In this document: one piece after another, positions 1-64,000 of the stretch
Position numbering within the stretch: the first letter of the stretch is position 1
Layout of the letters: every line of letters begins with the position of its first letter
Assembly: GCF_036347055.1 (NCBI RefSeq)
Contig: NZ_CP108882.1
Location: 2,741,001-2,805,000, forward strand
Source of the DNA: Streptomyces sp. NBC_00820
GTDB taxonomy: Bacteria; Actinomycetota; Actinomycetes; Streptomycetales; Streptomycetaceae
Reading direction: 5' to 3'
Length of the DNA stretch: 64,000 nucleotides
The notes under the pieces: model-generated
Told to the model about the DNA's origin: nothing
The model's input: only the letters and a program-made list of their open reading frames with translations
Databases searched by the model: none
Made by a program: the position numbers and the translations under genes

Positions 1-1
1 C

Positions 2-1369
2 GGCGACCTGGCCGCCGCCGCCGGCGCGCTCGCCGCCCGCCTCCAGGGGCACGGCCGTGTCGCGGTGTGGGCGACCCCGGAACTGGAGACCGCGGTCGCG
101 GTGACGGGCGCGCTGCTCGCCGGGGTGCCCGCGGTGCCGCTGAACCCGAAGTCGGGCGAGAAGGAACTCGCGCACATCCTCTCCGACAGCGCCCCGTCGC
201 TGGTGCTGGCCGCCCCGGGTGCCGAACTCCCCGCGGCTTTCAGCGGCTTGGAGCGGATGGACGTCGACGTGTCCGGCACCGGGACCGCCCCGGACGTACC
301 CGTCTGCGACGGCGACCCGGCGCTGATCGTCTACACCTCCGGCACCACCGGCCCGCCCAAGGGCGCCGTCATCCCGCGCCGGGCACTCGCCTCGACCCTG
401 GACGCGCTCGCCGACGCCTGGCAGTGGACCGACGCGGACGTGCTGGTGCACGGGCTGCCCCTGTTCCATGTGCACGGCCTCGTACTGGGCGTCCTCGGGC
501 CGCTGCGGCGCGGCGGTTCGGTCAGGCACCTGGGGCGCTTCACCACCGAGGGTGTGGCCCGCGAGCTGAACTCCGGCGCGACCATGCTGTTCGGCGTGCC
601 GACGATGTACCACCGCATCGCCGAGGCCCTGCCGGACGACCCGGAGCTGGCCAAGGCCCTGGCCGGGGCCCGGCTGCTGGTCTCCGGCTCGGCCGCGCTG
701 CCCGTGCACGACCACGAACGGATCGCGGCCGCGACCGGCCGGCGGGTCGTCGAGCGGTACGGCATGACGGAGACCCTGATGAACACGAGCGTGCGGGCCG
801 ACGGCGAGGCCCGCGCGGGCACCGTCGGGCTACCTCTGCCCGGGGTCGGGCTGCGGCTCGTGGAGGAGGACGGCACGGAGATCGCCGGGTACGACGGGGA
901 GAGCGTCGGTGAGATCCAGGTGCGTGGCCCGAACCTGTTCACCGAGTACCTGAACCGGCCCGACGCGACCGCCGCCGCCTTCACCGCCGACGGCTGGTTC
1001 CGCACCGGGGACATGGCGGTGCGCGAGAGTGACGGCTACGTACGGATCGTCGGCCGCAAGGCCACCGACCTGATCAAGAGCGGCGGTTACAAGATCGGGG
1101 CGGGCGAGATCGAGAACGCGCTGCTGGAGCACCCCGGGGTGCGCGAGGCCGCGGTCACCGGGGAACCGGACGCGGACCTGGGCGAGCGGATCGTGGCCTG
1201 GATCGTCCCGGCCGACCCCGGTCTGCCGCCGTCCGACGAGGAGTTGGCCGATCACGTGGCGCGGCGCCTGGCCCCCCACAAGCGGCCGCGCGTGGTGCGC
1301 CGACTGGACGCCCTGCCCCGCAACGACATGGGGAAGATCATGAAGCGGGCGCTGGTCGCCGATGCCTGA
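2..1369 (+). CDS. matB: Malonyl-CoA synthetase-like acyl-CoA synthetase (5' end cut by window edge)
   Basis: Adenylate-forming enzyme that would activate malonate (or methylmalonate) with ATP and CoA to give malonyl-CoA in the cytosol. The reading frame is open from base 2, so the start lies outside; 455 residues are visible, roughly 30 short of the usual MatB length. Counting from base 2, the AMP-binding P-loop YTSGTTGPPKG is at about residues 111-121. It is followed by YGMTET, GWFRTGDM and GRKATDLIKSGGYKIG, and by the catalytic lysine in NDMGKIMK near the C-terminus. It overlaps the next gene by 8 bases, which implies translational coupling with a carboxyltransferase-like gene. The specific name rests on my memory of the Streptomyces MatB sequence and its neighbourhood; another short acyl-CoA ligase remains possible. 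Confidence 0.82.
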   Translation, partial: GDLAAAAGALAARLQGHGRVAVWATPELETAVAVTGALLAGVPAVPLNPKSGEKELAHILSDSAPSLVLAAPGAELPAAFSGLERMDVDVSGTGTAPDVPVCDGDPALIVYTSGTTGPPKGAVIPRRALASTLDALADAWQWTDADVLVHGLPLFHVHGLVLGVLGPLRRGGSVRHLGRFTTEGVARELNSGATMLFGVPTMYHRIAEALPDDPELAKALAGARLLVSGSAALPVHDHERIAAATGRRVVERYGMTETLMNTSVRADGEARAGTVGLPLPGVGLRLVEEDGTEIAGYDGESVGEIQVRGPNLFTEYLNRPDATAAAFTADGWFRTGDMAVRESDGYVRIVGRKATDLIKSGGYKIGAGEIENALLEHPGVREAAVTGEPDADLGERIVAWIVPADPGLPPSDEELADHVARRLAPHKRPRVVRRLDALPRNDMGKIMKRALVADA

Positions 1370-2813
1370 ACGGCTGTCGGCCCGGGAGATCCTGGCCCTG
1401 GTCACGGACGACTCGGAGTTCCGTGAACTCCCCTGCCGCATACGCGACTCACCACCCGACGGCCCGCTCGGCTGGCAGGGTTACGACGCCTCGCGCGCCC
1501 GTGCCGCCGAGCGCACCGGCGAGGAGGAGTCCGTCGTCTGCGGCACCGCGCGCGTCCACGGCACGCGGGCCGTGCTGATCGCGTTCGAGTTCGGCTTCCT
1601 CGGCGGCTCACTGGGCGAGCGCGCCGGTGACCGCCTGGAGGCGGCGTACACCTACGCGCGCGAACACCGGCTCCCCGTCGTGCCGTTGATCGCCACCGGC
1701 GGCAGCCGGATGCAGGAGGGGATGCGCGCACTCACCCAACTCCAGCGCGTGGCACGACAGTCGACGCTCACCCGCGAGGCCGGCCTCGCGCAGATCGCGG
1801 TGCTGCGGGACCCGACCACCGGCGGTGGCTGGGCCACCCTCGGCGCCGGGGCCGATGTGATCCTCGCCCTCCCCGGTGCCCAGGTGGGCTTCGCCGGCTC
1901 CCGGGTCCGCCCGCCCGGCGCGGACCCGGCCGCGTACACGGCGGAGGCCCAGGTGGCGGCGGGTTCGGCCGACGCGGTGGTGCCCATGGACCGGCTGCGG
2001 GACACGCTGGGCCTGTGGCTGCGGCTGCTCGCGGACGGGACGCGGACCGGGGCCGAGCGGTCCCCGGCACGGGCCGGTGCCCCCGACGGCCCCGTCCCCC
2101 CAGCTCCCGCTCCCGCCCCCGTCCCAGCTGCGCTCCCCACCTCCGCCGCCCCTCTCCCGCCCACCGCCCCCGGCCTCCCCGCGACCGGCTGGGAAGCCGT
2201 CCGCAGGGCCCGCTGCCCCGAACGCCCCCGCGCGCACGCCTACCTGGACGCCTACTTCACCCGCCGTGTCGCCCTCTGCGGCGACCGGTGCGGGGGCTCG
2301 GACCCCGAGGGCATGCTCTGCGGGTTCGGCGAGCGGGACGGCCGTACCGTGGCGTACGCGGCGCAGACCGGGCGGGCGACCCGGCCCGCCGGGTACCGGA
2401 CGGCGGCCCGGCTGATCCGGCTCGCGGACCGGCTCGGGATTCCGGTGCTGACGCTGGTGGACACGCCGGGGGCCGCCCATGACGCCGAGGCCGAGCGGCA
2501 GGGGGCCGGGGCGGCGATCGCCGAGGTGTTCGGGGCGGTGGCCGCCGCACGGACGCCGGTCACGACGCTCGTGATCGGCGAGGGCGGCTCGGGCGGGGCG
2601 CTCGCGCTCGCCGCGCCCGGCAACACGTGGGCCACGCCGGACAGTTACTTCTCGGTGATCGCACCGGAGCACGCGGCGGCGATCCTCAAGCGCCCGCCGG
2701 AGGAGGCCGCGACGACGGCGGGACAGCTGCGCATCCGGCCGCAGGACCTGGTGGAGCTGGGGGTCGTCCGCGGAATCGTCGGCACCGCGGACCACCCCCA
2801 CCCTCACCCCTGA
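1362..2813 (+). CDS. Fused carboxyltransferase-like protein (AccD-like plus AccA-like halves)
   Basis: A 483-residue crotonase-fold carboxyltransferase of the acyl-CoA carboxylase superfamily. The N-terminal half (about 50-230) resembles the beta half, with the run FEFGFLGGSLGERAGDR and an SRMQEG oxyanion-type loop. The C-terminal half (about 275-470) resembles the alpha half, with GYRTAARLIRLADR, LVDTPGAAHD and GEGGSGGALALA. A Pro/Ala-rich linker of about 40 residues joins them. The biotin carboxylase and biotin carrier are not nearby. Overlap with matB suggests a shared role in malonyl- or methylmalonyl-CoA metabolism, but the reaction cannot be fixed from sequence. The start is the ATG inside the end of matB. 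Confidence 0.8.
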   Translation: MPERLSAREILALVTDDSEFRELPCRIRDSPPDGPLGWQGYDASRARAAERTGEEESVVCGTARVHGTRAVLIAFEFGFLGGSLGERAGDRLEAAYTYAREHRLPVVPLIATGGSRMQEGMRALTQLQRVARQSTLTREAGLAQIAVLRDPTTGGGWATLGAGADVILALPGAQVGFAGSRVRPPGADPAAYTAEAQVAAGSADAVVPMDRLRDTLGLWLRLLADGTRTGAERSPARAGAPDGPVPPAPAPAPVPAALPTSAAPLPPTAPGLPATGWEAVRRARCPERPRAHAYLDAYFTRRVALCGDRCGGSDPEGMLCGFGERDGRTVAYAAQTGRATRPAGYRTAARLIRLADRLGIPVLTLVDTPGAAHDAEAERQGAGAAIAEVFGAVAAARTPVTTLVIGEGGSGGALALAAPGNTWATPDSYFSVIAPEHAAAILKRPPEEAATTAGQLRIRPQDLVELGVVRGIVGTADHPHPHP

Positions 2814-3106
2814 GGGGAGCCAGGCAGTCCGGCCCCAACCCCCCGGACGGTCTCGCACGTCACCGAGCCGCCCCGGCCCCGGCCCCGGCGGCGAGGGGCA
2901 CGGACCGCGAGGTGGCGCCGCCGTACGACACCTGGAGCCCTCCGCCGGCCGCGACGCCCCGGGGTTTTCCCGCCGCCTCCCCCGTTCAGCGGCACCCCAC
3001 CCGGCCCCCCTCAGAAGGCACCGGCCTCCCGGCCCCCGCAGGATGCGAGATGGGACCGCCGGAACCAGGCGGCCGCCCATGGCCTGCGCACTCGGGAGGA
3101 TCTGCC
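2814..3106. other. Intergenic, 293 bases
   Basis: Proline/arginine-rich frames run through this stretch and continue in frame into the downstream mbl-like gene, but there is no family signal before the GTG at 3107. I read it as leader or spacer. No clear terminator is seen after the carboxyltransferase gene. Confidence 0.5.
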
Positions 3107-4144
3107 GTGACCGTCAGTCTGGAGCGCTTGCGCCGGTGCCACTTCGCCGTCGACCTGGGCGCGGCCCGCACCCGTGTGTATGTGAAGGGCGCCGGTCTCG
3201 TCGTCGACCAGCCCTCGGTCGCGGCCGTGAACACCCGCAGCGGGGCGCTCATCGCGGTCGGTGAGTTCGCGGAGAAGATGACCGGCCGGACGCCGAGTTA
3301 CATCAGGGTCGTACGTCCGGTGTCCGGTGGCACGGTCGTCGACATCGAGATGGCACAGCGCATGCTGCGGCACCTGATGGGCGACAAGCTGCGCCGTTCC
3401 CTGCGCCGCAAGCCCCGGCTGCGCGCGGCGGCGTGCACCCCGCACGACGCCGATCCGCTGGCCCAGCGCGCGACGATCGAGACGCTGGTCGGGCTCGGGG
3501 CTCGGCGCGTGGAGCTGGTGGACACGCTGATCGCGGCCGCCGTGGGGTGCGCGCTGCCGGTGGAGCGGCCCGAGGCCACCATGATCGTGGTGTGCGGGGC
3601 GGCGGCCACACAGGTCGCCGTGCTCTCCCTGGGGTCGATCGTCACCGCCCAGCGGGTCCCGGTGGGCGGCGAGGCCGTGGACCACGCGATCGTGCAGCAC
3701 CTGCGGCACCGGCACGAGCTGATGCTGCCCAGCCAGTCCGTACGGCCCCTGCAGCTGGCCCTGTCCGGCAACGGGCTCACCCCGCACGGGCCGGCGTCCA
3801 CCGAGATCCACGGGCGGGACGTGGCCACCGGCCTCGCGCGCAGTGTGCGGGTGGACACGGCCGCGGTGCGCGAGGCCATCCAGACCCCGTTGACGGCCGT
3901 CCTGGACGGCATCGGCAAGGTGCTCCGCAACTGCCCGCCCGACCTGGTGGCCGACCTCACCGACCGTGGGATCATGATGGTCGGCGGCTCCGCCCTGCTG
4001 CCCGGCCTCGACCAGATGCTGGGTCAGTTCATCGGCGTTCCGGTGCACATCGCGGAACGGCCCGACGTGTGCGCGGTGGAGGGTCTCGGTGCCATGCTGG
4101 AGGGCAGGATCCAGCCGCTCGTCCTGAGCCCGCTGGCGGCCTGA
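3107..4144 (+). CDS. mbl: MreB/Mbl-like actin-family protein
   Basis: A 345-residue bacterial actin homologue. The phosphate-1 motif is near the N-terminus (DLGAARTRVYVKG, a diverged form of the MreB DLGTANT loop), followed by VVDQPSVAAVN. The adenosine-motif glycines are at MVGGSALLPGLD near residue 290. The GTG start at 3107 is chosen because GGGAGGA lies 7 bases upstream and because the MreB alignment begins there; the frame stays open further upstream without homology. In Streptomyces such Mbl-like proteins are associated with sporulating aerial hyphae rather than vegetative elongation. The divergence of the phosphate loop suggests weaker nucleotide binding than true MreB. Confidence 0.85.
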   Translation: MTVSLERLRRCHFAVDLGAARTRVYVKGAGLVVDQPSVAAVNTRSGALIAVGEFAEKMTGRTPSYIRVVRPVSGGTVVDIEMAQRMLRHLMGDKLRRSLRRKPRLRAAACTPHDADPLAQRATIETLVGLGARRVELVDTLIAAAVGCALPVERPEATMIVVCGAAATQVAVLSLGSIVTAQRVPVGGEAVDHAIVQHLRHRHELMLPSQSVRPLQLALSGNGLTPHGPASTEIHGRDVATGLARSVRVDTAAVREAIQTPLTAVLDGIGKVLRNCPPDLVADLTDRGIMMVGGSALLPGLDQMLGQFIGVPVHIAERPDVCAVEGLGAMLEGRIQPLVLSPLAA

Positions 4145-4659
4145 ACCGGGGGCCCCGGCCGGAGCCGGCACACCCCCGCACCCTCACATCCCCACACCCT
4201 CACGCCCCGTTCGACCCGACCCGGCGCGCGACGGTGACCGTCACGCGCCCGTCGGCCCGAGCCGACGCGGTCCTCAGTACGGCAGGATGCGCCCGGAAGG
4301 CGTCCTGCGGTCGATCTCCTGCCCGCGCGGGGCCGCGGGCCGACGACTGACACGCACCCGGATCCTTCGGTCCATGACGCCCTCCTCCTGCCGGCACCGT
4401 CCGGCGGTGGACGCCGGTAGGGGGACGGTGCCCCGGACGCGGCATGTCCAAGCCAGAACCGACCCAACTCTTCGATATCGAACGACTGTTGGGAAGGTGA
4501 CCCGGGCGCCACCGCGCCCCGGCCGCTCCGCGGCGCCCGGAACGCCCCGCACTCCGGCCCCACGGAAAACCCCCGACAGCGCGAACCACCTGCGCGTCTG
4601 CGTGCCTGCGTGCCGCCAAGGACGGGGACGAGGCAGGGGCAGGGGCTGGGGCCGGGGAG
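4145..4659. other. Intergenic between mbl and a convergent small gene
   Basis: About 515 bases with no convincing gene; open frames here are Arg/Pro-rich GC artefacts. It contains an AT-richer patch near 4465-4495 that could hold a promoter, and at its right end a run of five G tracts (4624-4657) just past the stop codon of the minus-strand gene. Confidence 0.5.
4624..4657 (+). other. G-quadruplex-type G-tract run
   Basis: Five runs of four guanines separated by 2-8 bases lie immediately beyond the 3' end of the small minus-strand gene. The pattern fits the classical quadruplex motif. In the mRNA of the minus-strand gene it would appear as C tracts; on the plus strand it could fold. It may be chance in very GC-rich DNA. 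Confidence 0.35.
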
Positions 4660-4989
4660 TCACCAGGCCGCGATCTTCGGCAGCGCGACCCCCGGCATCT
4701 CCGCGCCCTCCGTCCCCGGCTCCTTCGGCAGGCCGTACAGCAGCTCGTGCAGGGCCTTCTCCCTGGCCCTGAGCGTCGCCATGTTGATCTCGCGCATCCG
4801 GTCGCGGAAGTCGGCCCCCGGAATCCCCGGCGGGGTGAAGTCGTCCCGGTACTCAGCGATCCGTTCCGCGATCTCGTCGCTCACCCGCGCGAAGAACGTC
4901 TCCGGCGGCGTGTTCTCCGCCAGCGCGGCCAGCGCCCCGGGCCGGTACGTCACCCAGTACGCCTTCACCAGCGCCTTGTACCCGCTCAC
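4660..4989 (-). CDS. Small conserved hypothetical protein (109 aa)
   Basis: A soluble 109-residue protein. The GTG at 4989 is chosen because AGGAGG (4999-5004 on the opposite strand) sits 9 bases upstream, whereas the longer open frame to 5247 is low-complexity. The sequence is helical and charged, with segments ALVKAYWVTYRPG, FFARVSDEIAERIAEYRDDF and REINMATLRAREKALHELLYG. There is no signal peptide or membrane segment. I do not recognise a family. Codon use and the strong ribosome binding site make it a real gene. It is the last core-like gene before the accessory region. Confidence 0.7.
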   Translation of the reverse strand: MSGYKALVKAYWVTYRPGALAALAENTPPETFFARVSDEIAERIAEYRDDFTPPGIPGADFRDRMREINMATLRAREKALHELLYGLPKEPGTEGAEMPGVALPKIAAW

Positions 4990-5343
4990 TCCGCCGCTCC
5001 TCCTGATCGCCGCACTGCCGGACGCCGGCCGGCCCCGGAGTCCGATCATCACCCGGGGACACCCCCACCCGGCACCCAGAAGCCCCTCCGGGGCGTTGCG
5101 CGGCTCCCGGTGGAGGGGCGGGGTGCCGCAGCCGGCACGGGGACGTCCAGGGCGGGGTGGCGCGCTCGCGTCGCCGCTCGCCGCCGCGTTCGCGGACGCC
5201 GCTGCCGAACGGGGGGACGTGGACACGGATCTGACCGACCGGATCACGCCGTACGCACGGGTGGGACTCGCCGCCTGCCGGGATGTCGCGGACCTCGCCG
5301 CCCCGCCGGGGTGTCGCGGGCTCCGGCCGCGTCGGCCGGGCGT

Positions 5344-5572
5344 CCGCGCGTTCGTAGACCGTCTTCCATGGCCCGTAGCGTTCGGGCAGGTCGCGCCAGG
5401 CCGCCCCGGTGTACAGCTTCCACAGGCTGCCGTTGACGACCTGTCGGCGATCCCGCACCGGCCGGCCCATCCGCGGCGGAGCCAGCAACGGCTCGATCAC
5501 CGCCCACGACTCATCAGCCAGCTCATGACGACGCACCACGAACAGCCCAACGACCCGACCACTTTGCGACAC
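5344..5572 (-). pseudogene. IS5-family transposase, N-terminal remnant
   Basis: About 76 residues match the N-terminal insertion element domain of IS5-type transposases: HELADESWAVIEPLLAPPRMG, then RQVVNGSLWKL, TGAAWRDLPERYGPWKTVYER. After KTVYER the similarity stops and the frame runs on as unrelated sequence to 4853. The DDE catalytic part is absent. It marks the left boundary of the accessory region. Confidence 0.75.
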
Positions 5573-5777
5573 GGCCTAGTGACCAGCAGCGGAGGGATCC
5601 CTGTTCCTGGTCGGGCAGCGGCTGGTCGGTGGATCGCGGGCGGTATGACGGTGTGTCTGGAGAGCCGCGCTGGGCGGGTGTGGGTTGATCGTCGGGCGGT
5701 CCCGTCCGGGGCCTGAACACCAACCGACGTCCGTGGCACGTTCTGAGTGCCGCGCTCTTTGTCGAGGAGTCCCCATC

Positions 5778-7052
5778 GTGAGACCGACTCTGCAACATGC
5801 CACTTTTCATCGACGTGGTGCCGGAGCCGCGGGTGAGCGGCGGCGCCCGGCCCGGCGTGCTGCCGTCCTGCTCGCCACGGTGGCGCTGCCGGCGGCCCTG
5901 GTGGTGCCCTCGGCCACGCCCGCCGCGGCGGCGGTGCCCGTGACCGTCACCTTCAACGCCGGCGCCAACCAGCCCTTCACCGTCCCGTCCGGCGTCACCC
6001 AACTGACCGTCACCGCCACCGGCGCCGCAGGCCAAAACGCGCCTAACGGTGGCACAGGCGGGAGCGGCGCAACCGTCACCGGCACCCTGACCGCCACCCC
6101 GGGCAGCACCCTGTTCGTGAACGTCAACACCGGCGGCGGCACCATCACCGGAAACTTCCCGGGCGGCGTCGGCGGCGGTTCCAGCGACGTGCGCACCTGC
6201 AGCTCGACCGCCTCCGGCTGCACCCTGACCGGCAGCCCCGGCACCGACCCCCGCCTCATCGTCGCCGGCGGCGGAGGCGGCGGCGGCTACGGTTCCGCCA
6301 TCGGCGACTTCCAGGTCCCCGAGGCCACCGGCGGGGACGCCGGCAACACCGGAGGCGATGGCGGCGACAGACCGCAGGGCGGCGGCGGCGGTGGCGGAGG
6401 TACCCAGACCACCGGCGGCACCGGCGGAGCCGCATGCTCGCAGAACCCAACCACCGCCGGCACCAACGGTACGGCCGGTGCCGCCGGCACCGGCGGCACC
6501 GGCTTCGGGGGAGGCGGCGGAGGCGGCGGCTGGTTCGGAGGAGGCGGAGGCGGCGGCTGCGGCCAAATCAACAGCGATGCCACGGCAGGTCCTGGTGGTG
6601 GCGGTGGCGGGTCGAACCTCGTTCCGTCGGGAGCTACATCCGGACCTGCAGCGGGAGCGGCCCAGGTGACCATCACCTACGAGCCGGCGCCCCCCACCTG
6701 CGCGACCGCCACGCCCACCATCACCGGTACCAACGGCAACAACGTCCTGATCGGCACTCCCGGCAATGACGTGATCTTCGGCCTCGGCGGCAACGACGTG
6801 GTCGACGGCCGTGGTGGCAACGACATCATCTGCGGCGGTGACGGCAACGACGTGCTGTCCGGCGGCGACGGCAACGACCGCATCGAAGGCGGCAACGGCA
6901 CCGACACCCTGAACGGCAACAACGGCAACGACGCCCTCTTCGGCGGTCCCGGCAACGACGCCCTCTTCGGCGGCACCGGCACCAACACCAACGACGGCGG
7001 CACCGGCACCAACGCCTGCTTCAGCCCCTCCACCGGACCCGGCTGCTTCTGA
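5778..7052 (+). CDS. Secreted glycine-rich protein with RTX-type calcium-binding repeats
   Basis: A 424-residue exported protein. The GTG at 5778 follows GAGGAGT at 5764-5770. Residues 1-52 are an Arg-rich N-region, a hydrophobic core (AAVLLATVALPAALVV) and an Ala-rich cleavage zone, a standard Sec or Tat-like signal. A beta-rich domain with VTFNAGANQPFTVPSGVTQL follows, then long Gly tracts (about 150-310) like the glycine-rich GG fold. The C-terminal 110 residues hold at least seven nonapeptides of the type GGNDVVDGRGGND, the calcium beta-roll of RTX proteins. RTX repeats usually serve type I secretion in Gram-negatives; here a classical signal peptide replaces that. The role could be an adhesin or a surface-matrix protein. 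Confidence 0.75.
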   Translation: MRPTLQHATFHRRGAGAAGERRRPARRAAVLLATVALPAALVVPSATPAAAAVPVTVTFNAGANQPFTVPSGVTQLTVTATGAAGQNAPNGGTGGSGATVTGTLTATPGSTLFVNVNTGGGTITGNFPGGVGGGSSDVRTCSSTASGCTLTGSPGTDPRLIVAGGGGGGGYGSAIGDFQVPEATGGDAGNTGGDGGDRPQGGGGGGGGTQTTGGTGGAACSQNPTTAGTNGTAGAAGTGGTGFGGGGGGGGWFGGGGGGGCGQINSDATAGPGGGGGGSNLVPSGATSGPAAGAAQVTITYEPAPPTCATATPTITGTNGNNVLIGTPGNDVIFGLGGNDVVDGRGGNDIICGGDGNDVLSGGDGNDRIEGGNGTDTLNGNNGNDALFGGPGNDALFGGTGTNTNDGGTGTNACFSPSTGPGCF

Positions 7053-7241
7053 CCCCGCCCCACACGTCTCCGACTCGATCGACGGACATCAGAAACGGGC
7101 CCCGGCGCATCCCTCGTCGCGCAGCGGCGACCAATGCACGAGGCCCGTTTCAACGCTTTGTCCATCCGCGACGAGTAAGAGCTCCGACAAAAGGGCTGGG
7201 CTCCCCTTTTGTTCGGAGCTCCAAGACCGCGTCCTACATGG
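7053..7241. terminator. Two nested hairpins between convergent genes
   Basis: Two inverted repeats are seen. GAAACGGGCC (from about 7090) pairs with GGCCCGTTTC (about 7142-7151) across a long loop. The compact GCTCCGACAAAAGGG (7181-7195) pairs with CCCCTTTTGTTCGGAGC (7203-7219). They lie between the convergent RTX gene and integrase remnant and probably end transcription from both sides. Confidence 0.6.
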
Positions 7242-7748
7242 TCAGTTGGCAGTTGTGCTGGACATGGGGAGTGGACGGTGGGGGTGGAACACTCCCGAGC
7301 GCCAGGCGCCTCCCTCGGGGGCGGTAAAGAGGAGGTCGTTCGGCGCCTTCCCCTGACAGCGCCGCTGGAAGAGCTGCACCTGGTCAGGGGTGAGCACGAG
7401 GGTTCGGCGCGACTTCTTCGTCCTGGGAGCGCCGAGGAACGTTCCACCGCCCTCGCCACGTCGCTTCCACGCTCGCTGGACGCGGAGAGTCGGCCGCTTC
7501 GACACGAGCGTCAGGTCGCGACGCTGAAGCGCTGTCGCCTCACCCCAGCGGAGTCCGGTGCTCACGAGGACGTCGATGATGTCCACAGCATCAGCGCGAA
7601 GGCACGACCGGAGAAGCGCGTACTCCTCGGGTTCGAGGAAGACCTCGTCGTCCTCGGTCTCGTTGCCCTTGGGGAGTCGGGTGTGTGCCCAGGGGTTCGA
7701 GTCTCGCAGCGGGTCGGAGACGGAGTGCTCACCGAGCCACGGCACCAT
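7242..7748 (-). pseudogene. int: Tyrosine recombinase (integrase) remnant with two internal deletions
   Basis: Compared with the related integrase at 44689-45280, this copy keeps the upstream promoter-like sequence. It has lost about the first 107 codons, so that it begins at the internal PWLGEHSVSD. It then lacks about 57 residues up to LRDSNPWAHTRLPKG, and continues into the catalytic domain: STGLRWGEATALQRRDL carries the first catalytic Arg region, followed by GAPRTKKSRRTLVL. It ends early without the HxxR and Tyr boxes. It is therefore inactive as a recombinase. It belongs to the site-specific integrase family of actinomycete integrative elements. Confidence 0.8.
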
Positions 7749-7845
7749 GTGGGACGAGGGATCCTACGGAACGTCGGCGCGGGGATCGTGCGGGAAAACC
7801 TCCGCAGTGTTAGCGTCTCCACGTCGTTTCCGCAGGTCACGACGA

Positions 7846-7878
7846 TTCTGCTGTGGTGGGGCGGGTGGGACTCGAACC
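7846..7878. repeat. attL-like copy of tRNA 3' part (33-bp direct repeat)
   Basis: This segment is identical to 45374-45406, which covers the acceptor and T-arm part of the CAU tRNA gene. At 7879 the match to the tRNA stops, so only a tRNA fragment remains. The preceding 90 bases also resemble the integrase leader at 45285-45373. This is what a tRNA-targeting integrative element leaves at its distal end. Confidence 0.8.
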
Positions 7879-8237
7879 TAATTCGGTGACGCGTCTCACC
7901 TGCGGCTTTACCGAGGGAACGGACATATCCACCCGTTTGACTCCTCCTCCGTCCGCCTGGATCCAGCTGAGACGGGATCCGTGCGGGGATCCCCGCACGA
8001 TGATCCGAGTAGCAAGCCACCGCTGGGAATGACGCAGACACACCAGGCCCACTCCCGGCGCCTCCACCCTAGCCACTCGGGGCATCAGCTTTCCGAAACC
8101 CGCTGGCCCACATTCCTGCACGACCACGCCGACTACGTTCCGTAATGGAGAACACGCGCCGCTGCTCGCCAGGCATAGAACGGACATCCCCTGCAGGCGG
8201 GGGGGTGCCTCTATGTCCTTCGTCAAGTCCGAGGTGG
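7879..8237. other. Gene-free stretch beside the IS110 element
   Basis: About 360 bases without a supportable gene. It contains GGATCCGTGCGGGGATCC-type short repeats near 7975-7990 and a hairpin-like CCCCTGCAGGCGGGGG near 8190-8207. The 3' boundary of the IS110 element is probably here, but the second IS110 copy lacks this end, so I cannot place it. Confidence 0.45.
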
Positions 8238-9446
8238 TCATGCGGTGACTGCCTCGGGCATGCGTGACTCGTAGAAGGCGCCGTCGCGGAGCATGGCGAA
8301 CAGGACGCTGATGCGGTGGCGGGCGAGGCGGAGGAGGGCCTGGGTGTGGGTTTTGCCGCGGGTCCGGCAGCGGTCGTAGTAGGTGCGGGAGACGGGATCG
8401 TGCAGGGAGGCGAACGCGGAGAGGAACATCGCGCGTTTGAGCTGCCGGTTCCCGCTTCTGGGTGCGTGCTCGCCGTGGATCGAGGTCCCGGACGACTTGG
8501 TCGCCGGTGCGAGGCCCGCGTAGGAGGCGAGGTGGGCGGCACTCGGGAAGGAGCTGCCGTCGCCGATGGTGACCAGGAGGACTGCGGCGGTCCTGACGCC
8601 GACGCCTGGCAGCGACGTCAGGACCTGGGAAAGAGGGTGGGCCTCCAGCAGTTCGTTGATCTGGGCTTCCAGGGCTCGGCGTTGTTCGTGGACGGCCGCG
8701 AGCGAGCGGGCCAGGGACGGGACCACGATGTCGAGGGTGCCGGTGCCCGGGACGACGACGGTCTGTTCGTCGAGCGCGTCGAAGACGTCGTCGATGAGCC
8801 GGGTGGCCATGCGTGGGGCCTTCGGGCGGATCAGTTCGACGAGTCTGCGGCGGCCGGCTTTCCGCAGGGTGGCCGGGGATCCGTAGCGTTCCAGTAGCCA
8901 GGTCACGGCCTGGTGGTCGAGGCGGGGGCCGAGAACACGCTCCAGGCTGGGGTGGAACTGGGTGAGCAGGCCCCGTATCCGGTTGGAGGTGCGGGTGGCC
9001 TCGGCGGCGAGGTCCTGGTCGAAGCCGACGAGGACGGTGAGTTCGGCGGTGATCTCGTCGGTGAGTTCCAGCGAGCGCAGGGTGTGGGGCATGGTGCGGG
9101 CGGCGTCCGCGATCACCGCGGCGTCCTTCGCGTCGGTCTTGGCCTCGCCCGGGTAGAGGTCGGCTATGCGGCGCATGGCGAGTCCGGGCAGGTAGGCGAC
9201 TTGGCAGCCCGCGTCCCGGGCCACCGTGAGCGGGAGGGCGCCGATCGAGGCGGGCTGGTCCACGACCACGAGGACGGTGCCGAACTTGTCGCGCAGCTTG
9301 TCCAGGACGGCCCGCAGCTTCGGTTCGCTGTTCGGCAGCGTCTTGTCGAAGACCTTCTTCCCGGCCGGGGTCAGCCCGTGCCCGTGATGCGTGCTCTTGC
9401 CGACGTCCAGACCGAGGAAGACGCCCACCCCGCTGATGTCGATCAT
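8238..9446 (-). CDS. IS110-family transposase
   Basis: A 402-residue DEDD-type transposase. The N-terminal RuvC-like fold shows [20 protein letters not shown] and [17 protein letters not shown]. The C-terminal Tnp20 part shows [30 protein letters not shown] and a conserved serine region. The ATG at 9446 is preferred over the in-frame upstream GTG at 9503 because the homologous remnant at 19546 begins at the same residue and a GGGGG tract precedes it. Length is normal, so it may be intact. IS110 elements are now known to be guided by a structured RNA from the noncoding end; here the conserved upstream non-coding block is 9447-9697. Confidence 0.88.
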
Positions 9447-9697
9447 CGTGCCCCCACTCGCTCGTTCCGTGCTGACCTGGGCGTCGGGGCCGTTCGCGCG
9501 CATCCACGTTATGCAGACCTGCCGCCCGCAGATGGCCGGGCATTGCGCCCGGCCGGGCGGTGGTCGGACCTCTCATCAGCGTCTCCGACGGCACCCCTCG
9601 GGCCCGGTGACACCACCCCCCAGGTCATGCCTTCGACAGGGGGACACAGTCATGCCGGGCCCGGAGGCCAGCGGCCCTCTTGCAGGACCGCGAAGAA
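9447..9697 (-). mobile_element. IS110 non-coding 5' end (conserved with 19282-19545)
   Basis: About 250 bases upstream of the transposase start are clearly similar to the block ahead of the second IS110 remnant, up to a shared CCCCCGTT at the outer end. In the IS110 family this position can encode the guide (bridge) RNA; that role is inferred from family knowledge and not visible directly. Confidence 0.6.
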
Positions 9698-9719
9698 CAT
9701 AACGGGGGGGGGGAGACAG

Positions 9720-9935
9720 ATGGTCGAGATGGTTCGTCATCGGCCAGCCCGGACCATCCCCACGGGCGCGGGGTTCGAGGTGCTGCCGAGGCGGTGGGTG
9801 GTGGAGAGAACGCTGAGCTGGCTGGTTCACTCGCACCGTCTGGTGCGTGGCTACGAGATACTGCCGGACATACGGGAAGTCATGGTGCTGTGGTCGATGA
9901 CCATGCTCATGCCCACCCGCCTGGCCAACGCCGAC
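9720..9935 (+). pseudogene. IS5-family transposase, C-terminal remnant
   Basis: About 70 residues match the end of IS5-type DDE transposases: [38 protein letters not shown] and the trailing [10 protein letters not shown] helix that carries the final catalytic Glu region. There is no N-terminal part. It lies directly against the IS110 5' end, suggesting serial insertion. Confidence 0.7.
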
Positions 9936-10652
9936 GCGATGCCCTCATGCCCCGGCGGCCAGCATCGGCCGGACCTCTTTGTGGCCCAGTCTCGTGCGAC
10001 CACACGCTTGACCCACGAGCGCACGCCCTCAATCCGAGCCAGCGGCTGGCATAGCTCCTTGGGGAGACGGCAATAATGAACCGCGCGTCACCAAAATGCC
10101 TGCGACGGGCCAGGGGCAGCATCAGAGATTTCAGCCAATCGCTGCCTGCTAGTTTGGATCTCCTGTTATGACGAGAGAAGCAAGACGCTTTTTTCGCTGG
10201 CCGGACGCACATGGATTTCCACAACGGATCTCCTTTTCCGAGAAGCCGGCGCGGCGGTCAGGTGGGAGATGAAACTACTCGCTCGGCAATGGGTATCGTC
10301 CCAGACGACTAGAAGCTAGCGATCCGTGCTGTTTTCGGCAACCCACGACCAAGTGCATGGGACACCTATTTCTGGCTGGTCCGTCCTCTTGTCTCTTTCT
10401 CCCGGATCGGTACGGGAGAGTCGAAGGGGCCGCTCCGCCTGCTTATTCTCCGTTTCCCCCCGAGCGTCCACCTCGGCCAGCGCCATCGCGACGAGTGGTG
10501 TCCAGTCACTTTCGCGTCGGCTTGCCGGGTGCCTTCGGAACAGAGGGCGACGCAAAGTGATGCGGTGCGCGAAAGTGAGGGCGCGAGGGCGCGCCGAGGC
10601 GGATCCGTACAGGTTCCGCCGGTCAAGGAGGCGCCTGCCCGTCCTCGGCCGG
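9936..10652. other. Gene-free stretch before the RiPP-like cluster
   Basis: About 715 bases of lower GC content than the surroundings, with no family-level coding signal on either strand. Short open frames here have no ribosome binding site or recognisable domain. Probably decayed insertion sequence DNA plus the 3' region of the exporter gene. Confidence 0.5.
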
Positions 10653-11921
10653 CTACGTAGCTCCTTCCGTACCGGGGCCACCTGGACGCTCCGGCGACGG
10701 CATCCGGTACAGCAAGGGGAGGCAGGCCAGGAGCAAGAGGCCCGCCGCGGCCCAGGGGGCTCCGGGACCCACGTGCCCGGCCAGGACGCCCCCCAGTGCA
10801 GCGCCTACGGGCGTGGCCCCCCAGGCGGCCAGGCGGTATCCGCTGGTGACACGGCCCAGCATGTGCGGCGGGGCGAGCCGTTGCCGCAGCGAGACCGTGC
10901 AGACGTTCCACAGCACCACGGCGGCGCTGTTCACGGCCAGCATCAGAGCGACCAGCGGCCACCAGGGCACCACCGCGACGACCAGGTAGCTGAGCGCGGA
11001 TACGGTCACGGACACCACCAGGCTCCGTGCGGTGCCCAGCCGGCGTGCCGTGGGGACCGCCGCCCTGGCCCCGGTCAGGCTGCCGAGGGCCGCTGCCACC
11101 AGCATCAGGCCGTACCCCCAGGACGGCAGGTCGAGCCTGCCCTCCACGTACACCACAAGCACCGCGTAGACCGCCTGCTGGCCCACGCCGAGCACCGCGA
11201 CCACCACCATCAGACGGCGCAGGACCCGGTTTCCCGCGAGCATCTGCAGACCGACCCAGGTGCCACGCATCAGGCCCGCGAGACCACTTTCCGCCCGCGC
11301 GCCACCCTCCATCCGCCCGGCCGACGCGTGCGCGGCCAAGCCCCTGAGCAGCAGCGCCGATAAGAGGAACGTCACCGCGTCCACCGCGAACGGCCACGGC
11401 CGTCCGACCGACCACAGCGCCACCCCGAGCGGGGGTCCGAGAAATCCGGTCCCGATGATCTGTGCGGCGATGATCCGGGCGTTCGTCCGCTCCAGCTCCT
11501 GGTCCGCAGCCAGCCGCGGCACCACCGCCTGGGCCGCGCTGTCGAAGAACACCTCGGCGAGTCCGCACAGGAAGGCCGCCGGCACCAGCCACGCAACGGG
11601 CACCCGTCCCGTGGCCACACCCGCGCACAGCACGGCCAGCACGGCGCAGCGCGCCAGATCGGCGCCCACCAGGGAGCGGTGCGGCGGCGTGCGGTCCACG
11701 AGGGTACCGATGAGCGGCGCCAGCAACCAGGCCGCGCGGCTGGCGGCCGCGACCACGGAGACCCAGAACACGTCGTGCGTGACGACGGCGGCCAGCAGGG
11801 GCAACGCGGCGAGCCGCGCACCGTCCCCGACCGAACTGAGCGCGTTGGCGGTGACCAGCCGGCCCAGCGGGGTCGCACGGAGAGGAAGAAAGGTAACGGT
11901 GGACCGGGAGCCAACATTCAT
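10653..11921 (-). CDS. MFS transporter, probable RiPP exporter
   Basis: A 422-residue membrane protein with about 12 hydrophobic segments. It contains the MFS loop-2-like motif GTLVDRTPPHRSLVGADLAR after the second helix, and a second-half equivalent near RRLGTARSLV. The family (transmembrane secretion effector type) exports small molecules and antibiotics. The ATG at 11921 gives a start just before the conserved LRATPLGRLVTANALSSVGDG; no strong ribosome binding site is visible and longer in-frame starts exist upstream. It is divergent from the HExxH gene and separated from it by a 337-base regulatory region, so it most likely exports the product of the cluster or confers self-resistance. Confidence 0.78.
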   Translation of the reverse strand: MNVGSRSTVTFLPLRATPLGRLVTANALSSVGDGARLAALPLLAAVVTHDVFWVSVVAAASRAAWLLAPLIGTLVDRTPPHRSLVGADLARCAVLAVLCAGVATGRVPVAWLVPAAFLCGLAEVFFDSAAQAVVPRLAADQELERTNARIIAAQIIGTGFLGPPLGVALWSVGRPWPFAVDAVTFLLSALLLRGLAAHASAGRMEGGARAESGLAGLMRGTWVGLQMLAGNRVLRRLMVVVAVLGVGQQAVYAVLVVYVEGRLDLPSWGYGLMLVAAALGSLTGARAAVPTARRLGTARSLVVSVTVSALSYLVVAVVPWWPLVALMLAVNSAAVVLWNVCTVSLRQRLAPPHMLGRVTSGYRLAAWGATPVGAALGGVLAGHVGPGAPWAAAGLLLLACLPLLYRMPSPERPGGPGTEGAT

Positions 11922-12258
11922 GGGGCCCGCACGTTCCGCGTCAGCGGAACATGGAGGACACGATGGTCGGTTGTTTTCCTCGGGATACACCACACCAGGC
12001 CTCGGTACCCAGTGCCGGCTCCACAGCACCTGCGGAGAACGGACTTTAAGTTCTCTTTTCCGTGTCCCACGTTCACCGTGCACTCCATTCGCTCGAATGG
12101 TTGACATCCCGTCGTGGTCCATGGCACGTTCGATGGCACGCAAGCGACGCCGAAAGACGCCCGATCGCCTGTTCGTCACACCAATTCCGGCGCGATTCGA
12201 CCCCTGACCGGGCCGCAATTCTGGTCCACGGGGTCGGCGTCCGAGCAGGGACACCAGT
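11922..12258. promoter_or_regulatory. Divergent promoter region of the RiPP-like cluster
   Basis: This region separates the exporter from the HExxH gene. It contains a perfect 7-bp inverted repeat CCATTCG-CT-CGAATGG (12085-12100) abutting TTGACA (12101-12106), a good -35 match for rightward transcription. A 6-bp inverted repeat GAGAAC/GTTCTC with a 9-base loop lies at 12035-12055, followed by TTTT. No clear -10 box is seen at the right spacing. No regulator gene is encoded in the cluster, so the palindrome would bind a factor encoded elsewhere. Confidence 0.5.
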
Positions 12259-13326
12259 ATGCGAGAGCCCAAAATTGTGACGCTGGCTCGGCAGCCTGTC
12301 TTCGCTGACGCCGCCAGTATCCTCAACCGGTTATACGAGACGTACGACTTCCTCCTTGAGTGCGTCGTCCCCGACCTCCAGCCTGCCGCGTCGAACGGAC
12401 GCCGGATCGCACTCGGCACCGCCCTCGAACCCACCGTACGACACCGACTCGATCAGGCCGTGCGGAAGATCCGTGACGTTCCGGCCTGCCGGGAGGAGTT
12501 GGCCGGCCTCGTGAGCGAACTGCGTGACAGGCGCGAGGTCACGCTCGCCGCGGAGGCGGAACGAGCCGGAACACGAGACGTGTTGGTGGCGGTCGGCGAC
12601 CACGTGGACCTGCTCACTCGCCCGGACCTGCCAGCGCGCGCTCACCAGGACTTCACCGCGCTGTTCCGCGAGCACCTCAGCGCCGGTGAAGGCGCCGATC
12701 ACCTCGCTCTCCTCACCTCGGACCAGGCCGCGGTCGCCCGAGACGCCGTGGACCTGATGCGGGATACCGCGCCCGACCTGTGCGCAGGACTGTTCCAGCA
12801 CGCCCGCTACCTCGTCGCCGTCGACGGCCCCGACGCCTTCGACAGCGCCTCCACCTGGGAGATCCCCGGCGCCGCGTTCGTCGCGCTGCGCTGCATGCGC
12901 ACCCCAGAACGGCTGGCGGAGGCCATGGTGCACGAGTTCGTGCACCTGCGCTTGTACGACCTGCAGATGACGCGGTCGGTCTTCGCTCCCGACTACGACA
13001 CCCGCACGGCCCCCACGATCGCACCGGAGTGGCACCGGCACTCGACGGTGTCCCACTGGCCGGTCGACCGGGCACTTGCGGCCGCCCACGTCTACGTGCA
13101 CTTGGCCGCCTGGTTCGAGGAGCGTGCCCGCGCCTGCCCGGACCCGGAACTCGAGCGTTCCGCGCTGACGGCGGACCTCCGGGCGTCCAGTCTGCTCGAC
13201 AAGGTCGCCCAGTCGGCGGACACGTGTCTAGGTCCAGCCGGCCGAGATTTCCTGAGCTGGCTGGCGCAGGTGCACCAGGACAGAACGGCCCCCCGCCCGG
13301 CCACAGGCATGCCGGTGGCCTCGTAA
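12259..13326 (+). CDS. HExxH-motif peptide-modification protein
   Basis: A 355-residue soluble protein. HEFVH is at residues 225-229 in AMVHEFVHLRLYDLQ, and a possible third metal ligand lies in AAAHVYVHLAAWF (His277/His281). This layout matches the HExxH domain found in RiPP clusters, alone or fused to radical SAM enzymes of the FxsB type. Some of those domains are alpha-ketoglutarate-dependent peptide beta-hydroxylases rather than proteases. The N-terminal 200 residues are helical with no known domain. The ATG at 12259 has AGCAGGGA about 8 bases upstream. A 145-base gap separates it from the radical SAM gene in the same orientation. Hydroxylase or protease cannot be settled from sequence. 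Confidence 0.72.
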   Translation: MREPKIVTLARQPVFADAASILNRLYETYDFLLECVVPDLQPAASNGRRIALGTALEPTVRHRLDQAVRKIRDVPACREELAGLVSELRDRREVTLAAEAERAGTRDVLVAVGDHVDLLTRPDLPARAHQDFTALFREHLSAGEGADHLALLTSDQAAVARDAVDLMRDTAPDLCAGLFQHARYLVAVDGPDAFDSASTWEIPGAAFVALRCMRTPERLAEAMVHEFVHLRLYDLQMTRSVFAPDYDTRTAPTIAPEWHRHSTVSHWPVDRALAAAHVYVHLAAWFEERARACPDPELERSALTADLRASSLLDKVAQSADTCLGPAGRDFLSWLAQVHQDRTAPRPATGMPVAS

Positions 13327-13471
13327 TCCCCGCCGCGACGACAGCGGACCCGGACACTGCGGCCGCCCGTGCCCCGACGCATCCGGTTCCCGTTCACGGC
13401 CGCCCTGCGACCCCGCCGTTTCCCTCGAGTGCGCGGCACACCCGCCCCCGTGCCGACCAGGACGGAGACCC

Positions 13472-14512
13472 ATGGAACTCGTGCTCCACCAGCCACTCAA
13501 GAGCTGGCTGCAAGTTACCCAGTCGTGCAACCTCAAGTGCCGTCAGTGCTACGGGGACTGTTCCTCTCAGCCGCGGACCGGCGAACTCAGCCGCGACGAG
13601 TACTCCGCGCTCATCCGGGAGATGGCCGACTCCGGGCTCATCGAGGTCTTCGTCGAGGGCGGGGAGCCGCTCAACCGCCCCGACGTCCTTGAGGTGCTGA
13701 GCGAGCTGACCCCGCATGTGATGACCCGCGTCCGCACCAACGCCACCCTCTTGACCCCCGAGGTCGCCCGGCGGCTGAAGGAGATCGGTGTCGGCGAGGT
13801 GTACGTGGACGTCATGGGGGCAACGGCCGCTACCCACGACTGGCACGTCGACGTCGTAGGTAGCTTCGCCCGGACGATCGACGGACTGAAGAACGCCCAG
13901 GCCGCCGGGCTGCCCGTGGTCCTCCTGGTCATCATGACCCGGCGCAACGTCGGCGAACTGCAGCAGGTGCTCGACATGGCCGCCGAACTCGGCGTGCCGC
14001 GGGTCGGCGTGCTGCGGCTCTACCCCCTGGGACGGGCCCGCACCCATTGGAAGGAACTGGCGCTCCGCCTGCCCGACCAGATGGCCGCGCTGGACGCGCT
14101 GCGCGTTCCCGCATCGGTGCATCTGATGACCTCCTGGCATCCCAAAGACGGCAACTGCTGTTGGCAGAACGCCGGCGTCGATGCCACCGGCCGCTCCGTC
14201 GGCTGCGCCTACCTGCGGGACTACGCCGACTACGGCAACGTCCGCGAGATGAGCTTCCTGGAGACCTGGAACAACCCGATCTACGTGAACAACCGCTCCG
14301 GCCACGTGGACGGCGGCTGCGACGGCTGCGAGGAGACCCAGGGCTCCTCGGGCGGGTGCAGGTCCACGGCGTTCGCCTTCACCGGCCGCTGGGACGCCCC
14401 CGACCCCTTCTGCTCCGAGACCAACGGAGGCATCGATGTCTCACAGCTCCCCGATGACCTTGAGGAACGACGCGTCCGTCCTGCCATACCGGCGACGAGC
14501 CGACTGCTTTGA
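13472..14512 (+). CDS. Radical SAM/SPASM peptide maturase
   Basis: A 346-residue enzyme. The radical SAM cluster motif is C19-x3-C23-x2-C26 (CNLKCRQC), followed by the SAM-binding EGGEPLNRP segment. The C-terminal SPASM region has Cys at about 229-230, 245, 284, 287, 297 and 315, enough for auxiliary Fe-S clusters. This is the PqqE/anSME-type architecture that makes C-C, C-O or C-S links in ribosomal peptides. GGACGGAGA precedes the ATG. It overlaps the PqqD-like gene by 77 bases, and the candidate precursor follows directly, so it should act on that peptide. The chemistry (cyclophane, ether or sactionine) is unknown; the precursor lacks Cys, which argues against thioether formation. Confidence 0.85.
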   Translation: MELVLHQPLKSWLQVTQSCNLKCRQCYGDCSSQPRTGELSRDEYSALIREMADSGLIEVFVEGGEPLNRPDVLEVLSELTPHVMTRVRTNATLLTPEVARRLKEIGVGEVYVDVMGATAATHDWHVDVVGSFARTIDGLKNAQAAGLPVVLLVIMTRRNVGELQQVLDMAAELGVPRVGVLRLYPLGRARTHWKELALRLPDQMAALDALRVPASVHLMTSWHPKDGNCCWQNAGVDATGRSVGCAYLRDYADYGNVREMSFLETWNNPIYVNNRSGHVDGGCDGCEETQGSSGGCRSTAFAFTGRWDAPDPFCSETNGGIDVSQLPDDLEERRVRPAIPATSRLL

Positions 14513-14801
14513 GCAGAGTTCCTCAGCCCGGTTTCGCCCGATACCGGAGTGGAACTGCATGCTCGCCTACACCCCGCGCAAGCCCGCCAGCCACTACCTC
14601 AACCCGGTGGCTTGGGTGGTGATCGAGCTGTGCGACGGATCGTCCGGATCACAGATCTACGCCACGTTCGAGCAGCTCAACAAGGGCCGGATCGGTGAAA
14701 CGGAACTCAAGGAGGCGTTCGAGTCGGCCATGGCTCAGCTCGTCGACGGCGGGCTGGTGTCCGCCGAGGCAGCCGACTCGGCCCTGACGGGAAGGAGGTG
14801 A
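14436..14801 (+). CDS. PqqD-like RiPP recognition element protein
   Basis: A 121-residue protein. After a variable N-terminus comes the PqqD fold: WNCMLAYTPRKPASHYLNP, VAWVVIELCDGSSGSQIY, then a helical ELKEAFESAMAQLVDGGLV. Stand-alone PqqD proteins bind the leader of the precursor peptide and present it to the radical SAM enzyme. The start at 14436 is within the radical SAM gene and has GGAGGC 5 bases upstream, so translation is coupled. It ends 5 bases before the precursor start codon. The pairing with a SPASM enzyme and a short peptide gene is the diagnostic context. Confidence 0.78.
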   Translation: MSHSSPMTLRNDASVLPYRRRADCFEQSSSARFRPIPEWNCMLAYTPRKPASHYLNPVAWVVIELCDGSSGSQIYATFEQLNKGRIGETELKEAFESAMAQLVDGGLVSAEAADSALTGRR

Positions 14802-14806
14802 CAGTC

Positions 14807-14995
14807 ATGACTAGGAAGAAGACGGACCTTGAGCAGCTCATGGCCGCGGCCAGCGCGACCGGTGAGGGCCCTGCCGTGGAGGTGGTACAGCCCGAAGTAC
14901 GCACGGGTGCTCAGTACGCCCTGCTGCCGTCCATGAAGGCCAAGCTGCCGGACACGTCCGCGGCAACGCCGCAGACGGAGGCGGAAGGCGAGTAA
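14807..14995 (+). CDS. Candidate RiPP precursor peptide (62 aa)
   Basis: A short gene with a near-perfect AAGGAGG 8 bases ahead of the ATG at 14807, placed between the PqqD-like gene and a cobalamin radical SAM gene. The first 30 residues look like a leader: charged and helical (MTRKKTDLEQLMAAAS, then acidic). A more hydrophobic stretch, GAQYALLPSMKAKLPDT, follows, and then an acidic tail ending EAEGE. There is no Cys, Trp or His and a single Tyr, so Tyr, Leu, Pro and Lys are the likely modification sites. It resembles no precursor family I know. The core is probably internal, requiring removal of both ends or modification within the chain. Confidence 0.65.
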   Translation: MTRKKTDLEQLMAAASATGEGPAVEVVQPEVRTGAQYALLPSMKAKLPDTSAATPQTEAEGE

Positions 14996-15024
14996 CCGCG
15001 TCGTCTACCGGCGTCGCGCCGGTC

Positions 15025-15051
15025 GGCATCCGGGCACGGGTCCCGGATGCC
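15025..15051 (+). terminator. Hairpin after the precursor gene
   Basis: GGCATCCGGG (15025-15034) pairs perfectly with CCCGGATGCC (15042-15051) across a 7-base loop, with no U tract. Placed 30 bases after the precursor stop, it could act as an attenuator or mRNA stabiliser that makes the precursor more abundant than the downstream enzymes. Confidence 0.6.
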
Positions 15052-15080
15052 GGCTGGCCCCGAAGACCGATGGGGAGAAG

Positions 15081-17441
15081 ATGGGCAAGAAGACCGTCCT
15101 GGTGAACCCGCCCCTGTGGAACGCATACGCGCCGCACCTGGCGGTGCCCCTGCTCCTCGGTGACCTGCGAGCCCGCAGGTACGAGGCCGCCGCCTACGAC
15201 CTGAGCATCGAGTGCGTCGACTGGATGTTGTCCGAGGCCACCCTTGCACGGCTGCGCGACAAGGCGCACCGGCGCCGGGCGGTCGGCCTGCGTGACGAAT
15301 GGGCGCGCCAGCGCGCGCTCCTAGTCGCCCCCGCCGCGATCGCCGGCGTCGAAGAGGCCAAGGCGCGCCTGAAGTCACTGCCGACCTTGCACGAACCGGA
15401 CGCCTTCCACCGAGCCCGACACACCCTGCGCGACGCGCTGTGGCTCATCTCCGGCGCCTTCCCCAACTGCGAGTTCGACCTGGTGTCCAACACCTCGGCG
15501 TACTCAGCCGAATCGACAGCGCAGGTGCTCGCGGCGACGGAGGATCCGGATGGCAACCCCTACTGCTGGGCCTTCGAGCGCATGCTCGACCGCAACCTCT
15601 TCCTCGATCCGGAGGTCGGTGTCGTCGGGCTGAGCATGTCCGCCGACACCCAGTTGATCGCCGGCGTCACGTTCCTGCGGATGCTGCGGGAGGTCCGGCC
15701 GGACGTGCATGTCGTCCTGGGCGGCAACTACGCGACCCGGCTGGTGGACCGGTGGCAGCGCCGCCACCCACTGTTCGACTACGTCGATACGGTCGTGACG
15801 GGAGAGGGCGAGGGAGCGCTCGCCGCAGTCGTGGACGCTCTGGACGCGCCCGCCGAGGGCGGGGGCGACTTCCGCGAGAAGATTCCCGGCGCCGTCTGGG
15901 ACGACCACGGCATCCTGCTGCGCGCCCCCCGGCAGAGCGCCGACATCAGCACCACCGCCACGCCCGCCTATACCGACCTGCCCCTGGACAAGTACCTCGC
16001 GCCCGGTCCGATCCTGCCCGTCTACGCCTCCCGCAGTTGCCCTTGGGACTGCGCGTTCTGCTCGATCCCCTTCGCCAGCAACTCCTTCCGGCAACGCCCC
16101 GCGGAAGCGGTGGTGGACGAGATCGGCCAGCTGCGTGCGGACGTTGGATCCCCGTACTTCATGTTCGTTGACGAGATCATGAGTCTGCGTACGCTGCGCA
16201 ATGTCGCCGAGGCGCTGGTGCGGACGTCGGCCGGCGTGCGCTGGTACGGCGAGACCCGGTTCGCACGCGGCCTCGATCAGGAACTGGCCGAACTACTGCA
16301 CGCCTCCGGGTGCCGCCGGATGAACTTCGGCCTCGAGTCGGCCAGCCAGCGCGTCCTCGACCTCATGCGCAAAGGCACCAGGATCGACGACGCCTGTGCG
16401 AACATCGAGGACATGCTCTCCGCGGGCGTGCCCCTGCACCTCTTCGTCATCCACGGTTTCCCCGGGGAGACCGAGCAGGAAGCGGCGCGGACCGTGGCGT
16501 TTGCGGAGGCGGTACGGCGCCTGTCCGTGCACACCTACGGGGTCGCGCACACCACCTGGGGCGGCTCACCGTTCGTGCTCGACGTGCACTCACCGGTCGG
16601 CACGCGGCCCGATGCCTTCGGTGTCCGCATCGCGTCCCCGGCGCCCGGGGACGACCTGAGCCTGCGGCGGGACTACACGGTCGGCTCGGGCATGTCCCAG
16701 CAGGACAGCGTGCGGATCGCCGACACGTCGGCGGACTCCGTCAGCGACACAAACGTCTGGTTCCGGGCCGCCCGCGACCCGCTGGCCCGGGAGATCGAGG
16801 AGTTCACGTTCCTGCGGGCCTGTGTGGGAGCACCTCTGCCCGAGACCCCCGCAGTGCCCCTTTTCGACTGGCCACCGCCGGATCCCGAGGCTCGGCTCAC
16901 CCTCGACCCGGACATGACCTACTGCCGGGTTCCCTGGCCGGCCACCGAGACGGACACCGGCCCCGCAACCGCGCTCTACCATCCGCGGCACGACCGTTTC
17001 CTGCAGCTCAACGCGCGGGACGCGGACTGGCGGGAGCTGGACGGCTCGACATGGCGCGACCTGGAGACCTGGCTGACCGAGCACGAGTGCCACTACCTGG
17101 GCGCCAGCCCCGTCGCCACGGCGGCGCTGCTCGTGCGGCACGGATTCCTGGCGCCCTCGCGGCGAGGGGCCGAGCCGATCCCCGGCCGGCTCCGACCCGA
17201 GATCGGTATCGCGGTGGAGAGTCGCGCCGGCATCCACTGCCTCACCAACCCGATCACGGGGGTAACGGTCCGGCTGCGCGACCCGGCCATCGGGACGTGG
17301 GAACGATGGACGAACGGCGAGGAACCCACGTCGAACCCGGCCGCCACCGATGCCCTGGTGCGGTTCGGGTTCCTGTACCGCGGCCCGGCCGGGGGCCGGC
17401 CGTCGCAGCCAGCGTACGTACGACAAGGTCAGGTGATGTGA
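15081..17441 (+). CDS. Cobalamin-binding radical SAM peptide-modifying enzyme
   Basis: A 786-residue protein. The N-terminal 270 residues form a B12-binding-like domain (VLVNPPLWN start, then VGVVGLSMSADTQLIAG and VVLGGNYATRL). The radical SAM core has C320-x3-C324-x2-C327 (CPWDCAFC), GLESASQRVLDLMRKG and HGFPGETEQEA. This order is typical of class B methylases and of RiPP maturation radical SAM proteins, which C-methylate or rearrange peptides. The last 220 residues (about 565-786) are a long extension of unknown fold containing several small helical units, possibly another peptide-binding module. GGGGAGA precedes the ATG. The gene stops 4 bases before the GNAT gene. Confidence 0.8.
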   Translation: MGKKTVLVNPPLWNAYAPHLAVPLLLGDLRARRYEAAAYDLSIECVDWMLSEATLARLRDKAHRRRAVGLRDEWARQRALLVAPAAIAGVEEAKARLKSLPTLHEPDAFHRARHTLRDALWLISGAFPNCEFDLVSNTSAYSAESTAQVLAATEDPDGNPYCWAFERMLDRNLFLDPEVGVVGLSMSADTQLIAGVTFLRMLREVRPDVHVVLGGNYATRLVDRWQRRHPLFDYVDTVVTGEGEGALAAVVDALDAPAEGGGDFREKIPGAVWDDHGILLRAPRQSADISTTATPAYTDLPLDKYLAPGPILPVYASRSCPWDCAFCSIPFASNSFRQRPAEAVVDEIGQLRADVGSPYFMFVDEIMSLRTLRNVAEALVRTSAGVRWYGETRFARGLDQELAELLHASGCRRMNFGLESASQRVLDLMRKGTRIDDACANIEDMLSAGVPLHLFVIHGFPGETEQEAARTVAFAEAVRRLSVHTYGVAHTTWGGSPFVLDVHSPVGTRPDAFGVRIASPAPGDDLSLRRDYTVGSGMSQQDSVRIADTSADSVSDTNVWFRAARDPLAREIEEFTFLRACVGAPLPETPAVPLFDWPPPDPEARLTLDPDMTYCRVPWPATETDTGPATALYHPRHDRFLQLNARDADWRELDGSTWRDLETWLTEHECHYLGASPVATAALLVRHGFLAPSRRGAEPIPGRLRPEIGIAVESRAGIHCLTNPITGVTVRLRDPAIGTWERWTNGEEPTSNPAATDALVRFGFLYRGPAGGRPSQPAYVRQGQVM

Positions 17442-17445
17442 ACCC

Positions 17446-18045
17446 ATGGAACCCTTCACGACGCGGATCCCGGGCGGGCCGACCGTCCGGCCGCTGCGGC
17501 CGGAGGACGAGTCCGCCGTCTCCCGGCTGCTGACGGACTGTGACGACTACTTCGTCGCCGCCACCGGCTCGACCGCCATGCCAGCGGATGTGCAGAGCCT
17601 GTACTACTCCCTGCCGGACGGTGTGGACTTCGACCGCAAACACCTCCTAGTACTAGTGCACGAGGACCGCCCGGTGGGTCTGGTCGACGCCGTGGAGGGC
17701 CACCCGGAGCCCGCCACCTGCTCGGTGGGGCTGTTCCTCGTCGAGCCGCACGCCCGGGGTAGGGGGCTCGGCCTCCGGGCGGCGCGACACCTGCTCCGGG
17801 AGGCCGCGGCCCGGGGAACGCGGCGCGTCACGGCCACCTGCCCGGAGGACTGGGCCCCGGGCATTGCATTCCTGCGGCGCCTGAGCTTCGACGTGCGCCC
17901 GCCCGAACCCGAACCGCTCGCCACGGTCGGTAAGCGGCGGCGGGGCCCCCAGGAGCGGCACCTGTGCACCGCTGTGCGGCTCCTCACCAAGGAGGACACC
18001 AGCGGTACCGCAGCGGCCGGCCGCGCCGGGGGCGGCACGTCATGA
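17446..18045 (+). CDS. GNAT-family N-acetyltransferase
   Basis: A 199-residue protein with the acetyl-CoA pyrophosphate-binding motif A: VEPHARGRGLGLRAARHLL, preceded by the beta-4 strand SVGLFLV. GNATs in peptide clusters acetylate the mature peptide's N-terminus or a Lys side chain, or detoxify the product. The candidate precursor has two Lys residues in its hydrophobic segment. It starts 4 bases after the radical SAM gene and its stop overlaps the P450 start (ATGA), so it belongs to the same operon. Confidence 0.78.
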   Translation: MEPFTTRIPGGPTVRPLRPEDESAVSRLLTDCDDYFVAATGSTAMPADVQSLYYSLPDGVDFDRKHLLVLVHEDRPVGLVDAVEGHPEPATCSVGLFLVEPHARGRGLGLRAARHLLREAAARGTRRVTATCPEDWAPGIAFLRRLSFDVRPPEPEPLATVGKRRRGPQERHLCTAVRLLTKEDTSGTAAAGRAGGGTS

Positions 18046-19280
18046 CGGCCGTACCGCCTCTCCTCGAGGCAGGCCCCGGCGGCGTCGAGGAGGACCTGGC
18101 CTCGGCGCACGCCCTGGTCAGCGCCTTCGACTCGGACCAGGGCGGACCAGGGGGCGGTGATCCGCACAGGGAGTTCGCCGCCCTGCGCCGAACGGGCGCG
18201 GTGCACCGGTCGACCCTGGAGCGGATCTTCACCGGAGCGGACCTCTCCGGCACCACAGGTACGCCGGTGTGGCACGTGGTGTCCTTCGCCGCGGCCGATC
18301 GGGTACTGCGCGACGAGCACACCTTCTCGTCCTCCGCCTACGCCGACAGCATGGGCCAGGTGGTCGGCCGGTCGTTCCTCGAGATTGACGGCGGCGAGCA
18401 CCGGGCCTGGCGGAACGTCCTGAACCGAGGATTCCATCGCCAGGCAGTCGCCAGCTGGCAGGCGCGGCTGCGCGCGGATGCGCTGTCCCGGCTGACGGCC
18501 ATGGCAGACCGCGGCGGCGGGGACCTGGTGGGCGAGGTCGCCTTCCCGGTGGCGCTGACGACCATCGCGGGCATCATCGGGTTCCCGCTCGGAACACGGA
18601 TCGGCACCCTGTACACCTGGGCGGTCGGCCTGCTCGACGACACCGACGGCAAGATCGCTACCGCGGTGGCGGAGTGGCTCGGGACACCGTCGACGTGGCC
18701 TGCGGACAGCGTCGTGGGGCGGCTGCTGCGCTGCGACGACCCGGCGATCGGCACGGGCTCCGCCCTCCTGCCCGCGGTCCGTCTGCTGCTCTCCACCGGC
18801 ACGGAACCGCCGTACCGCGCCCTTGCCACCCTGATGTACGCGGTCCTACACGATCCAGCGGTCCTGGAGGCCGTCCGCGTAGACGTATCCATCAGCCCGG
18901 CCCTGGTTCAGGAGTGTTGGCGGTGGGAGTGTCCGCTGACCTGGGTCCTGCGCCGGTGCACCACCGACACAGAACTGTGCGGCGTGCGGCTACGCGCGGG
19001 CGATTCGGTCTGCGTCAACCTGGCATCGGCCAACCGGGACGGGAGCCGGTGGCCCGACGCGGACCGCTTCAACCCCCACCGCCGGCCCCTGCCGCACTTG
19101 GCCGTGGGATCCGGCCCTCACCTCTGCCTCGGGCGGCACCTCGCCGCGCTCGAGGCCGAGGAGATCCTCGGCGGACTGCTCCAGGTGACCGCGGGCCGGC
19201 CGTCCGGCCCCGTCCTGGACACCGACGGCGTGAGCGGGCGCGGCTTCCGGTCACCGCTACGCCTCACCCTGCGGTTCTGA
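18042..19280 (+). CDS. Cytochrome P450 with atypical I-helix
   Basis: A 412-residue P450. The heme-binding region is LAVGSGPHLCLGRH with Cys362; the usual Phe of FxxGxHxC is Val. The ExxR pair is E291/R294 (ECWRW), and RGFRSPLRLTLRF closes the fold. The I-helix centre, normally AGxxTT, reads STGTEPP (251-257), so the conserved acid-alcohol pair needed for proton delivery in monooxygenation is disrupted by Pro-Pro. Such changes occur in P450s that do coupling or other non-hydroxylating chemistry. The start overlaps the GNAT stop. No ferredoxin is encoded nearby. As the last gene of the cluster it would tailor the peptide, for instance by Tyr cross-linking. Confidence 0.85.
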   Translation: MTAVPPLLEAGPGGVEEDLASAHALVSAFDSDQGGPGGGDPHREFAALRRTGAVHRSTLERIFTGADLSGTTGTPVWHVVSFAAADRVLRDEHTFSSSAYADSMGQVVGRSFLEIDGGEHRAWRNVLNRGFHRQAVASWQARLRADALSRLTAMADRGGGDLVGEVAFPVALTTIAGIIGFPLGTRIGTLYTWAVGLLDDTDGKIATAVAEWLGTPSTWPADSVVGRLLRCDDPAIGTGSALLPAVRLLLSTGTEPPYRALATLMYAVLHDPAVLEAVRVDVSISPALVQECWRWECPLTWVLRRCTTDTELCGVRLRAGDSVCVNLASANRDGSRWPDADRFNPHRRPLPHLAVGSGPHLCLGRHLAALEAEEILGGLLQVTAGRPSGPVLDTDGVSGRGFRSPLRLTLRF

Positions 19281-19281
19281 G

Positions 19282-19847
19282 CCCCCGTTCTTTTCGTGAT
19301 CCCGCAAGAGGGCCGCCGAACTCCGGTCCCAGCATGACTGTTGCCCCATCTCGAACGGATGACCTGGGGAGTGGTGTCACCGGGTCCGAGGGGTGCCGTT
19401 GAAGACCCTCATCAGAGGCTCGACCACCGCCCGGCCGGGCGCCATGCCCGGCATCCTGCGGGCAGCACGCCTGCATGACGTGGATGCGCGCGAACGGGCC
19501 CACCGCCGAGGCCGGCACCGGATCAAACCATGTGGGGAGGGCAGGGTGATCGATATCGGCGAGGTGGGCGGCTTCCTCAGCCTGGACGTCGGGAAGGGTA
19601 CGCATCACAGCCCCCGGCCTGCGCCCCCGCAGGGAAGAAGGTCTTCGACAAGCTGCGAACCAAGTTCGGCACCGTGCTGGTGGTCGTGGACCAGCCCACG
19701 TCCATCGGCGCCCTACCCCTCACCGTCGCCCGCGAGACAGACCGCCAGGTCGCGTACCTGCCCAGACTCGCCATGTGGCGGATCGCCGACCTCTACTCCA
19801 GCAAGGCCAAGACCGACGCCAAAAACACGGCCGTCATGTGGGGCCAT
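19282..19847 (+). pseudogene. Truncated IS110 copy (5' end and first ~100 codons, frameshifted)
   Basis: Bases 19282-19545 match the 5' non-coding end of the IS110 at 8238-9697. From 19546 the transposase N-terminus is readable (DIGEVGGFLSLDVGKGTHHS), then a frameshift and small deletion near 19620, then [20 protein letters not shown] and the AKTDAKNTAV segment, ending abruptly at about 19847. It lies in the opposite orientation to the first copy, so the two 5' ends face inward and enclose the RiPP-like cluster. Confidence 0.8.
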
Positions 19848-20667
19848 TGAAGGTCACCGTCGACAGATCCGCTCGCCCAGCGCCTCCAGGTCAACGGCGC
19901 GCACCGACCGCAGCCGGAAGTACCGGCGCTCCAAGTCAGCCGGTCCGGTGTCCAGGCCGGGGATTTGGCTCGTAGCGTGGGCCGAGCCGTCGGTAGCCGG
20001 ACGGCCAGAACGCTCCGTTCGATGTGGCACCGCTGTGGATTGAAGTGGCGGCCGCGGGGGCGCGTCCCGTTTCCATGGAGCTCGCCTCTCCGAGAGACGC
20101 ATTACTGAGCGTCACAGATTGGGCGCCCGACCTCAAGCCGAACCCTGAGGCATCTGCGCCCTCCACCTATACGAACCAGCTGCCGATCCCACTCCCCGTC
20201 AGCCACCCCATGCGGATGAACGGTCGGAATGCAGGCCCTGGGGTAGGCCCGGCGATGCCGTGGCGAGGTGCAGGCGATGCGTCCACTGGGGCAGGATGGA
20301 GGCCTCTGCCTGGTGTTTCCAGCGTGGTCTGGACTCACCCATGGCTACGGTGTGTGACCATCCAGCCAGCGGGTCACCCCCCTACCGCACCCCATACGCA
20401 CTACGGCTCCGAGAAGAAGGCAGAACGCAGGAGCTTGCGGGAGCGCTCCTCCCACACCAACCTGCTGCCCGCTCCCGTACGCGGCGGTCTCTGGAGCCAG
20501 TCCCGAGAAACAGGCCTCCATCGTCGCGGCAGCCGGAAGCTCTGGAGTCGCCGGATCGGACGATCATCGTTCGTTGTGGTTGACGGCTATGGCGCCGTCG
20601 GCCAAGAGGGAGCCCTTGATCAGGCCCGCGTTCTACCGATGGACCGGAGTGGCCTTATATTCCGTTG
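19848..20667. other. Gene-free stretch after the RiPP-like cluster
   Basis: About 820 bases without a supportable gene; open frames lack ribosome binding sites and family signals. It contains a likely -10 element TATATT (20656-20661) immediately before the DUF3800 gene, whose GTG would then be at or next to the transcription start (leaderless). Confidence 0.45.
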
Positions 20668-21441
20668 GTGTACTTCTGCTACGTCGATGACTCCGGCGCC
20701 GATCAAGGCCGCACCCTTACGGGCCTGCTGGTCCCCGAAGTGGGCTGGAGCGACCTGCTCCACCACTGGCTTGAGGGGCGCCGCAAGCTGGAGCAGACGT
20801 GGGGCGTCCTCAAGAACACGGAGCTGCACGCCGTCCATCTGGTGAAGGGGCGTGGACGACCGTGTGCCACCGAGGAGCAGAACAAGAACTTCAGCCGGCA
20901 GGCACGGATCGCTGCTCACGATTTGATGATCAAGCATCTTGCCAAGTGCGAGAGTGTTCGCGTCCTCACTGTTGCTGGGGGCACGACCCGGATAGCCGCG
21001 GTGTACCGGTTGTTCGTGAGCCACCTTGAGGCCTGGGCGCTGGAGCAGGACACTCGAGTGGTGATCATGTTCGATGGTCAGTCTGGTCCTGACGAGGCGG
21101 AAGAAATGGGGCAGGATGCGGCCCGGGAGGCCTGGAAGCAGGCCATTCGTGGCGCCAAGCCGTACCGCGAAGCTCACCGCAGCCTGCCGTTGGCCTCCCG
21201 CCGGATCCTTGAAGATCCGATCATGCAGGACAGCAGATACAGCCAGTTCATCCAGGCCGCCGACCTGGTTGGATATGCCGCGTTCCACCATCTGATGCTT
21301 GAGCGTCCTGAGGCGTGGCCCAAGCTGACCCCGATGGGTTTCATGTCGAAGGCGTACAAGCGACTCGCCCAGCACTGGCTTCCTGGGCACGGAACCGACG
21401 GCATCGTCTGGGTTGACTCGGACACCGACAGCTGGCACTGA
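20668..21441 (+). CDS. DUF3800 domain protein
   Basis: A 257-residue protein of the DUF3800 family. It has the N-terminal YVDDSG motif on the first strand of an RNase-H-like fold, a central strand VVIMFDGQSG and the C-terminal helix IQAADLVGYAAF, each carrying conserved acidic residues. The function of the family is not established; members are frequent in mobile elements and near defence genes and may be nucleases. The start is either GTG 20668 or TTG 20665. No Shine-Dalgarno is seen at proper spacing, but a -10-like TATATT lies 6 bases upstream, so a leaderless message is plausible. A strong terminator follows. Confidence 0.75.
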   Translation: MYFCYVDDSGADQGRTLTGLLVPEVGWSDLLHHWLEGRRKLEQTWGVLKNTELHAVHLVKGRGRPCATEEQNKNFSRQARIAAHDLMIKHLAKCESVRVLTVAGGTTRIAAVYRLFVSHLEAWALEQDTRVVIMFDGQSGPDEAEEMGQDAAREAWKQAIRGAKPYREAHRSLPLASRRILEDPIMQDSRYSQFIQAADLVGYAAFHHLMLERPEAWPKLTPMGFMSKAYKRLAQHWLPGHGTDGIVWVDSDTDSWH

Positions 21442-21451
21442 AACGCAGAAA

Positions 21452-21470
21452 CCCCCGGAGAAACCGGGGG
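21452..21470 (+). terminator. Terminator after DUF3800 gene
   Basis: CCCCCGG (21452-21458) pairs with CCGGGGG (21464-21470) around AGAAA, 11 bases after the stop codon. A second small hairpin GTATCC/GGATAC lies near 21494-21511. Confidence 0.65.
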
Positions 21471-21644
21471 CCCACGAGAGCAAGACCCCCTGGGTATCCT
21501 CACTTGGATACATAGGGCCTTGCAGATTGAAGAATGTCAGAGCCAGCCAAGAATGGCAACAGGGCGCGACGGCTAAGTAGCCCAGGACTGCAGAAAATGG
21601 CAGGTCAGAGCGCTCTTGTACCCAGCGGCACCTCATTCGCATCG

Positions 21645-21670
21645 GGCCGCCTCCCCCGGTAAAGGCGGCC
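21645..21670 (-). terminator. Terminator after dapF-like gene
   Basis: GGCCGCC (21645-21651) pairs with GGCGGCC (21664-21670), lying 16 bases beyond the stop of the minus-strand epimerase gene, with TTTACC in the loop on that strand. Confidence 0.55.
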
Positions 21671-21685
21671 TGCCGGGTCGCTGGG

Positions 21686-22543
21686 TTATAGGTACACGGC
21701 GCCGCAGGCGACGATCGTGGCGGGTCCGGTCAGCTTCATGGAGCCGTCGGTGAGGGCGGCTATGCGGAGCTGCCCACCGGGCATGGCGACGGTGTAGGTG
21801 CCGGTCGGGGATCCGGCGTGGAGGGCAGCGACAGCGGCGCAGGCGCCGGTGCCGCAGGCGCGGGTTTCTCCGACGCCGCGCTCGTGAACACGAAGAGCGA
21901 GATGGTCTGCGCTATGGCGGACGACGAATTCGACGGTGACGCCGTGGGGGTATGCAGTGGTCGGCGTGACCAGGGGCGGCGAGGTGAGATCGCCGGGTTG
22001 GGTGAGATCGTCGACAAAGGCGACTGCATGCGGGTTGCCCATGTCGACGTGCAGTGCCGGCCATGAGCGACCGCTGGCGGTGACGGTGAGTCCTGTGGGG
22101 CCGGGCAGGAGGGGCTGGCCCATGTCGACGGTGACGGGTCCGTCGAAGGTGGCGGTGCGGTGGCTTATGTGGACGCTGCGGATTCCGGCGCGGGTGGCGA
22201 GGGTCAGGATGCCGGGAGGGCAGTGTCCGGCATCGACGAGGTAGCGGGCCAGGACGCGGATGCCGTTGCCGCACATCTGGCCGAGGGTGCCGTCGGCGTT
22301 GCGGTAGTCCATGAACCAGTCCGCGCTGTCGGCCATGGTGGATGCCTCTAGATGGGTGGCGCAGCGTACGGCGCGCAGGATGCCGTCGGCGCCGAGGCCG
22401 GTGCGGCGGTCGCACAGTCGCACTACGTCCTGGGCGGACAGGCTGAGGCGATCGTCGGGGTCGGGGAGGATGATGAAGTCGTTGCCGGCGCCGTGGCCCT
22501 TGACGAAGGGCTGAGGGGTGGGACGCGCAGCGCGGGTGGTCAT
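21686..22543 (-). CDS. dapF: Diaminopimelate epimerase-like protein
   Basis: A 285-residue PLP-independent amino-acid epimerase. Both catalytic cysteine motifs are present: MCGNGIRVLARYL and ETRACGTGACAAVAA. The N-terminal KGHGAGNDFI and YRNADGTLGQ and the central DMGNPHAVAF are all family landmarks. The known reaction is LL- to meso-diaminopimelate. Streptomyces keep a housekeeping dapF elsewhere, so this island copy may act on another substrate or provide D-amino acids. AGGAGA precedes the ATG at 22543, which overlaps the stop of the upstream small gene by 4 bases. The operon is transcribed away from the GntR gene, with putative operator sites in between. Confidence 0.82.
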   Translation of the reverse strand: MTTRAARPTPQPFVKGHGAGNDFIILPDPDDRLSLSAQDVVRLCDRRTGLGADGILRAVRCATHLEASTMADSADWFMDYRNADGTLGQMCGNGIRVLARYLVDAGHCPPGILTLATRAGIRSVHISHRTATFDGPVTVDMGQPLLPGPTGLTVTASGRSWPALHVDMGNPHAVAFVDDLTQPGDLTSPPLVTPTTAYPHGVTVEFVVRHSADHLALRVHERGVGETRACGTGACAAVAALHAGSPTGTYTVAMPGGQLRIAALTDGSMKLTGPATIVACGAVYL

Positions 22544-22806
22544 GAGCGGAAGGTTTCTCCTGCCTCGATGCGCAGCCAGGCGACCTGGCCGGTGTCGGTG
22601 TCGGTGAGTCCGAAGTCGAAGCCCTGGGCGAGGAGGGCGAGCAGTTGCTCCCAATGGCGCTGCAGGGCCTCGGTGATGTCGACTTCGATCCGGACGGCGC
22701 CGAGCTCACGGACGACGCGTGCGGGAACGCCGGCGAGGGTCGTGAGCTCCGAGCTGACGTGGTGGATTGCGGCCTGCTGGGGGTCGTTGGCCACTGCGGC
22801 TCGCAT
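22540..22806 (-). CDS. Small protein coupled to dapF (88 aa)
   Basis: An 88-residue acidic protein with no membrane segment: SSELTTLAGVPARVVREL, then VRIEVDITEALQRHW and a C-terminal beta-like FDFGLTDTDTGQVAWLRIE. I do not recognise the family. It ends in an ATGA overlap with the dapF start, so both are made from one message starting in the operator region 22832-22862. No strong ribosome binding site is visible ahead of the ATG. It may be a partner or regulator of the epimerase. Confidence 0.6.
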   Translation of the reverse strand: MRAAVANDPQQAAIHHVSSELTTLAGVPARVVRELGAVRIEVDITEALQRHWEQLLALLAQGFDFGLTDTDTGQVAWLRIEAGETFRS

Positions 22807-22831
22807 TCGCTGGGTATCACAATGAGCACTT

Positions 22832-22862
22832 CTAGTTCACTAGCTTTCATCTGGTGGACTAG
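22832..22862. promoter_or_regulatory. Probable GntR operator pair
   Basis: The perfect palindrome CTAGTTCACTAG (22832-22843) and the imperfect copy CTGGTGGACTAG (22851-22862) lie 7 bases apart between the divergent dapF operon and gntR gene. The same 12-mer, CTAGTTGACTAG, recurs at 24717-24728 before the desaturase gene. This makes it a good candidate for the binding site of the adjacent GntR protein. Confidence 0.7.
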
Positions 22863-22904
22863 ATTGTCAATGCGTACTGATCACACAAGCGCGCAAGGAG
22901 CGCC

Positions 22905-23663
22905 ATGGCTGATGCCAGCTCACCCGGCGCGCCGTACCTGCGGGTTGCGGCCGCTGTCCGGGCCCGCATCGCGGAGGGGACTTGGGTCCCAGGCGACCGG
23001 CTGCCGTCCCGAGGGGAGTTGGGCAGAGAGTTCGGTGTCGGGGAGAACGTCGTACGCCGTGCGCAGGAGCTGCTGATCTCCGAAGGTGCACTTGAGGGTC
23101 GGGCCGGTTCGGGCACCTATGTTCGGGAGCCGGTCGTCCGCCGCACGCTGCATCGCACCTCCCTGCCCGGGCAGGGAGCAGGCGGCATCGCGCCGGCCGG
23201 CTTCACCGGTACGTGGGAAGCCGACTCCACTGCGAAGGTGCCAGCTCCGCCGGCCATTGCCGCCAGGCTGGGCGTGGAGCCGGGCGACCTGTGCGTGCGG
23301 ACGGTCTACGAGTTCCTCGCCAACCGCCAACCGGTGATGCTGGCCACCAGCTGGGAGCCCATGGCAATCACCGGCGGCACTGTGGTGGTCCTGCCCGAGG
23401 GCGGCCCCTTCGCGGGCACCGGCGTGGTCGCACGCATGACACACCTGGGTATCACCGTCACCCGCGTCGTCGAGCAGCCTCGCCCGGCCCAGGCCGACCG
23501 CAGTCAGGCTCACCTGCTCGGCATCGCCACCGGTGCTCAGGCCATGCTCATCGAACGCACCCACTACGACACAGACGGCCGGTCCGTGGAGACAGCGGAC
23601 ATCCTCGTCCCCGCCGACCGCTGGAACATCGAGTACGCCATCGCCCTGACACCGGGCGGCTGA
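22905..23663 (+). CDS. GntR-family regulator with UTRA ligand domain
   Basis: A 252-residue repressor. The winged-helix domain (about 10-75) has YLRVAAAVRARIAEGTWVPG, LPSRGELGREFGVGENVV and the wing LEGRAGSGTYVRE. The UTRA effector domain (about 100-245) includes FLANRQPVMLATSWEP and ERTHYDTDGRSVETADILVP. AAGGAG precedes the ATG. It is divergent from the dapF pair over a 98-base region that holds two copies of the CTAGTTSACTAG site. HutC/GntR repressors usually control their own and neighbouring promoters and release DNA on binding a small metabolite. Confidence 0.87.
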   Translation: MADASSPGAPYLRVAAAVRARIAEGTWVPGDRLPSRGELGREFGVGENVVRRAQELLISEGALEGRAGSGTYVREPVVRRTLHRTSLPGQGAGGIAPAGFTGTWEADSTAKVPAPPAIAARLGVEPGDLCVRTVYEFLANRQPVMLATSWEPMAITGGTVVVLPEGGPFAGTGVVARMTHLGITVTRVVEQPRPAQADRSQAHLLGIATGAQAMLIERTHYDTDGRSVETADILVPADRWNIEYAIALTPGG

Positions 23664-23741
23664 GCACCCAGCCGCACGCCGGCCGGGGGACGACGAGACA
23701 TCGGGCGGCGGCCGACCGTCCGCACAAGGGGGAGGACTTGA

Positions 23742-24647
23742 ATGCCGGAGAAGCGCCGCGACCCGCTGACGAGGATCACGGACGCACTTGGCTCGCCGGT
23801 GCTGGGCACGCTCATCGGGATCGCCGGTCTCGTCACGCCGGTGATCGGCTGGGCTGTCGAGCGTGTCAACCTCAAAGTGCTCCTCCTCGTTCAGGCCGTG
23901 CTCATCCTGGTCCTGGCCGCCGGCCATCTGTGGACGCGCCGGGCCTACATCCACCTGCGCCGAGCCAATAACCTCAAGGGCATGGACGACGCCCGGTACT
24001 ACGACCTGGTCCGTGCCCAACTGGAGCGCGAACTCATCTCCGACTACGGCGACATCGCAGACGGACACCTGCGCGTCTACGCCAGCGAAGTCCCCCGCCT
24101 CTCTGCCCTGCTGGTCACCACACTCACCGACGCGGCCTCCGAACCCCAGCGGATCCTCGCCGCCGACCTGACCACCAACCCCCACCTGCTGACCCAGCGC
24201 CGCGAATACTTCGCAGCCAACCGCCGCTTCACCGAAAACGGCGGCACCATCAACCGCCTCTTCATCGTCTACCGCCACGACCTGCTCAAGCAGGACTTCG
24301 CCCAGGCACTGCTGAAACTCATCGACCGCCACCGCGACATCGGCGTCACCTGCGGCCTCGCCGTCCGCGACCAGCTGCGCGCCGACGAAGCCGTCGACTA
24401 CGTCGTCTTCGCCCACGGCGCCGTCCTGGTCGAAGAGGAGCAGGGCGACGCCGACTACACCCGCGGCCGCAGCTCGGTGTACTTCAAGGGCATCGACCGC
24501 TGGCACAACCGCTTCAACAACGTATGGGGCAACGGCGCCGACTCCGCCCCCCGCACCCTCCAGGCCTACGAAGCCATCGTCCGCCCCCTGCTGGACGCCG
24601 GCACCTGGGACGAACAGCGCGCCGCCCGAACCATCGACGCACTGTAG
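23742..24647 (+). CDS. Membrane-anchored protein of unknown function (301 aa)
   Basis: Two hydrophobic helices near the N-terminus (about 17-38 and 44-62, LGTLIGIAGLVTPVIGW and VLLLVQAVLILVLAAGHLW) are followed by a soluble C-terminal domain of about 230 residues. That domain contains ILAADLTTNPHLLTQRREYF, NGGTINRLFIV and VDYVVFAHGAVLVEE, a strand-helix pattern like the sensor or PLD-like domains of other actinobacterial proteins; I cannot assign it. GGGGAGG precedes the ATG. It follows gntR by 78 bases and ends in a perfect 15-bp-stem terminator, so it may be co-transcribed with gntR. Confidence 0.65.
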   Translation: MPEKRRDPLTRITDALGSPVLGTLIGIAGLVTPVIGWAVERVNLKVLLLVQAVLILVLAAGHLWTRRAYIHLRRANNLKGMDDARYYDLVRAQLERELISDYGDIADGHLRVYASEVPRLSALLVTTLTDAASEPQRILAADLTTNPHLLTQRREYFAANRRFTENGGTINRLFIVYRHDLLKQDFAQALLKLIDRHRDIGVTCGLAVRDQLRADEAVDYVVFAHGAVLVEEEQGDADYTRGRSSVYFKGIDRWHNRFNNVWGNGADSAPRTLQAYEAIVRPLLDAGTWDEQRAARTIDAL

Positions 24648-24660
24648 AAACTCGTACCTC

Positions 24661-24694
24661 TGTGGCCTCCGCCTCTCTTGAGGCGGAGGCCACA
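24661..24694 (+). terminator. Strong terminator hairpin
   Basis: A perfect 15-bp stem runs from TGTGGCCTCCGCCTC (24661-24675) to GAGGCGGAGGCCACA (24680-24694) with a TCTT loop, 13 bases after the stop of the membrane protein gene. Confidence 0.8.
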
Positions 24695-24716
24695 GGCGTA
24701 TACAGACCTTCCCGGT

Positions 24717-24728
24717 CTAGTTGACTAG
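24717..24728. promoter_or_regulatory. Third probable GntR operator
   Basis: The perfect palindrome CTAGTTGACTAG lies 11 bases before the GTG of the desaturase-like gene. A TAGATG -10-like hexamer overlaps its right end, so a bound repressor would cover the promoter. Confidence 0.65.
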
Positions 24729-24739
24729 ATGTACCTTGC

Positions 24740-25825
24740 GTGACGACCATGCACGGGATTAGCCCGCCCCTCTGCCGTCCGTACGGAAACGCCATGCTGC
24801 TCGCCTTAGCCGTCATCACCGCCGGCGTCGCACTGCGCCAAGTCGACCGCTGGCGCTTCGCTCGTCGGCGACCTCACGCCGCCGACGCCGCCCACCTCAT
24901 AGCCCTCCAACGCACCCAAGCCAACAACCTCACCCCGCTCCTGCTGCTGATCGGACAGTGGGTGCAGATCACCGGCTGGTGGCTCCTCGCTGCTCACAGC
25001 ACCCCTCTCACGGCCCTCTCAGCGGTCGCGGTCGCCGTGCACTTCCGCCATCTCCAAGAGATCAGTCACTTCGCCGTGCACGGCGTCCTCGCCCGCACCG
25101 CCCCCGCCAACCAACTGCTCGCCGAGACCTTCGCCCACCACCCCCTCGGGCTGGGGCCAGTCCTGGCACGCCGTCGCCGGCATGTGCGTGACCACCACCC
25201 CAACGCCACCCTGGCCAGCGATCCCAACCTCACCGAACTTCGCCAGGCCGGGCTGCACCCCGGCACCAGCGGCCTCACCTATACAGCCGCGCTGATCCAC
25301 CCGCTCACACCGCGTGGCATCCTCGCCACGGCCACCGGCATCGGCATGCACCTGCGCGGCCCAGGAGTCTGGCATCGCACCACCGCCGTTGTCGCCCTGC
25401 CCGCAGCCGCGTACCTGGTCGGCGGTTGGCCCGTCCTCCTGGGCGGCTTCCTCATCCCGCGACTGCTGCTGTATCCGCAGCTCGCCTGGATGTCCCTGCT
25501 GGTCGAACACACCTGGTTCGACCCCGAGCACCGCACCGGTACCCCCGCACAGATCGAAGCGGGCCGGTGTCTGCGCTTGTACCCAGACAGCGGCGCACTG
25601 GCCATGGTTGCCGCTGGCACGTGGCTCCCGTACGGCGACCTGCACCACTACGCACACTCCGCCCATCCCTCAGTGCGCTGGAACTATCTGCCTGCTCTCG
25701 AAAGCCATCTTGCCCCACCGCACTTCACCCCTGACGGTCTCCTCATCGGCACCACCACCGTCACCCGACGCCACCACCGCGCCCTCAACACCCCTGCCGA
25801 AACAGCACACCCAGCAATCATCTGA
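24740..25825 (+). CDS. Fatty-acid-desaturase-like membrane protein
   Basis: A 361-residue protein with several hydrophobic helices and three histidine boxes in the desaturase order: HFRHLQEISHFAVH (101-114), RHVRDHH (147-153) and LHHYAHSAHP (301-310). These would bind the di-iron centre of membrane desaturases and hydroxylases. The substrate is unknown. The GTG at 24740 has no Shine-Dalgarno and may be leaderless; ATG 24749 is an alternative. The CTAGTTGACTAG site directly upstream places it under the same control as gntR and the dapF operon, which suggests one small pathway. Confidence 0.75.
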   Translation: MTTMHGISPPLCRPYGNAMLLALAVITAGVALRQVDRWRFARRRPHAADAAHLIALQRTQANNLTPLLLLIGQWVQITGWWLLAAHSTPLTALSAVAVAVHFRHLQEISHFAVHGVLARTAPANQLLAETFAHHPLGLGPVLARRRRHVRDHHPNATLASDPNLTELRQAGLHPGTSGLTYTAALIHPLTPRGILATATGIGMHLRGPGVWHRTTAVVALPAAAYLVGGWPVLLGGFLIPRLLLYPQLAWMSLLVEHTWFDPEHRTGTPAQIEAGRCLRLYPDSGALAMVAAGTWLPYGDLHHYAHSAHPSVRWNYLPALESHLAPPHFTPDGLLIGTTTVTRRHHRALNTPAETAHPAII

Positions 25826-26111
25826 CCAGTGCAAGCTGCGGCTCCCGACCCGCCAGGTGTCCGGGGCCGTGACACACATCGCGCTCCGGACGCTCCGTGA
25901 CCACGCGGCCTGCCAACTGCTGGGGGATCTCATCGTTGCGGAACTATCCACAATCACGGATACAACCGGCATCCTGCACGCGTGGGGGGCTGAGTGGCTC
26001 CGACGCTATTGCCCTGGCTCGGAGGGCTCCACAGTGGGCTGGCCAGGGCCGCTTGTCAGTGGGCGCCTTTATCCTCGCTCCTTAAGGCTAGGACGGTTCT
26101 GAACCGGAGGC
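25826..26111. other. Intergenic, 286 bases
   Basis: No gene is supported. Moderate GC content. A ribosome binding site GGAGG (26106-26110) for the next gene ends the stretch. Confidence 0.45.
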
Positions 26112-27500
26112 ATGATGATCAGGGATTCACGCCGTGTGCAGACAGCGGTGCTCGACAACGCTGACTCCGAGGAGCCGGTCGAACTTCCCATCGAGGCAGT
26201 CGACCTGGAGCTGTTTCGCCAGGCTCACCCAGGGCGCACTTTCTGGTGCGGGGTGTGGTTGGGCGGTTGTGGAGGACGGCTGACGACGAGGCTCTACACC
26301 GAAAAGGTCTGCCACTTCGCGCATGTGCCAGACCCGGAATCTCCTGACTCCCCATGCCGCAGAACAGATTCGAGGGCGTCTGGATCGGGCAGCGCCGACC
26401 ACCTCTATGTCAAGGCCGCCTTGGCTGACTGGATGGCCCGTCACAATCTCAGCGGACACACTCGTATTCTGCGGGACGTGCCCGGCGAGATGAGGGTGGG
26501 TGCACAGGTCACCGCAGAGCCGACAGGCCACGAACCCCTGCACTTCATCTTGGACGACTCCGCGCTGCCCTCCCCTGGTGAGTTCGACGGTGGCACGGTG
26601 TTCGGTCCGGACGTCACGCCTGATGCACGCCTTCTGCGCGAACAGGGCTACGTGCATCGGGTGCGCTGTGTGCCTGACGGGGCGCACCGCAAGGTACAGA
26701 TCGGCACGCATGGCAGCGACGGCTCACAGGACTGGTACGACTTCACCGCAGATAACGTGCAGCTGACTCCTGAAGGTCTGTCCACGCCTGCGGTCAGGGC
26801 GATTCGGCGCCGGCTCAGCCGCACCATGCCGATCGATGTGCCCACACACGACTTCACCGCGAAGACCACCACCGCGGCCCGACCGGTCACCCCCGTGTCG
26901 GACAATCCCGCAGACCGTACCGAACTAGCGGAAGCACTGCGTAAGGCTCTAGCTGACCGCGCAAGCGTGACCCCCCTGCAGCGCTGCCTGGACCGACTGG
27001 ATGCCGCCACGCGGCAGGGAGTCACCGCCGACGAGAACGAATTGATTCAGCAGGCGTCCGACGTGCTGTTGCGCCTACGCCGCGAGGTAGGCGTTCCGGC
27101 ACCCGAATCTGCAGCCCGTCCCCACCCCAAGAGGCCGACTCCCCTCATCCCCGCACCCGCCGCAGCTCCCGCTGAGAAACCACACCATGGCCCGGAGAAG
27201 AAGGGGCCTCGTAATGAGCGGCAGGCCCGTCGTGCGGCGGTCCGTCGGGCGAGAAACACCCTCGACCGGCTCACCCAGCGTGTGCCCCTCAGCTATGCCG
27301 AAATGCAGCAGATGGGACGGGACCTCGCTACAGCGCTGGATACCGCGGGAGACAAGCTGCCGCCCAGCGAATATCGCAAGGCACAAACCTGGATCGAGCA
27401 TCTGTCCCAGCCCGAAGCCGTCCCTAACCGCGTCGACAACGCGTCAACGCCAGACCGCCTGCATTCTGCCAGTAGCGCCGTTCGCGGGGCGCACAGCTAA
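26112..27500 (+). CDS. CoiA-like zinc-finger protein of unknown function
   Basis: A 462-residue protein. Residues 35-100 resemble the N-terminal zinc-finger region of CoiA-type proteins: FWCGVWLGGCGGRL, then YTEKVCHFAHVPDPE and SADHLYVKAALADWM. Instead of the usual nuclease the middle has RVRCVPDGAHRKVQIGTHG. The C-terminal 200 residues are charged, with a basic segment (NERQARRAAVRRARNTLDRL) and predicted helices. CoiA homologues act in DNA uptake and recombination and are common on mobile elements. GGAGG is 1 base from the first ATG and 4 from the second (26115), so the second is more likely used. Confidence 0.55.
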   Translation: MMIRDSRRVQTAVLDNADSEEPVELPIEAVDLELFRQAHPGRTFWCGVWLGGCGGRLTTRLYTEKVCHFAHVPDPESPDSPCRRTDSRASGSGSADHLYVKAALADWMARHNLSGHTRILRDVPGEMRVGAQVTAEPTGHEPLHFILDDSALPSPGEFDGGTVFGPDVTPDARLLREQGYVHRVRCVPDGAHRKVQIGTHGSDGSQDWYDFTADNVQLTPEGLSTPAVRAIRRRLSRTMPIDVPTHDFTAKTTTAARPVTPVSDNPADRTELAEALRKALADRASVTPLQRCLDRLDAATRQGVTADENELIQQASDVLLRLRREVGVPAPESAARPHPKRPTPLIPAPAAAPAEKPHHGPEKKGPRNERQARRAAVRRARNTLDRLTQRVPLSYAEMQQMGRDLATALDTAGDKLPPSEYRKAQTWIEHLSQPEAVPNRVDNASTPDRLHSASSAVRGAHS

Positions 27501-27881
27501 GGCAGGATTCGTGCGGCGATTACCTCACGGCCGATGTGAGGCCGGCGCACGCCGGGGAAGCGACGCAGAGACGTCTGCCCGGCCTACGCGAGCGCACCGC
27601 CGGCCGCTCGTCGCGATGGTCTCAGCCCTATGCCCAATGTCTACTGTCACCCACGACCGATGACACCCTTGAGTAACGGGAGCCTGCCGGCCGGCTCTCC
27701 GCTTATTCGATCGAGCATCGGGCAACCCACCTCGTGAAAGCGCGAGGCTAACGGGGTATCGAGCGCCGACAGCTCGTGGCCCTGTGTTCTGTGACGGGCC
27801 GGGCCAGGGGTGCCCCGGCCCGTCACGTCAGTGCCCCACGGATGACCAGCCGCGCTTACGGGCACTTACGTTGGGCGGGGA
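27501..27881. terminator. Intergenic with a strong bidirectional hairpin
   Basis: About 380 bases between convergent genes. A perfect 13-bp stem GTGACGGGCCGGG (27791-27803) / CCCGGCCCGTCAC (27814-27826) should stop transcription from both sides. No other feature is seen. Confidence 0.6.
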
Positions 27882-28481
27882 TCAGGCCACCGAGAACCTA
27901 TAGCTCACGGCAGTGCCGTCGCGGTATCCCGTGTCCAGCTTGACTGTCGTGCCGTCGCACGCCTTCCAGGATCGAGAGTAGGTTCCGATGCTGATGGCCG
28001 CAGTGATGCATTTGCCGTCTGTTGCCACCGTGTCCTGGAGATTCCCGTTGACTGCTCGTTGTGAAGTGCGGGAACACACGTCGACCACGAGTTTACCGCC
28101 GGCAGGGGTCTGCGTTGCCCAACCGCACGTGGATTCGGGTGTTTCCCATTCGAGGAGTTCGGTTCCCTCCTCGTCATCGTCCGCCGGGTCAGGGTCAGAG
28201 GAGACAACGTCCGGCGGATTCGTCCCCGAGGTGGAAAGGGGTTCGCTGGGTATTTGAGGTCCCAGCACCGCATTGTCGTTCGGTCGACCATCGGAGAGAA
28301 CCTCCGGGGCCTCTTGAGGTATGGCCGAGGGGTCGATGGTGCCGTCCGACAGGACCCACGACGGTGGCGCGTCCGGGGGAGGCTCTTCTCCGTCTGCCGT
28401 TGTGGCGATTGCCACCGCTGTCCCCGCGATGAGAGTGATGGCGGTCAGGCCGCCGACAAAGAACGCTCTCGTTCGTTTCAT
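27882..28481 (-). CDS. Exported or membrane-anchored protein (199 aa)
   Basis: Starts at ATG 28481 with GGAGGGG upstream. Residues 1-28 are a signal or anchor (MKRTRAFFVGG, then LTAITLIAGTAVAIATT). An acidic, proline-rich linker of about 75 residues follows (DPDPADDDEEG), then a C-terminal domain of about 85 residues containing four cysteines (ESTCGWATQTPAGG, VDVCSRTSQRAV, GKCITAAISIG, WKACDGTTV), probably two disulfides. Function unknown. It begins 14 bases after the stop of the upstream secreted-protein gene, so the two form an operon. Confidence 0.65.
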   Translation of the reverse strand: MKRTRAFFVGGLTAITLIAGTAVAIATTADGEEPPPDAPPSWVLSDGTIDPSAIPQEAPEVLSDGRPNDNAVLGPQIPSEPLSTSGTNPPDVVSSDPDPADDDEEGTELLEWETPESTCGWATQTPAGGKLVVDVCSRTSQRAVNGNLQDTVATDGKCITAAISIGTYSRSWKACDGTTVKLDTGYRDGTAVSYRFSVA

Positions 28482-28495
28482 GGATCGCCCCTCCG

Positions 28496-29020
28496 TCACG
28501 GAATCGGCAGGTAGTGGTAGCCGGACCAGATGGCTCCGCCGTGCCAACCGCCGTTGTTCACATAGCCCTCTGCAAGGGTCCCGTAGTAGCCCTTACCGCA
28601 GTAGCCTTTGCCGCCATTCTTGTACGTGACTCGAAGGTCGATCTTGTGCCGGTTCTTCGTGTTGTAGTACCAGTCGGACGTGTAGCAGTGCGTCCATTTC
28701 CCCTTAGAGCTGTTCCACTTGTAGAGGTGGACTCTCGTGGCTATGTACCCGCCGGGACGATAGCTGGGGAACGTGCACTGCGCGATGAGGCTCTTCTCCC
28801 AGGCCGCAACATCGGACCGGCTGTATCCCTCGCCATAGCGCCCATGGCTTATTTCCGAACGGTTCGCCGTGCAGTCGTAGTCGGTGCGGTACGTCCACCC
28901 GCCCTGATACACGTAGTGGGCGGAGGCGGGCGCCGCCGCCATTATCACTGCGCTAAGAGCGGCGCCGAACGTCAGAAGCCACGCGGATCTGATCCGCGTG
29001 AGTCTTAAACGGTATCCCAC
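28496..29020 (-). CDS. Small secreted protein (174 aa)
   Basis: The GTG start at 29020 has AAAGGAGAG just upstream. A clear signal peptide (residues 1-35, SAWLLTFGAALSAVIMAAA ending in ASA) is followed by a Tyr/Gly-rich mature part of about 139 residues with Cys in YDCTANRSE, QCTFPS, HCYTSDWYYN and GYCGKGYYG, probably disulfide bonded. I do not recognise the family. Paired with the next exported protein in one transcript. Confidence 0.65.
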   Translation of the reverse strand: MGYRLRLTRIRSAWLLTFGAALSAVIMAAAPASAHYVYQGGWTYRTDYDCTANRSEISHGRYGEGYSRSDVAAWEKSLIAQCTFPSYRPGGYIATRVHLYKWNSSKGKWTHCYTSDWYYNTKNRHKIDLRVTYKNGGKGYCGKGYYGTLAEGYVNNGGWHGGAIWSGYHYLPIP

Positions 29021-29118
29021 AACTCTCCTTTCTTTTCTATGCCACAGCTTTGCGTAGAATCAGTGACGGCATGCGAGTATCCTGCCCGCCGTTCAAGTGC
29101 TAACTGGCCTGGCGGCGA

Positions 29119-29520
29119 TCAGACGCGCTGCGGCTGTGTTTCGGGAGATTGTGCTTGGTGGTGACGGATGAGCCATGCCGTGGAGACCAGAGGGGCCAGC
29201 CACAGCATGGCGAGAGTGATCATGTCCACCCAGGGGGTGGCCGAAATGTGCCCGCACCGCTCCTCGGCAATTCCGCCGGCGGTAACAGCAGTGGTGCACT
29301 CCTTAGCCCAGAAGGTGAACACGGCGGCGGGTGCGAAGCCGCCTGGAAGGAGGAGGGTTCCGACGATCTTGTCGCGCGTGCGCCATTGACTCGATGTCCA
29401 TAGCATCAGGACTCCAGTCAGCCAGCCTACGGCGAACAAGAATGCGCCCACCTCGACGAGCAGGACGATCGCCAGAGGTTCCCAATGGTGTCGACGGTTC
29501 CGCGATACGGGATCACTCAC
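29119..29520 (-). CDS. Small membrane protein (133 aa)
   Basis: Three predicted membrane helices: about 14-40 (LAIVLLVEVGAFLFAVGWLTGVLMLW), 52-72 (KIVGTLLLPGGFAPAAVFTFW) and 98-118 (MITLAMLWLAPLVSTAWLI). Two Cys lie in the loop between helices 2 and 3 (KECTTAV, ERCGHIS). Function unknown; it lies 98 bases upstream of the secreted pair on the same strand and may be expressed with them. Confidence 0.55.
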   Translation of the reverse strand: MSDPVSRNRRHHWEPLAIVLLVEVGAFLFAVGWLTGVLMLWTSSQWRTRDKIVGTLLLPGGFAPAAVFTFWAKECTTAVTAGGIAEERCGHISATPWVDMITLAMLWLAPLVSTAWLIRHHQAQSPETQPQRV

Positions 29521-29740
29521 GAGGCAGACCGTATGCCTGTGAAGATTCTGTGCGGTAGTGCCGTTCTGGCCATCAAAAAGTGGAAGGAATCATTCGATGC
29601 CCGCACCCCCTCTGACGCTAGAGGAAAAGGGTGAAACTGTGTGTAATTATGGGGTTTCGCAACCGAGACTGTCGGTTGCGGCAATGGCTCATTCCGCTAG
29701 CCTCGACGTTCGCGAGTCCCCGTCGGTTCACTGAGCGTTT
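29521..29740. other. Intergenic, boundary of an IS5 element
   Basis: About 220 bases with no gene; it includes lower-GC promoter-like sequence for the membrane protein gene and the presumed 3' end of the IS5-type pseudogene. Confidence 0.4.
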
Positions 29741-30488
29741 TCAGCGTTGCCGCTCCAGGGTGAGGACGGCTTTGGCGATTGACGTCATGCGGTTTGGACT
29801 GCATCGGGATCTGCGGAAGATGTGCCAGGACTTCAGGCGGGCGACCCCTCGTTCGACCGGGCCCGTGCCGCGGCCAGGGCCCGGTTGAGGGTCTTCTCCG
29901 TGGGGGTGAGTTCCTGCAGGGGCCTGCGTTTGATGCCCGTGGTCAGCCAGGGGCCGCCGCCCTGGTAGGCGAGGTCAGCCAGGATGGGGACGCCCTGGCG
30001 CTCGCAGATGCGGATGATCCGGTGGGTGCGGGCGGCGGTCAGGTCGTGAGTTCGGCCCGGCAGCGTGGGTGAGAGCCTCAGCAGCCGGCCATCTGGATCG
30101 GTGACCACCTGTACGTTCACGCCGTGCCGGCGGTGCTTGTGGGAGTAGTCGGTCCGTCCGTCGCCGACCCGGTCGCATTCGGCGACGGTGCCGTCCAGCA
30201 GGACGAAGTCGAGGTCGGCCTCGCGCAGGACCTTCAGCAGACCCGGCGCTCGTTCGGCAAGCAGATGGATGACCGCGCTGGTGTAGGCGTGGGCGGTGGA
30301 CTCGCTGATCCCGAACCTTGCAGCGATCTTCGCCAGGGTGATGTGCTCGCGCAGGTACACCAGTGCCACCATCGCGCGCTGGGACGGACGGAGCTTGCAG
30401 GCCGGTCGCCCTCGCGGGTGACGATGAGCATGGTGACCCACTCCACGAGCGCATGGGGCAGGTCGAGTGCGGCAGGATAGACGACCAA
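29741..30488 (-). pseudogene. IS5-type transposase with two frameshifts
   Basis: A transposase of the HTH plus DDE type, normally about 250 residues. The N-terminus (YPAALDLPHALVEWVTMLIV) is in one frame. Near 30410 the reading must shift to continue KLRPSQRAMVALVYLREH, the helix-turn-helix FGISESTAHAYTSAVIHLL, FVLLDGTVAECDRVGDGRTD and ILADLAYQGGG. Near 29855 another 1-base loss in a C run shifts it again before the expected RLKSW end. Both lesions are in homopolymers, so they could be sequencing errors. As read, it is inactive. Confidence 0.75.
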
Positions 30489-30601
30489 CGAGGCCCCCGA
30501 GCAGCGTGATTGAGACGTCAGACATCTCGATCAACAGCCCAGGGGGCTCGCTCGTTGCGGCTCGTGGACCGTCACCTGATCGGTGGCCGCCTCGAAGAAG
30601 C

Positions 30602-33136
30602 TCACTGCCATCGAGGTGTCGGCCGGCCGTCCGGATCCAGCCCATACGGCCACAACCTCGTCAGGGGTGAGAGCCGCGCCAAAAGGGAGCCGCCGTGGTC
30701 GGCGAACTGTCGGTACAGGACCTCGGCGCTGTGCCAGTCGCCGTCCTCCTCCCGCAACTGGGCCAGACGCAGCAGGGCTCTGATGTCGCCATGGTCGGCT
30801 GCCTGTCGATACCGCCCTGCGGCGCCGTCCCGGTCCCCAAGCTCCTGCCGCAGCTCGGCCAGGCGAACCAGGGTGTCCTGGTTGCCGAGGTCGGTGGCCT
30901 GCCGGGCCAAGGACTCGGCGCCGTCCCGGTCCCCGCTCTTCTCCCGCAGCTCGGCCAGGCCCAGCAGGCCGACGCTGTCGCCGTGATCGGCCGCCTGCCG
31001 GTACAGGATGGCAGCGCCTTCCCAGTCCCCGGCCGCCTCCCACAGGTCGCCCAGGCGGATTAGGGCGCTGGTGTCGCCGTGGCCAGCGGCCTGCCGAGCC
31101 AGGGACTCGGCGCCATCCCGGTCCCCGACCTCCTCCCACAGCTCGACCAGGCGGGCCACGGCATCGGTGTCGCCGAGGTCGGCGGTTTGCTGGTACAGAA
31201 TCTCGGCGCCGTCCTCGTCCCCCACCTTCTCCCGCAGCTCGGCCAGGCGGAACAAGGCTCTGGTGTCGCCAAGGTCGGCGGCCTGCCGAGCCAGGGACTC
31301 GGCGCCATCCCGGTCCCCGACCTTCTGCCGCAGCACGGCCAAGCGGGCCAAGGCTCTGGTGTCGCCGAGGTCGGCGGCTTGCTGGTACAGAATCCCGGCG
31401 CCGTCCTCGTCCCCCACCTTCTCCCGCAGCTCGGCCAGGCGGAACAAGGCGAAACTGTCGCCGAGGTCGGCGGCTTGCTGGTACAGAATCCCGGCGCCGT
31501 CCCGGTCCCCCGATTCCTCCCTCAGCCTGGCCAGGCGGCAGAAGACGTCGGTATCGCCCAGGTCGGCGGCCTGCCGAGCCAGAGACTCGGCGCCGTCCCA
31601 GTCCCCGGCTTTCTCCCGCAGCTCGGCCAGGCGGCGCAGGGCGTCCGTGTTGCCGAGGTGGGCGGCATGTTGGCGAAGGTGGTGAGCCCATTGGAGGCGG
31701 TGGCGTCTTTCGGCTGACGTGGCGAGGTCATCCAGATCGTTGTGGTTAGTGAGGTAGGTGTGGGCGGCGTGCCAGAAGGAGGCGGGTGGGCAGACGTGGC
31801 GGCGGGTGGTTCGGCCGTGTTGTTCGAGGTAGTCGGCGAGCCGGAACACCGGCCCTGCCGGCTGCGGTGAGGGGGTGCTGTCAGGTGTGAGGGGGCCTGG
31901 TCGTCGTTGTGGTCGGGGGTTGATCCGGCGCAGGGGGGCTTGTTTGCCATGGACCTGTTTGGCGAGGTAGGCGTATGCCTGTTCCGCCCAGTCGTCGGTG
32001 AGCTGGTCGTAGTCGGTGTCGTGGAGGTAGTCGGAGACGGCGTTGGTGAGGAAGGCCTGCGGCAGGTGCAGGCCTACTCCGAGCCGACGGGCGTCCATCG
32101 CCGCTTCCAGCAGGGCACGGACGGTCGGGGGGCCGGTGCGGAAGCGCTCCACGAGTGCGGGGCCTCCGCCCAGGTCCTGTGCTAGCCGCCCGTCGGTACC
32201 GACGCGGGTGAGAGCGTCGGCCAGCAGCTGGTCGCCGTTCTCGGCCAAGGCCTTGGCCGCCGCGAGGGCAGGGGCATCGAAGGCATCGGGTAGGCGCAGG
32301 ATGCGGCCGGCGAGCAGCTCCCGCACCCTGCTGTGCGGATCCGTTGCGCCCGGCAGGGGCAGCACCGTGTACTCCTCGGCGTATTCGGGCCAGAGGGTGC
32401 CCAGCACGAGCACCGGCCCACGGTCCGGATCGACGAGCAGCGAGTGGAGAGCCGCCGCGATCCGCTCACCGACCCTGCCGTCGCCTAGGTAGTGCTGGGC
32501 CTCGTTCAGCCACACCACCGTCCGCGGGCCGACCCGATGTAGTTCCTCCAACGCGGCCTCGGCCCGGGTCGGGTCGAACGGATGCCACAATCGCCACCCC
32601 AATCCACCCAACGCCTGCACGGCCTCCCAGCAGGCCCGTGTCTTGCCCGTCGACGACTCACCGACCAAGACCACCAGCCCACTGCGCCCCTGCCCGGCCG
32701 TCCGCACCACCTGAGCCAAGACCTGGTCGTGCTCCCGCTCCACATACCCAGGCAGCACCCGTGCCTCCATCAGGTCGGCCCCCGCGGGGGCGGTACTGGC
32801 GGGATGGACCTCCAGCGCGTGCGGATCCCACTGCCCGACCGGCCGCCCCGGCCCCTCCAAACTCTCCCCGGCCACACCTGCGCCGGCTGCGATCCGCTGC
32901 AACGCCAGCAGCTCCTCCACCGGCAGCCCAAGCGCCTGGGCAAGGGCCCCCACGGTCGCCTCCGAGGGCGATTGGGCGTCGGTCTGGAACGCTGCGGACA
33001 CAGTCGTGCGCCCCAGGTCTGCGCGTCTGGCAAGCAGGGTCTTGTTCGACCCTGCCCGGGCCAGCCCGTTCCCCAGCCTTGTGCGCAGCTCGGTCAGGGC
33101 CGAGTCCGGCGTATGGGCGGTCTGCTTGTCGTGCAC
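30602..33136 (-). CDS. HTH - STAND-type NTPase - tandem helical repeat protein
   Basis: An 844-residue protein. The GTG at 33136 follows GGGGGAG. Residues 10-80 form an XRE-like HTH (LGRTTVSAAFQ, PSEATVGALAQALG). The NTPase domain has Walker A GESSTGKT (159-166) and Walker B TVVWLNEAQ (207-215). After a helical region, ten near-identical 32-residue units of the form ADLGDTRALFRLAELREK, then VGDEDGAEILYQQ (TPR/Sel1-like) make up about 490-811, encoded by 96-base DNA repeats. STAND proteins are ligand-triggered switches; similar proteins act in abortive antiphage defence. It faces a small two-helix membrane protein gene across 118 bases. A signalling role without killing is also possible. Confidence 0.8.
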   Translation of the reverse strand: MHDKQTAHTPDSALTELRTRLGNGLARAGSNKTLLARRADLGRTTVSAAFQTDAQSPSEATVGALAQALGLPVEELLALQRIAAGAGVAGESLEGPGRPVGQWDPHALEVHPASTAPAGADLMEARVLPGYVEREHDQVLAQVVRTAGQGRSGLVVLVGESSTGKTRACWEAVQALGGLGWRLWHPFDPTRAEAALEELHRVGPRTVVWLNEAQHYLGDGRVGERIAAALHSLLVDPDRGPVLVLGTLWPEYAEEYTVLPLPGATDPHSRVRELLAGRILRLPDAFDAPALAAAKALAENGDQLLADALTRVGTDGRLAQDLGGGPALVERFRTGPPTVRALLEAAMDARRLGVGLHLPQAFLTNAVSDYLHDTDYDQLTDDWAEQAYAYLAKQVHGKQAPLRRINPRPQRRPGPLTPDSTPSPQPAGPVFRLADYLEQHGRTTRRHVCPPASFWHAAHTYLTNHNDLDDLATSAERRHRLQWAHHLRQHAAHLGNTDALRRLAELREKAGDWDGAESLARQAADLGDTDVFCRLARLREESGDRDGAGILYQQAADLGDSFALFRLAELREKVGDEDGAGILYQQAADLGDTRALARLAVLRQKVGDRDGAESLARQAADLGDTRALFRLAELREKVGDEDGAEILYQQTADLGDTDAVARLVELWEEVGDRDGAESLARQAAGHGDTSALIRLGDLWEAAGDWEGAAILYRQAADHGDSVGLLGLAELREKSGDRDGAESLARQATDLGNQDTLVRLAELRQELGDRDGAAGRYRQAADHGDIRALLRLAQLREEDGDWHSAEVLYRQFADHGGSLLARLSPLTRLWPYGLDPDGRPTPRWQ
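30704..31663 (-). repeat. Ten 96-bp tandem repeats within the STAND gene
   Basis: Ten head-to-tail 96-base units encode the 32-residue helical repeats. Several neighbouring units are almost identical at DNA level (the AEILYQQ and AESLARQ types alternate), which indicates recent unit duplication and conversion. Copy number should vary between strains. Confidence 0.85.
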
Positions 33137-33155
33137 TGCTCCCCCGAGGTGGTGT

Positions 33156-33187
33156 GTTCGCCGGCGTTCATCTTCGTCCCGGCGAAC
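33156..33187. promoter_or_regulatory. Inverted repeat between the HTH-STAND and small membrane protein genes
   Basis: GTTCGCCGG (33156-33164) and CCGGCGAAC (33179-33187) are perfect 9-bp arms separated by 14 bases, placed in the middle of the 118-base divergent promoter region. The outer GTTCGCC/GGCGAAC matches the GTTCACC/GGTGAAC arms in the second module at 38064-38096. Probable binding site of the HTH domain. Confidence 0.6.
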
Positions 33188-33254
33188 CACGGCGGACACC
33201 GATTCCAGGACGGTCGTTCACGTCATCAGCCCACCTCCCAGAAGGAAGTCAGTC

Positions 33255-33452
33255 GTGAACGTCGCCGTGCTCCTCCTCGCCACCGCCCTTGTCGTCATCG
33301 TCGCCTCGCTCGCCGCCGCCGGCGCGGGCAAACTCGCCCGCCTCGACGGCGCCACCTACCCAACCGCCCTTACCCGTGCCGCCGTCACCTTTGCCGCCGT
33401 CATTGCCCTCGCCGCCACCATCGCCGCTGCCTTTGCCGCCCTTTTCGCCTGA
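33255..33452 (+). CDS. Small two-helix membrane protein (65 aa), module 1
   Basis: Starts at GTG 33255 with AGAAGGAAG upstream. There are two hydrophobic helices (about 2-24, VAVLLLATALVVIVASLAAA, and 42-64, RAAVTFAAVIALAATIAAA) joined by a short loop GKLARLDGATYP. The loop and second helix align with the protein at 37802-38005 in the pattern LxxLxGxxxPxxLxxAxxxFxA. It is transcribed away from the HTH-STAND gene. It could be a membrane effector such as a pore, or an anchor or sensor for the NTPase; sequence alone does not decide. Confidence 0.7.
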   Translation: MNVAVLLLATALVVIVASLAAAGAGKLARLDGATYPTALTRAAVTFAAVIALAATIAAAFAALFA

Positions 33453-33886
33453 CTGCACCGGCCTCGGTGCTGATCTCTACGGCGTGCGTTGAACCTTCGG
33501 TGGGTTGCGTCCAGGGGAAGTGGTGTACCGGTTCCCACCTGATCCGGGTGTTCGTCCCGGCGTCGGAGTGAGGGTCCCCCGCAGGGGCGGGGCGACACAC
33601 CGGCCGAGAAGGTCGCCTGGTCAATGTCCGGACTATGCCCGCAGGCGCGGGGCCTAGTGGGCGAGGACGCTGACCACAGCGAGGTCGATCGGACCATCCC
33701 GTGGGCACCCGATCAGATCGGACGAAGCGCAATGCGCCTTGATTGAGTCGAGTCTCTCGACGTGCCAGCATTACCGTCCGGCCACAGAGCCGGGAATCGA
33801 AGCAGCATGACACCTTCCAGCGGTCACCGAGACGCGATCGGCGCAGGGCCACTGCCTCGCAGGACAGCAGCCCTCGCCAACGCGCC
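33453..33886. other. Intergenic with degenerate CRISPR-like repeats
   Basis: No gene is supported in these 434 bases. Three diverged copies of a CCCGCAGGCGCGGGG-containing element lie at 60-base spacing (see separate entry). Confidence 0.4.
33571..33720. CRISPR. Possible degenerate CRISPR array (three repeats, no cas genes)
   Basis: Repeat-like units at 33571-33598 (core CCCGCAGGGGCGGGG), 33631-33659 (core CCCGCAGGCGCGGGG) and 33691-33716 (GGACCATCCCGTGGGCACCC) are spaced exactly 60 bases apart with unrelated 32-base intervals. The form resembles type I-E repeats of Streptomyces, with the last copy degenerate as is usual at an array's end. No cas gene is in the window, only three units exist and they differ, so this may be a relic or coincidence. 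Confidence 0.35.
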
Positions 33887-34555
33887 TCACAACCCGCGGC
33901 TCTCTTTGCCCGACCCCAAGCCCGCCGAGTTACGAGCGAACCTGCCGCCCACACACCTGGGGACATAGGTGTGCCCCAGAACCATCATCATTCCTTCTCG
34001 GAGCGCACGGATCGTCATCATCGGTGCCGTCCTCAAACGCTTGGTGTCGGCTTCGAAGGCAGCCAGCCGACTGCGGTACACGGCACGATCCGCAACAGCG
34101 TCCTTCACGTTTTTCAACATTCCGAGGTAGAGGTCCCAGTCCTCGTGCGGCTGCCGGAGCTCGACCACACCGCACTCGACCTCCACCAACCAGCCCGCCT
34201 CGGCCGCCAAGTCGCGGGACAGGTTCGCCGCCTCCTCATCAAGCCCGACGCACCGCGCCAGCTCCTCGTCCTCGAAGCGCACCTGATGGCTGTCTTCGCT
34301 CCAGTCGTCCACCGTCAGGTCCAGGCGAGCCGCCAACTCGAAGAGGACCACTTTGGACATCTGAGGCAGATCGGCATCCCAAACAGCATCAATGTAGTCC
34401 TCGCGGCGATTGGCGTTCGGGAGCGGCGGCCTGTTGGCGCCGCTCTCGCCGCTCGTTCGCTCGTCACGAAGGCCTCGTAGAGCCGCCTGGTAGCTCTCGC
34501 CTGTCTCCTTCATGCGGCGTCGCACTTCCCTCTGTCGTGCATGGCGCTTGGTCAC
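33887..34555 (-). CDS. Hypothetical protein with plasmid-type N-terminus (222 aa)
   Basis: GTG 34555 is preferred (GAGAGAG upstream) and gives a start TKRHARQREVRRRMKETG, then ESYQAALRGL, a basic amphipathic motif often seen at the N-terminus of proteins from Streptomyces mobile elements. The rest is acidic and helical with no recognised domain (WDADLPQMSKVVLFELAARL, WLVEVECGVVELRQPHEDW). Not recognised further; real gene by codon use. Confidence 0.55.
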   Translation of the reverse strand: MTKRHARQREVRRRMKETGESYQAALRGLRDERTSGESGANRPPLPNANRREDYIDAVWDADLPQMSKVVLFELAARLDLTVDDWSEDSHQVRFEDEELARCVGLDEEAANLSRDLAAEAGWLVEVECGVVELRQPHEDWDLYLGMLKNVKDAVADRAVYRSRLAAFEADTKRLRTAPMMTIRALREGMMMVLGHTYVPRCVGGRFARNSAGLGSGKESRGL

Positions 34556-34873
34556 TGATCGCTCTCTCAGCACCGACCCCGTGATCCGATGCGTGAACGG
34601 ATCGAACCTTGCCGTACAGCGAGGATGCGGAGCACCTTCGGGCTTCACCGCTCCCGTTCACGGGCCGAAGGAGCGAAGCCGGGACCGTCGCCGCTGTGCG
34701 GTCCGCCGACTTCAACGAGCAGCTTCCCCCCTCGTTACGGTCGCCCTGCGCCCTGTTGCAGACCACGCGCACCCGCCCCGCCGAGATAGGTCTGGCGAGT
34801 CCTCGGTCTACCCCAGACCGACGGACGTCGTCGCCGAATGGCTCAGGAGCGCGCTCTGGAGCAATCTGAAGGG
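34556..34873. other. Intergenic, 318 bases
   Basis: Divergent region between two hypothetical genes. No clear operator or RNA gene is seen. Confidence 0.4.
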
Positions 34874-35107
34874 GTGAGTAAGAAGCGCGCCCCGATAGTG
34901 GTACACGGGCCGTCGTCCACTGGTGGACGACGCGTGACCGCGCGTACGCATGGGCATGACGAGCCGCTTGGGACCGCGTTTTCAGATCATGACTTGATCG
35001 TTTTCCTCGAAGCTGCCGGTGTCACCGACCCTGACAGGGTGGTGGATGATCCGGAGTGGGTCGAGTGGGCTGGAGGGCCGGCACACGAGTGGCGGCTGCC
35101 GAAATAA
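34874..35107 (+). CDS. Small conserved hypothetical protein (77 aa)
   Basis: Begins SKKRAPIVVHGPSSTGGRRV, followed by GTAFSDHDLIVFLEAAG and DPEWVEWAGG. Short proteins with this start and the DPExVEWxGG ending are common in Streptomyces genomes and mobile elements; function unknown. AAGGGG touches the GTG at 34874, which is too close for normal initiation, so an upstream in-frame ATG at 34838 is an alternative. I prefer 34874 because the family begins there. Confidence 0.55.
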   Translation: MSKKRAPIVVHGPSSTGGRRVTARTHGHDEPLGTAFSDHDLIVFLEAAGVTDPDRVVDDPEWVEWAGGPAHEWRLPK

Positions 35108-35256
35108 CACGACATCGCGCTGCCGCGGACCAAGGACGCGCTCAGCGCTGCCGCCGAACCACTCGCCGCATCACACCGAGGGCCGGTCCCAGTGAAGACG
35201 GCCGAGCCTGCTGCCACCCCAGGCGGCACAATGCTGCTGTTCTGACCCGCGCACCT

Positions 35257-36051
35257 TCAGCGCAGCGACCGCCACTCGGCCAGCGGATCGAACCCGAGCA
35301 GATTCACTTTGGTCGCCCTCGTCGACGCCTTCGGCGTCCACGCAAGATACGACGGGTAGGGAAGCTCCAGGTGGGCAGCCGGCGGCGAGTCCATATAGTC
35401 GGCCTTCGGGCAGCCGTCGACGTGCGGGCACTCCTCGACGACCCGGTTGCAGAATCTGCACAGCAAGCCCCTGACCAGGCCGGTCGCATAGTCGTGGTCG
35501 ACCATCGCGCCGGGCAGCGCGTGGCACAGGTGGCAGTCGGCGCCCAGCGCCTCAACCAGCGCGGTACGCAGCCTCCGGACCTCCCGGGTCCGGGCCGGGG
35601 GCGGCGGCCAGTAGTGGAAGCTCTCGTAGGGGCCGCCGTACCCGTGCCCCTGGCAACGAAGCCCGGCCGGTACCGAATCGAGGGGGACGCCCTCCTCGCC
35701 CACTAGGTTCACGAACCACCGCTGGTCGAGGCAGCGGTACTGCTCGTAATCGCCGGCCTGTACTGCTCCCGCGCTCGTGGACCACCAGGAGCAGTCCTGC
35801 CGGTGCTCCCAGCCTTGCTCGACCAACAGCTTCTTCGAGCAGTGCATTTGGTCGCCGCTCATCAGGTGGTAGCGGCCGTCGTCGCCGAGGACAGCCATTC
35901 TCGGTGAATCCGGCACCGGCGCGCTGGTCAGGCGGCACGGCGTCCCCGCAGCCTCCCTCACCATCTGGTCCACTCCCCAGACGCCGAAATGCGCGTTGTC
36001 CCACAGCAGCTTCGCCCGACGGTAGGGCGGCAGATCGTCCAGGGTTGCCAT
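35257..36051 (-). CDS. Endonuclease-VII-like zinc-binding nuclease domain protein
   Basis: A 264-residue protein starting at ATG 36051 (36060 also possible). The C-terminal 100 residues carry CHLCH, then MVDHDYATGLVRGLLCRFCN, the zinc-ribbon plus His-Asp arrangement of the recombination endonuclease VII / HNH family. The N-terminal part has several Cys and Trp (HCSKKLLVEQGWEHRQDCSW) that could form another metal site or a recognition domain. Such proteins are frequent in actinobacterial mobile elements and may act as nicking or branch-cutting nucleases. Its position beside an HNH-ATPase gene suits a defence block. Confidence 0.6.
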   Translation of the reverse strand: MATLDDLPPYRRAKLLWDNAHFGVWGVDQMVREAAGTPCRLTSAPVPDSPRMAVLGDDGRYHLMSGDQMHCSKKLLVEQGWEHRQDCSWWSTSAGAVQAGDYEQYRCLDQRWFVNLVGEEGVPLDSVPAGLRCQGHGYGGPYESFHYWPPPPARTREVRRLRTALVEALGADCHLCHALPGAMVDHDYATGLVRGLLCRFCNRVVEECPHVDGCPKADYMDSPPAAHLELPYPSYLAWTPKASTRATKVNLLGFDPLAEWRSLR

Positions 36052-36419
36052 GAGACACATCGTGCCGGACAGCACTGACAAGGAGGAGCTGGCCAGGGGT
36101 GCCACTTTGGGGGCAGCACCGGTTGGTTCCGATACTCCGCGGACTCCCCGCCCCTCACCTGCTGCACCGTGCCCTCATTCCACCTTTGATGCGAATCGCT
36201 CAACCTCGCCCTGCACTCGCAAGTCGCGCTTGGTCGACTCTGGGCTGTTGATCGCCGAGTCGGCCCTCCGGCCCACTGGCGGGGCCTTGCGGTGTCGGAG
36301 CGAGCGGGACAGATGGCACTGCGGACGGCAGTGTCAGTCCGCGTTCGTACAGTTACTCAATGACAGAGGTGCGCAGACGGGGGACCTCGGTGTCACCAGC
36401 AAGAAGCACAAGGAGTCAT
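36052..36419. other. Intergenic, divergent promoter region
   Basis: About 370 bases between the endonuclease-VII-like gene and the HNH-ATPase gene. No repeat or RNA gene is recognised; AAGGAG at 36410-36415 serves the right-hand gene. Confidence 0.4.
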
Positions 36420-37607
36420 GTGCGAGCCGACTTCACCGAGCGGACACGACGGCTGCTCGCGCAACGGGCGGCCTTCCGCTGTTCGAACCCTCAGTGCGGG
36501 GCGCTGACAATCGGACCCGGGGCCGGCCACGATGGCATCTCAGATACAGGAACGGCTTCCCACATTTTCGCCGCTGCGCCGGGAGGGCCCCGTGGAACCG
36601 GCGGCCTGTCTATGCAAGAGCGGTCCGACATATCCAACGGAATCTGGATGTGCGCAACATGCGGGCGCCTGATCGACGCGAACGCAGGAAACCGTTATTC
36701 GGCGTCACTCCTCCGCAGTTGGAAGGACCTGCACGAGCACCGGATCCGCCTTGACCAAGCTGGACAAACGCAGCCATTTGGCTGGGTTCAGTCCCTTGAG
36801 GTCGTCAGCCATTACGTCCTACCACCAGGAGTGATTCAACTTTCAAAACTGAACCTTCTGTTCGGGATGAACGATTCGGGCAAGACGCGTCTTCTCTATA
36901 TGCTGAGATCGCTGACTTCGCCACATTTATTGATGGGCAGCCCGTATCCAGCAGACCTCTCATGCTCCATTACCTGGTTCGATCCAGCACTCCGTAAGGC
37001 AGAGGTGAGAGTCCAGGGCGAAATACTTGACTATCAGGTCGATGGAAAGAGAGCCCCCCTACCTCCTCGCCCGTACAGGGTACTTACATTTAGCGAGGAC
37101 ATCTCTCGTCGGGAGGACTTCCGTTCAGGCGGGACCACCGTGTCTGGGATAGCTGAATTTCTTGGCATCGATCCCTGGACTGTACGGACAGTGATCGACA
37201 ACATGCCCGCTTTACTTCCGGATGCTATAGCCGATGTCGCCGTGGACGGTGACTACGTATGGATTGATCACCGGAGAGGTTCATGGGGAGGGAAAGGCGA
37301 CGAAGACCGGTGGGCCCCGTGGTACTACGCACTCGCAGTATTTGCAGAATTGCAGGCACGCATGGAGCCGACAATTCTCGTGCTGGACCAACCGTTCCTA
37401 TATATGCATCACCGACCGCAGTTGAAAATTATGGAGCTGTTCGAGTCGACAGCCTGGACCTTCCAAGTCATCTTGGCAGAGCACAGCCCTGTCGCGTACG
37501 AGCGGCGGATTCACGGCTGGAGCGCGACGGTGCTCGTTCAGACACCGGGGCTCAGGTCCCGCATCTCGCAGGATGAAGCAGACCTGGAGCGCCTCGGAGG
37601 CGACTAG
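36420..37607 (+). CDS. HNH-type nuclease fused to an ABC/AAA-type ATPase
   Basis: A 395-residue protein. The N-terminal HNH-like zinc domain is CSNPQC (21-26), SHIFAAAPGGPRG (47-59), SNGIWMCATCGRLID (72-86); the last metal-site His is Gly, as in a known sub-branch of these domains. The ATPase domain begins LNLLFGMNDSGKT (Walker A 149-156) and has ILVLDQP (319-325, Walker B) and AEHSPV (about 353, switch His), like OLD/AbiEii-type ATPases. Nuclease plus such an ATPase is the Septu-like logic in one chain. GTG 36420 (AGGAG upstream) is chosen; ATG 36360 is in frame. GC content is visibly lower than in its neighbours, suggesting recent transfer. Confidence 0.72.
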   Translation: MRADFTERTRRLLAQRAAFRCSNPQCGALTIGPGAGHDGISDTGTASHIFAAAPGGPRGTGGLSMQERSDISNGIWMCATCGRLIDANAGNRYSASLLRSWKDLHEHRIRLDQAGQTQPFGWVQSLEVVSHYVLPPGVIQLSKLNLLFGMNDSGKTRLLYMLRSLTSPHLLMGSPYPADLSCSITWFDPALRKAEVRVQGEILDYQVDGKRAPLPPRPYRVLTFSEDISRREDFRSGGTTVSGIAEFLGIDPWTVRTVIDNMPALLPDAIADVAVDGDYVWIDHRRGSWGGKGDEDRWAPWYYALAVFAELQARMEPTILVLDQPFLYMHHRPQLKIMELFESTAWTFQVILAEHSPVAYERRIHGWSATVLVQTPGLRSRISQDEADLERLGGD

Positions 37608-37622
37608 AGCGCTTACCTCCGA

Positions 37623-37706
37623 TCACTGCGCCGACCAGATCAAGATGGCGGCAAGGTGGAGTCCTGCGAGGTAGATGGTGGCGGTCTTGTCGTATCGGGT
37701 GGCCCC
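37623..37706 (-). pseudogene. IS5-family transposase, last ~28 codons
   Basis: The minus strand reads ATRYDKTATIYLAGLHLAAI and then LIWSAQ and a stop, the typical C-terminal end of IS5 transposases (RYDKTA motif). Everything upstream is lost. The remnant lies directly after the HNH-ATPase gene. Confidence 0.75.
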
Positions 37707-37801
37707 ACCTCCGCTTGAGGGTGAAGCGGTAGCACGCGTGCGGTGAGGCAGGGCCCGTCCAGCGAGATCTGGAAGGGCCCTGCCTGGCCTTGCCGGGACC
37801 A

Positions 37802-38005
37802 TTAACCCTTGCTGATCACGAGCCCTGCCATCGCGGCGCTCAATGTGAGACAGGCTCCGAACGCCGTGCCAGCCTTCAGCAGGACAGCCGGAAGAGGGTT
37901 GCCGCCGAGGTGGTGCAGCACGCCCGTGATCCCTCCGCAGATCACGGCCGTTTCCACGGCTACCACCCCGCTCAACACCCAGATGACGACGTACTCGTAT
38001 GACAC
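37802..38005 (-). CDS. Small two-helix membrane protein (67 aa), module 2
   Basis: GTG 38005 follows GGAGGAGGG by 7 bases. Two hydrophobic helices (about 4-25, YEYVVIWVLSGVVAVETAVI, and 44-66, KAGTAFGACLTLSAAMAGLV) are linked by TGVLHHLGGNPLP. Loop and helix 2 align with the 65-residue protein at 33255-33452 (LxxLxGxxxPxxLxxAxxxFxA). It is divergent from an HTH-nuclease gene, with an operator-like repeat between them. Function unknown; the recurrence of this partner beside an unrelated HTH effector is the main evidence that it matters. Confidence 0.7.
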   Translation of the reverse strand: MSYEYVVIWVLSGVVAVETAVICGGITGVLHHLGGNPLPAVLLKAGTAFGACLTLSAAMAGLVISKG

Positions 38006-38063
38006 CTGCAGCCCTCCTCCGTAGTTGTCCGGCCCCACCTTCCACCTGTGATCGACACTCCTT

Positions 38064-38096
38064 GTTCACCATGCACAATGGTGAACAGAGGTGAAC
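38064..38096. promoter_or_regulatory. Operator-like repeats between the module 2 genes
   Basis: GTTCACCAT (38064-38072) and ATGGTGAAC (38078-38086) form a perfect 9-bp inverted repeat with a 5-base spacer. A third half-site GGTGAAC follows at 38090-38096. The first and third half-sites span 33 bases, close to the 32-base span of the arms in module 1. Confidence 0.65.
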
Positions 38097-38117
38097 AAGG
38101 AGATCGGGGGAGGGTGC

Positions 38118-39038
38118 GTGACGAGCGACCCGCTGGCTGAACTGGGTCAGCGCCTAACTGACTTGCGTGCGATGAGCGGCTGGAACGTCAATCAGCTCGT
38201 CGCTAGGTGCGATTCTTTGGGGCGGACAGTGATCAGCAACGCACTGAATGCCCGTAAGGGCCGGAAAGTCCCATCTGCGGACACGGTCGTTAGGATCTGC
38301 CGGGCTCTCGGCGCAGACTCAACTCCGCTGCTTGACCTGCTCAGGCAGGCCAAGGAGGATCGGCGGACTCCGCCCCCCGGGCCGCGAGCAGAGGACCGGA
38401 GCCGGCAGTTCGCCCGAGAACCCAGCTCTGAGGTGTATGTTGCCGCCGACACTTCAGGCCGGTTCGACCCGCTACGACGTGAGAATCTGGAACGTTCAGT
38501 GCAGTGGGCGCTGGAAAGTGCTCCACCCGTCCCGCTCGCCTCGTTCCCCGCGGCGCCGATTGAAGGTCTGTACGCCCTGTACTACGTGGGGTCGCACTCG
38601 CTCTATCACCCGGTGTCCTCACCGGCTTGCGCGGTTCCGATCTATGTCGGCAAGTCCGTGCCGGGTGGGAGGTCTCGTAGCGGGGCGGTCGTCCGGGGTT
38701 CCATGAATCGCCGGCTGCGCACCCATCAGCGATCGCTCGAGTACGTCCACGACCTTGATGTCCAGGACTTCCTGGTGCGGTATCTCCCAGTAGACGAAAT
38801 CTGGACGATCGGCCCTGAGGGGCTCATGATCGGTGATCACCGACCGGTCTGGAACGTCGTCGCCGAAGGCTTCGGGGCCCACATGCCGGGGAGTGCTCGG
38901 GCGACGGCGCCTCGAACGCTCTGGGATGAACTGCATCCGGGGAGGCCGCAGGCCGAACACCAGAGGGACGCCAGGTTGAGCCGCGCCGAGCTGCAACGGG
39001 CGGTGCAGCAGCACTTCGCTCGCATGGCAGATGACTGA
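38118..39038 (+). CDS. HTH domain fused to Eco29kI-type GIY-YIG restriction nuclease
   Basis: A 306-residue protein; GTG 38118 follows GGGGGAGG, and an in-frame ATG/GTG at 38091 lies within the operator. Residues 1-75 are an HTH (LGRTVISNALN, PSADTVVRICRALG) closely resembling that of the STAND protein. Residues 115-306 match Eco29kI-family nucleases: GLYALYY (150-156), IYVGKS (175-180), RLRTH (199-203), Glu234 in GPEGLMIGD, WNVV (245-248) and the trailing LHPGRP. The catalytic set is present, so it should cleave DNA. No cognate methyltransferase is encoded nearby, which argues against an ordinary restriction-modification role and for a regulated effector. Confidence 0.8.
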   Translation: MTSDPLAELGQRLTDLRAMSGWNVNQLVARCDSLGRTVISNALNARKGRKVPSADTVVRICRALGADSTPLLDLLRQAKEDRRTPPPGPRAEDRSRQFAREPSSEVYVAADTSGRFDPLRRENLERSVQWALESAPPVPLASFPAAPIEGLYALYYVGSHSLYHPVSSPACAVPIYVGKSVPGGRSRSGAVVRGSMNRRLRTHQRSLEYVHDLDVQDFLVRYLPVDEIWTIGPEGLMIGDHRPVWNVVAEGFGAHMPGSARATAPRTLWDELHPGRPQAEHQRDARLSRAELQRAVQQHFARMADD

Positions 39039-39206
39039 CGTCCCTATATCAGAACTCAGCCGGCGTCCTGGCTGTCCCGCGCGACGCCGGAGCCCCATCG
39101 CACCGCAGGAGACGGTGCCACCAGGCGGAAGGCTCTTGTTCGGAGCCGCGCCCCCGGCCTTCCCCGCGATCAGACACCGACCCTGATCGCGGGGAACACG
39201 CACTCG

Positions 39207-40028
39207 CTAGATGTCGGTCCGCATGAGGACGATGAACCGAAGGTCCAGGTTACGAAGCGGCGCCAAGGCGTGAATCTTGACGCTCACCTGCTGATCACGA
39301 TGCGCAGGGAGACGGAGCCGGCGCACATGCCCGTCTGGATGGATGATCGCTTCCTTGTCGGCCCAGAGTTCCCGTGCATCCTGGTTGCCAGCCAGGATGT
39401 CGTCCTTCAAACGGCGCAGGCCTTCGTCATCTGGATGACGGCCTGAGGCGACGCGAATTTGGGCAAGGAATGGACGCGCCCAGTCTTCCTTCCAATTGAC
39501 CAACTGCTCGCGCGCTTCAGGGTAGAGAAATGCCCATCGCATGAGATTCGGCTCGTATGGCATCCACGGGAACCACTCCTCTTGAGGCTCATTGTGAGCA
39601 ATGATGTCCCAGCTGATGTTCGAGAGGTAGGCCGGGTGAGGCAACATCCCGTTCAGCAGCTTCTGCATGTCCTCGTCCACAGCGACATCCGCGGATAGAC
39701 CGAAGGGCGGCGGGGAGTACCCCAGGGAGAGCTGGAAGAGCATGACTCGTTCACTCTCGGACAGGCGCAGCGTCAACGCCACGCGCTGCAGAAATTCCGG
39801 AGAGAAGTCGGCATTCCTCCCCTTCTCCAATGCCCTGTACCACGTCAGGCTGACGCCAGTCAGCATGGCAACTTCGGCTTGAGTCAGGCCAGGCTTCAGG
39901 CGTCGCCGGCCTGTATCAACACCGAGAATCCGACGCGGGTCAAGCCGCTGACGCCAGAAGGCGAGCAGGTTACCCAACTCGTCGAGCCGGTCCTTCTCCG
40001 AAGAGAGAGGCTCCTCACACACGCACAC
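39207..40028 (-). CDS. XRE regulator with MmyB-like ligand domain
   Basis: A 273-residue regulator. The HTH (about 45-100) has LTQAEVAMLTGVSLTWYRAL, then EKGRNADFSPEFLQRVA. The C-terminal domain carries the MmyB signature AYLSNISWDIIAHNEPQE and WAFLYPEAREQLVNWKED, a PAS-like fold that binds a fatty-acid-like ligand in known members. These regulators are typically divergent from short-chain dehydrogenase genes, and here the SDR gene starts at 40345. The start is GTG 40028 or 40022. It may repress the SDR through the palindrome in the intergenic region. Confidence 0.82.
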   Translation of the reverse strand: MCVCEEPLSSEKDRLDELGNLLAFWRQRLDPRRILGVDTGRRRLKPGLTQAEVAMLTGVSLTWYRALEKGRNADFSPEFLQRVALTLRLSESERVMLFQLSLGYSPPPFGLSADVAVDEDMQKLLNGMLPHPAYLSNISWDIIAHNEPQEEWFPWMPYEPNLMRWAFLYPEAREQLVNWKEDWARPFLAQIRVASGRHPDDEGLRRLKDDILAGNQDARELWADKEAIIHPDGHVRRLRLPAHRDQQVSVKIHALAPLRNLDLRFIVLMRTDI

Positions 40029-40344
40029 GACCCCTCACTCGCGCTCAACCCTCTTGAACTCACAGACAGTGAAGGCGTATGCACAAGCACAAAAGGTGAC
40101 GCGAGTCATTCTCCTGCAAAACGCGCAGGTCAAACCAACTTCTGAATGAGTGCCAGGCGTCAATGGCGGACACTCGCAGACGACCCCGAGGAGCAGATGG
40201 TTGACGCCTTCAACTGTCGCCACCACTGCTGTCGCCACTGCGGGTGACGACAATACGTGCGCATGATGTTGAAGTCGAACTGATCAGTCAGTTGTGGATC
40301 ATTCGTACATCTAACTCATACGCACTCACGGAGGTAACTCAGTC
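40029..40344. promoter_or_regulatory. Divergent promoter region of the MmyB-like regulator and SDR gene
   Basis: 316 bases. Contains the perfect inverted repeat AACTGA-TCAG-TCAGTT (40278-40293), a likely operator, and GGAGG at 40330-40334 for the SDR gene. AT content rises between 40255 and 40330, as expected for a promoter. Confidence 0.5.
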
Positions 40345-41049
40345 ATGGCACGGTCCGTCCTGATCACCGGAGGAAACCGGGGAATCGGTCTCGCCATCGC
40401 TCAGGCGCTCGCCGCCCAGGGTGATCGCGTAGCCGTTACCTATCGCAGCGGCCAGCCGCCGGAGGGGGTGCTCGGCGTGCGCTGTGACGTCACCGACACA
40501 GCAGACGTCGACAGGGCCTTCGCCGAAGTGGAAGAAGCCCACGGACCCGTCGAGGTCCTCGTGGCCAACGCCGGCATCACGCGAGACGGTCTCCTGATGC
40601 GGATGCCCGAAGAGGACTTCGACGCGGTACTCGACACCAACCTCAAGGGCGCCTTCCGGGTGGCAAAGCGCGCCACTCGCGGCATGATGAGGGCTCGCCG
40701 GGGGCGCATCATTCTGATTTCGTCGGCGGTCGCCCTGGCGGGCGAAGCCGGTCAGACCAACTACGCCGCGTCCAAGGCGGGCCTCGTCGGGTTTGGGCGG
40801 TCACTCGCCAAGGAACTGGCCCCGCGAAACGTGACCGTGAACATCGTCGCCCCGGGCCTTACGGTGACCGACATGACGGCCGCCCTTCCCGAGGAGCGGA
40901 TGCAGGCCATCGTCGACCAGGTTCCGCTCGCTCGCGCGGGCGAACCGCGCGAGATCGCCCACGCGGTCACCTTCTTGGCGAGCCCCGATGCGGCATACAT
41001 CACCGGCGCCGTCATCCCGGTCGACGGTGGCGTCTCCATGGGGCACTGA
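40345..41049 (+). CDS. Short-chain dehydrogenase/reductase, FabG-like
   Basis: A 234-residue classical SDR. It has the NADP-binding TGGNRGIG (8-15), the NAG motif (VANAGITRDGLL), catalytic Ser in ISSAVA and the YAASK pair (Tyr and Lys), with the C-terminal ITGAVIPVDGG of 3-oxoacyl-ACP reductases. Enzymes of this subgroup reduce 3-oxoacyl thioesters or related ketones. It is divergent from the MmyB-like regulator and ends 13 bases before the left inverted repeat of an IS630 element. It may belong to lipid adaptation rather than housekeeping fatty-acid synthesis. Confidence 0.85.
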   Translation: MARSVLITGGNRGIGLAIAQALAAQGDRVAVTYRSGQPPEGVLGVRCDVTDTADVDRAFAEVEEAHGPVEVLVANAGITRDGLLMRMPEEDFDAVLDTNLKGAFRVAKRATRGMMRARRGRIILISSAVALAGEAGQTNYAASKAGLVGFGRSLAKELAPRNVTVNIVAPGLTVTDMTAALPEERMQAIVDQVPLARAGEPREIAHAVTFLASPDAAYITGAVIPVDGGVSMGH

Positions 41050-41143
41050 CTAGGCGCGCACTAGTGCTGCCTCGCAGAAGTTCGTTGAGGGGGTTGAGCA
41101 AGCTCACCCCGTCGTAATCGGCAAGGTGCTGGAGCCCGTTTGT

Positions 41144-41557
41144 TCACCGGATTCCAGAGTCGGGGTGTTCGGCATCCCATTCCTGGCGCGCTTGCGCGAT
41201 GGCGTCGCGGTGTTGAGCCGACCAGTCCGTGAGGGCTTTGACCAGATACGTGAGGCTGTGGCCCATCGTCGTGAGCTCATACTCGACCTGCGGGGGCACC
41301 GTGGGATGCACAGTCCGGGTGACCAGGCCGTCGCGTTCCAGCCGCCGCACGGTGAGCGTCAGCATCCGCTGCGAGATACCGGGGATGGCGCGCTGTAGTT
41401 GCCGAAAACGGCGGACGCCCTGGGCCAGTTCAACGACGACCAGGACCGACCATTTGTCGCCGATCCGGTCGAGCACGTCGCGGATCCCGCAATCCTCGTG
41501 CTCGTCGCCGCAGCTGACGACGGGGACGGTGGTTACCCCGGTGTGCCCCACTGACAT
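41144..41557 (-). CDS. HxlR-family regulator
   Basis: A 137-residue winged-helix protein. [20 protein letters not shown] begins the domain, [20 protein letters not shown] is the recognition region and the wing is [10 protein letters not shown]. The Cys in EDCGIRD, N-terminal to the helix, is typical of redox- or quinone-sensing members such as QorR and HypR. It is divergent from the quinone-oxidoreductase-like gene over 85 bases, the usual arrangement for control of that gene. It lies inside the IS630 element. Confidence 0.85.
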
Positions 41558-41642
41558 GGAAGTGCCTCCTTACGTTCCCCGGCACAAAACCGCAGGATGA
41601 TCCCGGTTACCGAAGAGAACCTACCGGAACGGGAAGACCCTG

Positions 41643-42455
41643 ATGATCCTGATTACTGGCGCCACCGGCGCCCTGGGCACACTGATCTCCGAACGGCTGG
41701 CCGACCGCGACGACACCGTCCTTGGAACGCGCGACCCTCAGCAGCTCAAGGCCCCGCTGCCGGTCCGCCGCATCGACTTCGACGAGCCCGGCACCCTTGC
41801 CGGAGGCTTCGAAGGTGTGGATGTGCTGTTGCTGATCTCCGCGGGCTACGGCGAGGACGACACCGTCATAGCCCGGCACGGCGCCGCCATCGCCGCCGCA
41901 GAGAAGGCCGGCGTGAGGCATGTCGTCTATACGAGCCTGACCGCCGACGGCGATCACCTCCCCTACGCCCTGCCGCACCGCTGGACCGAGCGTCGCCTGC
42001 AGGAGAGCGGCATGGACTGGACGATCCTGCGCAATGGCCTGTATGCAGAGTTGCTGGGCTGGCTCGCGGCCCCGTCGGCCGACGGGCGGATCACAGCCCC
42101 GCTCGGAGAGGGCCAACTGGCCGCCGTGGCCCGAGCGGACCTGGCCGACGCCGCGGCACGTGTGACGGTGGACGCACCCGCTCATGCGGGGCGCATCTAC
42201 GAACTCGTCGGCGAGCAGGCCATCGGCGGCGGCGAGCTGGCCCGCGCGCACGGCCCGCACGTGACCTACGAGCCGGAGACTCTTACCCAGGCCCGCACCC
42301 GTATTGCCGCTTCCGGCGCCGAGCCCTTCCAGGTGCCGATGCTGGTGGGTACCTACTCCGCCATCGCGGCCGGGTTCATGTCCCGCACCGGCGGTGACCT
42401 GCGTCAACTGTTGGGCCGCGCACCCCACTCTGTGCTCGCAACAGCCCTCGCATAG
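41643..42455 (+). CDS. NAD(P)-binding NmrA/QorB-like quinone oxidoreductase
   Basis: A 270-residue atypical SDR. It has the dinucleotide motif ITGATGALG (4-12), GVDVLLLISA, a VRHVVYTSLT strand and the GMDWTILRNGLYAE segment of NmrA/QorB proteins. The Tyr-x3-Lys pair of classical SDRs is missing. Partnered with an HxlR regulator, it probably reduces quinones or aldehydes in stress response. No Shine-Dalgarno stronger than GGGAAG is seen. It is carried within an IS630 element and could be considered a cargo gene. Confidence 0.8.
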   Translation: MILITGATGALGTLISERLADRDDTVLGTRDPQQLKAPLPVRRIDFDEPGTLAGGFEGVDVLLLISAGYGEDDTVIARHGAAIAAAEKAGVRHVVYTSLTADGDHLPYALPHRWTERRLQESGMDWTILRNGLYAELLGWLAAPSADGRITAPLGEGQLAAVARADLADAAARVTVDAPAHAGRIYELVGEQAIGGGELARAHGPHVTYEPETLTQARTRIAASGAEPFQVPMLVGTYSAIAAGFMSRTGGDLRQLLGRAPHSVLATALA

Positions 42456-42492
42456 CCCCCCAGCCACCAGCCCGCGCCGCCAGGAAACGGCC

Positions 42493-43575
42493 ATGCCTCA
42501 TCCAACTACGTCGATTTCAACGGCGGTTGTGGTGAACCTCGCCGCGCCAGGGCGTACGCGCCTGCGGCGGCTGGCAACCTCCGTGACCGCACAGGTGAGG
42601 CAGGTACTGCGGGCGAAGATCGTTCTCGCAGCGGCCGACGGGCTGACCAACGCCGCGATCGCACGCGAGCTGAAGATCAGCGTCAACACGGTGCGCAAGT
42701 GGCGGGGCCGGTTCGCCGCCGACGGCGTAGCCGCTCTGGCCGACGCGCAACGCTCCGGCCGGCCCCGCCTCTACGGACCACAGGTGCGCGTCGCCGTCGT
42801 GGCCGCCGCCACCAGCGCGCCCCCGTACCCGGAGTCAACCTGGTCGCATCGCAGGATCGCCGCGCAGGTCGCGGGCACGGCCTTCGCCGAGATCTCACCG
42901 TCCCAGGTCGGCCGCATCCTGGCGGACCTGGATCTGAAACCGCACCGGGTGCGGGGCTGGCTCACCCGCCGGGACACTCCGGACTTCTGGCAACGGGCCA
43001 CCGACGTCTGCAACCTGTACCTCAACCCACCCGAGGGCGCGGTGGTGCTTTCCATCGACGAGAAGACCGCAATCGCCGCACGATCCCGACGCCACCCTGG
43101 GCAGGCGCCCCGGCCCGGACGAATGGCCCGGCAGGAGTTCGAATACCGCCGACACGGCACCGCCTCCCTCGTTGCAGCACTGGATGTACGAAGCGGTGAA
43201 GTCCTCACCGAGACCATCACGCGCAACAACGCGGCCACCTTCACCGCCTTCCTCGAACAGGTCGATACGGTCATCGACCCCGCCAAAGACATCCACATCG
43301 TCCTCGACAACGGCTCCTCGCACACGGCAAAGCACACAAAGACATGGCTGGCCGCCCACCCGCGCTGGCACGTCCACTGGACACCCCCGCACGCTTCCTG
43401 GCTGAACCAGATCGAGCTGTTCTTCTCCTCCCTGACACGTCGGGTCCTGCGCAACGGCGACTTCCGCAGCCGAGACCACCTCATCGACAAGCTGGACGCC
43501 TACGTCATCCAGCACAACAAGACCGCGAAGCCGTACCGCTGGACCTATGACGGCACCCCACTCAAGACAGCGTGA
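42493..43575 (+). CDS. IS630-family transposase
   Basis: A 360-residue transposase. The N-terminal HTH is LTNAAIARELKISVNTVRKW and the second winged part SQVGRILADLDLKPHRV. The DDE core has LSIDEKTAIAA (first Asp), IHIVLDNGSSH (second Asp) and HASWLNQIELFFSSL (Glu). The frame is intact. ATG 42493 follows CAGGAAAC. The right terminal repeat starts 14 bases after the stop codon. Confidence 0.88.
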   Translation: MPHPTTSISTAVVVNLAAPGRTRLRRLATSVTAQVRQVLRAKIVLAAADGLTNAAIARELKISVNTVRKWRGRFAADGVAALADAQRSGRPRLYGPQVRVAVVAAATSAPPYPESTWSHRRIAAQVAGTAFAEISPSQVGRILADLDLKPHRVRGWLTRRDTPDFWQRATDVCNLYLNPPEGAVVLSIDEKTAIAARSRRHPGQAPRPGRMARQEFEYRRHGTASLVAALDVRSGEVLTETITRNNAATFTAFLEQVDTVIDPAKDIHIVLDNGSSHTAKHTKTWLAAHPRWHVHWTPPHASWLNQIELFFSSLTRRVLRNGDFRSRDHLIDKLDAYVIQHNKTAKPYRWTYDGTPLKTA

Positions 43576-43614
43576 TCGGCACCCCTCTACGAACTTCTGC
43601 GGGGCAGCACTAGG

Positions 43615-44682
43615 TGTTCTGTCCACGGAGGTTGGGTGCGGTGACAGTGGTCACCGTCTGGGGATCTTGAACGAGTGAGGGCCTTCCGGGTTCGGTGTGG
43701 ATTGCGACGTCTACACCAGCCCGAAAGGCCCTCATGCCCCACCGTAATGCACCTCTGACCGAGACCGGACGTCTGCGGCTGGCCCGCTGCGTGGTTGATG
43801 ACGGATGGCCTCTGCGCCGGGCGGCGGAGCGGTTCCAGGTCTCGCCGACCACAGCCCAGCGGTGGGCCGGGCGATACCGCCAACTCGGCGAGGCGGGGAT
43901 GAGCGACCGTTCCAGCCGCCCCCACCACAGCCCTCGACGCACGCCGACGCGGGCCGAACGCCGGATCATCAAGGTCCGCCTCACACGGCGGTGGGGACCT
44001 GCCCGCATCGCGCACCTGCTGGGCCTGGTGCCCTCCACCGTGCACCGCATCCTGGTCCGCTTCGGCCTGGCCCGGCTCAGCCACCTCGACCGAGCCACCG
44101 GCCGGGTCATACGCCGCTACGAACGCGACCGGCCCGGCGAACTCGTGCACGTGGACATCAAGAAGCTCGGCAACATCCCCGACGGCGGCGGCCACAAGGC
44201 CCTGGGCCGCCAGGCAGGCCGCAAAACCCGCTCCGGAGCCGGCTACAGCTACATCCACACCGCCGTCGACGACCACTCCCGCCTCGCCTACAGCGAGATC
44301 CACACGGACGAGAAGAAAGAGACCGCCACCGCCTTCTGGACACGCGCACACGCCTACTTCACCGGCGTCGGGATCACCGTCGAACGGGTCCTGACCGACA
44401 ACGGAGCCTGCTACAAGTCCTACCTCTGGCGCGAAACCCTGACGGCGGCCGGGATCACCCACAAGCGAACCCGGCCCTACCGGCCACAGACCAACGGCAA
44501 GGTCGAACGACTCAACCGCACCCTGCTCGACGAATGGGCCTACGCAAAGCCCTACCACTCAGAACAGGAACGACGCGACGCGTTCCCCCGCTGGCTGCAC
44601 TCCTACAATCACCACCGCGGACACACCGCGCTCGCAGGCAAACCACCCGCCAGCCGCGTCCCCAACCTCACAGGGCAATACA
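43615..44682 (+). mobile_element. IS481-family insertion sequence with 6-bp target duplication
   Basis: The ends are TGT (43615) and ACA (44682), with related terminal regions (GAGGTTGGG about 15-20 bases inside each end). ACTAGG occurs at 43609-43614 and 44683-44688 as a direct target duplication. Removing the element joins the IS630 right end directly to the integrase remnant, so it inserted after the IS630. Confidence 0.78.
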
Positions 44683-44687
44683 ACTAG
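43734..44687 (+). CDS. IS481-family transposase
   Basis: A 317-residue DDE transposase. The HTH region has WPLRRAAERFQVSPTTAQRW and LGLVPSTVHRILVRFGL. The core has HVDIKKLGNIPDGGG (first Asp), RVLTDNGACYKS (second Asp) and PQTNGKVERLNRTLLDEWAY (Glu), all in place. ATG 43734. The stop codon TAG is supplied by the duplicated target ACTAGG outside the element. Probably active by sequence. Confidence 0.88.
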   Translation: MPHRNAPLTETGRLRLARCVVDDGWPLRRAAERFQVSPTTAQRWAGRYRQLGEAGMSDRSSRPHHSPRRTPTRAERRIIKVRLTRRWGPARIAHLLGLVPSTVHRILVRFGLARLSHLDRATGRVIRRYERDRPGELVHVDIKKLGNIPDGGGHKALGRQAGRKTRSGAGYSYIHTAVDDHSRLAYSEIHTDEKKETATAFWTRAHAYFTGVGITVERVLTDNGACYKSYLWRETLTAAGITHKRTRPYRPQTNGKVERLNRTLLDEWAYAKPYHSEQERRDAFPRWLHSYNHHRGHTALAGKPPASRVPNLTGQYN

Positions 44688-44688
44688 G

Positions 44689-45280
44689 TGTCGTTGCCCT
44701 TGGGGAGACGGGTGTGTGCGCAAGGGTTCGAGTCTCGGAGCGAGGGCTCGGCGTTGACTGCCGACTGGAGGATGCTGAACAGGAGCCCGTGCAGGTTAGC
44801 GATGGTCTTGGCGGCATAGGGGCGCCGCACAGTGCCCGCGGGATGCAGGGGGCCGGGCCGACCGTGCTGGAGGTCAAGGATCCACTGACTGACGTGGTCT
44901 CGGGTGATCTTGTTTCCGAGGTCGGAGATGGAGTGCTCGCCGAACCACGGCTGCATGTGCCTATCGACGAATTTGCCGTAGTTGGCCCGAGTCTGGTCGG
45001 ATATATCCGTCAGCAGCCCTATGTAACTGTGGGCGTAGACCGGGAACATGAGCGAGTCCGGCACATCTGACTCTTCTGACTCGACGAACCCTCTGCCCTT
45101 GACCCAGCCCGGCGGCCATTGCTGTCCGTGACCGTTGACGAGGTCGCGGAAACGTTTCGCCTTGTCCTCGTCGTCGAAAGTCTCCTGCTCGCTGCGCCCC
45201 GTTCGAGTGCCGCCAGCTCGCCACGTCACCGTGTAGGAGACGTCCCCGGACTTCCGTCTGTAGGTCCTGATCCCAGCCAT
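44689..45280 (-). pseudogene. int: Integrase N-terminal part, cut by insertion sequences
   Basis: About 196 residues of a tyrosine recombinase from ATG 45280. It has an N-terminal AP2-like arm (RTYRRKSGDVSYTVTWRAGG), a SAM-like core-binding domain (MFPVYAHSYIGLLTDISDQT, ITRDHVSQWILDLQHG, TIANLHGLLFSILQSAV) and then LRDSNPCAHTRLPKGND, where the IS481/IS630 DNA begins. The catalytic domain is missing and does not resume on the far side of the insertions at 41061. The gene begins next to the tRNA att site, as expected for the int of a tRNA-targeted integrative element. Confidence 0.82.
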
Positions 45281-45373
45281 ACGAGGGATCCTACGGAACG
45301 TCGGTGCGGGGATCGTGCGGGGAAGGGCGCTACGGTGTTAGCGTCCCTTCATCGTTTCCGCAGGTCAGGTCGT

Positions 45374-45406
45374 TTCTGCTGTGGTGGGGCGGGTGGGACT
45401 CGAACC
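45374..45406. repeat. attR / tRNA-side copy of the 33-bp direct repeat
   Basis: Identical to 7846-7878. It covers the 3' acceptor and part of the T arm of the tRNA gene at 45385-45458. Together the pair delimits an island of about 37.5 kb. Confidence 0.8.
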
Positions 45407-45458
45407 CACGGCCGACGGATTATGAGTCCGCTGCTCTAACCGGCTGAGCTACCGCCCC
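45385..45458 (-). tRNA. tRNA with CAU anticodon (elongator Met or Ile2)
   Basis: 74 nt on the minus strand. Acceptor GGGGCGG pairs with CCGCCCC and the discriminator is A. The D arm is GCTCAGCCGGTTAGAGC, the anticodon loop CTCATAA (anticodon CAT) and the T loop TTCGAGT. CCA is not encoded. Met elongator and lysidine-modified Ile2 tRNAs share this loop, and I cannot separate them by eye. It is the integration target of the island. Confidence 0.88.
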
Positions 45459-45601
45459 ATAGCGGCGTGTCGCGTACAAGTGTGCGCGCCGTCTGCCGCA
45501 GCATAGCCGCTCATACGATCTCCTGCTTCGGATGGTCGGCTTCTGCGCTGCTTACTGACCTTGAGGACTTCAGCCAGGTCGGCGCGGTTCCCGCACACAT
45601 G

Positions 45602-45623
45602 AAAAAGGACCCCGAAGGGTCCT
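45602..45623 (-). terminator. Rho-independent terminator after the tRNA-Asn genes
   Basis: On the minus strand AGGACCC-TTCG-GGGTCCT is followed by five U residues, 12 bases beyond the 3' end of the tRNA-Asn gene. A textbook intrinsic terminator, unusual in its U tail for this GC-rich genome. Confidence 0.85.
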
Positions 45624-45634
45624 GGTTCACCGCG

Positions 45635-45707
45635 CTCCCCCGACTGGACTCGAACCAGTAACCTGCCGGTTAACAGCCGGCTGCTCTGCCAATTGAGCTA
45701 CAGGGGA
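45635..45707 (-). tRNA. tRNA-Asn (GUU), copy 1
   Basis: 73 nt, minus strand. Acceptor TCCCCTG/CGGGGGA with discriminator G, D arm GCTCAATTGGCAGAGC, anticodon stem-loop GCCGGCTGTTAACCGGC with GTT, T loop TTCGAGT. It is nearly identical to the copy 6 bases upstream. Confidence 0.93.
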
Positions 45708-45713
45708 TCGAAG

Positions 45714-45786
45714 CTCCCCCGACTGGACTCGAACCAGTAACCTGCCGGTTAACAGCCGGCTGCTCTGCCAATTGAGCTACAGGGGA
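45714..45786 (-). tRNA. tRNA-Asn (GUU), copy 2
   Basis: 73 nt, minus strand, same sequence and fold as the copy at 45635-45707. The pair is a tandem duplication with a 6-base spacer and was probably transcribed as one precursor ending at the 45602-45623 terminator. Confidence 0.93.
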
Positions 45787-45945
45787 TCGCTTCGTTGCAT
45801 CGAACGCTCTGACCCGGGTATTCGCCAGGGGGCGGGCGCTCGCTGCGAGACATACATTAGCGCAAGCAGGGGGGTGCTCCGCCAATCGGTATCTCCGGCG
45901 GCCCCACGCCGCACCAGAGACCAACCCAAGAGAAGGGTGGCCGCC

Positions 45946-46248
45946 ATGCGCTACCGGCTCACGTTCGTCGCCGGACTGGCCCTCGGTTATGTACTCGGCA
46001 CCAAGGCCGGACGCGAGCGCTACGAGCAGCTGAAGAAGTGCGCCCGCCAGGTCGCGCAGAACCCGGCCGTACGCAACACCGCGGAGACCGCCACCCAGCA
46101 GGGCCGCGTCTACGCCGGCAAGGCCGTCCACGTCGTCACCGAGAAGGTCGGCGACCGCTTCCCCGACTCCCTCACCCAGCGGGTCCGCACCTTCCGTACG
46201 CGCACCGTCGCCACGGAGGAGGACGACTGGGGCACGAGCAACACGTGA
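45946..46248 (+). CDS. YtxH-like small membrane-associated protein (100 aa)
   Basis: Starts at ATG 45946 with AGAAGGGTGG upstream. A single N-terminal hydrophobic segment with glycine zipper (FVAGLALGYVLGTKAGRERY) is followed by a helical, charged stretch, the YtxH-domain pattern of stress-linked membrane proteins. Function unknown. First core gene to the right of the tRNA cluster. Confidence 0.72.
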   Translation: MRYRLTFVAGLALGYVLGTKAGRERYEQLKKCARQVAQNPAVRNTAETATQQGRVYAGKAVHVVTEKVGDRFPDSLTQRVRTFRTRTVATEEDDWGTSNT

Positions 46249-46344
46249 CGGCGGCGGGCAAAGACCCCCTCGGCCGGAAGGCGCCCGGGGGTCGTGGGCA
46301 CCCTCGGCCAGAGCAAGCCTCGTGTTACGGCAGAATTCACCGGC

Positions 46345-47799
46345 ATGGGGATAGTCGCCGGCTTGGACAGCTCGCCCGATTTCACACGCATCGTGGTCTG
46401 TGACACGGACACGGGCGCCGTGCTGCGCCAGGGGTATGCCCAGCACCCGATCGACACGCCGGACGGCGCCTCGCGCCCGAGCGACGTGGACCCGCAGGCC
46501 TGGCTGCTGTCGCTGGGCGAGGCCGCGGGGGGCGGCCTGCTGGAGGGCGTGCAGGCCATCGGCGTCTCCTCCCAGCAGAACGCGCTGATCCCGCTGGACG
46601 CGCAGGGCAACACCGTGCGCCCGGCGATCGCCGGCGGCGACAAGCGGGCGCAGGTCGCGGCGGCCGACCTGATCGACGCGCTCGGCGGCCGGGAGGCCTG
46701 GGCGCAGGCGGTCGGCAGTGTGCCGCAGGCCGCCCAGCCGGTGACCAAGCTGCGCTGGCTCGCGAAGAACGAGCCCGAGAACGCCGCCAGGACCGCCGCC
46801 CTGCTCCAGGCCCACGACTGGCTCGTCTGGCAGCTGCTGGGCCGGCCGGTCCGCCGTACGACCGACCGGGGCGGGGCCTCCGGCACCGGGTACTGGTCCG
46901 CCGCCACCGGCGGCTACCGGCCCGACCTGGTGGACCTGGCGCTCGGTCACCAGGCGATGCTGCCGGAGGTGATCGGCCCGTCGGACGCGGCCGGTACGAC
47001 CCCGGAGGGGCTGCTGATCTCCGCCGGCACCGGGGAGACCATGGCCGCGGCGTTCGGGCTGGGGATCGGGCTGGAGGACGCGGTCGTCTCGCTCGGGGCC
47101 TCCGGGTCCGTGATGGCCGTGCACCCGGAGGCGCTCGCCGACCAGTCCGGGATGATCACCTCTCTCGCCGACGCCACCGGCATGCACCTGCCGGTCGTCA
47201 CCACCCTGAACGCCGTACGCACCCTGCGCGGCACCGCGGAACTCCTCGGGCTGTCCGACCTGGAGAGCCTGTCCGAGCTGGCGATGAAGTCCACGCCGGG
47301 CTCCCACGGCCTGGTCATGCTCCCCTACCTGGAGGGCGAGCGGACGCCGAACCTGCCGCACACCGCCGGCACGCTCGCCGGGCTGCGGCGGGAGTCGATG
47401 AAGGCCGAGCACCTGGCGCGGGCGGCGTTCGAGGGCATGCTGTGCGGGCTCGCGGACGCGCTGGACGTGCTGCGCGGCCGGGGCGTGGAGGTGCGGCGGA
47501 TCTTCCTGCTGGGCCAGGCGGCCGAGCTGCCGGCCGTGCAGGCGGCGGCGCCGTCGCTGTTCGGCGCGCAGGTCGTGGTGCCGCAGCCCGCCGACTACGC
47601 GGCGATCGGCGCGGCCCGGCAGGCCGCCTGGGCGCTCGGTGTGACGCAGGGCACGCTCGACCCGCGCACCCCGCCCGCCTGGCACGGAGCGGCCGCGCAG
47701 ATCCTGGAGCCGGGCGACGATCTGGCCGTGGGGCAGGCGGTGCGCCAGCAGTTCGTCGCGGTACGGGAGCAGACGCATCCGGGGGCGTTCCGGGTGTGA
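46345..47799 (+). CDS. FGGY-family carbohydrate kinase, xylulokinase-like
   Basis: A 484-residue sugar kinase of the actin/Hsp70 fold. The N-terminal phosphate loop GIVAGLDSSPDFTRIVVCD is diverged from the usual DxGTxxxK. GVQAIGVSSQQNALIPLD and TTDRGGASGTGYWS are substrate-side landmarks. The C-terminal SLGASGSVMAVHP, VMLPYLEGERTPNLP and IFLLGQAAELPAVQ form the ATP-binding lobe. ATG 46345 is chosen over upstream in-frame codons because the fold begins there. Substrate most likely D-xylulose, but other pentuloses are possible. Confidence 0.82.
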   Translation: MGIVAGLDSSPDFTRIVVCDTDTGAVLRQGYAQHPIDTPDGASRPSDVDPQAWLLSLGEAAGGGLLEGVQAIGVSSQQNALIPLDAQGNTVRPAIAGGDKRAQVAAADLIDALGGREAWAQAVGSVPQAAQPVTKLRWLAKNEPENAARTAALLQAHDWLVWQLLGRPVRRTTDRGGASGTGYWSAATGGYRPDLVDLALGHQAMLPEVIGPSDAAGTTPEGLLISAGTGETMAAAFGLGIGLEDAVVSLGASGSVMAVHPEALADQSGMITSLADATGMHLPVVTTLNAVRTLRGTAELLGLSDLESLSELAMKSTPGSHGLVMLPYLEGERTPNLPHTAGTLAGLRRESMKAEHLARAAFEGMLCGLADALDVLRGRGVEVRRIFLLGQAAELPAVQAAAPSLFGAQVVVPQPADYAAIGAARQAAWALGVTQGTLDPRTPPAWHGAAAQILEPGDDLAVGQAVRQQFVAVREQTHPGAFRV

Positions 47800-47938
47800 C
47801 CCGTTCGGCGGTGTTCCGCCCTCGGCTCAATGGGCCAGCCTGTTGGGTTAATCGGTTGAGGTAACACGGGTGGAGTGTTCGACGATAGGGGCCAAGGGCA
47901 CACCGACCGCCCCCACCGCCGACTCCGAGAGACCCAGC
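47800..47938. other. Intergenic before the ABC exporter operon
   Basis: 139 bases with an AT-richer core TTGGGTTAATCGGTTGAGG near 47844-47862 that may contain the promoter of the exporter genes. No terminator is evident. Confidence 0.4.
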
Positions 47939-49672
47939 GTGCTCATACGACTTCTGCGGACCTATCTCAGGCCCTACAGGAAAACCATCACTCTGCTGGT
48001 GCTGCTGCAGTTCCTGCAGACCTGCGCCACCCTCTATCTGCCCAACCTCAACGCGCGCATCATCGACAACGGTGTCGTGAAGGGGGACACGGGTTACATC
48101 CTCTCCTCCGGCGCCCTGATGATCGGCATCTCGCTGATCCAGGTCGTCTGCAACATCGGCGCCGTGTACTACGGCGCCCGGACCGCCGCCGCGCTCGGCC
48201 GGGACGTGCGCCTCGCGGTCTTCGAGCGGGTGCAGTCCTTCTCCGCCCGCGAGGTGGGCCACTTCGGGGCGCCCTCGCTCATCACCCGTACGACGAACGA
48301 CGTACAGCAGGTCCAGATGCTGGCCCTGATGACGTTCACGCTGATGGTGTCGGCGCCCATCATGTGCGTGGGCGGTGTCGTGCTGGCCCTCGGCCTCGAC
48401 GTGCCGCTGTCCGGGGTGCTCGTCGCCGTCGTCCCCGTGCTCGGCATCTGCGTCACGCTGATCGTGCGCCGGCTGCGGCCGCTGTTCCGGTCCATGCAGG
48501 TCCGCCTGGACACGGTGAACCGGGTGCTGCGCGAGCAGATCACCGGCAACCGGGTGATCCGCGCCTTCGTCCGCGACGAGTACGAGCAGGAGCGGTTCGG
48601 GAAGGCCAACGGCGACCTGACCGAGATGCAGCTGGCTACCGGCCGGATGCTCGCGCTGATGTTCCCGATGGTGATGACGGTGGTGAACCTGTCGTCCATC
48701 GCGGTGGTGTGGTTCGGCGCGCACCGCATCGACAGCGGCGGCATGCGGATCGGTGACCTGACCGCGTTCCTCGCCTATCTGATGCAGATCGTGATGTCCG
48801 TGATGATGGCCACCTTCATGTTCATGATGGTGCCGCGCGCGGAGGTGTGCGCCGAGCGCATCGAGGAGGTGCTGGACACCGAATCGAGCGTGGTTCCGCC
48901 GCTCGCGCCGGTCACCGAGCTGCGCCGGCACGGCCACCTGGAGATCCGGGAGGCGGGCTTCCGCTATCCGGGAGCAGAGGAGCCGGTGCTGAGGTCCATC
49001 GGGCTGGAGGCCCGGCCGGGCGAGACGACGGCCGTGATCGGCTCGACCGGCAGCGGCAAGTCCACCCTGCTCGGTCTGGTCCCGCGGCTGTTCGACGCCA
49101 CCGAGGGCCAGGTGCTGGTGGACGGCGTCGACGTGCAGGAGGTCGAGCCCGCTCTGCTGGCCAGGACGGTCGGCCTGGTGCCGCAGAAGCCGTACCTGTT
49201 CGCCGGCACGGTCGCGACCAACCTGCGCTACGGCAATCCGGACGCCACCGACGAGGAGCTGTGGCACGCGCTGGAGGTGGCGCAGGCCAAGGGCTTCGTG
49301 GAGCGGCTGGACGGCGGCCTGGACGCGGTGATCGCGCAGGGCGGCACGAACGTGTCGGGCGGCCAGCGCCAGCGTCTGGCCATCGCGCGCACGCTGGTGC
49401 AGCGCCCGGAGATCTACCTCTTCGACGACTCCTTCTCCGCGCTCGACTACGCGACGGACGCGGCGCTGCGCGCGGCGCTCGCCGAGGAGACGGCCGAGGC
49501 GACCGTCGTCATCGTCGCCCAGCGGGTGGCGACCATCCGGGACGCGGACCGGATCATCGTCCTCGACGAGGGACGGGTGGTCGGCTCGGGCCGCCACCAC
49601 GAACTCATGGCGGGCAACGAGACCTACCGGGAGATCGTGCTCTCCCAGCTCACGGAAGCGGAGGCTGCCTGA
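47939..49672 (+). CDS. ABC exporter, half-transporter 1 (permease-ATPase)
   Basis: A 577-residue type-I ABC exporter subunit. Six membrane helices lie within residues 1-300 (YRKTITLLVLLQFLQTCATL and onwards). The ATPase domain has Walker A GSTGSGKSTLL, the Q-loop, signature NVSGGQRQRL, and IYLFDDSFSALDYATD (Walker B followed by Ser where the catalytic Glu is usual), so the nucleotide site is degenerate, as is common in one partner of a heterodimer. GTG 47939 is the likely start. It overlaps the next gene by one base (TGATG), so the two form a heterodimer. Confidence 0.88.
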   Translation: MLIRLLRTYLRPYRKTITLLVLLQFLQTCATLYLPNLNARIIDNGVVKGDTGYILSSGALMIGISLIQVVCNIGAVYYGARTAAALGRDVRLAVFERVQSFSAREVGHFGAPSLITRTTNDVQQVQMLALMTFTLMVSAPIMCVGGVVLALGLDVPLSGVLVAVVPVLGICVTLIVRRLRPLFRSMQVRLDTVNRVLREQITGNRVIRAFVRDEYEQERFGKANGDLTEMQLATGRMLALMFPMVMTVVNLSSIAVVWFGAHRIDSGGMRIGDLTAFLAYLMQIVMSVMMATFMFMMVPRAEVCAERIEEVLDTESSVVPPLAPVTELRRHGHLEIREAGFRYPGAEEPVLRSIGLEARPGETTAVIGSTGSGKSTLLGLVPRLFDATEGQVLVDGVDVQEVEPALLARTVGLVPQKPYLFAGTVATNLRYGNPDATDEELWHALEVAQAKGFVERLDGGLDAVIAQGGTNVSGGQRQRLAIARTLVQRPEIYLFDDSFSALDYATDAALRAALAEETAEATVVIVAQRVATIRDADRIIVLDEGRVVGSGRHHELMAGNETYREIVLSQLTEAEAA

Positions 49673-51600
49673 TGGCCGGGCCCATGGGACGCATGATGGC
49701 CGGGGGCGGCCCCGACCAGCGCTCGATGGACTTCAAGGGGTCGGGCAAGCGGCTCGTCGCCCAGTTCCGACCGGAACGGTTCACGATCTACGGCCTGCTG
49801 CTGTGCGTGGTCGTCAGCGTGGCCCTGAGCGTGGTCGGTCCGAAGATCCTCGGCAAGGCCACCGACCTGGTGTTCTCCGGGATCATCGGCCGGCGGATGC
49901 CCGCCGGGGCCACCAAGGAGCAGGTGCTCGCGTCGATGCGCGACCACGGCCAGGGCGCGGTCGCGGACATGCTGAAGAGCACCGACTTCACCCCCGGCAA
50001 GGGCATCGACTTCGGCGCGGTCGGCAACGTCCTGCTGATCGCGCTGGTCACCTTCCTGGTCGCCGGCCTGCTGATGGCGGTCGCGACCCGGCTGGTCAAC
50101 CGGACCGTGAACCGCACGATGTACCGGATGCGCTGCGAGGTGCAGGCCAAGCTGTCGCGGCTGCCGCTGTCGTACTTCGACAAGCGCCAGCGCGGCGAGG
50201 TGCTGTCCCGGGCCACCAACGACATCGACAACATCGGGCAGACGCTCCAGCAGTCGATGGGGCAGCTGATCAACGCGGTGCTGACCATCGTCGGCGTGCT
50301 CGCGATGATGTTCTACGTCTCGTGGATCCTGGCGCTGGTCGCACTCGTGACCGTGCCGCTGTCGTTCGTGGTCGCCACCCGGGTCGGCAAGCGTTCGCAG
50401 CCGCACTTCGTGCAGCAGTGGCGCACGACCGGCGCGCTCAACGCGCACATCGAGGAGATGTACACCGGGCACACCCTGGTGAAGGTGTTCGGGCGGCAGG
50501 AGCAGTCGGCGCGGCAGTTCGCCGAGCAGAACGAGACGCTGTACGAGGCCTCGTTCAAGGCGCAGTTCAACAGCGGTGTGATGCAGCCGCTGATGATGTT
50601 CGTGTCGAACCTGAACTACGTGCTCGTGGCCGTGGTCGGCGGTCTGCGGGTGGCCTCGGGCGCGCTGTCGATCGGTGACGTGCAGGCGTTCATCCAGTAC
50701 TCGCGGCAGTTCTCGATGCCGCTGACGCAGGTCGCGTCGATGGCGAACCTGGTGCAGTCGGGTGTCGCCTCGGCCGAGCGGGTCTTCGAGCTGCTGGACG
50801 CGGAGGAGCAGGAGGCGGACCCGATGCCGGGCGAGCGTCCGGCCGAGCTGCGCGGGCGGGTGGCGCTGGAGGGCGTGTCCTTCCGGTACGACCCCGAGAA
50901 GCCGCTGATCGAGGACCTGTCGCTGAAGGTCGAGCCCGGCCACACGGTCGCGATCGTCGGCCCGACCGGCGCGGGCAAGACCACGCTGGTCAACCTGCTG
51001 ATGCGGTTCTACGACGTCTCCGGCGGCCGGATCACCCTGGACGGCGTGGACGTCGGCCGGATGTCCCGGGACGAGCTGCGCTCCGGGATCGGCATGGTGC
51101 TCCAGGACACCTGGCTGTTCGGCGGCACCATCGCGGAGAACATCGCGTACGGCGCCTCGCGCGAGGTGACCCGGGGCGAGATCGAGGAGGCGGCGCGGGC
51201 GGCCCACGCCGACCGCTTCATCCGTACCCTCCCGGACGGTTACGACACCGTGATCGACGACGACGGTGCCGGGGTCAGCGCCGGTGAGAAGCAGCTCATC
51301 ACCATCGCGCGGGCGTTCCTGTCCGACCCGGTGATCCTGGTGCTGGACGAGGCGACGAGTTCCGTCGACACCCGCACCGAGGTGCTGATCCAGAAGGCGA
51401 TGGCCAAACTCGCCCACGGGCGGACGTCGTTCGTCATCGCGCACCGGCTCTCCACCATCCGCGACGCGGACACCATCCTGGTGATGGAGAACGGCTCGAT
51501 CGTCGAACAGGGCGGCCACGCCGAGCTGCTGGCGGCCGACGGTGCCTACGCGCGGCTGTACAAGGCGCAGTTCGCGCAGGCGGTGGCCGAGGTCGACTGA
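49672..51600 (+). CDS. ABC exporter, half-transporter 2 (permease-ATPase)
   Basis: A 642-residue partner of the upstream exporter. Membrane domain about 40-360 with an extended extracellular-loop-like insertion (TKEQVLASMRDHGQGAVADM) after helix 1. ATPase motifs: Walker A GPTGAGKTTLV, signature-like GVSAGEKQLI, Walker B ILVLDEATSSVDTRTE with the catalytic Glu, and the switch His in IAHRLS. So this subunit carries the canonical Glu while its partner does not, the usual asymmetric pair. Substrate unknown; drugs, lipids or peptides are typical. Confidence 0.88.
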   Translation: MAGPMGRMMAGGGPDQRSMDFKGSGKRLVAQFRPERFTIYGLLLCVVVSVALSVVGPKILGKATDLVFSGIIGRRMPAGATKEQVLASMRDHGQGAVADMLKSTDFTPGKGIDFGAVGNVLLIALVTFLVAGLLMAVATRLVNRTVNRTMYRMRCEVQAKLSRLPLSYFDKRQRGEVLSRATNDIDNIGQTLQQSMGQLINAVLTIVGVLAMMFYVSWILALVALVTVPLSFVVATRVGKRSQPHFVQQWRTTGALNAHIEEMYTGHTLVKVFGRQEQSARQFAEQNETLYEASFKAQFNSGVMQPLMMFVSNLNYVLVAVVGGLRVASGALSIGDVQAFIQYSRQFSMPLTQVASMANLVQSGVASAERVFELLDAEEQEADPMPGERPAELRGRVALEGVSFRYDPEKPLIEDLSLKVEPGHTVAIVGPTGAGKTTLVNLLMRFYDVSGGRITLDGVDVGRMSRDELRSGIGMVLQDTWLFGGTIAENIAYGASREVTRGEIEEAARAAHADRFIRTLPDGYDTVIDDDGAGVSAGEKQLITIARAFLSDPVILVLDEATSSVDTRTEVLIQKAMAKLAHGRTSFVIAHRLSTIRDADTILVMENGSIVEQGGHAELLAADGAYARLYKAQFAQAVAEVD

Positions 51601-51619
51601 GCCCGGACCTGACCTGAAG

Positions 51620-51652
51620 GGGGCTGCTCACACCGCGTGAGCAGCCCCTTTT
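51620..51652. terminator. Bidirectional terminator between the ABC operon and hrdA
   Basis: GGGGCTGCTCAC (51620-51631) pairs perfectly with GTGAGCAGCCCC (51637-51648) around ACCGC and is followed by TTTT. It separates convergent genes. Confidence 0.85.
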
Positions 51653-52857
51653 CAGTCCAGGTACCCGCGCAGCTGGTCCGCGTAGGCGTGGTCGCGGAGC
51701 TTGTTCAGCGTCTTGGACTCGATCTGCCGTATCCGCTCCCGGGTCACGCCGAAGAGGCGCCCTATCTCCTCCAGGGTGCGGGGGCGGCCGTCGGCGAGGC
51801 CGTAGCGGAGCTGGACGACCTTGCGTTCGCGCTCGCCGAGGGTGGACAGGACGGCGTCCAGGTGCTGGCGCAGCAGCAGGAAGGCGGCGGACTCGACGGG
51901 GCTCGCGGCGTCGCCGTCCTCGATGAGGTCGCCGAGGGCCACGTCGTCCTCCTCGCCGACCGGGGCGTGCAGCGACACCGGTTCCTGGGCCAGGCGCAGG
52001 ACCTCGAAGACGCGCTCGGTCGGCAGTTCGAGGTGGCCGGCGACCTCTTGCGGGGTCGGCTCGTAGCCGCGTTCCTGCAGCATGCGGCGCTGGACGCGGA
52101 CGACCCGGTTGATCAGTTCCACGACGTGCACGGGCACCCGGATGGTGCGGGCCTGGTCGGCCAGCGCGCGGGACATGGCCTGGCGGATCCACCAGGTGGC
52201 GTAGGTGGAGAACTTGTAGCCGCGCGCGTAGTCGAACTTCTCCACGGCGCGGATGAGGCCGAGGTTGCCCTCCTGGACCAGGTCGAGCATGGTCAGGCCG
52301 CGGCCGACGTACCGCTTCGCGACGGACACCACGAGCCGCAGGTTGGCCTCGATGAGGCGGCGCTTGGCCATCCGGCCCATGACGACGAGCCGGTCCAGGT
52401 CGAGTTCGAGCCGGGCGTCCAGGTCGGGTGTCCTGCTCAGCTTCTCCTCGGCGAACAGTCCGGCCTCGACCCGGCGGGCGAGTTCGACCTCCTCGGCCGC
52501 GGTGAGCAGCGGGATGCGGCCGATCTCGCGCAGGTACTGGCGGAACAGGTCCGAGGAGGGGCCGGCCGTCTCGGCGCGGGCGGCGCGCGGCGCCTCGGCG
52601 GATTCCGCCGCCTCCTCCGGCGCCTCGGCCTCGTCGGGTTCCTCCGGCGGCGCCTCGGCGGCCGGCTCCGCTGGAGCGGCGGTCTCCGCCGGGGCGGACG
52701 GCTCCGGGTCCGGCGTCCGGGCGGCCTCCGGGTGGTGCAGGGCGCGGCTCTGCGGGGGCACGGCCGCGAGGACGTCCGCCTCCGCGTCCGGCTCGTCGGC
52801 GGCCGCGGCGGTCGCGCTGGTGGTGCGGTCGGACTGGGCGAGGGTCTGGGTCTGCAC
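51652..52857 (-). CDS. hrdA: RNA polymerase sigma factor, HrdA-like (sigma-70 group 2)
   Basis: A 401-residue sigma factor. A low-complexity acidic Ala/Pro/Glu N-terminus (about 1-100) is followed by region 1.2 ([20 protein letters not shown]), region 2 ([20 protein letters not shown], then [12 protein letters not shown] and [13 protein letters not shown]), region 3 and region 4 ([32 protein letters not shown]). It lacks the long region 1.1 of the main sigma factor HrdB. Position next to dnaG agrees with hrdA in other Streptomyces, as I recall the synteny. Non-essential; it adjusts promoter choice in growth or stress. Confidence 0.85.
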
Positions 52858-53089
52858 GGGGGCGACCTCCAGGATGATCGCTGCTCAGAGGTTTGCGGCA
52901 GCGGCACGTCGGGAGCGGGGAGTCGACGGCCTGCGCTCCGCGGACTCGGGGCACCGCCACCCAGTGTGGGGTACGACACATCACCACCACGAGGGGCGTG
53001 CGGTGACTTTTTGCGTCCGGTCCGTGACCGGGAGGTGACAGGGGCCGGGAAACCGGGATGTCGCACCGGGGCCCGTCTGCGAGGATCCT

Positions 53090-53728
53090 GTGGTGTCCGG
53101 ACCTCAGTACGAAACCCATGTGACCGTCTCCTGCGCGGACCCCGCCGAGGCGGAGCGCCTGCACGGCTGGGCGCGTGGCGCCGGGCTGAAGCTGACGCAC
53201 ATCGTGCTGGCCCGGGGCCGGATGCGGCACCAGCCGATGCTGACCCTCGCCGGGTCGGCGTCGTACGCGCAGGAGTCGTCGCGGGCCGCCCGGACCGTGG
53301 CGGAGCTGCGCGCGGAGGGGTTCGCCGTGGTGCGCGTGAAGATCGAGTCGGTGCCGTGGGCGCCGGAGGTGCCGGACGGCCCTTGCGGGGGCGGGCAGTA
53401 CTTCGAGCATCACGTGAAGCTGCTGCTGGACGCGGAGGCCGGTCTCGGCACGCTGGCGGCGCGGGTCGTCCCGCACGGGGCGCACCTGTCGTGGAACGCC
53501 CGGCGGGTGCGCGGGGACGGGCGGCACGAGCGGTTCGTCACCCAGCGGTGCCGGGGAGTGGCGGACGAGGACGCGGGGCGGGCGCTGGAGCGGCTGCTGG
53601 CGGAGCTGAACGGCCTGGAGGTGCTGTCCGTGGAGCGGGAGTTCGTGCTGTACGACAGCGACGAGTCGGTGGACGAGGGCTGGCTCGAGGACGGACCGGC
53701 GCGGGAGGCACGGGAGGCACGGGTGTGA
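53090..53728 (+). CDS. Conserved hypothetical protein (212 aa)
   Basis: A soluble 212-residue protein beginning YETHVTVSCADPAEAERLHG, then GLKLTHIVLARGRMRHQPML. Its regular alternation of strands and helices resembles a repeated ferredoxin-like (ankyrin-free) fold, with CGGGQYFEHHVKLLLDAEAG and a long acidic C-terminus. I cannot assign a function. It lies between hrdA and dnaG and is divergent from hrdA and convergent to dnaG. Starts at either of two consecutive GTG codons (53090/53093). Confidence 0.6.
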   Translation: MVSGPQYETHVTVSCADPAEAERLHGWARGAGLKLTHIVLARGRMRHQPMLTLAGSASYAQESSRAARTVAELRAEGFAVVRVKIESVPWAPEVPDGPCGGGQYFEHHVKLLLDAEAGLGTLAARVVPHGAHLSWNARRVRGDGRHERFVTQRCRGVADEDAGRALERLLAELNGLEVLSVEREFVLYDSDESVDEGWLEDGPAREAREARV

Positions 53729-53768
53729 ACGAGCGGTGGCGTGACCGGCGCTGTCGCGCGGGCACCGT

Positions 53769-55676
53769 CTAGAGCGCCGAGGCTCCGCGCTCGCGCAGTG
53801 CCTGGTCGTACTGCTGGAGGACCCACAGTTCGTTCTGCACGGCGGACAGCTGGGCGGGGTCGCCGCCGCTGGAGAGGCGGGTCATCTGGGACTGGATGTC
53901 GCGGATGCGGCGCTCCACCGCGCGGCGGCGGATCACCACCAGGACCGTGCCGGCGTACGTCTCGTCCACGGTGCGCCGCAGGATCGGTTCGACGGCCAGC
54001 TCGGTGACCATGGCGCGGACGGTGTCGTCGGGGGCCGCCTCGCGCACCCGGACCAGGTACTCCTGCGGGTCCGGGACGCCGTACTCGGCGCCGCCCGCCT
54101 CCGCGATCGTCTGGCGTACGGCGGCGTAGGGCGGGGCGGTGAACTCGTCGACGCCGTACGCGTCGACGGCCGGGGAGACCAGTTCGGGGCGCTGGAGGGC
54201 GAGTTTGAGCAGTTCGCGTTCGGCGGCGTAGACGGGGTTGCGCAGGGTGAGGGCGGGGCCGGAGTTGGTGGGGCGGGGGCCGGCCTCCCACTGCTGCTGC
54301 GGGCCGCGGGGCTGCTGGCGGGGATCGCCCTTGCCGCCGCGGTCGCGGGCCCAACGGGCCAGCTGGGCCACGCGCTTGACGACGAACTGGGTGTCGAGGA
54401 TGCCGAGCATGCCGGCCAGTTGGACGGCGACCTCGTGCTGGGCGCCGGTGTTCTTGATGCGGGCCACGATCGGGGCGGCCTCGTCCAGGGCGGCGGCGCG
54501 GCCGGCCGGGGTGTCGAGGTCGTAGCGCAGGACGATCTGGCGCAGCGCGAACTCGAAGAGCGGGGTGCGGGGTTCGGTCAGGTCGGCGACCGCCTCGTCG
54601 CCCTTGGCGAGGCGCAGCTCGCAGGGGTCCATGCCGTCGGGGGCGATGGCGATGTAGGTCTCGGCGGCGAACTTCTGGTCGTCCTCGAAGGCGCGCAGGG
54701 CCGCCTTCTGGCCGGCGGCGTCACCGTCGAAGGTGAAGATCACGCGGGCCGAGCCGTTGTCCATCAGCAGCCGGCGCAGGATCTTGATGTGGTCGCCGCC
54801 GAACGCGGTGCCGCAGGTCGCGATGGCGGTCGTCACGCCGGCCAGGTGGCAGGCCATGACGTCGGTGTAGCCCTCGACGACGACGGCCCGGCTGACCTTG
54901 GCGATCTGCTGCTTGGCGAGGTCGATGCCGTACAGGACCTGGGACTTCTTGTAGATCGCCGTGTCGGGGGTGTTCAGGTACTTGGGCCCGTTGTCCGCCT
55001 CGTACAGCTTGCGGGCGCCGAAGCCGACGACCTCGCCGCCGATGTCCCGGATGGGCCACATCAGGCGGCCCCGGAAGCGGTCGATGGGCCCGCGCCGGCC
55101 CTCCTGCGACAGCCCGGAGAGGACCAGCTCCTTGTCGGTGAAGCCCTTGCCGCGCAGATAGCGGGTGAGGTGGTCCCAGCCCTGGGGGCTGTAGCCGACG
55201 CCGAAGTGCACGGCGGCCGCCTGGTCGAAGCCGCGCTCGGCCAGGAAGACCCGGCCGGTCTCGGCCTCGGGGCTGGTGGCGAGCTGCTCGGCGTACCACT
55301 GGGCGGCGATCTTGTGCGCCTCGACCAGCCGGATGCGCTCGCCGCGCTGGTGGGCGGGGTTGTACCCGCCCTCCTCGTAACGCAGCGTGATGCCGGCCTG
55401 TCCGGCCAGCCGCTCCACCGCCTCCGAGAAGGAGAGGTGGTCCACCTTCATCACGAAGGTGATGGTGTCGCCGCCCTCCTGGCAGCCGAAGCAGTGGAAG
55501 AGTCCCTTGCTCGGGCTGACCTGGAAGGACGGCGACTTCTCGTCGTGGAAGGGGCACAGCCCCTTGAGGTTGCCGCCCCCGGCGTTGCGCAGCTGGAGGT
55601 ACTCCGAGACCACGGCGTCGATCGGGACCGCGTCCCGTACCGCCTTCACGTCCTCGTCGTTGATCCGTCCTGCCAC
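53769..55676 (-). CDS. dnaG: DNA primase
   Basis: A 635-residue DnaG. The N-terminal zinc finger is CPFHDEKSPSF with FHCFGCQEGGD. The TOPRIM core has VVVEGYTDVMACHLAG, ATCGTAFG and VIFTFDGDAAGQKA, and the C-terminal helical domain binds DnaB helicase. It makes the RNA primers of replication. The GTG at 55676 begins MAGRINDEDV. It is the last gene of a minus-strand run with the FAD oxidoreductase and dgt genes upstream. Confidence 0.95.
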   Translation of the reverse strand: MAGRINDEDVKAVRDAVPIDAVVSEYLQLRNAGGGNLKGLCPFHDEKSPSFQVSPSKGLFHCFGCQEGGDTITFVMKVDHLSFSEAVERLAGQAGITLRYEEGGYNPAHQRGERIRLVEAHKIAAQWYAEQLATSPEAETGRVFLAERGFDQAAAVHFGVGYSPQGWDHLTRYLRGKGFTDKELVLSGLSQEGRRGPIDRFRGRLMWPIRDIGGEVVGFGARKLYEADNGPKYLNTPDTAIYKKSQVLYGIDLAKQQIAKVSRAVVVEGYTDVMACHLAGVTTAIATCGTAFGGDHIKILRRLLMDNGSARVIFTFDGDAAGQKAALRAFEDDQKFAAETYIAIAPDGMDPCELRLAKGDEAVADLTEPRTPLFEFALRQIVLRYDLDTPAGRAAALDEAAPIVARIKNTGAQHEVAVQLAGMLGILDTQFVVKRVAQLARWARDRGGKGDPRQQPRGPQQQWEAGPRPTNSGPALTLRNPVYAAERELLKLALQRPELVSPAVDAYGVDEFTAPPYAAVRQTIAEAGGAEYGVPDPQEYLVRVREAAPDDTVRAMVTELAVEPILRRTVDETYAGTVLVVIRRRAVERRIRDIQSQMTRLSSGGDPAQLSAVQNELWVLQQYDQALRERGASAL

Positions 55677-55723
55677 GCATGAATTCTACGGGGGTGAAGT
55701 GACCGTTCCCGCGCCCCGAGCGG

Positions 55724-56989
55724 TCAGGGGACGAGACTGTCGAGCGGAACGTGCGGATTCGCGAGGGCTTCCGTGTCCACCGGGGCCTTGGATCGGATGA
55801 GTTTCTGCACGGTCTCTGTGACATCCCACACGTTCACGTTCATCCCGGCCAGCACCCTCCCCTCCGTCAGCCAGAACGCGATGAACTCGCGCTTGCCCGC
55901 GTCCCCGCGGATCACCACCTCGTCGTACGACCCCGGCGGCGCCCACCCGCTGTACTCCATCCCCAGGTCGTACTGGTCGGAGAAGAAGTAGGGCATGCGG
56001 TCGTAGCCGACGTCCTGGCCGAGCATCGCGCGGGCGGCGGCCGGGCCGCCGTTGAGCGCGTTGGCCCAGTGCTCCACCCGGAGCCGGGTGCCGAACAGCG
56101 GCAGCGGGAAGTTCGCCACGTCGCCGGCCGCGTGGATGTCGGGGTCGGACGTGCGCAGCCGTTCGTCGACCACGATGCCGCCGCCGTGCGCCCGGTCGGC
56201 CAGCTCCAGCCCCGCCGCCTCCGCGAGCCCGATCCGCGGCGCGGCGCCGATCGCCGCGAGGACGTCGTGCGCCGGGTGCTCCTCGCCGTCGTCGGTGCGG
56301 GCCGCGAGGACCATGCCGTCCTGGCCGACGATCTCGGTGAGCCGCACCCCGAAGCGGAAGCGGACGCCGCGCTCGCGGTGCAGCTCGGCGAAGACGTTGC
56401 CCAGCTCGGGGCCGAGGGCCTGGTGGAGCGGCGTCGGCTCCGGCTCGATCACGGTGACCTCGGCGCCGTACTCACGGGCCGCGGCGGCGATCTCCAGGCC
56501 GATCCAGCCGGCACCGGCGATCACGAGGTGGCCGTTGTCCCGGCCGAGGGTGGCGAGGACCCGCTTGAGGCGTTCGGCGTGGGCGAGGCGGCGCAGGTGG
56601 TGGACGCCGGCCAGACCGGTGCCGGGGATGTCCAGGCGACGGGGTTCGGCGCCGGTGACGAGCAGCAGCTTGTCGTAGTGGACGAGGGTGCCGTCGTCGC
56701 CGTAGCGCACGGTCTTCGCGGCGCGGTCGATGGCGTCGACGGTCTGCCCGAGGTGCAGCTCGATGTCGTTCTGCGCGTACCAGGCGGGCTCGTGCACGAA
56801 GACGCTGTCGCGCTCCTCCTTGCCGAGCAGGAAGCCCTTGGACAGCGGCGGCCGCTCGTACGGCTGGTCGCGTTCGTCGCAGATCAGTATCACGCGCCCC
56901 GTGAAGCCCTCCGCCCGGAGCGTCTCGGCCGCCTTCGCACCGGCGAGACCGCCTCCGACGATGACGAATGTCTGATCCGCGTCGACCAC
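55724..56989 (-). CDS. NAD(P)/FAD-dependent oxidoreductase (ferredoxin reductase type)
   Basis: A 421-residue flavoprotein. The FAD motif is FVIVGGGLAGAKAAE (about 8-22), followed by YERPPLSKGFL. The NAD motif is LVIAGAGWIGLEIAAAAREY and the second FAD motif IHAAGDVANFPLPLFG, then a C-terminal reductase domain. Such enzymes pass electrons from NADH to ferredoxins or P450 systems, so it could serve P450s in this genome. GTG 56989 has AGGAGG 5 bases upstream. It follows dgt on the same strand. Confidence 0.87.
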   Translation of the reverse strand: MVDADQTFVIVGGGLAGAKAAETLRAEGFTGRVILICDERDQPYERPPLSKGFLLGKEERDSVFVHEPAWYAQNDIELHLGQTVDAIDRAAKTVRYGDDGTLVHYDKLLLVTGAEPRRLDIPGTGLAGVHHLRRLAHAERLKRVLATLGRDNGHLVIAGAGWIGLEIAAAAREYGAEVTVIEPEPTPLHQALGPELGNVFAELHRERGVRFRFGVRLTEIVGQDGMVLAARTDDGEEHPAHDVLAAIGAAPRIGLAEAAGLELADRAHGGGIVVDERLRTSDPDIHAAGDVANFPLPLFGTRLRVEHWANALNGGPAAARAMLGQDVGYDRMPYFFSDQYDLGMEYSGWAPPGSYDEVVIRGDAGKREFIAFWLTEGRVLAGMNVNVWDVTETVQKLIRSKAPVDTEALANPHVPLDSLVP

Positions 56990-57082
56990 TTGATGCCTCC
57001 TCGTAAGGGTGCCGCCACATGCGAGCGTCCCGCACGCAGCCTGGTGCGGGAAGGGGGTGTGCCCCGATCAGGCCACGCGGAG

Positions 57083-58423
57083 TCACTTTCCTTTCACATA
57101 TGCACCGGTCAGTCTCGCGTGCAGGGAACGGGCCGAGGCGTCGGTCAGTGAGGCGATCTGGTCCACGATCACCCGCTTGCGCGCGGCGTCGTGGGACGCC
57201 GCGTCGAACAGCGCCCGGAACTGCGGGTCCAGCCCCTCCGGCGCGCGGACGGTGAGCGCCTCGGCCAGCTCGGCGACCACGACCCGCTGGTCGGCACGGA
57301 GCAGCTCCTGCTCGGCGCGCTGCATCACGTACCGGTCGGCGACCGCCTTGAGCACCGCGCACTCCAGCCGGGTCTCGCGGGGTACGACGAGTTCGGCGCC
57401 GTAGCGGGTGAGCCGGCCGCCGCCGTACGCCTCGCGCGTGGCGCCCTCGGCGGCCAGGCAGAAGCGGCCGATGAGCTGGCTGGTGGCGTCCTTCAGGCGG
57501 GCCTGGGCGACCGCCGTGCCGTCGTAGCCGTGCGGCCACCACTCCTGCTCCAGGAGGCGGTCGAGCGCGGCGTCGAGTTCGGCGGGGTCGGTGCCGGCGG
57601 GGACGTACCGGCCGACGGCGACCTCGAACACCGCCTGCCGTTCCGGCTCGGCGTGCAGGCAGTTCGGGTCGATGTGCCCGGCGTGCAGGCCGTCCTCGAC
57701 GTCGTGCACCGAGTAGGCCACGTCGTCCGCCCAGTCCATGACCTGTGCCTCGAAGCAGGTGCGGGTGCCGGGCGCCTCCTTGCGGACCCAGTCGAACACC
57801 GGACGGTCGTCCTCGTACACGCCGAACTTCGGGGACGCCGGGTCGGTGGGGTGGGCGCCGCGCGGCCAGGGGTACTTGGTGGCGGCGTCCAGGGCGGCGC
57901 GGGTGAGGTTGAGGCCGACGGAGCCCTCGGCGGTGAAGCGCTTGGGCTCGATGCGGGTGAGGAGCCGGAGGGACTGGGCGTTGCCCTCGAAGCCGCCGCA
58001 GTCGTCGGCGAACTCGTTCAGTGCCTGTTCGCCGTTGTGGCCGAAGGGGGGATGGCCGAGGTCGTGGGAGAGGCAGGCCGCCTCGACGAGGTCGGGGTCG
58101 CAGCCGAGGGCGGCGCCCAGTTCCCGGCCGACCTGGGCGCATTCGAGGGAGTGGGTGAGGCGGGTGCGGGGGCTGGCGTCCCACACCTGACTGGGGGTCC
58201 CCCCTGTTCGAGCGAAGTCGAGAGCTTGGGGGAGGGTGCCTGGGGTGACCACCTGGGTCTTGCCCGCCAGGCGGCGCAGGGCGGCTGAGTGCAGGACGCG
58301 GGCGCGGTCGCGCTGGAAGGCGGTGCGGCCAGGGCGTTTGTCGGGCTCGGGGGCGTAGCGGTCGGCTGACGCCGGGTCGTAGCCGGGTGGGGGTTCGGAG
58401 CTGGTGTCTGCGATGCCTTCCAT
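57083..58423 (-). CDS. dgt: Deoxyguanosinetriphosphate triphosphohydrolase-like protein
   Basis: A 446-residue HD-domain protein. It has [20 protein letters not shown] near the N-terminus, [18 protein letters not shown] with the first metal His, the catalytic pair [16 protein letters not shown] and the distal Asp in [17 protein letters not shown]. It hydrolyses dGTP (or other dNTPs) to nucleoside and triphosphate. Residues 64-79 ([16 protein letters not shown]) are an in-frame insert translated from a Streptomyces palindromic repeat. ATG 58423. Upstream gene of the minus-strand group containing dnaG. Confidence 0.88.
58187..58234. repeat. Palindromic repeat element inserted in dgt
   Basis: 48 bases with CCCCC and GGGGG arms around TTCGAGCGAAGTCGA. 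This is a dispersed Streptomyces repeat family normally found between genes. Here it lies inside dgt, is a multiple of three and has no stop in frame. Confidence 0.7.
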
Positions 58424-58922
58424 GGTTCGACAGTACGGGTCGGGGGTGACGATCGGGGGTTGGCGGGTGCGGGGGCCTGCTCGGCCGAGTGGTTCTGTTC
58501 TGGGGTGGGGGTGGGTACGGGTTTGGGGTGGGTGCGGCGGGGTCGGGGCTGGGCGCGCAGTTCCCCGCGCCCCTGGGGTGGGTGCCGCTTGGCTTCTCTT
58601 TCAGGCTGAGGGGCGTTTGCGGGGTGGTGCGGGTTTGGGGTGGGTGCGGCGCCGTCTTGGCTGGGCGCGCAGTTCCTCGCGCCCCTAGGGGGGTGTCGCT
58701 TGGCTTCTCGGTCGGGCTGAGGGGCGTTTGCGGGGTGGGTGCGGATTTGGGGGGTGGGTGCGGCGCCGTCTTGGCTGGGCGCGCAGTTCCCCGCGCCCCT
58801 GGGGTGGGTGCGGTTTGGGGGTGGGTGCGGCGGGGGCGGGGCTGGGCGCGCGGTTCCTCGCGCCCCTAGGGGGTGCGGCGGGGGTGGGGGTGGGTGCGTG
58901 GGGCCCCGTGTCTCGGGGGGGT
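58424..58922. repeat. Intergenic array of four palindromic repeats
   Basis: About 500 bases between convergently placed dgt and chelatase neighbours. Four copies of GGGCGCGCAGTTCCCCGCGCCC-like hairpins (about 58551-58573, 58663-58685, 58777-58798, 58844-58866) are spaced 65-115 bases apart and embedded in longer similar segments (GGGTTTGGGGTGGGTGCGGC). No gene. These hairpins are a known dispersed repeat type in Streptomyces. Confidence 0.7.
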
Positions 58923-59789
58923 TCAGGCTGGGGTCAGTTGTGGGTGGGTGGGTGTTGTCAGGGTCTGGTCGTAGCGGTGGAGGATCAGGCGGGCCATGGC
59001 CGGGTGGGATCCCAGGGGGGCCGAGACGATCCAGGGGGCCTGTCGCGCGCACTGGGTCACGAAGCGGCCCGGGGCCGTGAAGCAGGAGGCGATCGCGATC
59101 CTGTGGCGGCCCCCTGCCGTCAGGGTGCGCAGGGCCGTGGGGATCGTGGGGGTGGCCGCCGAGGCGTAGGCGGGGAGGACCGGGACGCCCAGGCGGTCGG
59201 ACAGGAGGCGGGCCGTGTGGCCGGTGTCCGCTGCCGAGTCGGGGTCGCGGGAGCCGGCCGCCGCGAGGACGACCGCGCTGCAACGGCGGCCGGCGGGGTC
59301 CATGGCCGGGGGCCAGCCGGCCTCCACGAGGCGGGCGTACAGGGTTTCCGTGAGGAGCGGGTGCGGGCCCAGGGGTGCGGCCACGCGTACGCGTGCCCCC
59401 GCGGCGGCCATCGCGGGGATGTCCCGCTTGACGTGGTGGCCGTGGCCCAGGAGCAGCGGGACCAGGACAGCGGGGGTGTCGCCGAGAGCGGCGAGGGTGT
59501 CGGGGAGCAGGGGTTCGTTCAGCTCGATGTGGCCCAGCTGGACGCTCAGCGCGGGGCGCAGTTCGCGTATCCGGTCCATGAGGGTCCGTACGGTGGTGAG
59601 GGCCCGCGGGTCGCGGCTGCCGTGGGCGACGAGGACGAGGGCGGGCGGGACCGGACGGCGGCGTCCGCTCGGGGAGACGAGCCGGAGCTGGTCGGTGAGC
59701 CTGCTGCTGATGCTGTTCATGAGGTGTGCGGTGCTGCCGAGGTGGAAGAGGGACTCGTCGCTGTCGCTGAAGAGGATCGGCGCCGTCAT
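58923..59789 (-). CDS. Sirohydrochlorin chelatase / CbiX-like protein
   Basis: A 288-residue class II chelatase with two related halves. The first has LVLVAHGSRDPRA, the metal-binding His in VAHG and LLLGHGHHVKRDIP; the second has VVLAAAGSRDPDSAADT and IASCFTAPGRFVTQ. It would insert iron (siroheme) or cobalt into sirohydrochlorin. Siroheme is the cofactor of nitrite and sulfite reductases, and a nitrate-reductase-type enzyme lies 1 kb away, which fits a nitrate assimilation setting. The start may be ATG 59789 or the internal ATG at 59720. Confidence 0.82.
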   Translation of the reverse strand: MTAPILFSDSDESLFHLGSTAHLMNSISSRLTDQLRLVSPSGRRRPVPPALVLVAHGSRDPRALTTVRTLMDRIRELRPALSVQLGHIELNEPLLPDTLAALGDTPAVLVPLLLGHGHHVKRDIPAMAAAGARVRVAAPLGPHPLLTETLYARLVEAGWPPAMDPAGRRCSAVVLAAAGSRDPDSAADTGHTARLLSDRLGVPVLPAYASAATPTIPTALRTLTAGGRHRIAIASCFTAPGRFVTQCARQAPWIVSAPLGSHPAMARLILHRYDQTLTTPTHPQLTPA

Positions 59790-59943
59790 GGCAGGATCCT
59801 GGCCGCGGGAGGTTGCGAGGCCGTTGCGGGGCCGTCACGGAAATCCCTTCCGCGGGTTCACGTCGTCCGGATGCGGGGCGTGAGGTGAACCGGACCGGCC
59901 GCGGGCGCGTCCTCCAGGTCGGAACCGATCGCAGGGGGCCCGT

Positions 59944-60621
59944 ATGAAGATCCGCCGACCACGGCTGCCGCGCACCCGCCGGGGGCAGCGGCGGCTGGTG
60001 CAGGCCGTGATGGCCGGGTGCGTGCTGGCGCTGCTGCCGGCCGCCTGGCTCTACGTGTCGACGGCGGACCGGCTCCGTACGGCGGCGGACGTGCCGCGCA
60101 CCCCGGTCGCCGTCGTCTTCGGCGCCGGCCTGTGGGACGGGGAGCCGTCTCCGTACCTCGCGCACCGGCTGGACGCGGCGGCGCGGCTGTACCGGGAGGG
60201 CCGGATCGAGGTCGTGCTCGTCACGGGTGACAACAGCCGCGAGGACTACGACGAGCCCGACGCCATGCGCGCCTACCTGACCCGGCACGGCGTGCCGGGC
60301 GCGCGGATCGTCAGCGACTACGCCGGTTTCGACACCTGGGACTCGTGCGTGCGGGCCAGGAAGATCTTCGGGGTGCACCGGGCGGTCCTGATCAGTCAGG
60401 GCTTCCACATCCGGCGGGCGGTGGCCCTGTGCGAGGCGGCGGGGGTGGACTCCTACGGCCTCGGGGTCGACGACAAGCACGACGCGACCTGGTACTACGG
60501 CGGCACCCGCGAGGTGTTCGCGGCCGGCAAGGCGGCGCTGGACGCGGTGCTCCGGCCTGATCCGCAGTTCCTGGGACCGCGGGAGCACGGGGTCGCGCGG
60601 GCGATGTCCGGGGCCCGGTGA
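59944..60621 (+). CDS. SanA/YdcF-like (DUF218) membrane-anchored protein
   Basis: A 225-residue protein. The N-terminus is basic with one membrane helix (VQAVMAGCVLALLPAAWLYV). The DUF218 domain has VVFGAGLWDGEPSPYLAHRL, VLVTGDNSREDYDEP and VLISQGFHIRRAVALCEAAG. SanA-type proteins affect envelope permeability and vancomycin resistance in enterobacteria; the biochemical role is unclear. ATG 59944. Confidence 0.82.
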   Translation: MKIRRPRLPRTRRGQRRLVQAVMAGCVLALLPAAWLYVSTADRLRTAADVPRTPVAVVFGAGLWDGEPSPYLAHRLDAAARLYREGRIEVVLVTGDNSREDYDEPDAMRAYLTRHGVPGARIVSDYAGFDTWDSCVRARKIFGVHRAVLISQGFHIRRAVALCEAAGVDSYGLGVDDKHDATWYYGGTREVFAAGKAALDAVLRPDPQFLGPREHGVARAMSGAR

Positions 60622-60835
60622 GCGTCACCGGGGAGGACGGTGCCGGGAAGCTCGGTGTCAAAGAGAGCGGTGTCGAGGAGAGCGGTGCCGGGAAGCTCGG
60701 TGTCGGGAAGCTCGTGTCGGGGAGGGCGGTGTCCGCCGCCTCACCGCACTCCGCCCGGCGCGGGGAGGCGGTCGTCCCGCCGGTGTAACCGGGGGCGGGC
60801 GCGGGCCGTAACAGGCCGCGAGCACGCTGGCCGGC
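60622..60835. repeat. Intergenic with short imperfect direct repeats
   Basis: Between 60640 and 60735, GCTCGGTGTC and GAGAGCGGTG-type decamers recur about five times (GTGCCGGGAAGCTCGGTGTC is seen in two variants). No terminator with a clear stem is found. Confidence 0.45.
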
Positions 60836-63088
60836 ATGGAGACCGCCGCGACGCCCACCCACTGCCCGTACTGCGCCCTGCAGTGCGGGATGAACCTCAC
60901 GCCCCTGCCGCGAGGGGGCGTGGCGGTGTCCGAGCGGGCGGACTTCCCGGTGAACCGGGGCGCGTTGTGCGGCAAGGGCCGTACGGCGGCGCAGGTGCTG
61001 TCGGCCGAGGCGCGGCTGACCTCGCCGCTGGTGCGGTCCCGGACCGGCGCGCTCGTACCGGCGGGCTGGGACGAGGCGCTGGACCGGGTCGCGGGGGCGC
61101 TGGGGTCGGTGCGCGCGGAGCACGGCCCGGACGCCGTCGGGGTGTTCGGCGGGGGCGGGCTGACGAACGAGAAGGCGTACGCGCTCGGCAAGTTCGCGCG
61201 GGTGGTGCTGGGCACCTCGCAGATCGACTACAACGGGCGGTTCTGCATGTCGTCGGCGGCGGCCGCCGGTACGAGGGCGTTCGGCCTGGACCGGGGGCTG
61301 CCCTTCCCGCTGGAGGACATCCCGCGCACGGGCTGCGTGATCCTCGTCGGCTCCAACCTCGCCGAGACGATGCCGCCGGCGCTGCGGTTCTTCGGCGAAC
61401 TGCGGGCGAACGGCGGCACGTTGATCGTGGTCGACCCGCGCCGCACGCGGACCGCCGAGCAGGCGGACCTGCATCTGGCACCCCGGCCCGGCACCGATCT
61501 GGCCCTGGCGCTGGGCCTGTTGCACCTGGTGGTGGCCGAGGGGCGAACGGACGAGGAGTACATCCGGTGCCGGACGACCGGCTGGGCGCAGGCGCGGGCT
61601 GCGGCGATGGCGCACTGGCCGGAGTACGTGGAACGGATCACCGGCGTGACCGTTCCCCAACTCCGGCGAGCTGTGCGCATGTTCTGCGAGCCGGAGTCCG
61701 CGATGGTGCTGACGGCGCGCGGCCCGGAGCAGCAGTCCAAGGGCACGGACACCGTGAGCGCGTGGATCAACCTGTGCCTGGCGACCGGCCGTCCGGGACG
61801 CCCGCTGTCCGGGTACGGCTGCCTGACCGGCCAGGGCAACGGGCAGGGCGGCCGCGAACACGGCCAGAAGGCGGACCAGTTGCCCGGTTACCGCAGGCTG
61901 GACGACCCGGCGGCGCGGCGGCACGTGGCCGGGGTGTGGGGTGTGGACCCGGATGCGCTGCCCGGCCCCGGCCGCAGCGCGTACGAGCTGCTGGACGCGC
62001 TCGGCACGGACATCCGCGCACTGCTGCTGATGGGGTCCAACCCGGTCGTCTCGGCACCCCGCGCCGCCCACGTCGAGCAACGGCTGCGCTCGCTGGACTT
62101 CCTGGCGGTGTGCGATGTCGTCCTCTCGGAGACGGCGGAGCTGGCGGACGTCGTCCTGCCGGTCACCCAGTGGGCCGAGGAGACCGGCACGACGACCAGC
62201 CTGGAAGGCAGGGTCCTGCTGCGCCGCCGAGCCGTCACGCCGCCCGCCGGCATCCGCAGCGACCTGGAGGTCCTGCACGCCCTCGCCGCCCGCCTCGGCA
62301 TCGAGAAGGGCTTCCCGGCCGACCCCGAGGAGGTCTTCGGCGAGCTGCGCCGGGCGAGCGCGGGTGGACCGGCGGACTACTCGGGGATCACCTACGGCAG
62401 GCTGGCACGGGAGAACGGCGTGTTCTGGCCGTGCCCGGAGAGTCCCGGCGAGGCCGCCGGGGATGCGGGGGATGCCGGGACGACGGGGGGTGCCGGGGGT
62501 GCCGGAACCACCGAGGACGCCGGGGGCGCCAGGACCGCCGGAACCGCCAGGGGTGCCGGAACCGCCGGGGGCGCCGCGCACCCCGGAACCCCCCGCCTCT
62601 TCCTCGACCGGTTCGCCACCGAGGACGGCCGGGCTCGGTTCGTCCCCGTGTCCCACCGGGCGAGCGCCGAGGAGCCGGACGCCGCGTACCCGCTGCTGCT
62701 GACCACCGGCCGGGTGGTGTCGCAGTACCAGTCCGGGGCGCAGACGCGCCGCGTGGCGGAACTGAACGCGGCCGCGCCCGGCCCGTTCGTCGAACTCCAC
62801 CCACGCCTCGCCGTCCGCCTCGGTGTGACCGACGGCGACCCGGTCGCGGTGACCTCCCGGCGCGGCCGGGCCGTCGCACCGGCCCGTGTCACCGCCACCA
62901 TCCGCCCCGACACCGTCTTCATGCCCTTCCACTGGCCGGGCGAGGGCCGCGCCAACACCCTCACCAACCCGGCCCTGGACCCGGCGTCCCGGATGCCGGA
63001 GTTCAAGACGTGCGCGGTACGCGTGGAAGCCCTGAGGACCACGGAGCCGACCCGATCCCATCCTCGGAACGAGACCGGGAGGACCTGA
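60836..63088 (+). CDS. Molybdopterin oxidoreductase, assimilatory nitrate reductase type
   Basis: A 750-residue enzyme with the N-terminal [4Fe-4S] ligands CPYCALQC and GALCGKG, then the bis-MGD domains (SQIDYNGRFCMSSAA, where Cys is the likely Mo ligand, SNLAETMPPALRFF, GYGCLTGQGNGQGGREHGQK, SNPVVSAPR and the C-terminal TTGRVVSQYQSGAQTRR). It would reduce nitrate to nitrite in the cytoplasm, or be a formate dehydrogenase-like relative. A Gly/Ala/Thr-rich run of about 45 residues (about 540-585, from GEAAGDAGDAGTTGG) interrupts the enzyme before the C-terminal domain and is unlike homologues I know. ATG 60836. Confidence 0.82.
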   Translation: METAATPTHCPYCALQCGMNLTPLPRGGVAVSERADFPVNRGALCGKGRTAAQVLSAEARLTSPLVRSRTGALVPAGWDEALDRVAGALGSVRAEHGPDAVGVFGGGGLTNEKAYALGKFARVVLGTSQIDYNGRFCMSSAAAAGTRAFGLDRGLPFPLEDIPRTGCVILVGSNLAETMPPALRFFGELRANGGTLIVVDPRRTRTAEQADLHLAPRPGTDLALALGLLHLVVAEGRTDEEYIRCRTTGWAQARAAAMAHWPEYVERITGVTVPQLRRAVRMFCEPESAMVLTARGPEQQSKGTDTVSAWINLCLATGRPGRPLSGYGCLTGQGNGQGGREHGQKADQLPGYRRLDDPAARRHVAGVWGVDPDALPGPGRSAYELLDALGTDIRALLLMGSNPVVSAPRAAHVEQRLRSLDFLAVCDVVLSETAELADVVLPVTQWAEETGTTTSLEGRVLLRRRAVTPPAGIRSDLEVLHALAARLGIEKGFPADPEEVFGELRRASAGGPADYSGITYGRLARENGVFWPCPESPGEAAGDAGDAGTTGGAGGAGTTEDAGGARTAGTARGAGTAGGAAHPGTPRLFLDRFATEDGRARFVPVSHRASAEEPDAAYPLLLTTGRVVSQYQSGAQTRRVAELNAAAPGPFVELHPRLAVRLGVTDGDPVAVTSRRGRAVAPARVTATIRPDTVFMPFHWPGEGRANTLTNPALDPASRMPEFKTCAVRVEALRTTEPTRSHPRNETGRT

Positions 63089-63165
63089 AGGCCCCGCGTA
63101 CTGGCGGTGCGTGCGGGCGCGGCGCGGACGAGAGGCCGGAGCCGGCGGGCGGCGCCCGGGGCGGG

Positions 63166-63594
63166 TCAGTGGCGGTGGGTGAGCCAGTCGCCGGCCGGGA
63201 TGCGGGTGCCGTGGGTGCGCAGGTGGGCCGCGACGTGCGGGGCGGCCACGTACACCCAGGCACGCGCCGTGCCGCCGTCGGCGCGTACGGTGTGCCGGGC
63301 GACGCGCTCGTAGAGGCCGCGGGGGTCGCCGGGGGCGCACTCCTCCAGCCGGTCCAGTTCGGCGAGCAGGCGGTCGTACGTCTCCGGGAGCGCGGTGACC
63401 AGTTCGCCCCGCACCACTCCCCCGGGCTCCTCCACGGCGTAGGGGTAGCCGGGGCCGTCGTACAGCACGGCGTCCGTGAGGCGGGCCGGTTCCTCCGACG
63501 CGGTGCGGCCCCGCAGGAACAGGTCGTGGTTCGGTTCGCCGGGGCGCAGGGTGCCGTAGACGAAGAAGGGCAGGCGGGGCGGCGGGACGATCAC
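63166..63594 (-). CDS. Gamma-glutamylcyclotransferase-like protein
   Basis: A 142-residue protein of the GGCT fold. The signature VYGTLRPGEPNHDLFL is at the N-terminus, the active-site Glu region follows in LDRLEECAPGDPRGLYERV and YDGPGYPYAVEEPGG lies between. Members cyclise gamma-glutamyl amines to 5-oxoproline. GTG 63594 is chosen with a GGAG stretch upstream; a longer in-frame GTG at 63627 is possible. Confidence 0.78.
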   Translation of the reverse strand: MIVPPPRLPFFVYGTLRPGEPNHDLFLRGRTASEEPARLTDAVLYDGPGYPYAVEEPGGVVRGELVTALPETYDRLLAELDRLEECAPGDPRGLYERVARHTVRADGGTARAWVYVAAPHVAAHLRTHGTRIPAGDWLTHRH

Positions 63595-63732
63595 GGAAAC
63601 GATTCTCCATCCCCTCCGAGTCCCCACACATCTCCATAGAGACCCTATAGACGCGACATGTCATGCCCACTTAAATCACTCTCGGTACCAGCGCCACCCC
63701 CACGCCTCCAAGGCGCATTCCCGAGGAGACAG

Positions 63733-64000
63733 ATGAGTCGGATACGGCAGCACGCCCACGGCGCCCGCCGCGTCGCCACAGCCGGCATCGCCGCCACCAC
63801 GGCCACCCTGCTGGCCGCCGCGCTCGCCCCCGCCGCGCACGCCGACGGCAGGCCGGCCCCGGCCACCGCGATCGCGCGCGCGGCGTCGGCTCTCGTGGCG
63901 CACGCCACGAGCCTGGGCCTGAGCTCCGCGCAGGACACCAGCGTCCGCGACGTGATCGTCGACAAGGACGGCACCCAGCACGTCCGTTACGACCGCACCT
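63733..64000 (+). CDS. Secreted M4-type metalloprotease, N-terminal part (cut by window edge)
   Basis: ATG 63733 follows GAGGAGA. A signal peptide (RRVATAGIAATTATLLAAAL, then AHA cleavage) is followed by the start of an FTP-type propeptide: ALVAHATSLGLSSAQDTSVR, then DVIVDKDGTQHVRYDRT. This is how thermolysin-family (M4) neutral proteases of Streptomyces begin. The catalytic domain lies beyond the window, so the family call rests on the propeptide only. Confidence 0.72.
   Translation, partial: MSRIRQHAHGARRVATAGIAATTATLLAAALAPAAHADGRPAPATAIARAASALVAHATSLGLSSAQDTSVRDVIVDKDGTQHVRYDRT

Follow-up and report, generated by a model that had tools for sequence, protein, structure and literature searches.

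The window, that is, the whole stretch of 64,000 nucleotides of Streptomyces sp. NBC_00820 analysed here, contains a compact group of eight genes, which are listed with the accompanying features in Table 1. The initial annotation had described genes for an MFS exporter, an HExxH protein, a SPASM radical SAM enzyme (SPASM enzyme), a PqqD-like protein, a short peptide, a cobalamin-binding radical SAM enzyme (B12-rSAM), a GNAT and a P450, and all eight were found where it had placed them. We judged from the sequence that the MFS gene likely starts with the ATG at 11921 and rejected a longer open reading frame reaching 12434 as an over-extension. For the peptide gene the start codon is ATG; there is also an in-frame GTG at 14798. 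The SPASM and PqqD-like genes overlap by 77 bp, and the GNAT and P450 genes by 4 bases. The eight-gene block has no protease gene. The surroundings of the block resemble an integrated island with IS remnants.

Table 1. Genes and features of the block (positions in the window)
Feature	Position	Strand	Basis
MFS exporter, divergent	10653..11921	-	PF07690, 91.2 bits
Divergent intergenic region, presumed promoters	11922..12258	.	Position between divergent genes (inferred)
aKG-HExxH-type peptide beta-hydroxylase homologue; HEFVH at residue 225	12259..13326	+	TIGR04267, 51.7 bits
SPASM radical SAM enzyme; CxxxCxxC at residues 19-26	13472..14512	+	PF04055, PF13186
PqqD-like RRE protein (predicted)	14436..14801	+	AlphaFold2 and Foldseek
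Precursor peptide, 62 aa	14807..14995	+	36 homologous proteins
Conserved peptide centre, residues 22-45; proposed RRE-binding strand, then core	14870..14941	+	Invariant residues, pN/pS
Conserved stem-loop between peptide and B12-rSAM genes	15019..15057	+	Covariation in 5 loci
B12-rSAM; CxxxCxxC at residues 320-327	15081..17441	+	AlphaFold2, Foldseek
Two probable RRE repeats, B12-rSAM C-terminus, about residues 603-695 and 700-770	16887..17390	+	Strand/helix pattern
GNAT acetyltransferase	17446..18045	+	PF00583, 40.2 bits
Cytochrome P450; GPHLCLG heme motif	18042..19280	+	PF00067, 48.6 bits

The initial annotation had suggested looking for the same gene order elsewhere, and four other named Streptomyces carry the block. 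When the first 26 kb of the window was compared with these four loci, the alignment was confined to 10694-19275, so the edges of the unit agree with the boundaries of the initial annotation. That is, the similarity ends at the MFS and P450 ends, and the five full clusters have no common flanks. The recurrence in four other Streptomyces and this ending of the similarity put the gene set beyond chance. The location of the block in an apparent integrated island with IS remnants might suggest chance neighbours or parts of unrelated pathways, but the core gene set and the peptide are constant in 10/10 loci and the five full clusters lack common flanks, so such an explanation is hardly credible.

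The genes for the HExxH protein, the SPASM enzyme, the PqqD-like protein and the B12-rSAM were all present in the ten examined loci with a QYA-type peptide (10/10). The initial annotation had held that its reading would fall if the enzymes were kept elsewhere while the peptide was absent; among the loci examined, there was no case of the four core enzymes without the peptide. Its reading was supported, the four enzymes accompanying the peptide in all ten loci; the GNAT (present in 8/9 assessable loci) and the P450 (5/9, with the GxHxCxG motif in 5/5) were less constant. The ten peptide loci with four enzymes, the partial loci and the GNAT and P450 counts together indicate that the HExxH protein, the SPASM enzyme, the RRE protein, the peptide and usually the B12-rSAM are the core, and that the GNAT and the P450 are variable. 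The MFS gene adjoins the cluster in nine of the ten loci and is decayed in one of these nine, S. flaveolus L008; in G372 the B12-rSAM is split across two frames. Thus some copies may be non-working. In G039 and G192 a relative of the B12-rSAM sits in a different-looking cluster, and our search found no HExxH match there.

It is conceivable, though rather unlikely, that only the core RiPP enzymes modify the peptide and that the GNAT, P450 and MFS proteins serve self-resistance or a separate chemistry and not tailoring. The absence of the P450 from four and of the GNAT from one of the nine assessable loci speaks for such a division, as does the position of the GNAT gene directly 3' of the MFS gene in L017, L018 and L020. 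On the other hand, the GNAT and P450 genes are closely spaced with the B12-rSAM gene in the window and in L008-L011, and in the actinobacterial genome G042, described below, a GNAT-family gene and a P450-family gene, the latter only 27% identical, also lie downstream of the SPASM gene.

We collected 36 homologues of the peptide by shared words and a profile. In all 37 aligned sequences P22, P29, E30, R32, Q36 and Y37 were unchanged, and pN/pS was 0.033 for residues 19-45 versus 0.475 outside. The invariant residues and the low pN/pS indicate that the peptide is under strong purifying selection. Because of the way of collection, distant peptides are under-sampled, and the invariance is partly an effect of the search. 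Each of the ten cluster-bearing genomes gave one strong peptide match. We infer a division of the peptide into leader and core. The strings AQYALLPS, SQYALLPS, AQYALMPS and EVRTGAQY were found in none of the open-licence PMC papers. As expected of a RiPP cluster, the locus thus encodes a short precursor next to genes for modifying enzymes.

The SPASM enzyme scored 75.8 bits with Radical_SAM (cut-off 29.5) and 24.5 bits with the SPASM domain (cut-off 21.5), and its Cys residues are invariant in a 9-row alignment. The window's PqqD-like protein scored 15.0 bits with PqqD, under the cut-off of 23.4. PF05402 matched 8 of the 10 members of the PqqD-like alignment at E <= 0.1, the window's included (best 1.1e-6), and gave no match at E 0.001 across the window's own genome. 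The AlphaFold2 model of this protein (pLDDT 78.1) gave as best Foldseek matches TbiB1-leader complexes, PqqD and lasso B1, with a best E of 3.5e-3 at probability 1.00 and none at E <= 0.001. The protein is therefore predicted to fold as an RRE, and by the Foldseek matches the locus has a precursor-recognition domain.

The PDB entry nearest to the SPASM profile is PqqE, and models of mycofactocin and heme maturases gave scores for the enzyme as well. Together with a peptide core that differs hardly at all from species to species, as one would expect of a cofactor, this could mean that the peptide gives rise to a small redox cofactor or to a factor acting inside the cell, comparable to PQQ or mycofactocin, rather than to an exported specialised metabolite. 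We regard this as quite improbable, since the SPASM enzyme falls far below the equivalog cut-offs of mycofactocin (MftC, 120.7 of 265 bits) and PqqE (105.1 of 381.35 bits), the distribution is patchy (6/394 family genomes and 1/396 phylum genomes, the own genome counted in both), and the adjoining exporter, GNAT and P450 suit an exported product.

The B12-rSAM scored 70.3 bits with Radical_SAM and a sub-threshold 25.7 bits with the B12-binding family (cut-off 32.1). Its AlphaFold2 model (pLDDT 90.2, pTM 0.91) matched TsrM, MgmA, AprD4, OxsB and CysS in Foldseek, and from the fold similarity to TsrM and MgmA we likened it in its working to C-methyltransferases; with the C-methyltransferase subfamily rSAM_ocin_1 (TIGR03975) it scored 113.8 bits against a cut-off of 281.85. 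When the two repeats at its C-terminus were compared with each other, the match was 94% (E 9.3e-8); each repeat alone gave a weak match of 42-53% with the PqqD-like profile (E 1.4e-4 and 2.7e-4), and the whole C-terminus gave 19-27%. PF05402 was found at E <= 0.1 in 9 of the 55 members of the B12-rSAM alignment, the window's own not being among those listed; it covers residues 699-762 of P0139 and is absent from P0140-P0142. The C-terminus is probably composed of two RRE repeats.

The match of the HExxH protein to TIGR04267 exceeds the cut-off of 40, and the HExxH motif is retained in 10 of 10 orthologues; an aKG-HExxH peptide beta-hydroxylase is recognised by these two features. HExxH is also a metalloprotease motif, and in a block without another protease the protein might be a leader protease rather than a hydroxylase. 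Such a role is improbable, because the TIGR04267 score points to a beta-hydroxylase and the best PDB sequence match, though weak (E 0.0082), is ChlH (8s5f). According to excerpts of PMC12636437, HExxH enzymes hydroxylate and also cleave oxidatively, so the two roles appear compatible.

In G042 the HExxH gene lies near the end of one contig with a PqqD-like match behind it, and genes for the peptide, SPASM enzyme, TP-methylase, GNAT and P450 lie at the end of another. The TP-methylase gene follows the SPASM gene, where the B12-rSAM gene would stand, and a search of this genome gave no convincing B12-rSAM (best E 3.2e-4). The peptide of G042 reads RTGSQVAF; that is, Q36 is kept and Y37 is lost. 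The assignment of enzymes to sites proposed below rests on this single actinobacterial exception, in which the two contigs are presumed to adjoin.

Of this gene set, the stretches covered of the proteobacterial loci L013-L016 and L050 contain the SPASM and PqqD-like genes and no others. In Alphaproteobacteria the SPASM/RRE pair is accompanied by a larger protein that bears a VRT motif close to the N-terminus; in Microvirga and Elioraea, VRT is retained next to such pairs. The protein of Microvirga (PEVRTHAAY) carries a Tyr at the corresponding position, and the stretch covered has no B12-rSAM, which counts against the assignment of the B12-rSAM to Y37. The peptide model gave no match in Elioraea G785 and G786 and a best match of only E 0.74 in G784. 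An open reading frame of Roseomonas (L013, HVRSG) was rejected as a peptide, its likeness being by eye only; in the Roseomonas genome the model at E <= 1 found two weak places (0.22 and 0.52), the better of which lies outside L013.

In the stem-loop between the peptide and B12-rSAM genes, 74 of 74 cells were paired and 3 of the 16 pairs had a compensatory change (5 loci). We propose that it is an attenuator or an RNA-stabilising element.

The block appears to encode a small peptide that four different radical- or iron-based enzymes modify heavily. The system is very probably real, as its enzymes recur in relatives together with an almost unchanged peptide core. The selected peptide, the dedicated RRE protein, the co-travelling enzymes, the conserved edges of the block, the HExxH score above the cut-off, the TsrM/MgmA-like fold of the B12-rSAM, its RRE-like C-terminal repeats and the covariation in the hairpin, together with the loss of Y37 without a convincing B12-rSAM and the retention of Q36 with an HExxH protein in G042, and the VRT motif beside the pairs in Microvirga and Elioraea, lead us to assign the locus, with good confidence, to an undescribed family of RiPP biosynthetic clusters. 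This family is best read as known types of enzyme brought together in a new way.

We infer that the enzymes act on one peptide, and the following mechanism may be considered. Residues about 23-28 (AVEVVQ) would dock on the PqqD-like RRE in the form of a strand, and the RRE would present the peptide in turn to the SPASM enzyme; the SPASM enzyme may act at or beside R32-[ST]33, a motif seen next to the SPASM genes looked at. The B12-rSAM, using its own C-terminal RRE pair, would most likely C-methylate Y37, and the HExxH protein would most likely beta-hydroxylate a site near Q36. A further oxidation or a crosslink may come from the P450 in the window's subfamily. Host proteases, or an oxidative cleavage of the HExxH type, might take off the leader and the acidic variable tail, the GNAT may acetylate the freed N-terminus or protect the producer, and the MFS protein would export the product. 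The hairpin 3' of the peptide gene may keep the peptide in excess over the enzymes.

More tentatively, and short of conviction, we propose a new RiPP class in which a SPASM radical SAM enzyme, a tandem-RRE B12-rSAM exchangeable for a TP-methylase, an aKG-HExxH oxygenase and a P450 would all work on a core of nearly constant sequence, R-[ST]-x-x-Q-Y, and in which the alphaproteobacterial SPASM/RRE pair would modify the N-terminus of a PEVRT/VRT protein of about 200 residues, one recognition sequence serving both uses.

As a target the cluster is compact and clearly delimited; at least ten copies have been sequenced, the core is near-invariant, and four metalloenzyme types are combined for one short peptide. 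A new product and new reactions are to be expected, as is a B12-rSAM that carries an RRE pair of its own. Which enzyme acts on which residue can be tested directly, given that a TP-methylase replaces the B12-rSAM where Tyr37 is lost and that proteobacterial proteins share the VRT motif.

In the maturation of mycofactocin and PQQ, a PqqD-type chaperone works with a SPASM enzyme. The window has such a pair as well, but it also has an exporter and tailoring enzymes, and we rejected membership in either system on the equivalog scores given above. The initial annotation knew of no described class with all of these parts, and this fits our search of open-licence PMC papers, in none of which radical SAM, cobalamin, P450, GNAT, RiPP and SPASM occurred together. 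As described in excerpts of PMC12636437, the fused rSAM/aKG-HExxH enzyme ChlBH (Morishita et al. 2024) acts on a RiPP precursor. The two systems, compared by enzymes and not by peptides, share the radical SAM and aKG-HExxH pair and a RiPP precursor, but the pair is fused there and encoded by separate genes here, beside a B12-rSAM, a GNAT and a P450; membership was rejected because the defining genes were not found. The biphenomycin clusters bip, pbs and bpm have, in the parts of PMC12707348 and PMC12257519 consulted, a B12-rSAM, an RRE protein and the aKG-HExxH hydroxylase BpmH, as in the window, with an MFS transporter in pbs; they have an MNIO, an arginase and an FHAFRF motif where the window has a SPASM enzyme, a GNAT and a P450. 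Since the eight proteins gave no MNIO or arginase match and the peptide has no FHAFRF, biphenomycin was rejected. In the aminopyruvatide (apy) pathway, which likewise has a B12-rSAM and a P450, the former gives beta-methyltyrosine and the latter a Tyr-Tyr crosslink (PMC10635010, in part); it was rejected on scores of 87.7 of 750 bits (ApyD) and 30.8 of 525 bits (ApyO) and with no MNIO match among the eight proteins. Finally, the pfl/pos systems resemble the window in combining an HExxH enzyme with a GNAT, and their PflC both hydroxylates Gln residues and cuts the peptide backbone; according to the same excerpts of PMC12636437, they have an MNIO-nitroreductase and a nitrile-hydratase-type leader, whereas the window has two radical SAM enzymes.

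The eight-gene block claimed in the initial annotation was borne out: eight genes lie within 10653-19280 of the window, and seven of the eight are on the + strand. They encode an MFS protein (- strand), an HExxH protein, a SPASM radical SAM enzyme, a PqqD-like protein, a 62-aa peptide, a cobalamin radical SAM enzyme (B12-rSAM), a GNAT and a P450. The PqqD-like gene shares 77 bases with the SPASM gene, the peptide gene begins 5 bases past the PqqD-like stop, the GNAT gene begins 4 bases past the B12-rSAM stop, and the P450 gene overlaps the GNAT gene by 4; wider gaps lie 5' of the SPASM gene (145 bases) and of the B12-rSAM gene (85 bases). The host genome is a single contig of 8.1 Mb, and most named relatives of the block genes come from Streptomyces.

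A search of genome contigs with the SPASM enzyme yielded nine loci, and the gene order sought elsewhere was recovered in four of them (L008 of S. flaveolus, L009, L010 and L011), with all genes in the same order. Nucleotide similarity of the first 26 kb of the window to these four was restricted to 10694-19275, and the four resembled each other only over the same block (E <= 1e-10). In the S. flaveolus copy the MFS gene has decayed and the enzyme genes still read through.

Counting the window's own genome, 7 of 394 family genomes contain B12-rSAM (E <= 1e-60) and 6 contain the SPASM enzyme (E <= 1e-75); among 396 phylum genomes the SPASM enzyme was not found outside the window's own genome. 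Thus, the system is rare and patchy. Five loci (the window and L008-L011) contain all of HExxH, SPASM, PqqD-like, peptide, B12-rSAM, GNAT and P450. In L017, L018 and L020, B12-rSAM (split across two frames in L020) is followed by MFS and GNAT genes, and a P450 match is absent. L019, the peptide of which is listed as Kitasatospora sp. GP82, has MFS, HExxH, SPASM, PqqD-like, peptide and B12-rSAM, with no GNAT or P450 match within its 16 kb. In a Pseudonocardiales MAG, one contig (L012) holds HExxH, SPASM and the start of PqqD-like, and another (L039) holds the PqqD-like end, the peptide and B12-rSAM, within which it terminates. That is, HExxH, SPASM, PqqD-like and B12-rSAM are constant with the peptide (10/10 loci), and GNAT (8/9 assessable loci) and P450 (5/9) are less so. 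The MFS gene adjoins the cluster in 9/10 loci.

A single-sequence search found 15 peptide homologues, and a profile search among 918 candidates raised this to 36, including the 15. When these were aligned with the window's own peptide, P22, P29, E30, R32, Q36 and Y37 were present in 37/37 and V24, E25, S42 and M43 in 36/37; since the homologues were collected by similarity, more distant peptides are missing from these counts. Among the five full-cluster peptides (10 pairs), uncorrected pN/pS was 0.033 for residues 19-45 versus 0.475 outside. The recognition and modification sites must both lie within this centre, and we infer a leader/core split at about residue 29. Each of the 10 cluster-bearing genomes gave one strong peptide match in a whole-genome search.

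A related peptide, EPSLRTGSQVAFSPS, was found in an actinobacterial genome (G042) at a contig end, L029, the edge of which is 31 bases 5' of the peptide start. The peptide gene is followed, 118 bases on, by a SPASM match and then by TP-methylase, GNAT and P450 genes; L029 is a possible borosin-like methylating variant of this family. Another contig end, L051, carries an HExxH gene at 34% identity, together with a 36% PqqD-like match that reaches the contig edge. The top B12-rSAM match in this genome (E 3.2e-4 over 200 residues) we take for a different radical SAM enzyme. The peptide retains R, T, G and Q, and Y is gone. Because Y is lost without a convincing B12-rSAM and Q is kept with HExxH, Y37 would accompany B12-rSAM and Q36 HExxH in Actinomycetota, a pairing that rests on this single exception.

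On a Microvirga ossetica plasmid, a SPASM gene (49%) and a PqqD-like gene (35%) precede one for a protein of 212 residues with the N-terminus TIVPEVRTHAAY. The place matching Gln holds no Gln, Tyr is present, and the plasmid stretch gave no HExxH or B12-rSAM match; this Tyr counts against a strict Tyr rule. In three Elioraea loci the SPASM/PqqD-like pair precedes a protein of 191 residues that contains VRTAGSIPP. When the four proteins are aligned, their VRT motifs fall in register, which suggests that VRT accompanies the SPASM/RRE pair, as a recognition or a modification site, although BLAST between the Microvirga and Elioraea proteins gave only E 0.13. Subtilisin-type proteases lie close to the SPASM gene in the proteobacterial loci L013 and L015 (and by eye in L014); a cyclase gene is annotated next to it in L050, and cyclase-like genes were seen by eye in L013-L015.

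Coordinates of features in the window and in related loci
Feature	Location	Remark
~200-aa protein, VRT near N-terminus	L050 7286-7921	proteobacterial; behind SPASM/PqqD pair
same	L015 11261-11833	same
same	L014 4053-4625	same
same	L016 1417-1989	same
TP_methylase	L029 8045-8821	PF00590, 56.3 bits; behind SPASM gene and related peptide
Decayed MFS gene	L008 7845-8608	
33-base direct repeat	window 7846-7878; 45374-45406	
tRNA-Met	window 45382-45458	
Integrase-like fragments	window 7242-7748; 44684-45280	matches below Pfam cut-off
IS110 transposase	window 8238-9503	upstream of cluster
Degraded IS110 transposase-like fragment	window ~19530-19850	downstream of cluster; by eye
DUF3800 protein gene	window 20665-21441	immediately downstream of cluster

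A structure model of the PqqD-like protein, built on 10 sequences, reached pLDDT 78.1. Against the PDB, Foldseek gave no match at E <= 0.001; at probability 1.00 and E 3.5e-3 to 1.7e-2 its top matches were leader-bound TbiB1, PqqD and lasso B1, and ThcOx, a sactipeptide enzyme and SuiB ranked lower. The B12-rSAM model (55 sequences; pLDDT 90.2, pTM 0.91) has two RRE-type strand/helix units in its final 180 residues, and hhalign matched one repeat to the other at 94% (E 9.3e-8). Against the PqqD-like profile the match was weak for each repeat alone (42-53%; E 1.4e-4 and 2.7e-4) and weaker still for the whole C-terminus (19-27%). With E <= 0.1 as the limit, 9 of the 55 members contain PF05402, the window's own not among them; of four individual B12-rSAM proteins, P0139 has it at residues 699-762, and it was not found in P0140-P0142. 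The model and these alignments make a putative tandem RRE at the B12-rSAM C-terminus likely.

A stem-loop lies between the peptide and B12-rSAM genes in 5/5 full clusters, with 74/74 cells paired and compensatory change in 3/16 pairs; the corresponding gap of L018 also folds strongly (no shuffle control). A T-run is lacking at the stem-loop, so that it may serve as an attenuator or stabilise the RNA.

The cluster is probably inside a 37.5-kb tRNA island: a 33-base direct repeat is perfect, its second copy overlaps the 3' end of tRNA-Met, integrase-like fragments are present, and GC is mostly lower between the repeats.

The nearest folds to B12-rSAM in Foldseek were TsrM, MgmA, AprD4, OxsB and CysS, of which TsrM and MgmA are methyltransferases and AprD4 is a dehydratase. 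CysS is a methyltransferase. According to PMC10635010, ApyD makes beta-methyltyrosine. B12-rSAM relatives (41-43%) occur in another apparent cluster (L021, L022) with a second, rSAM_ocin_1-like radical SAM protein; a PhyH-like dioxygenase, HPr-kinase-like proteins, an ABC transporter and a peptidase were also noted there by eye. The SPASM enzyme matches 75 NCBIfam models, and the 25 of these that were listed are all below cut-off; it represents a distinct subfamily. The heme motif is present in 5/5 P450s. The HExxH protein is a TIGR04267 member; according to PMC12636437, such enzymes hydroxylate Asp, His and Gln at the beta position, two also cut the backbone, and GNAT acylation is suggested once the leader is removed. 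The initial annotation knew no described class with all these parts, and in agreement with it we did not find the cluster in open-licence PMC literature. We think that it is very probably a real RiPP family, not previously characterised, the novelty of which is the combination, since the kinds of enzyme are already known.
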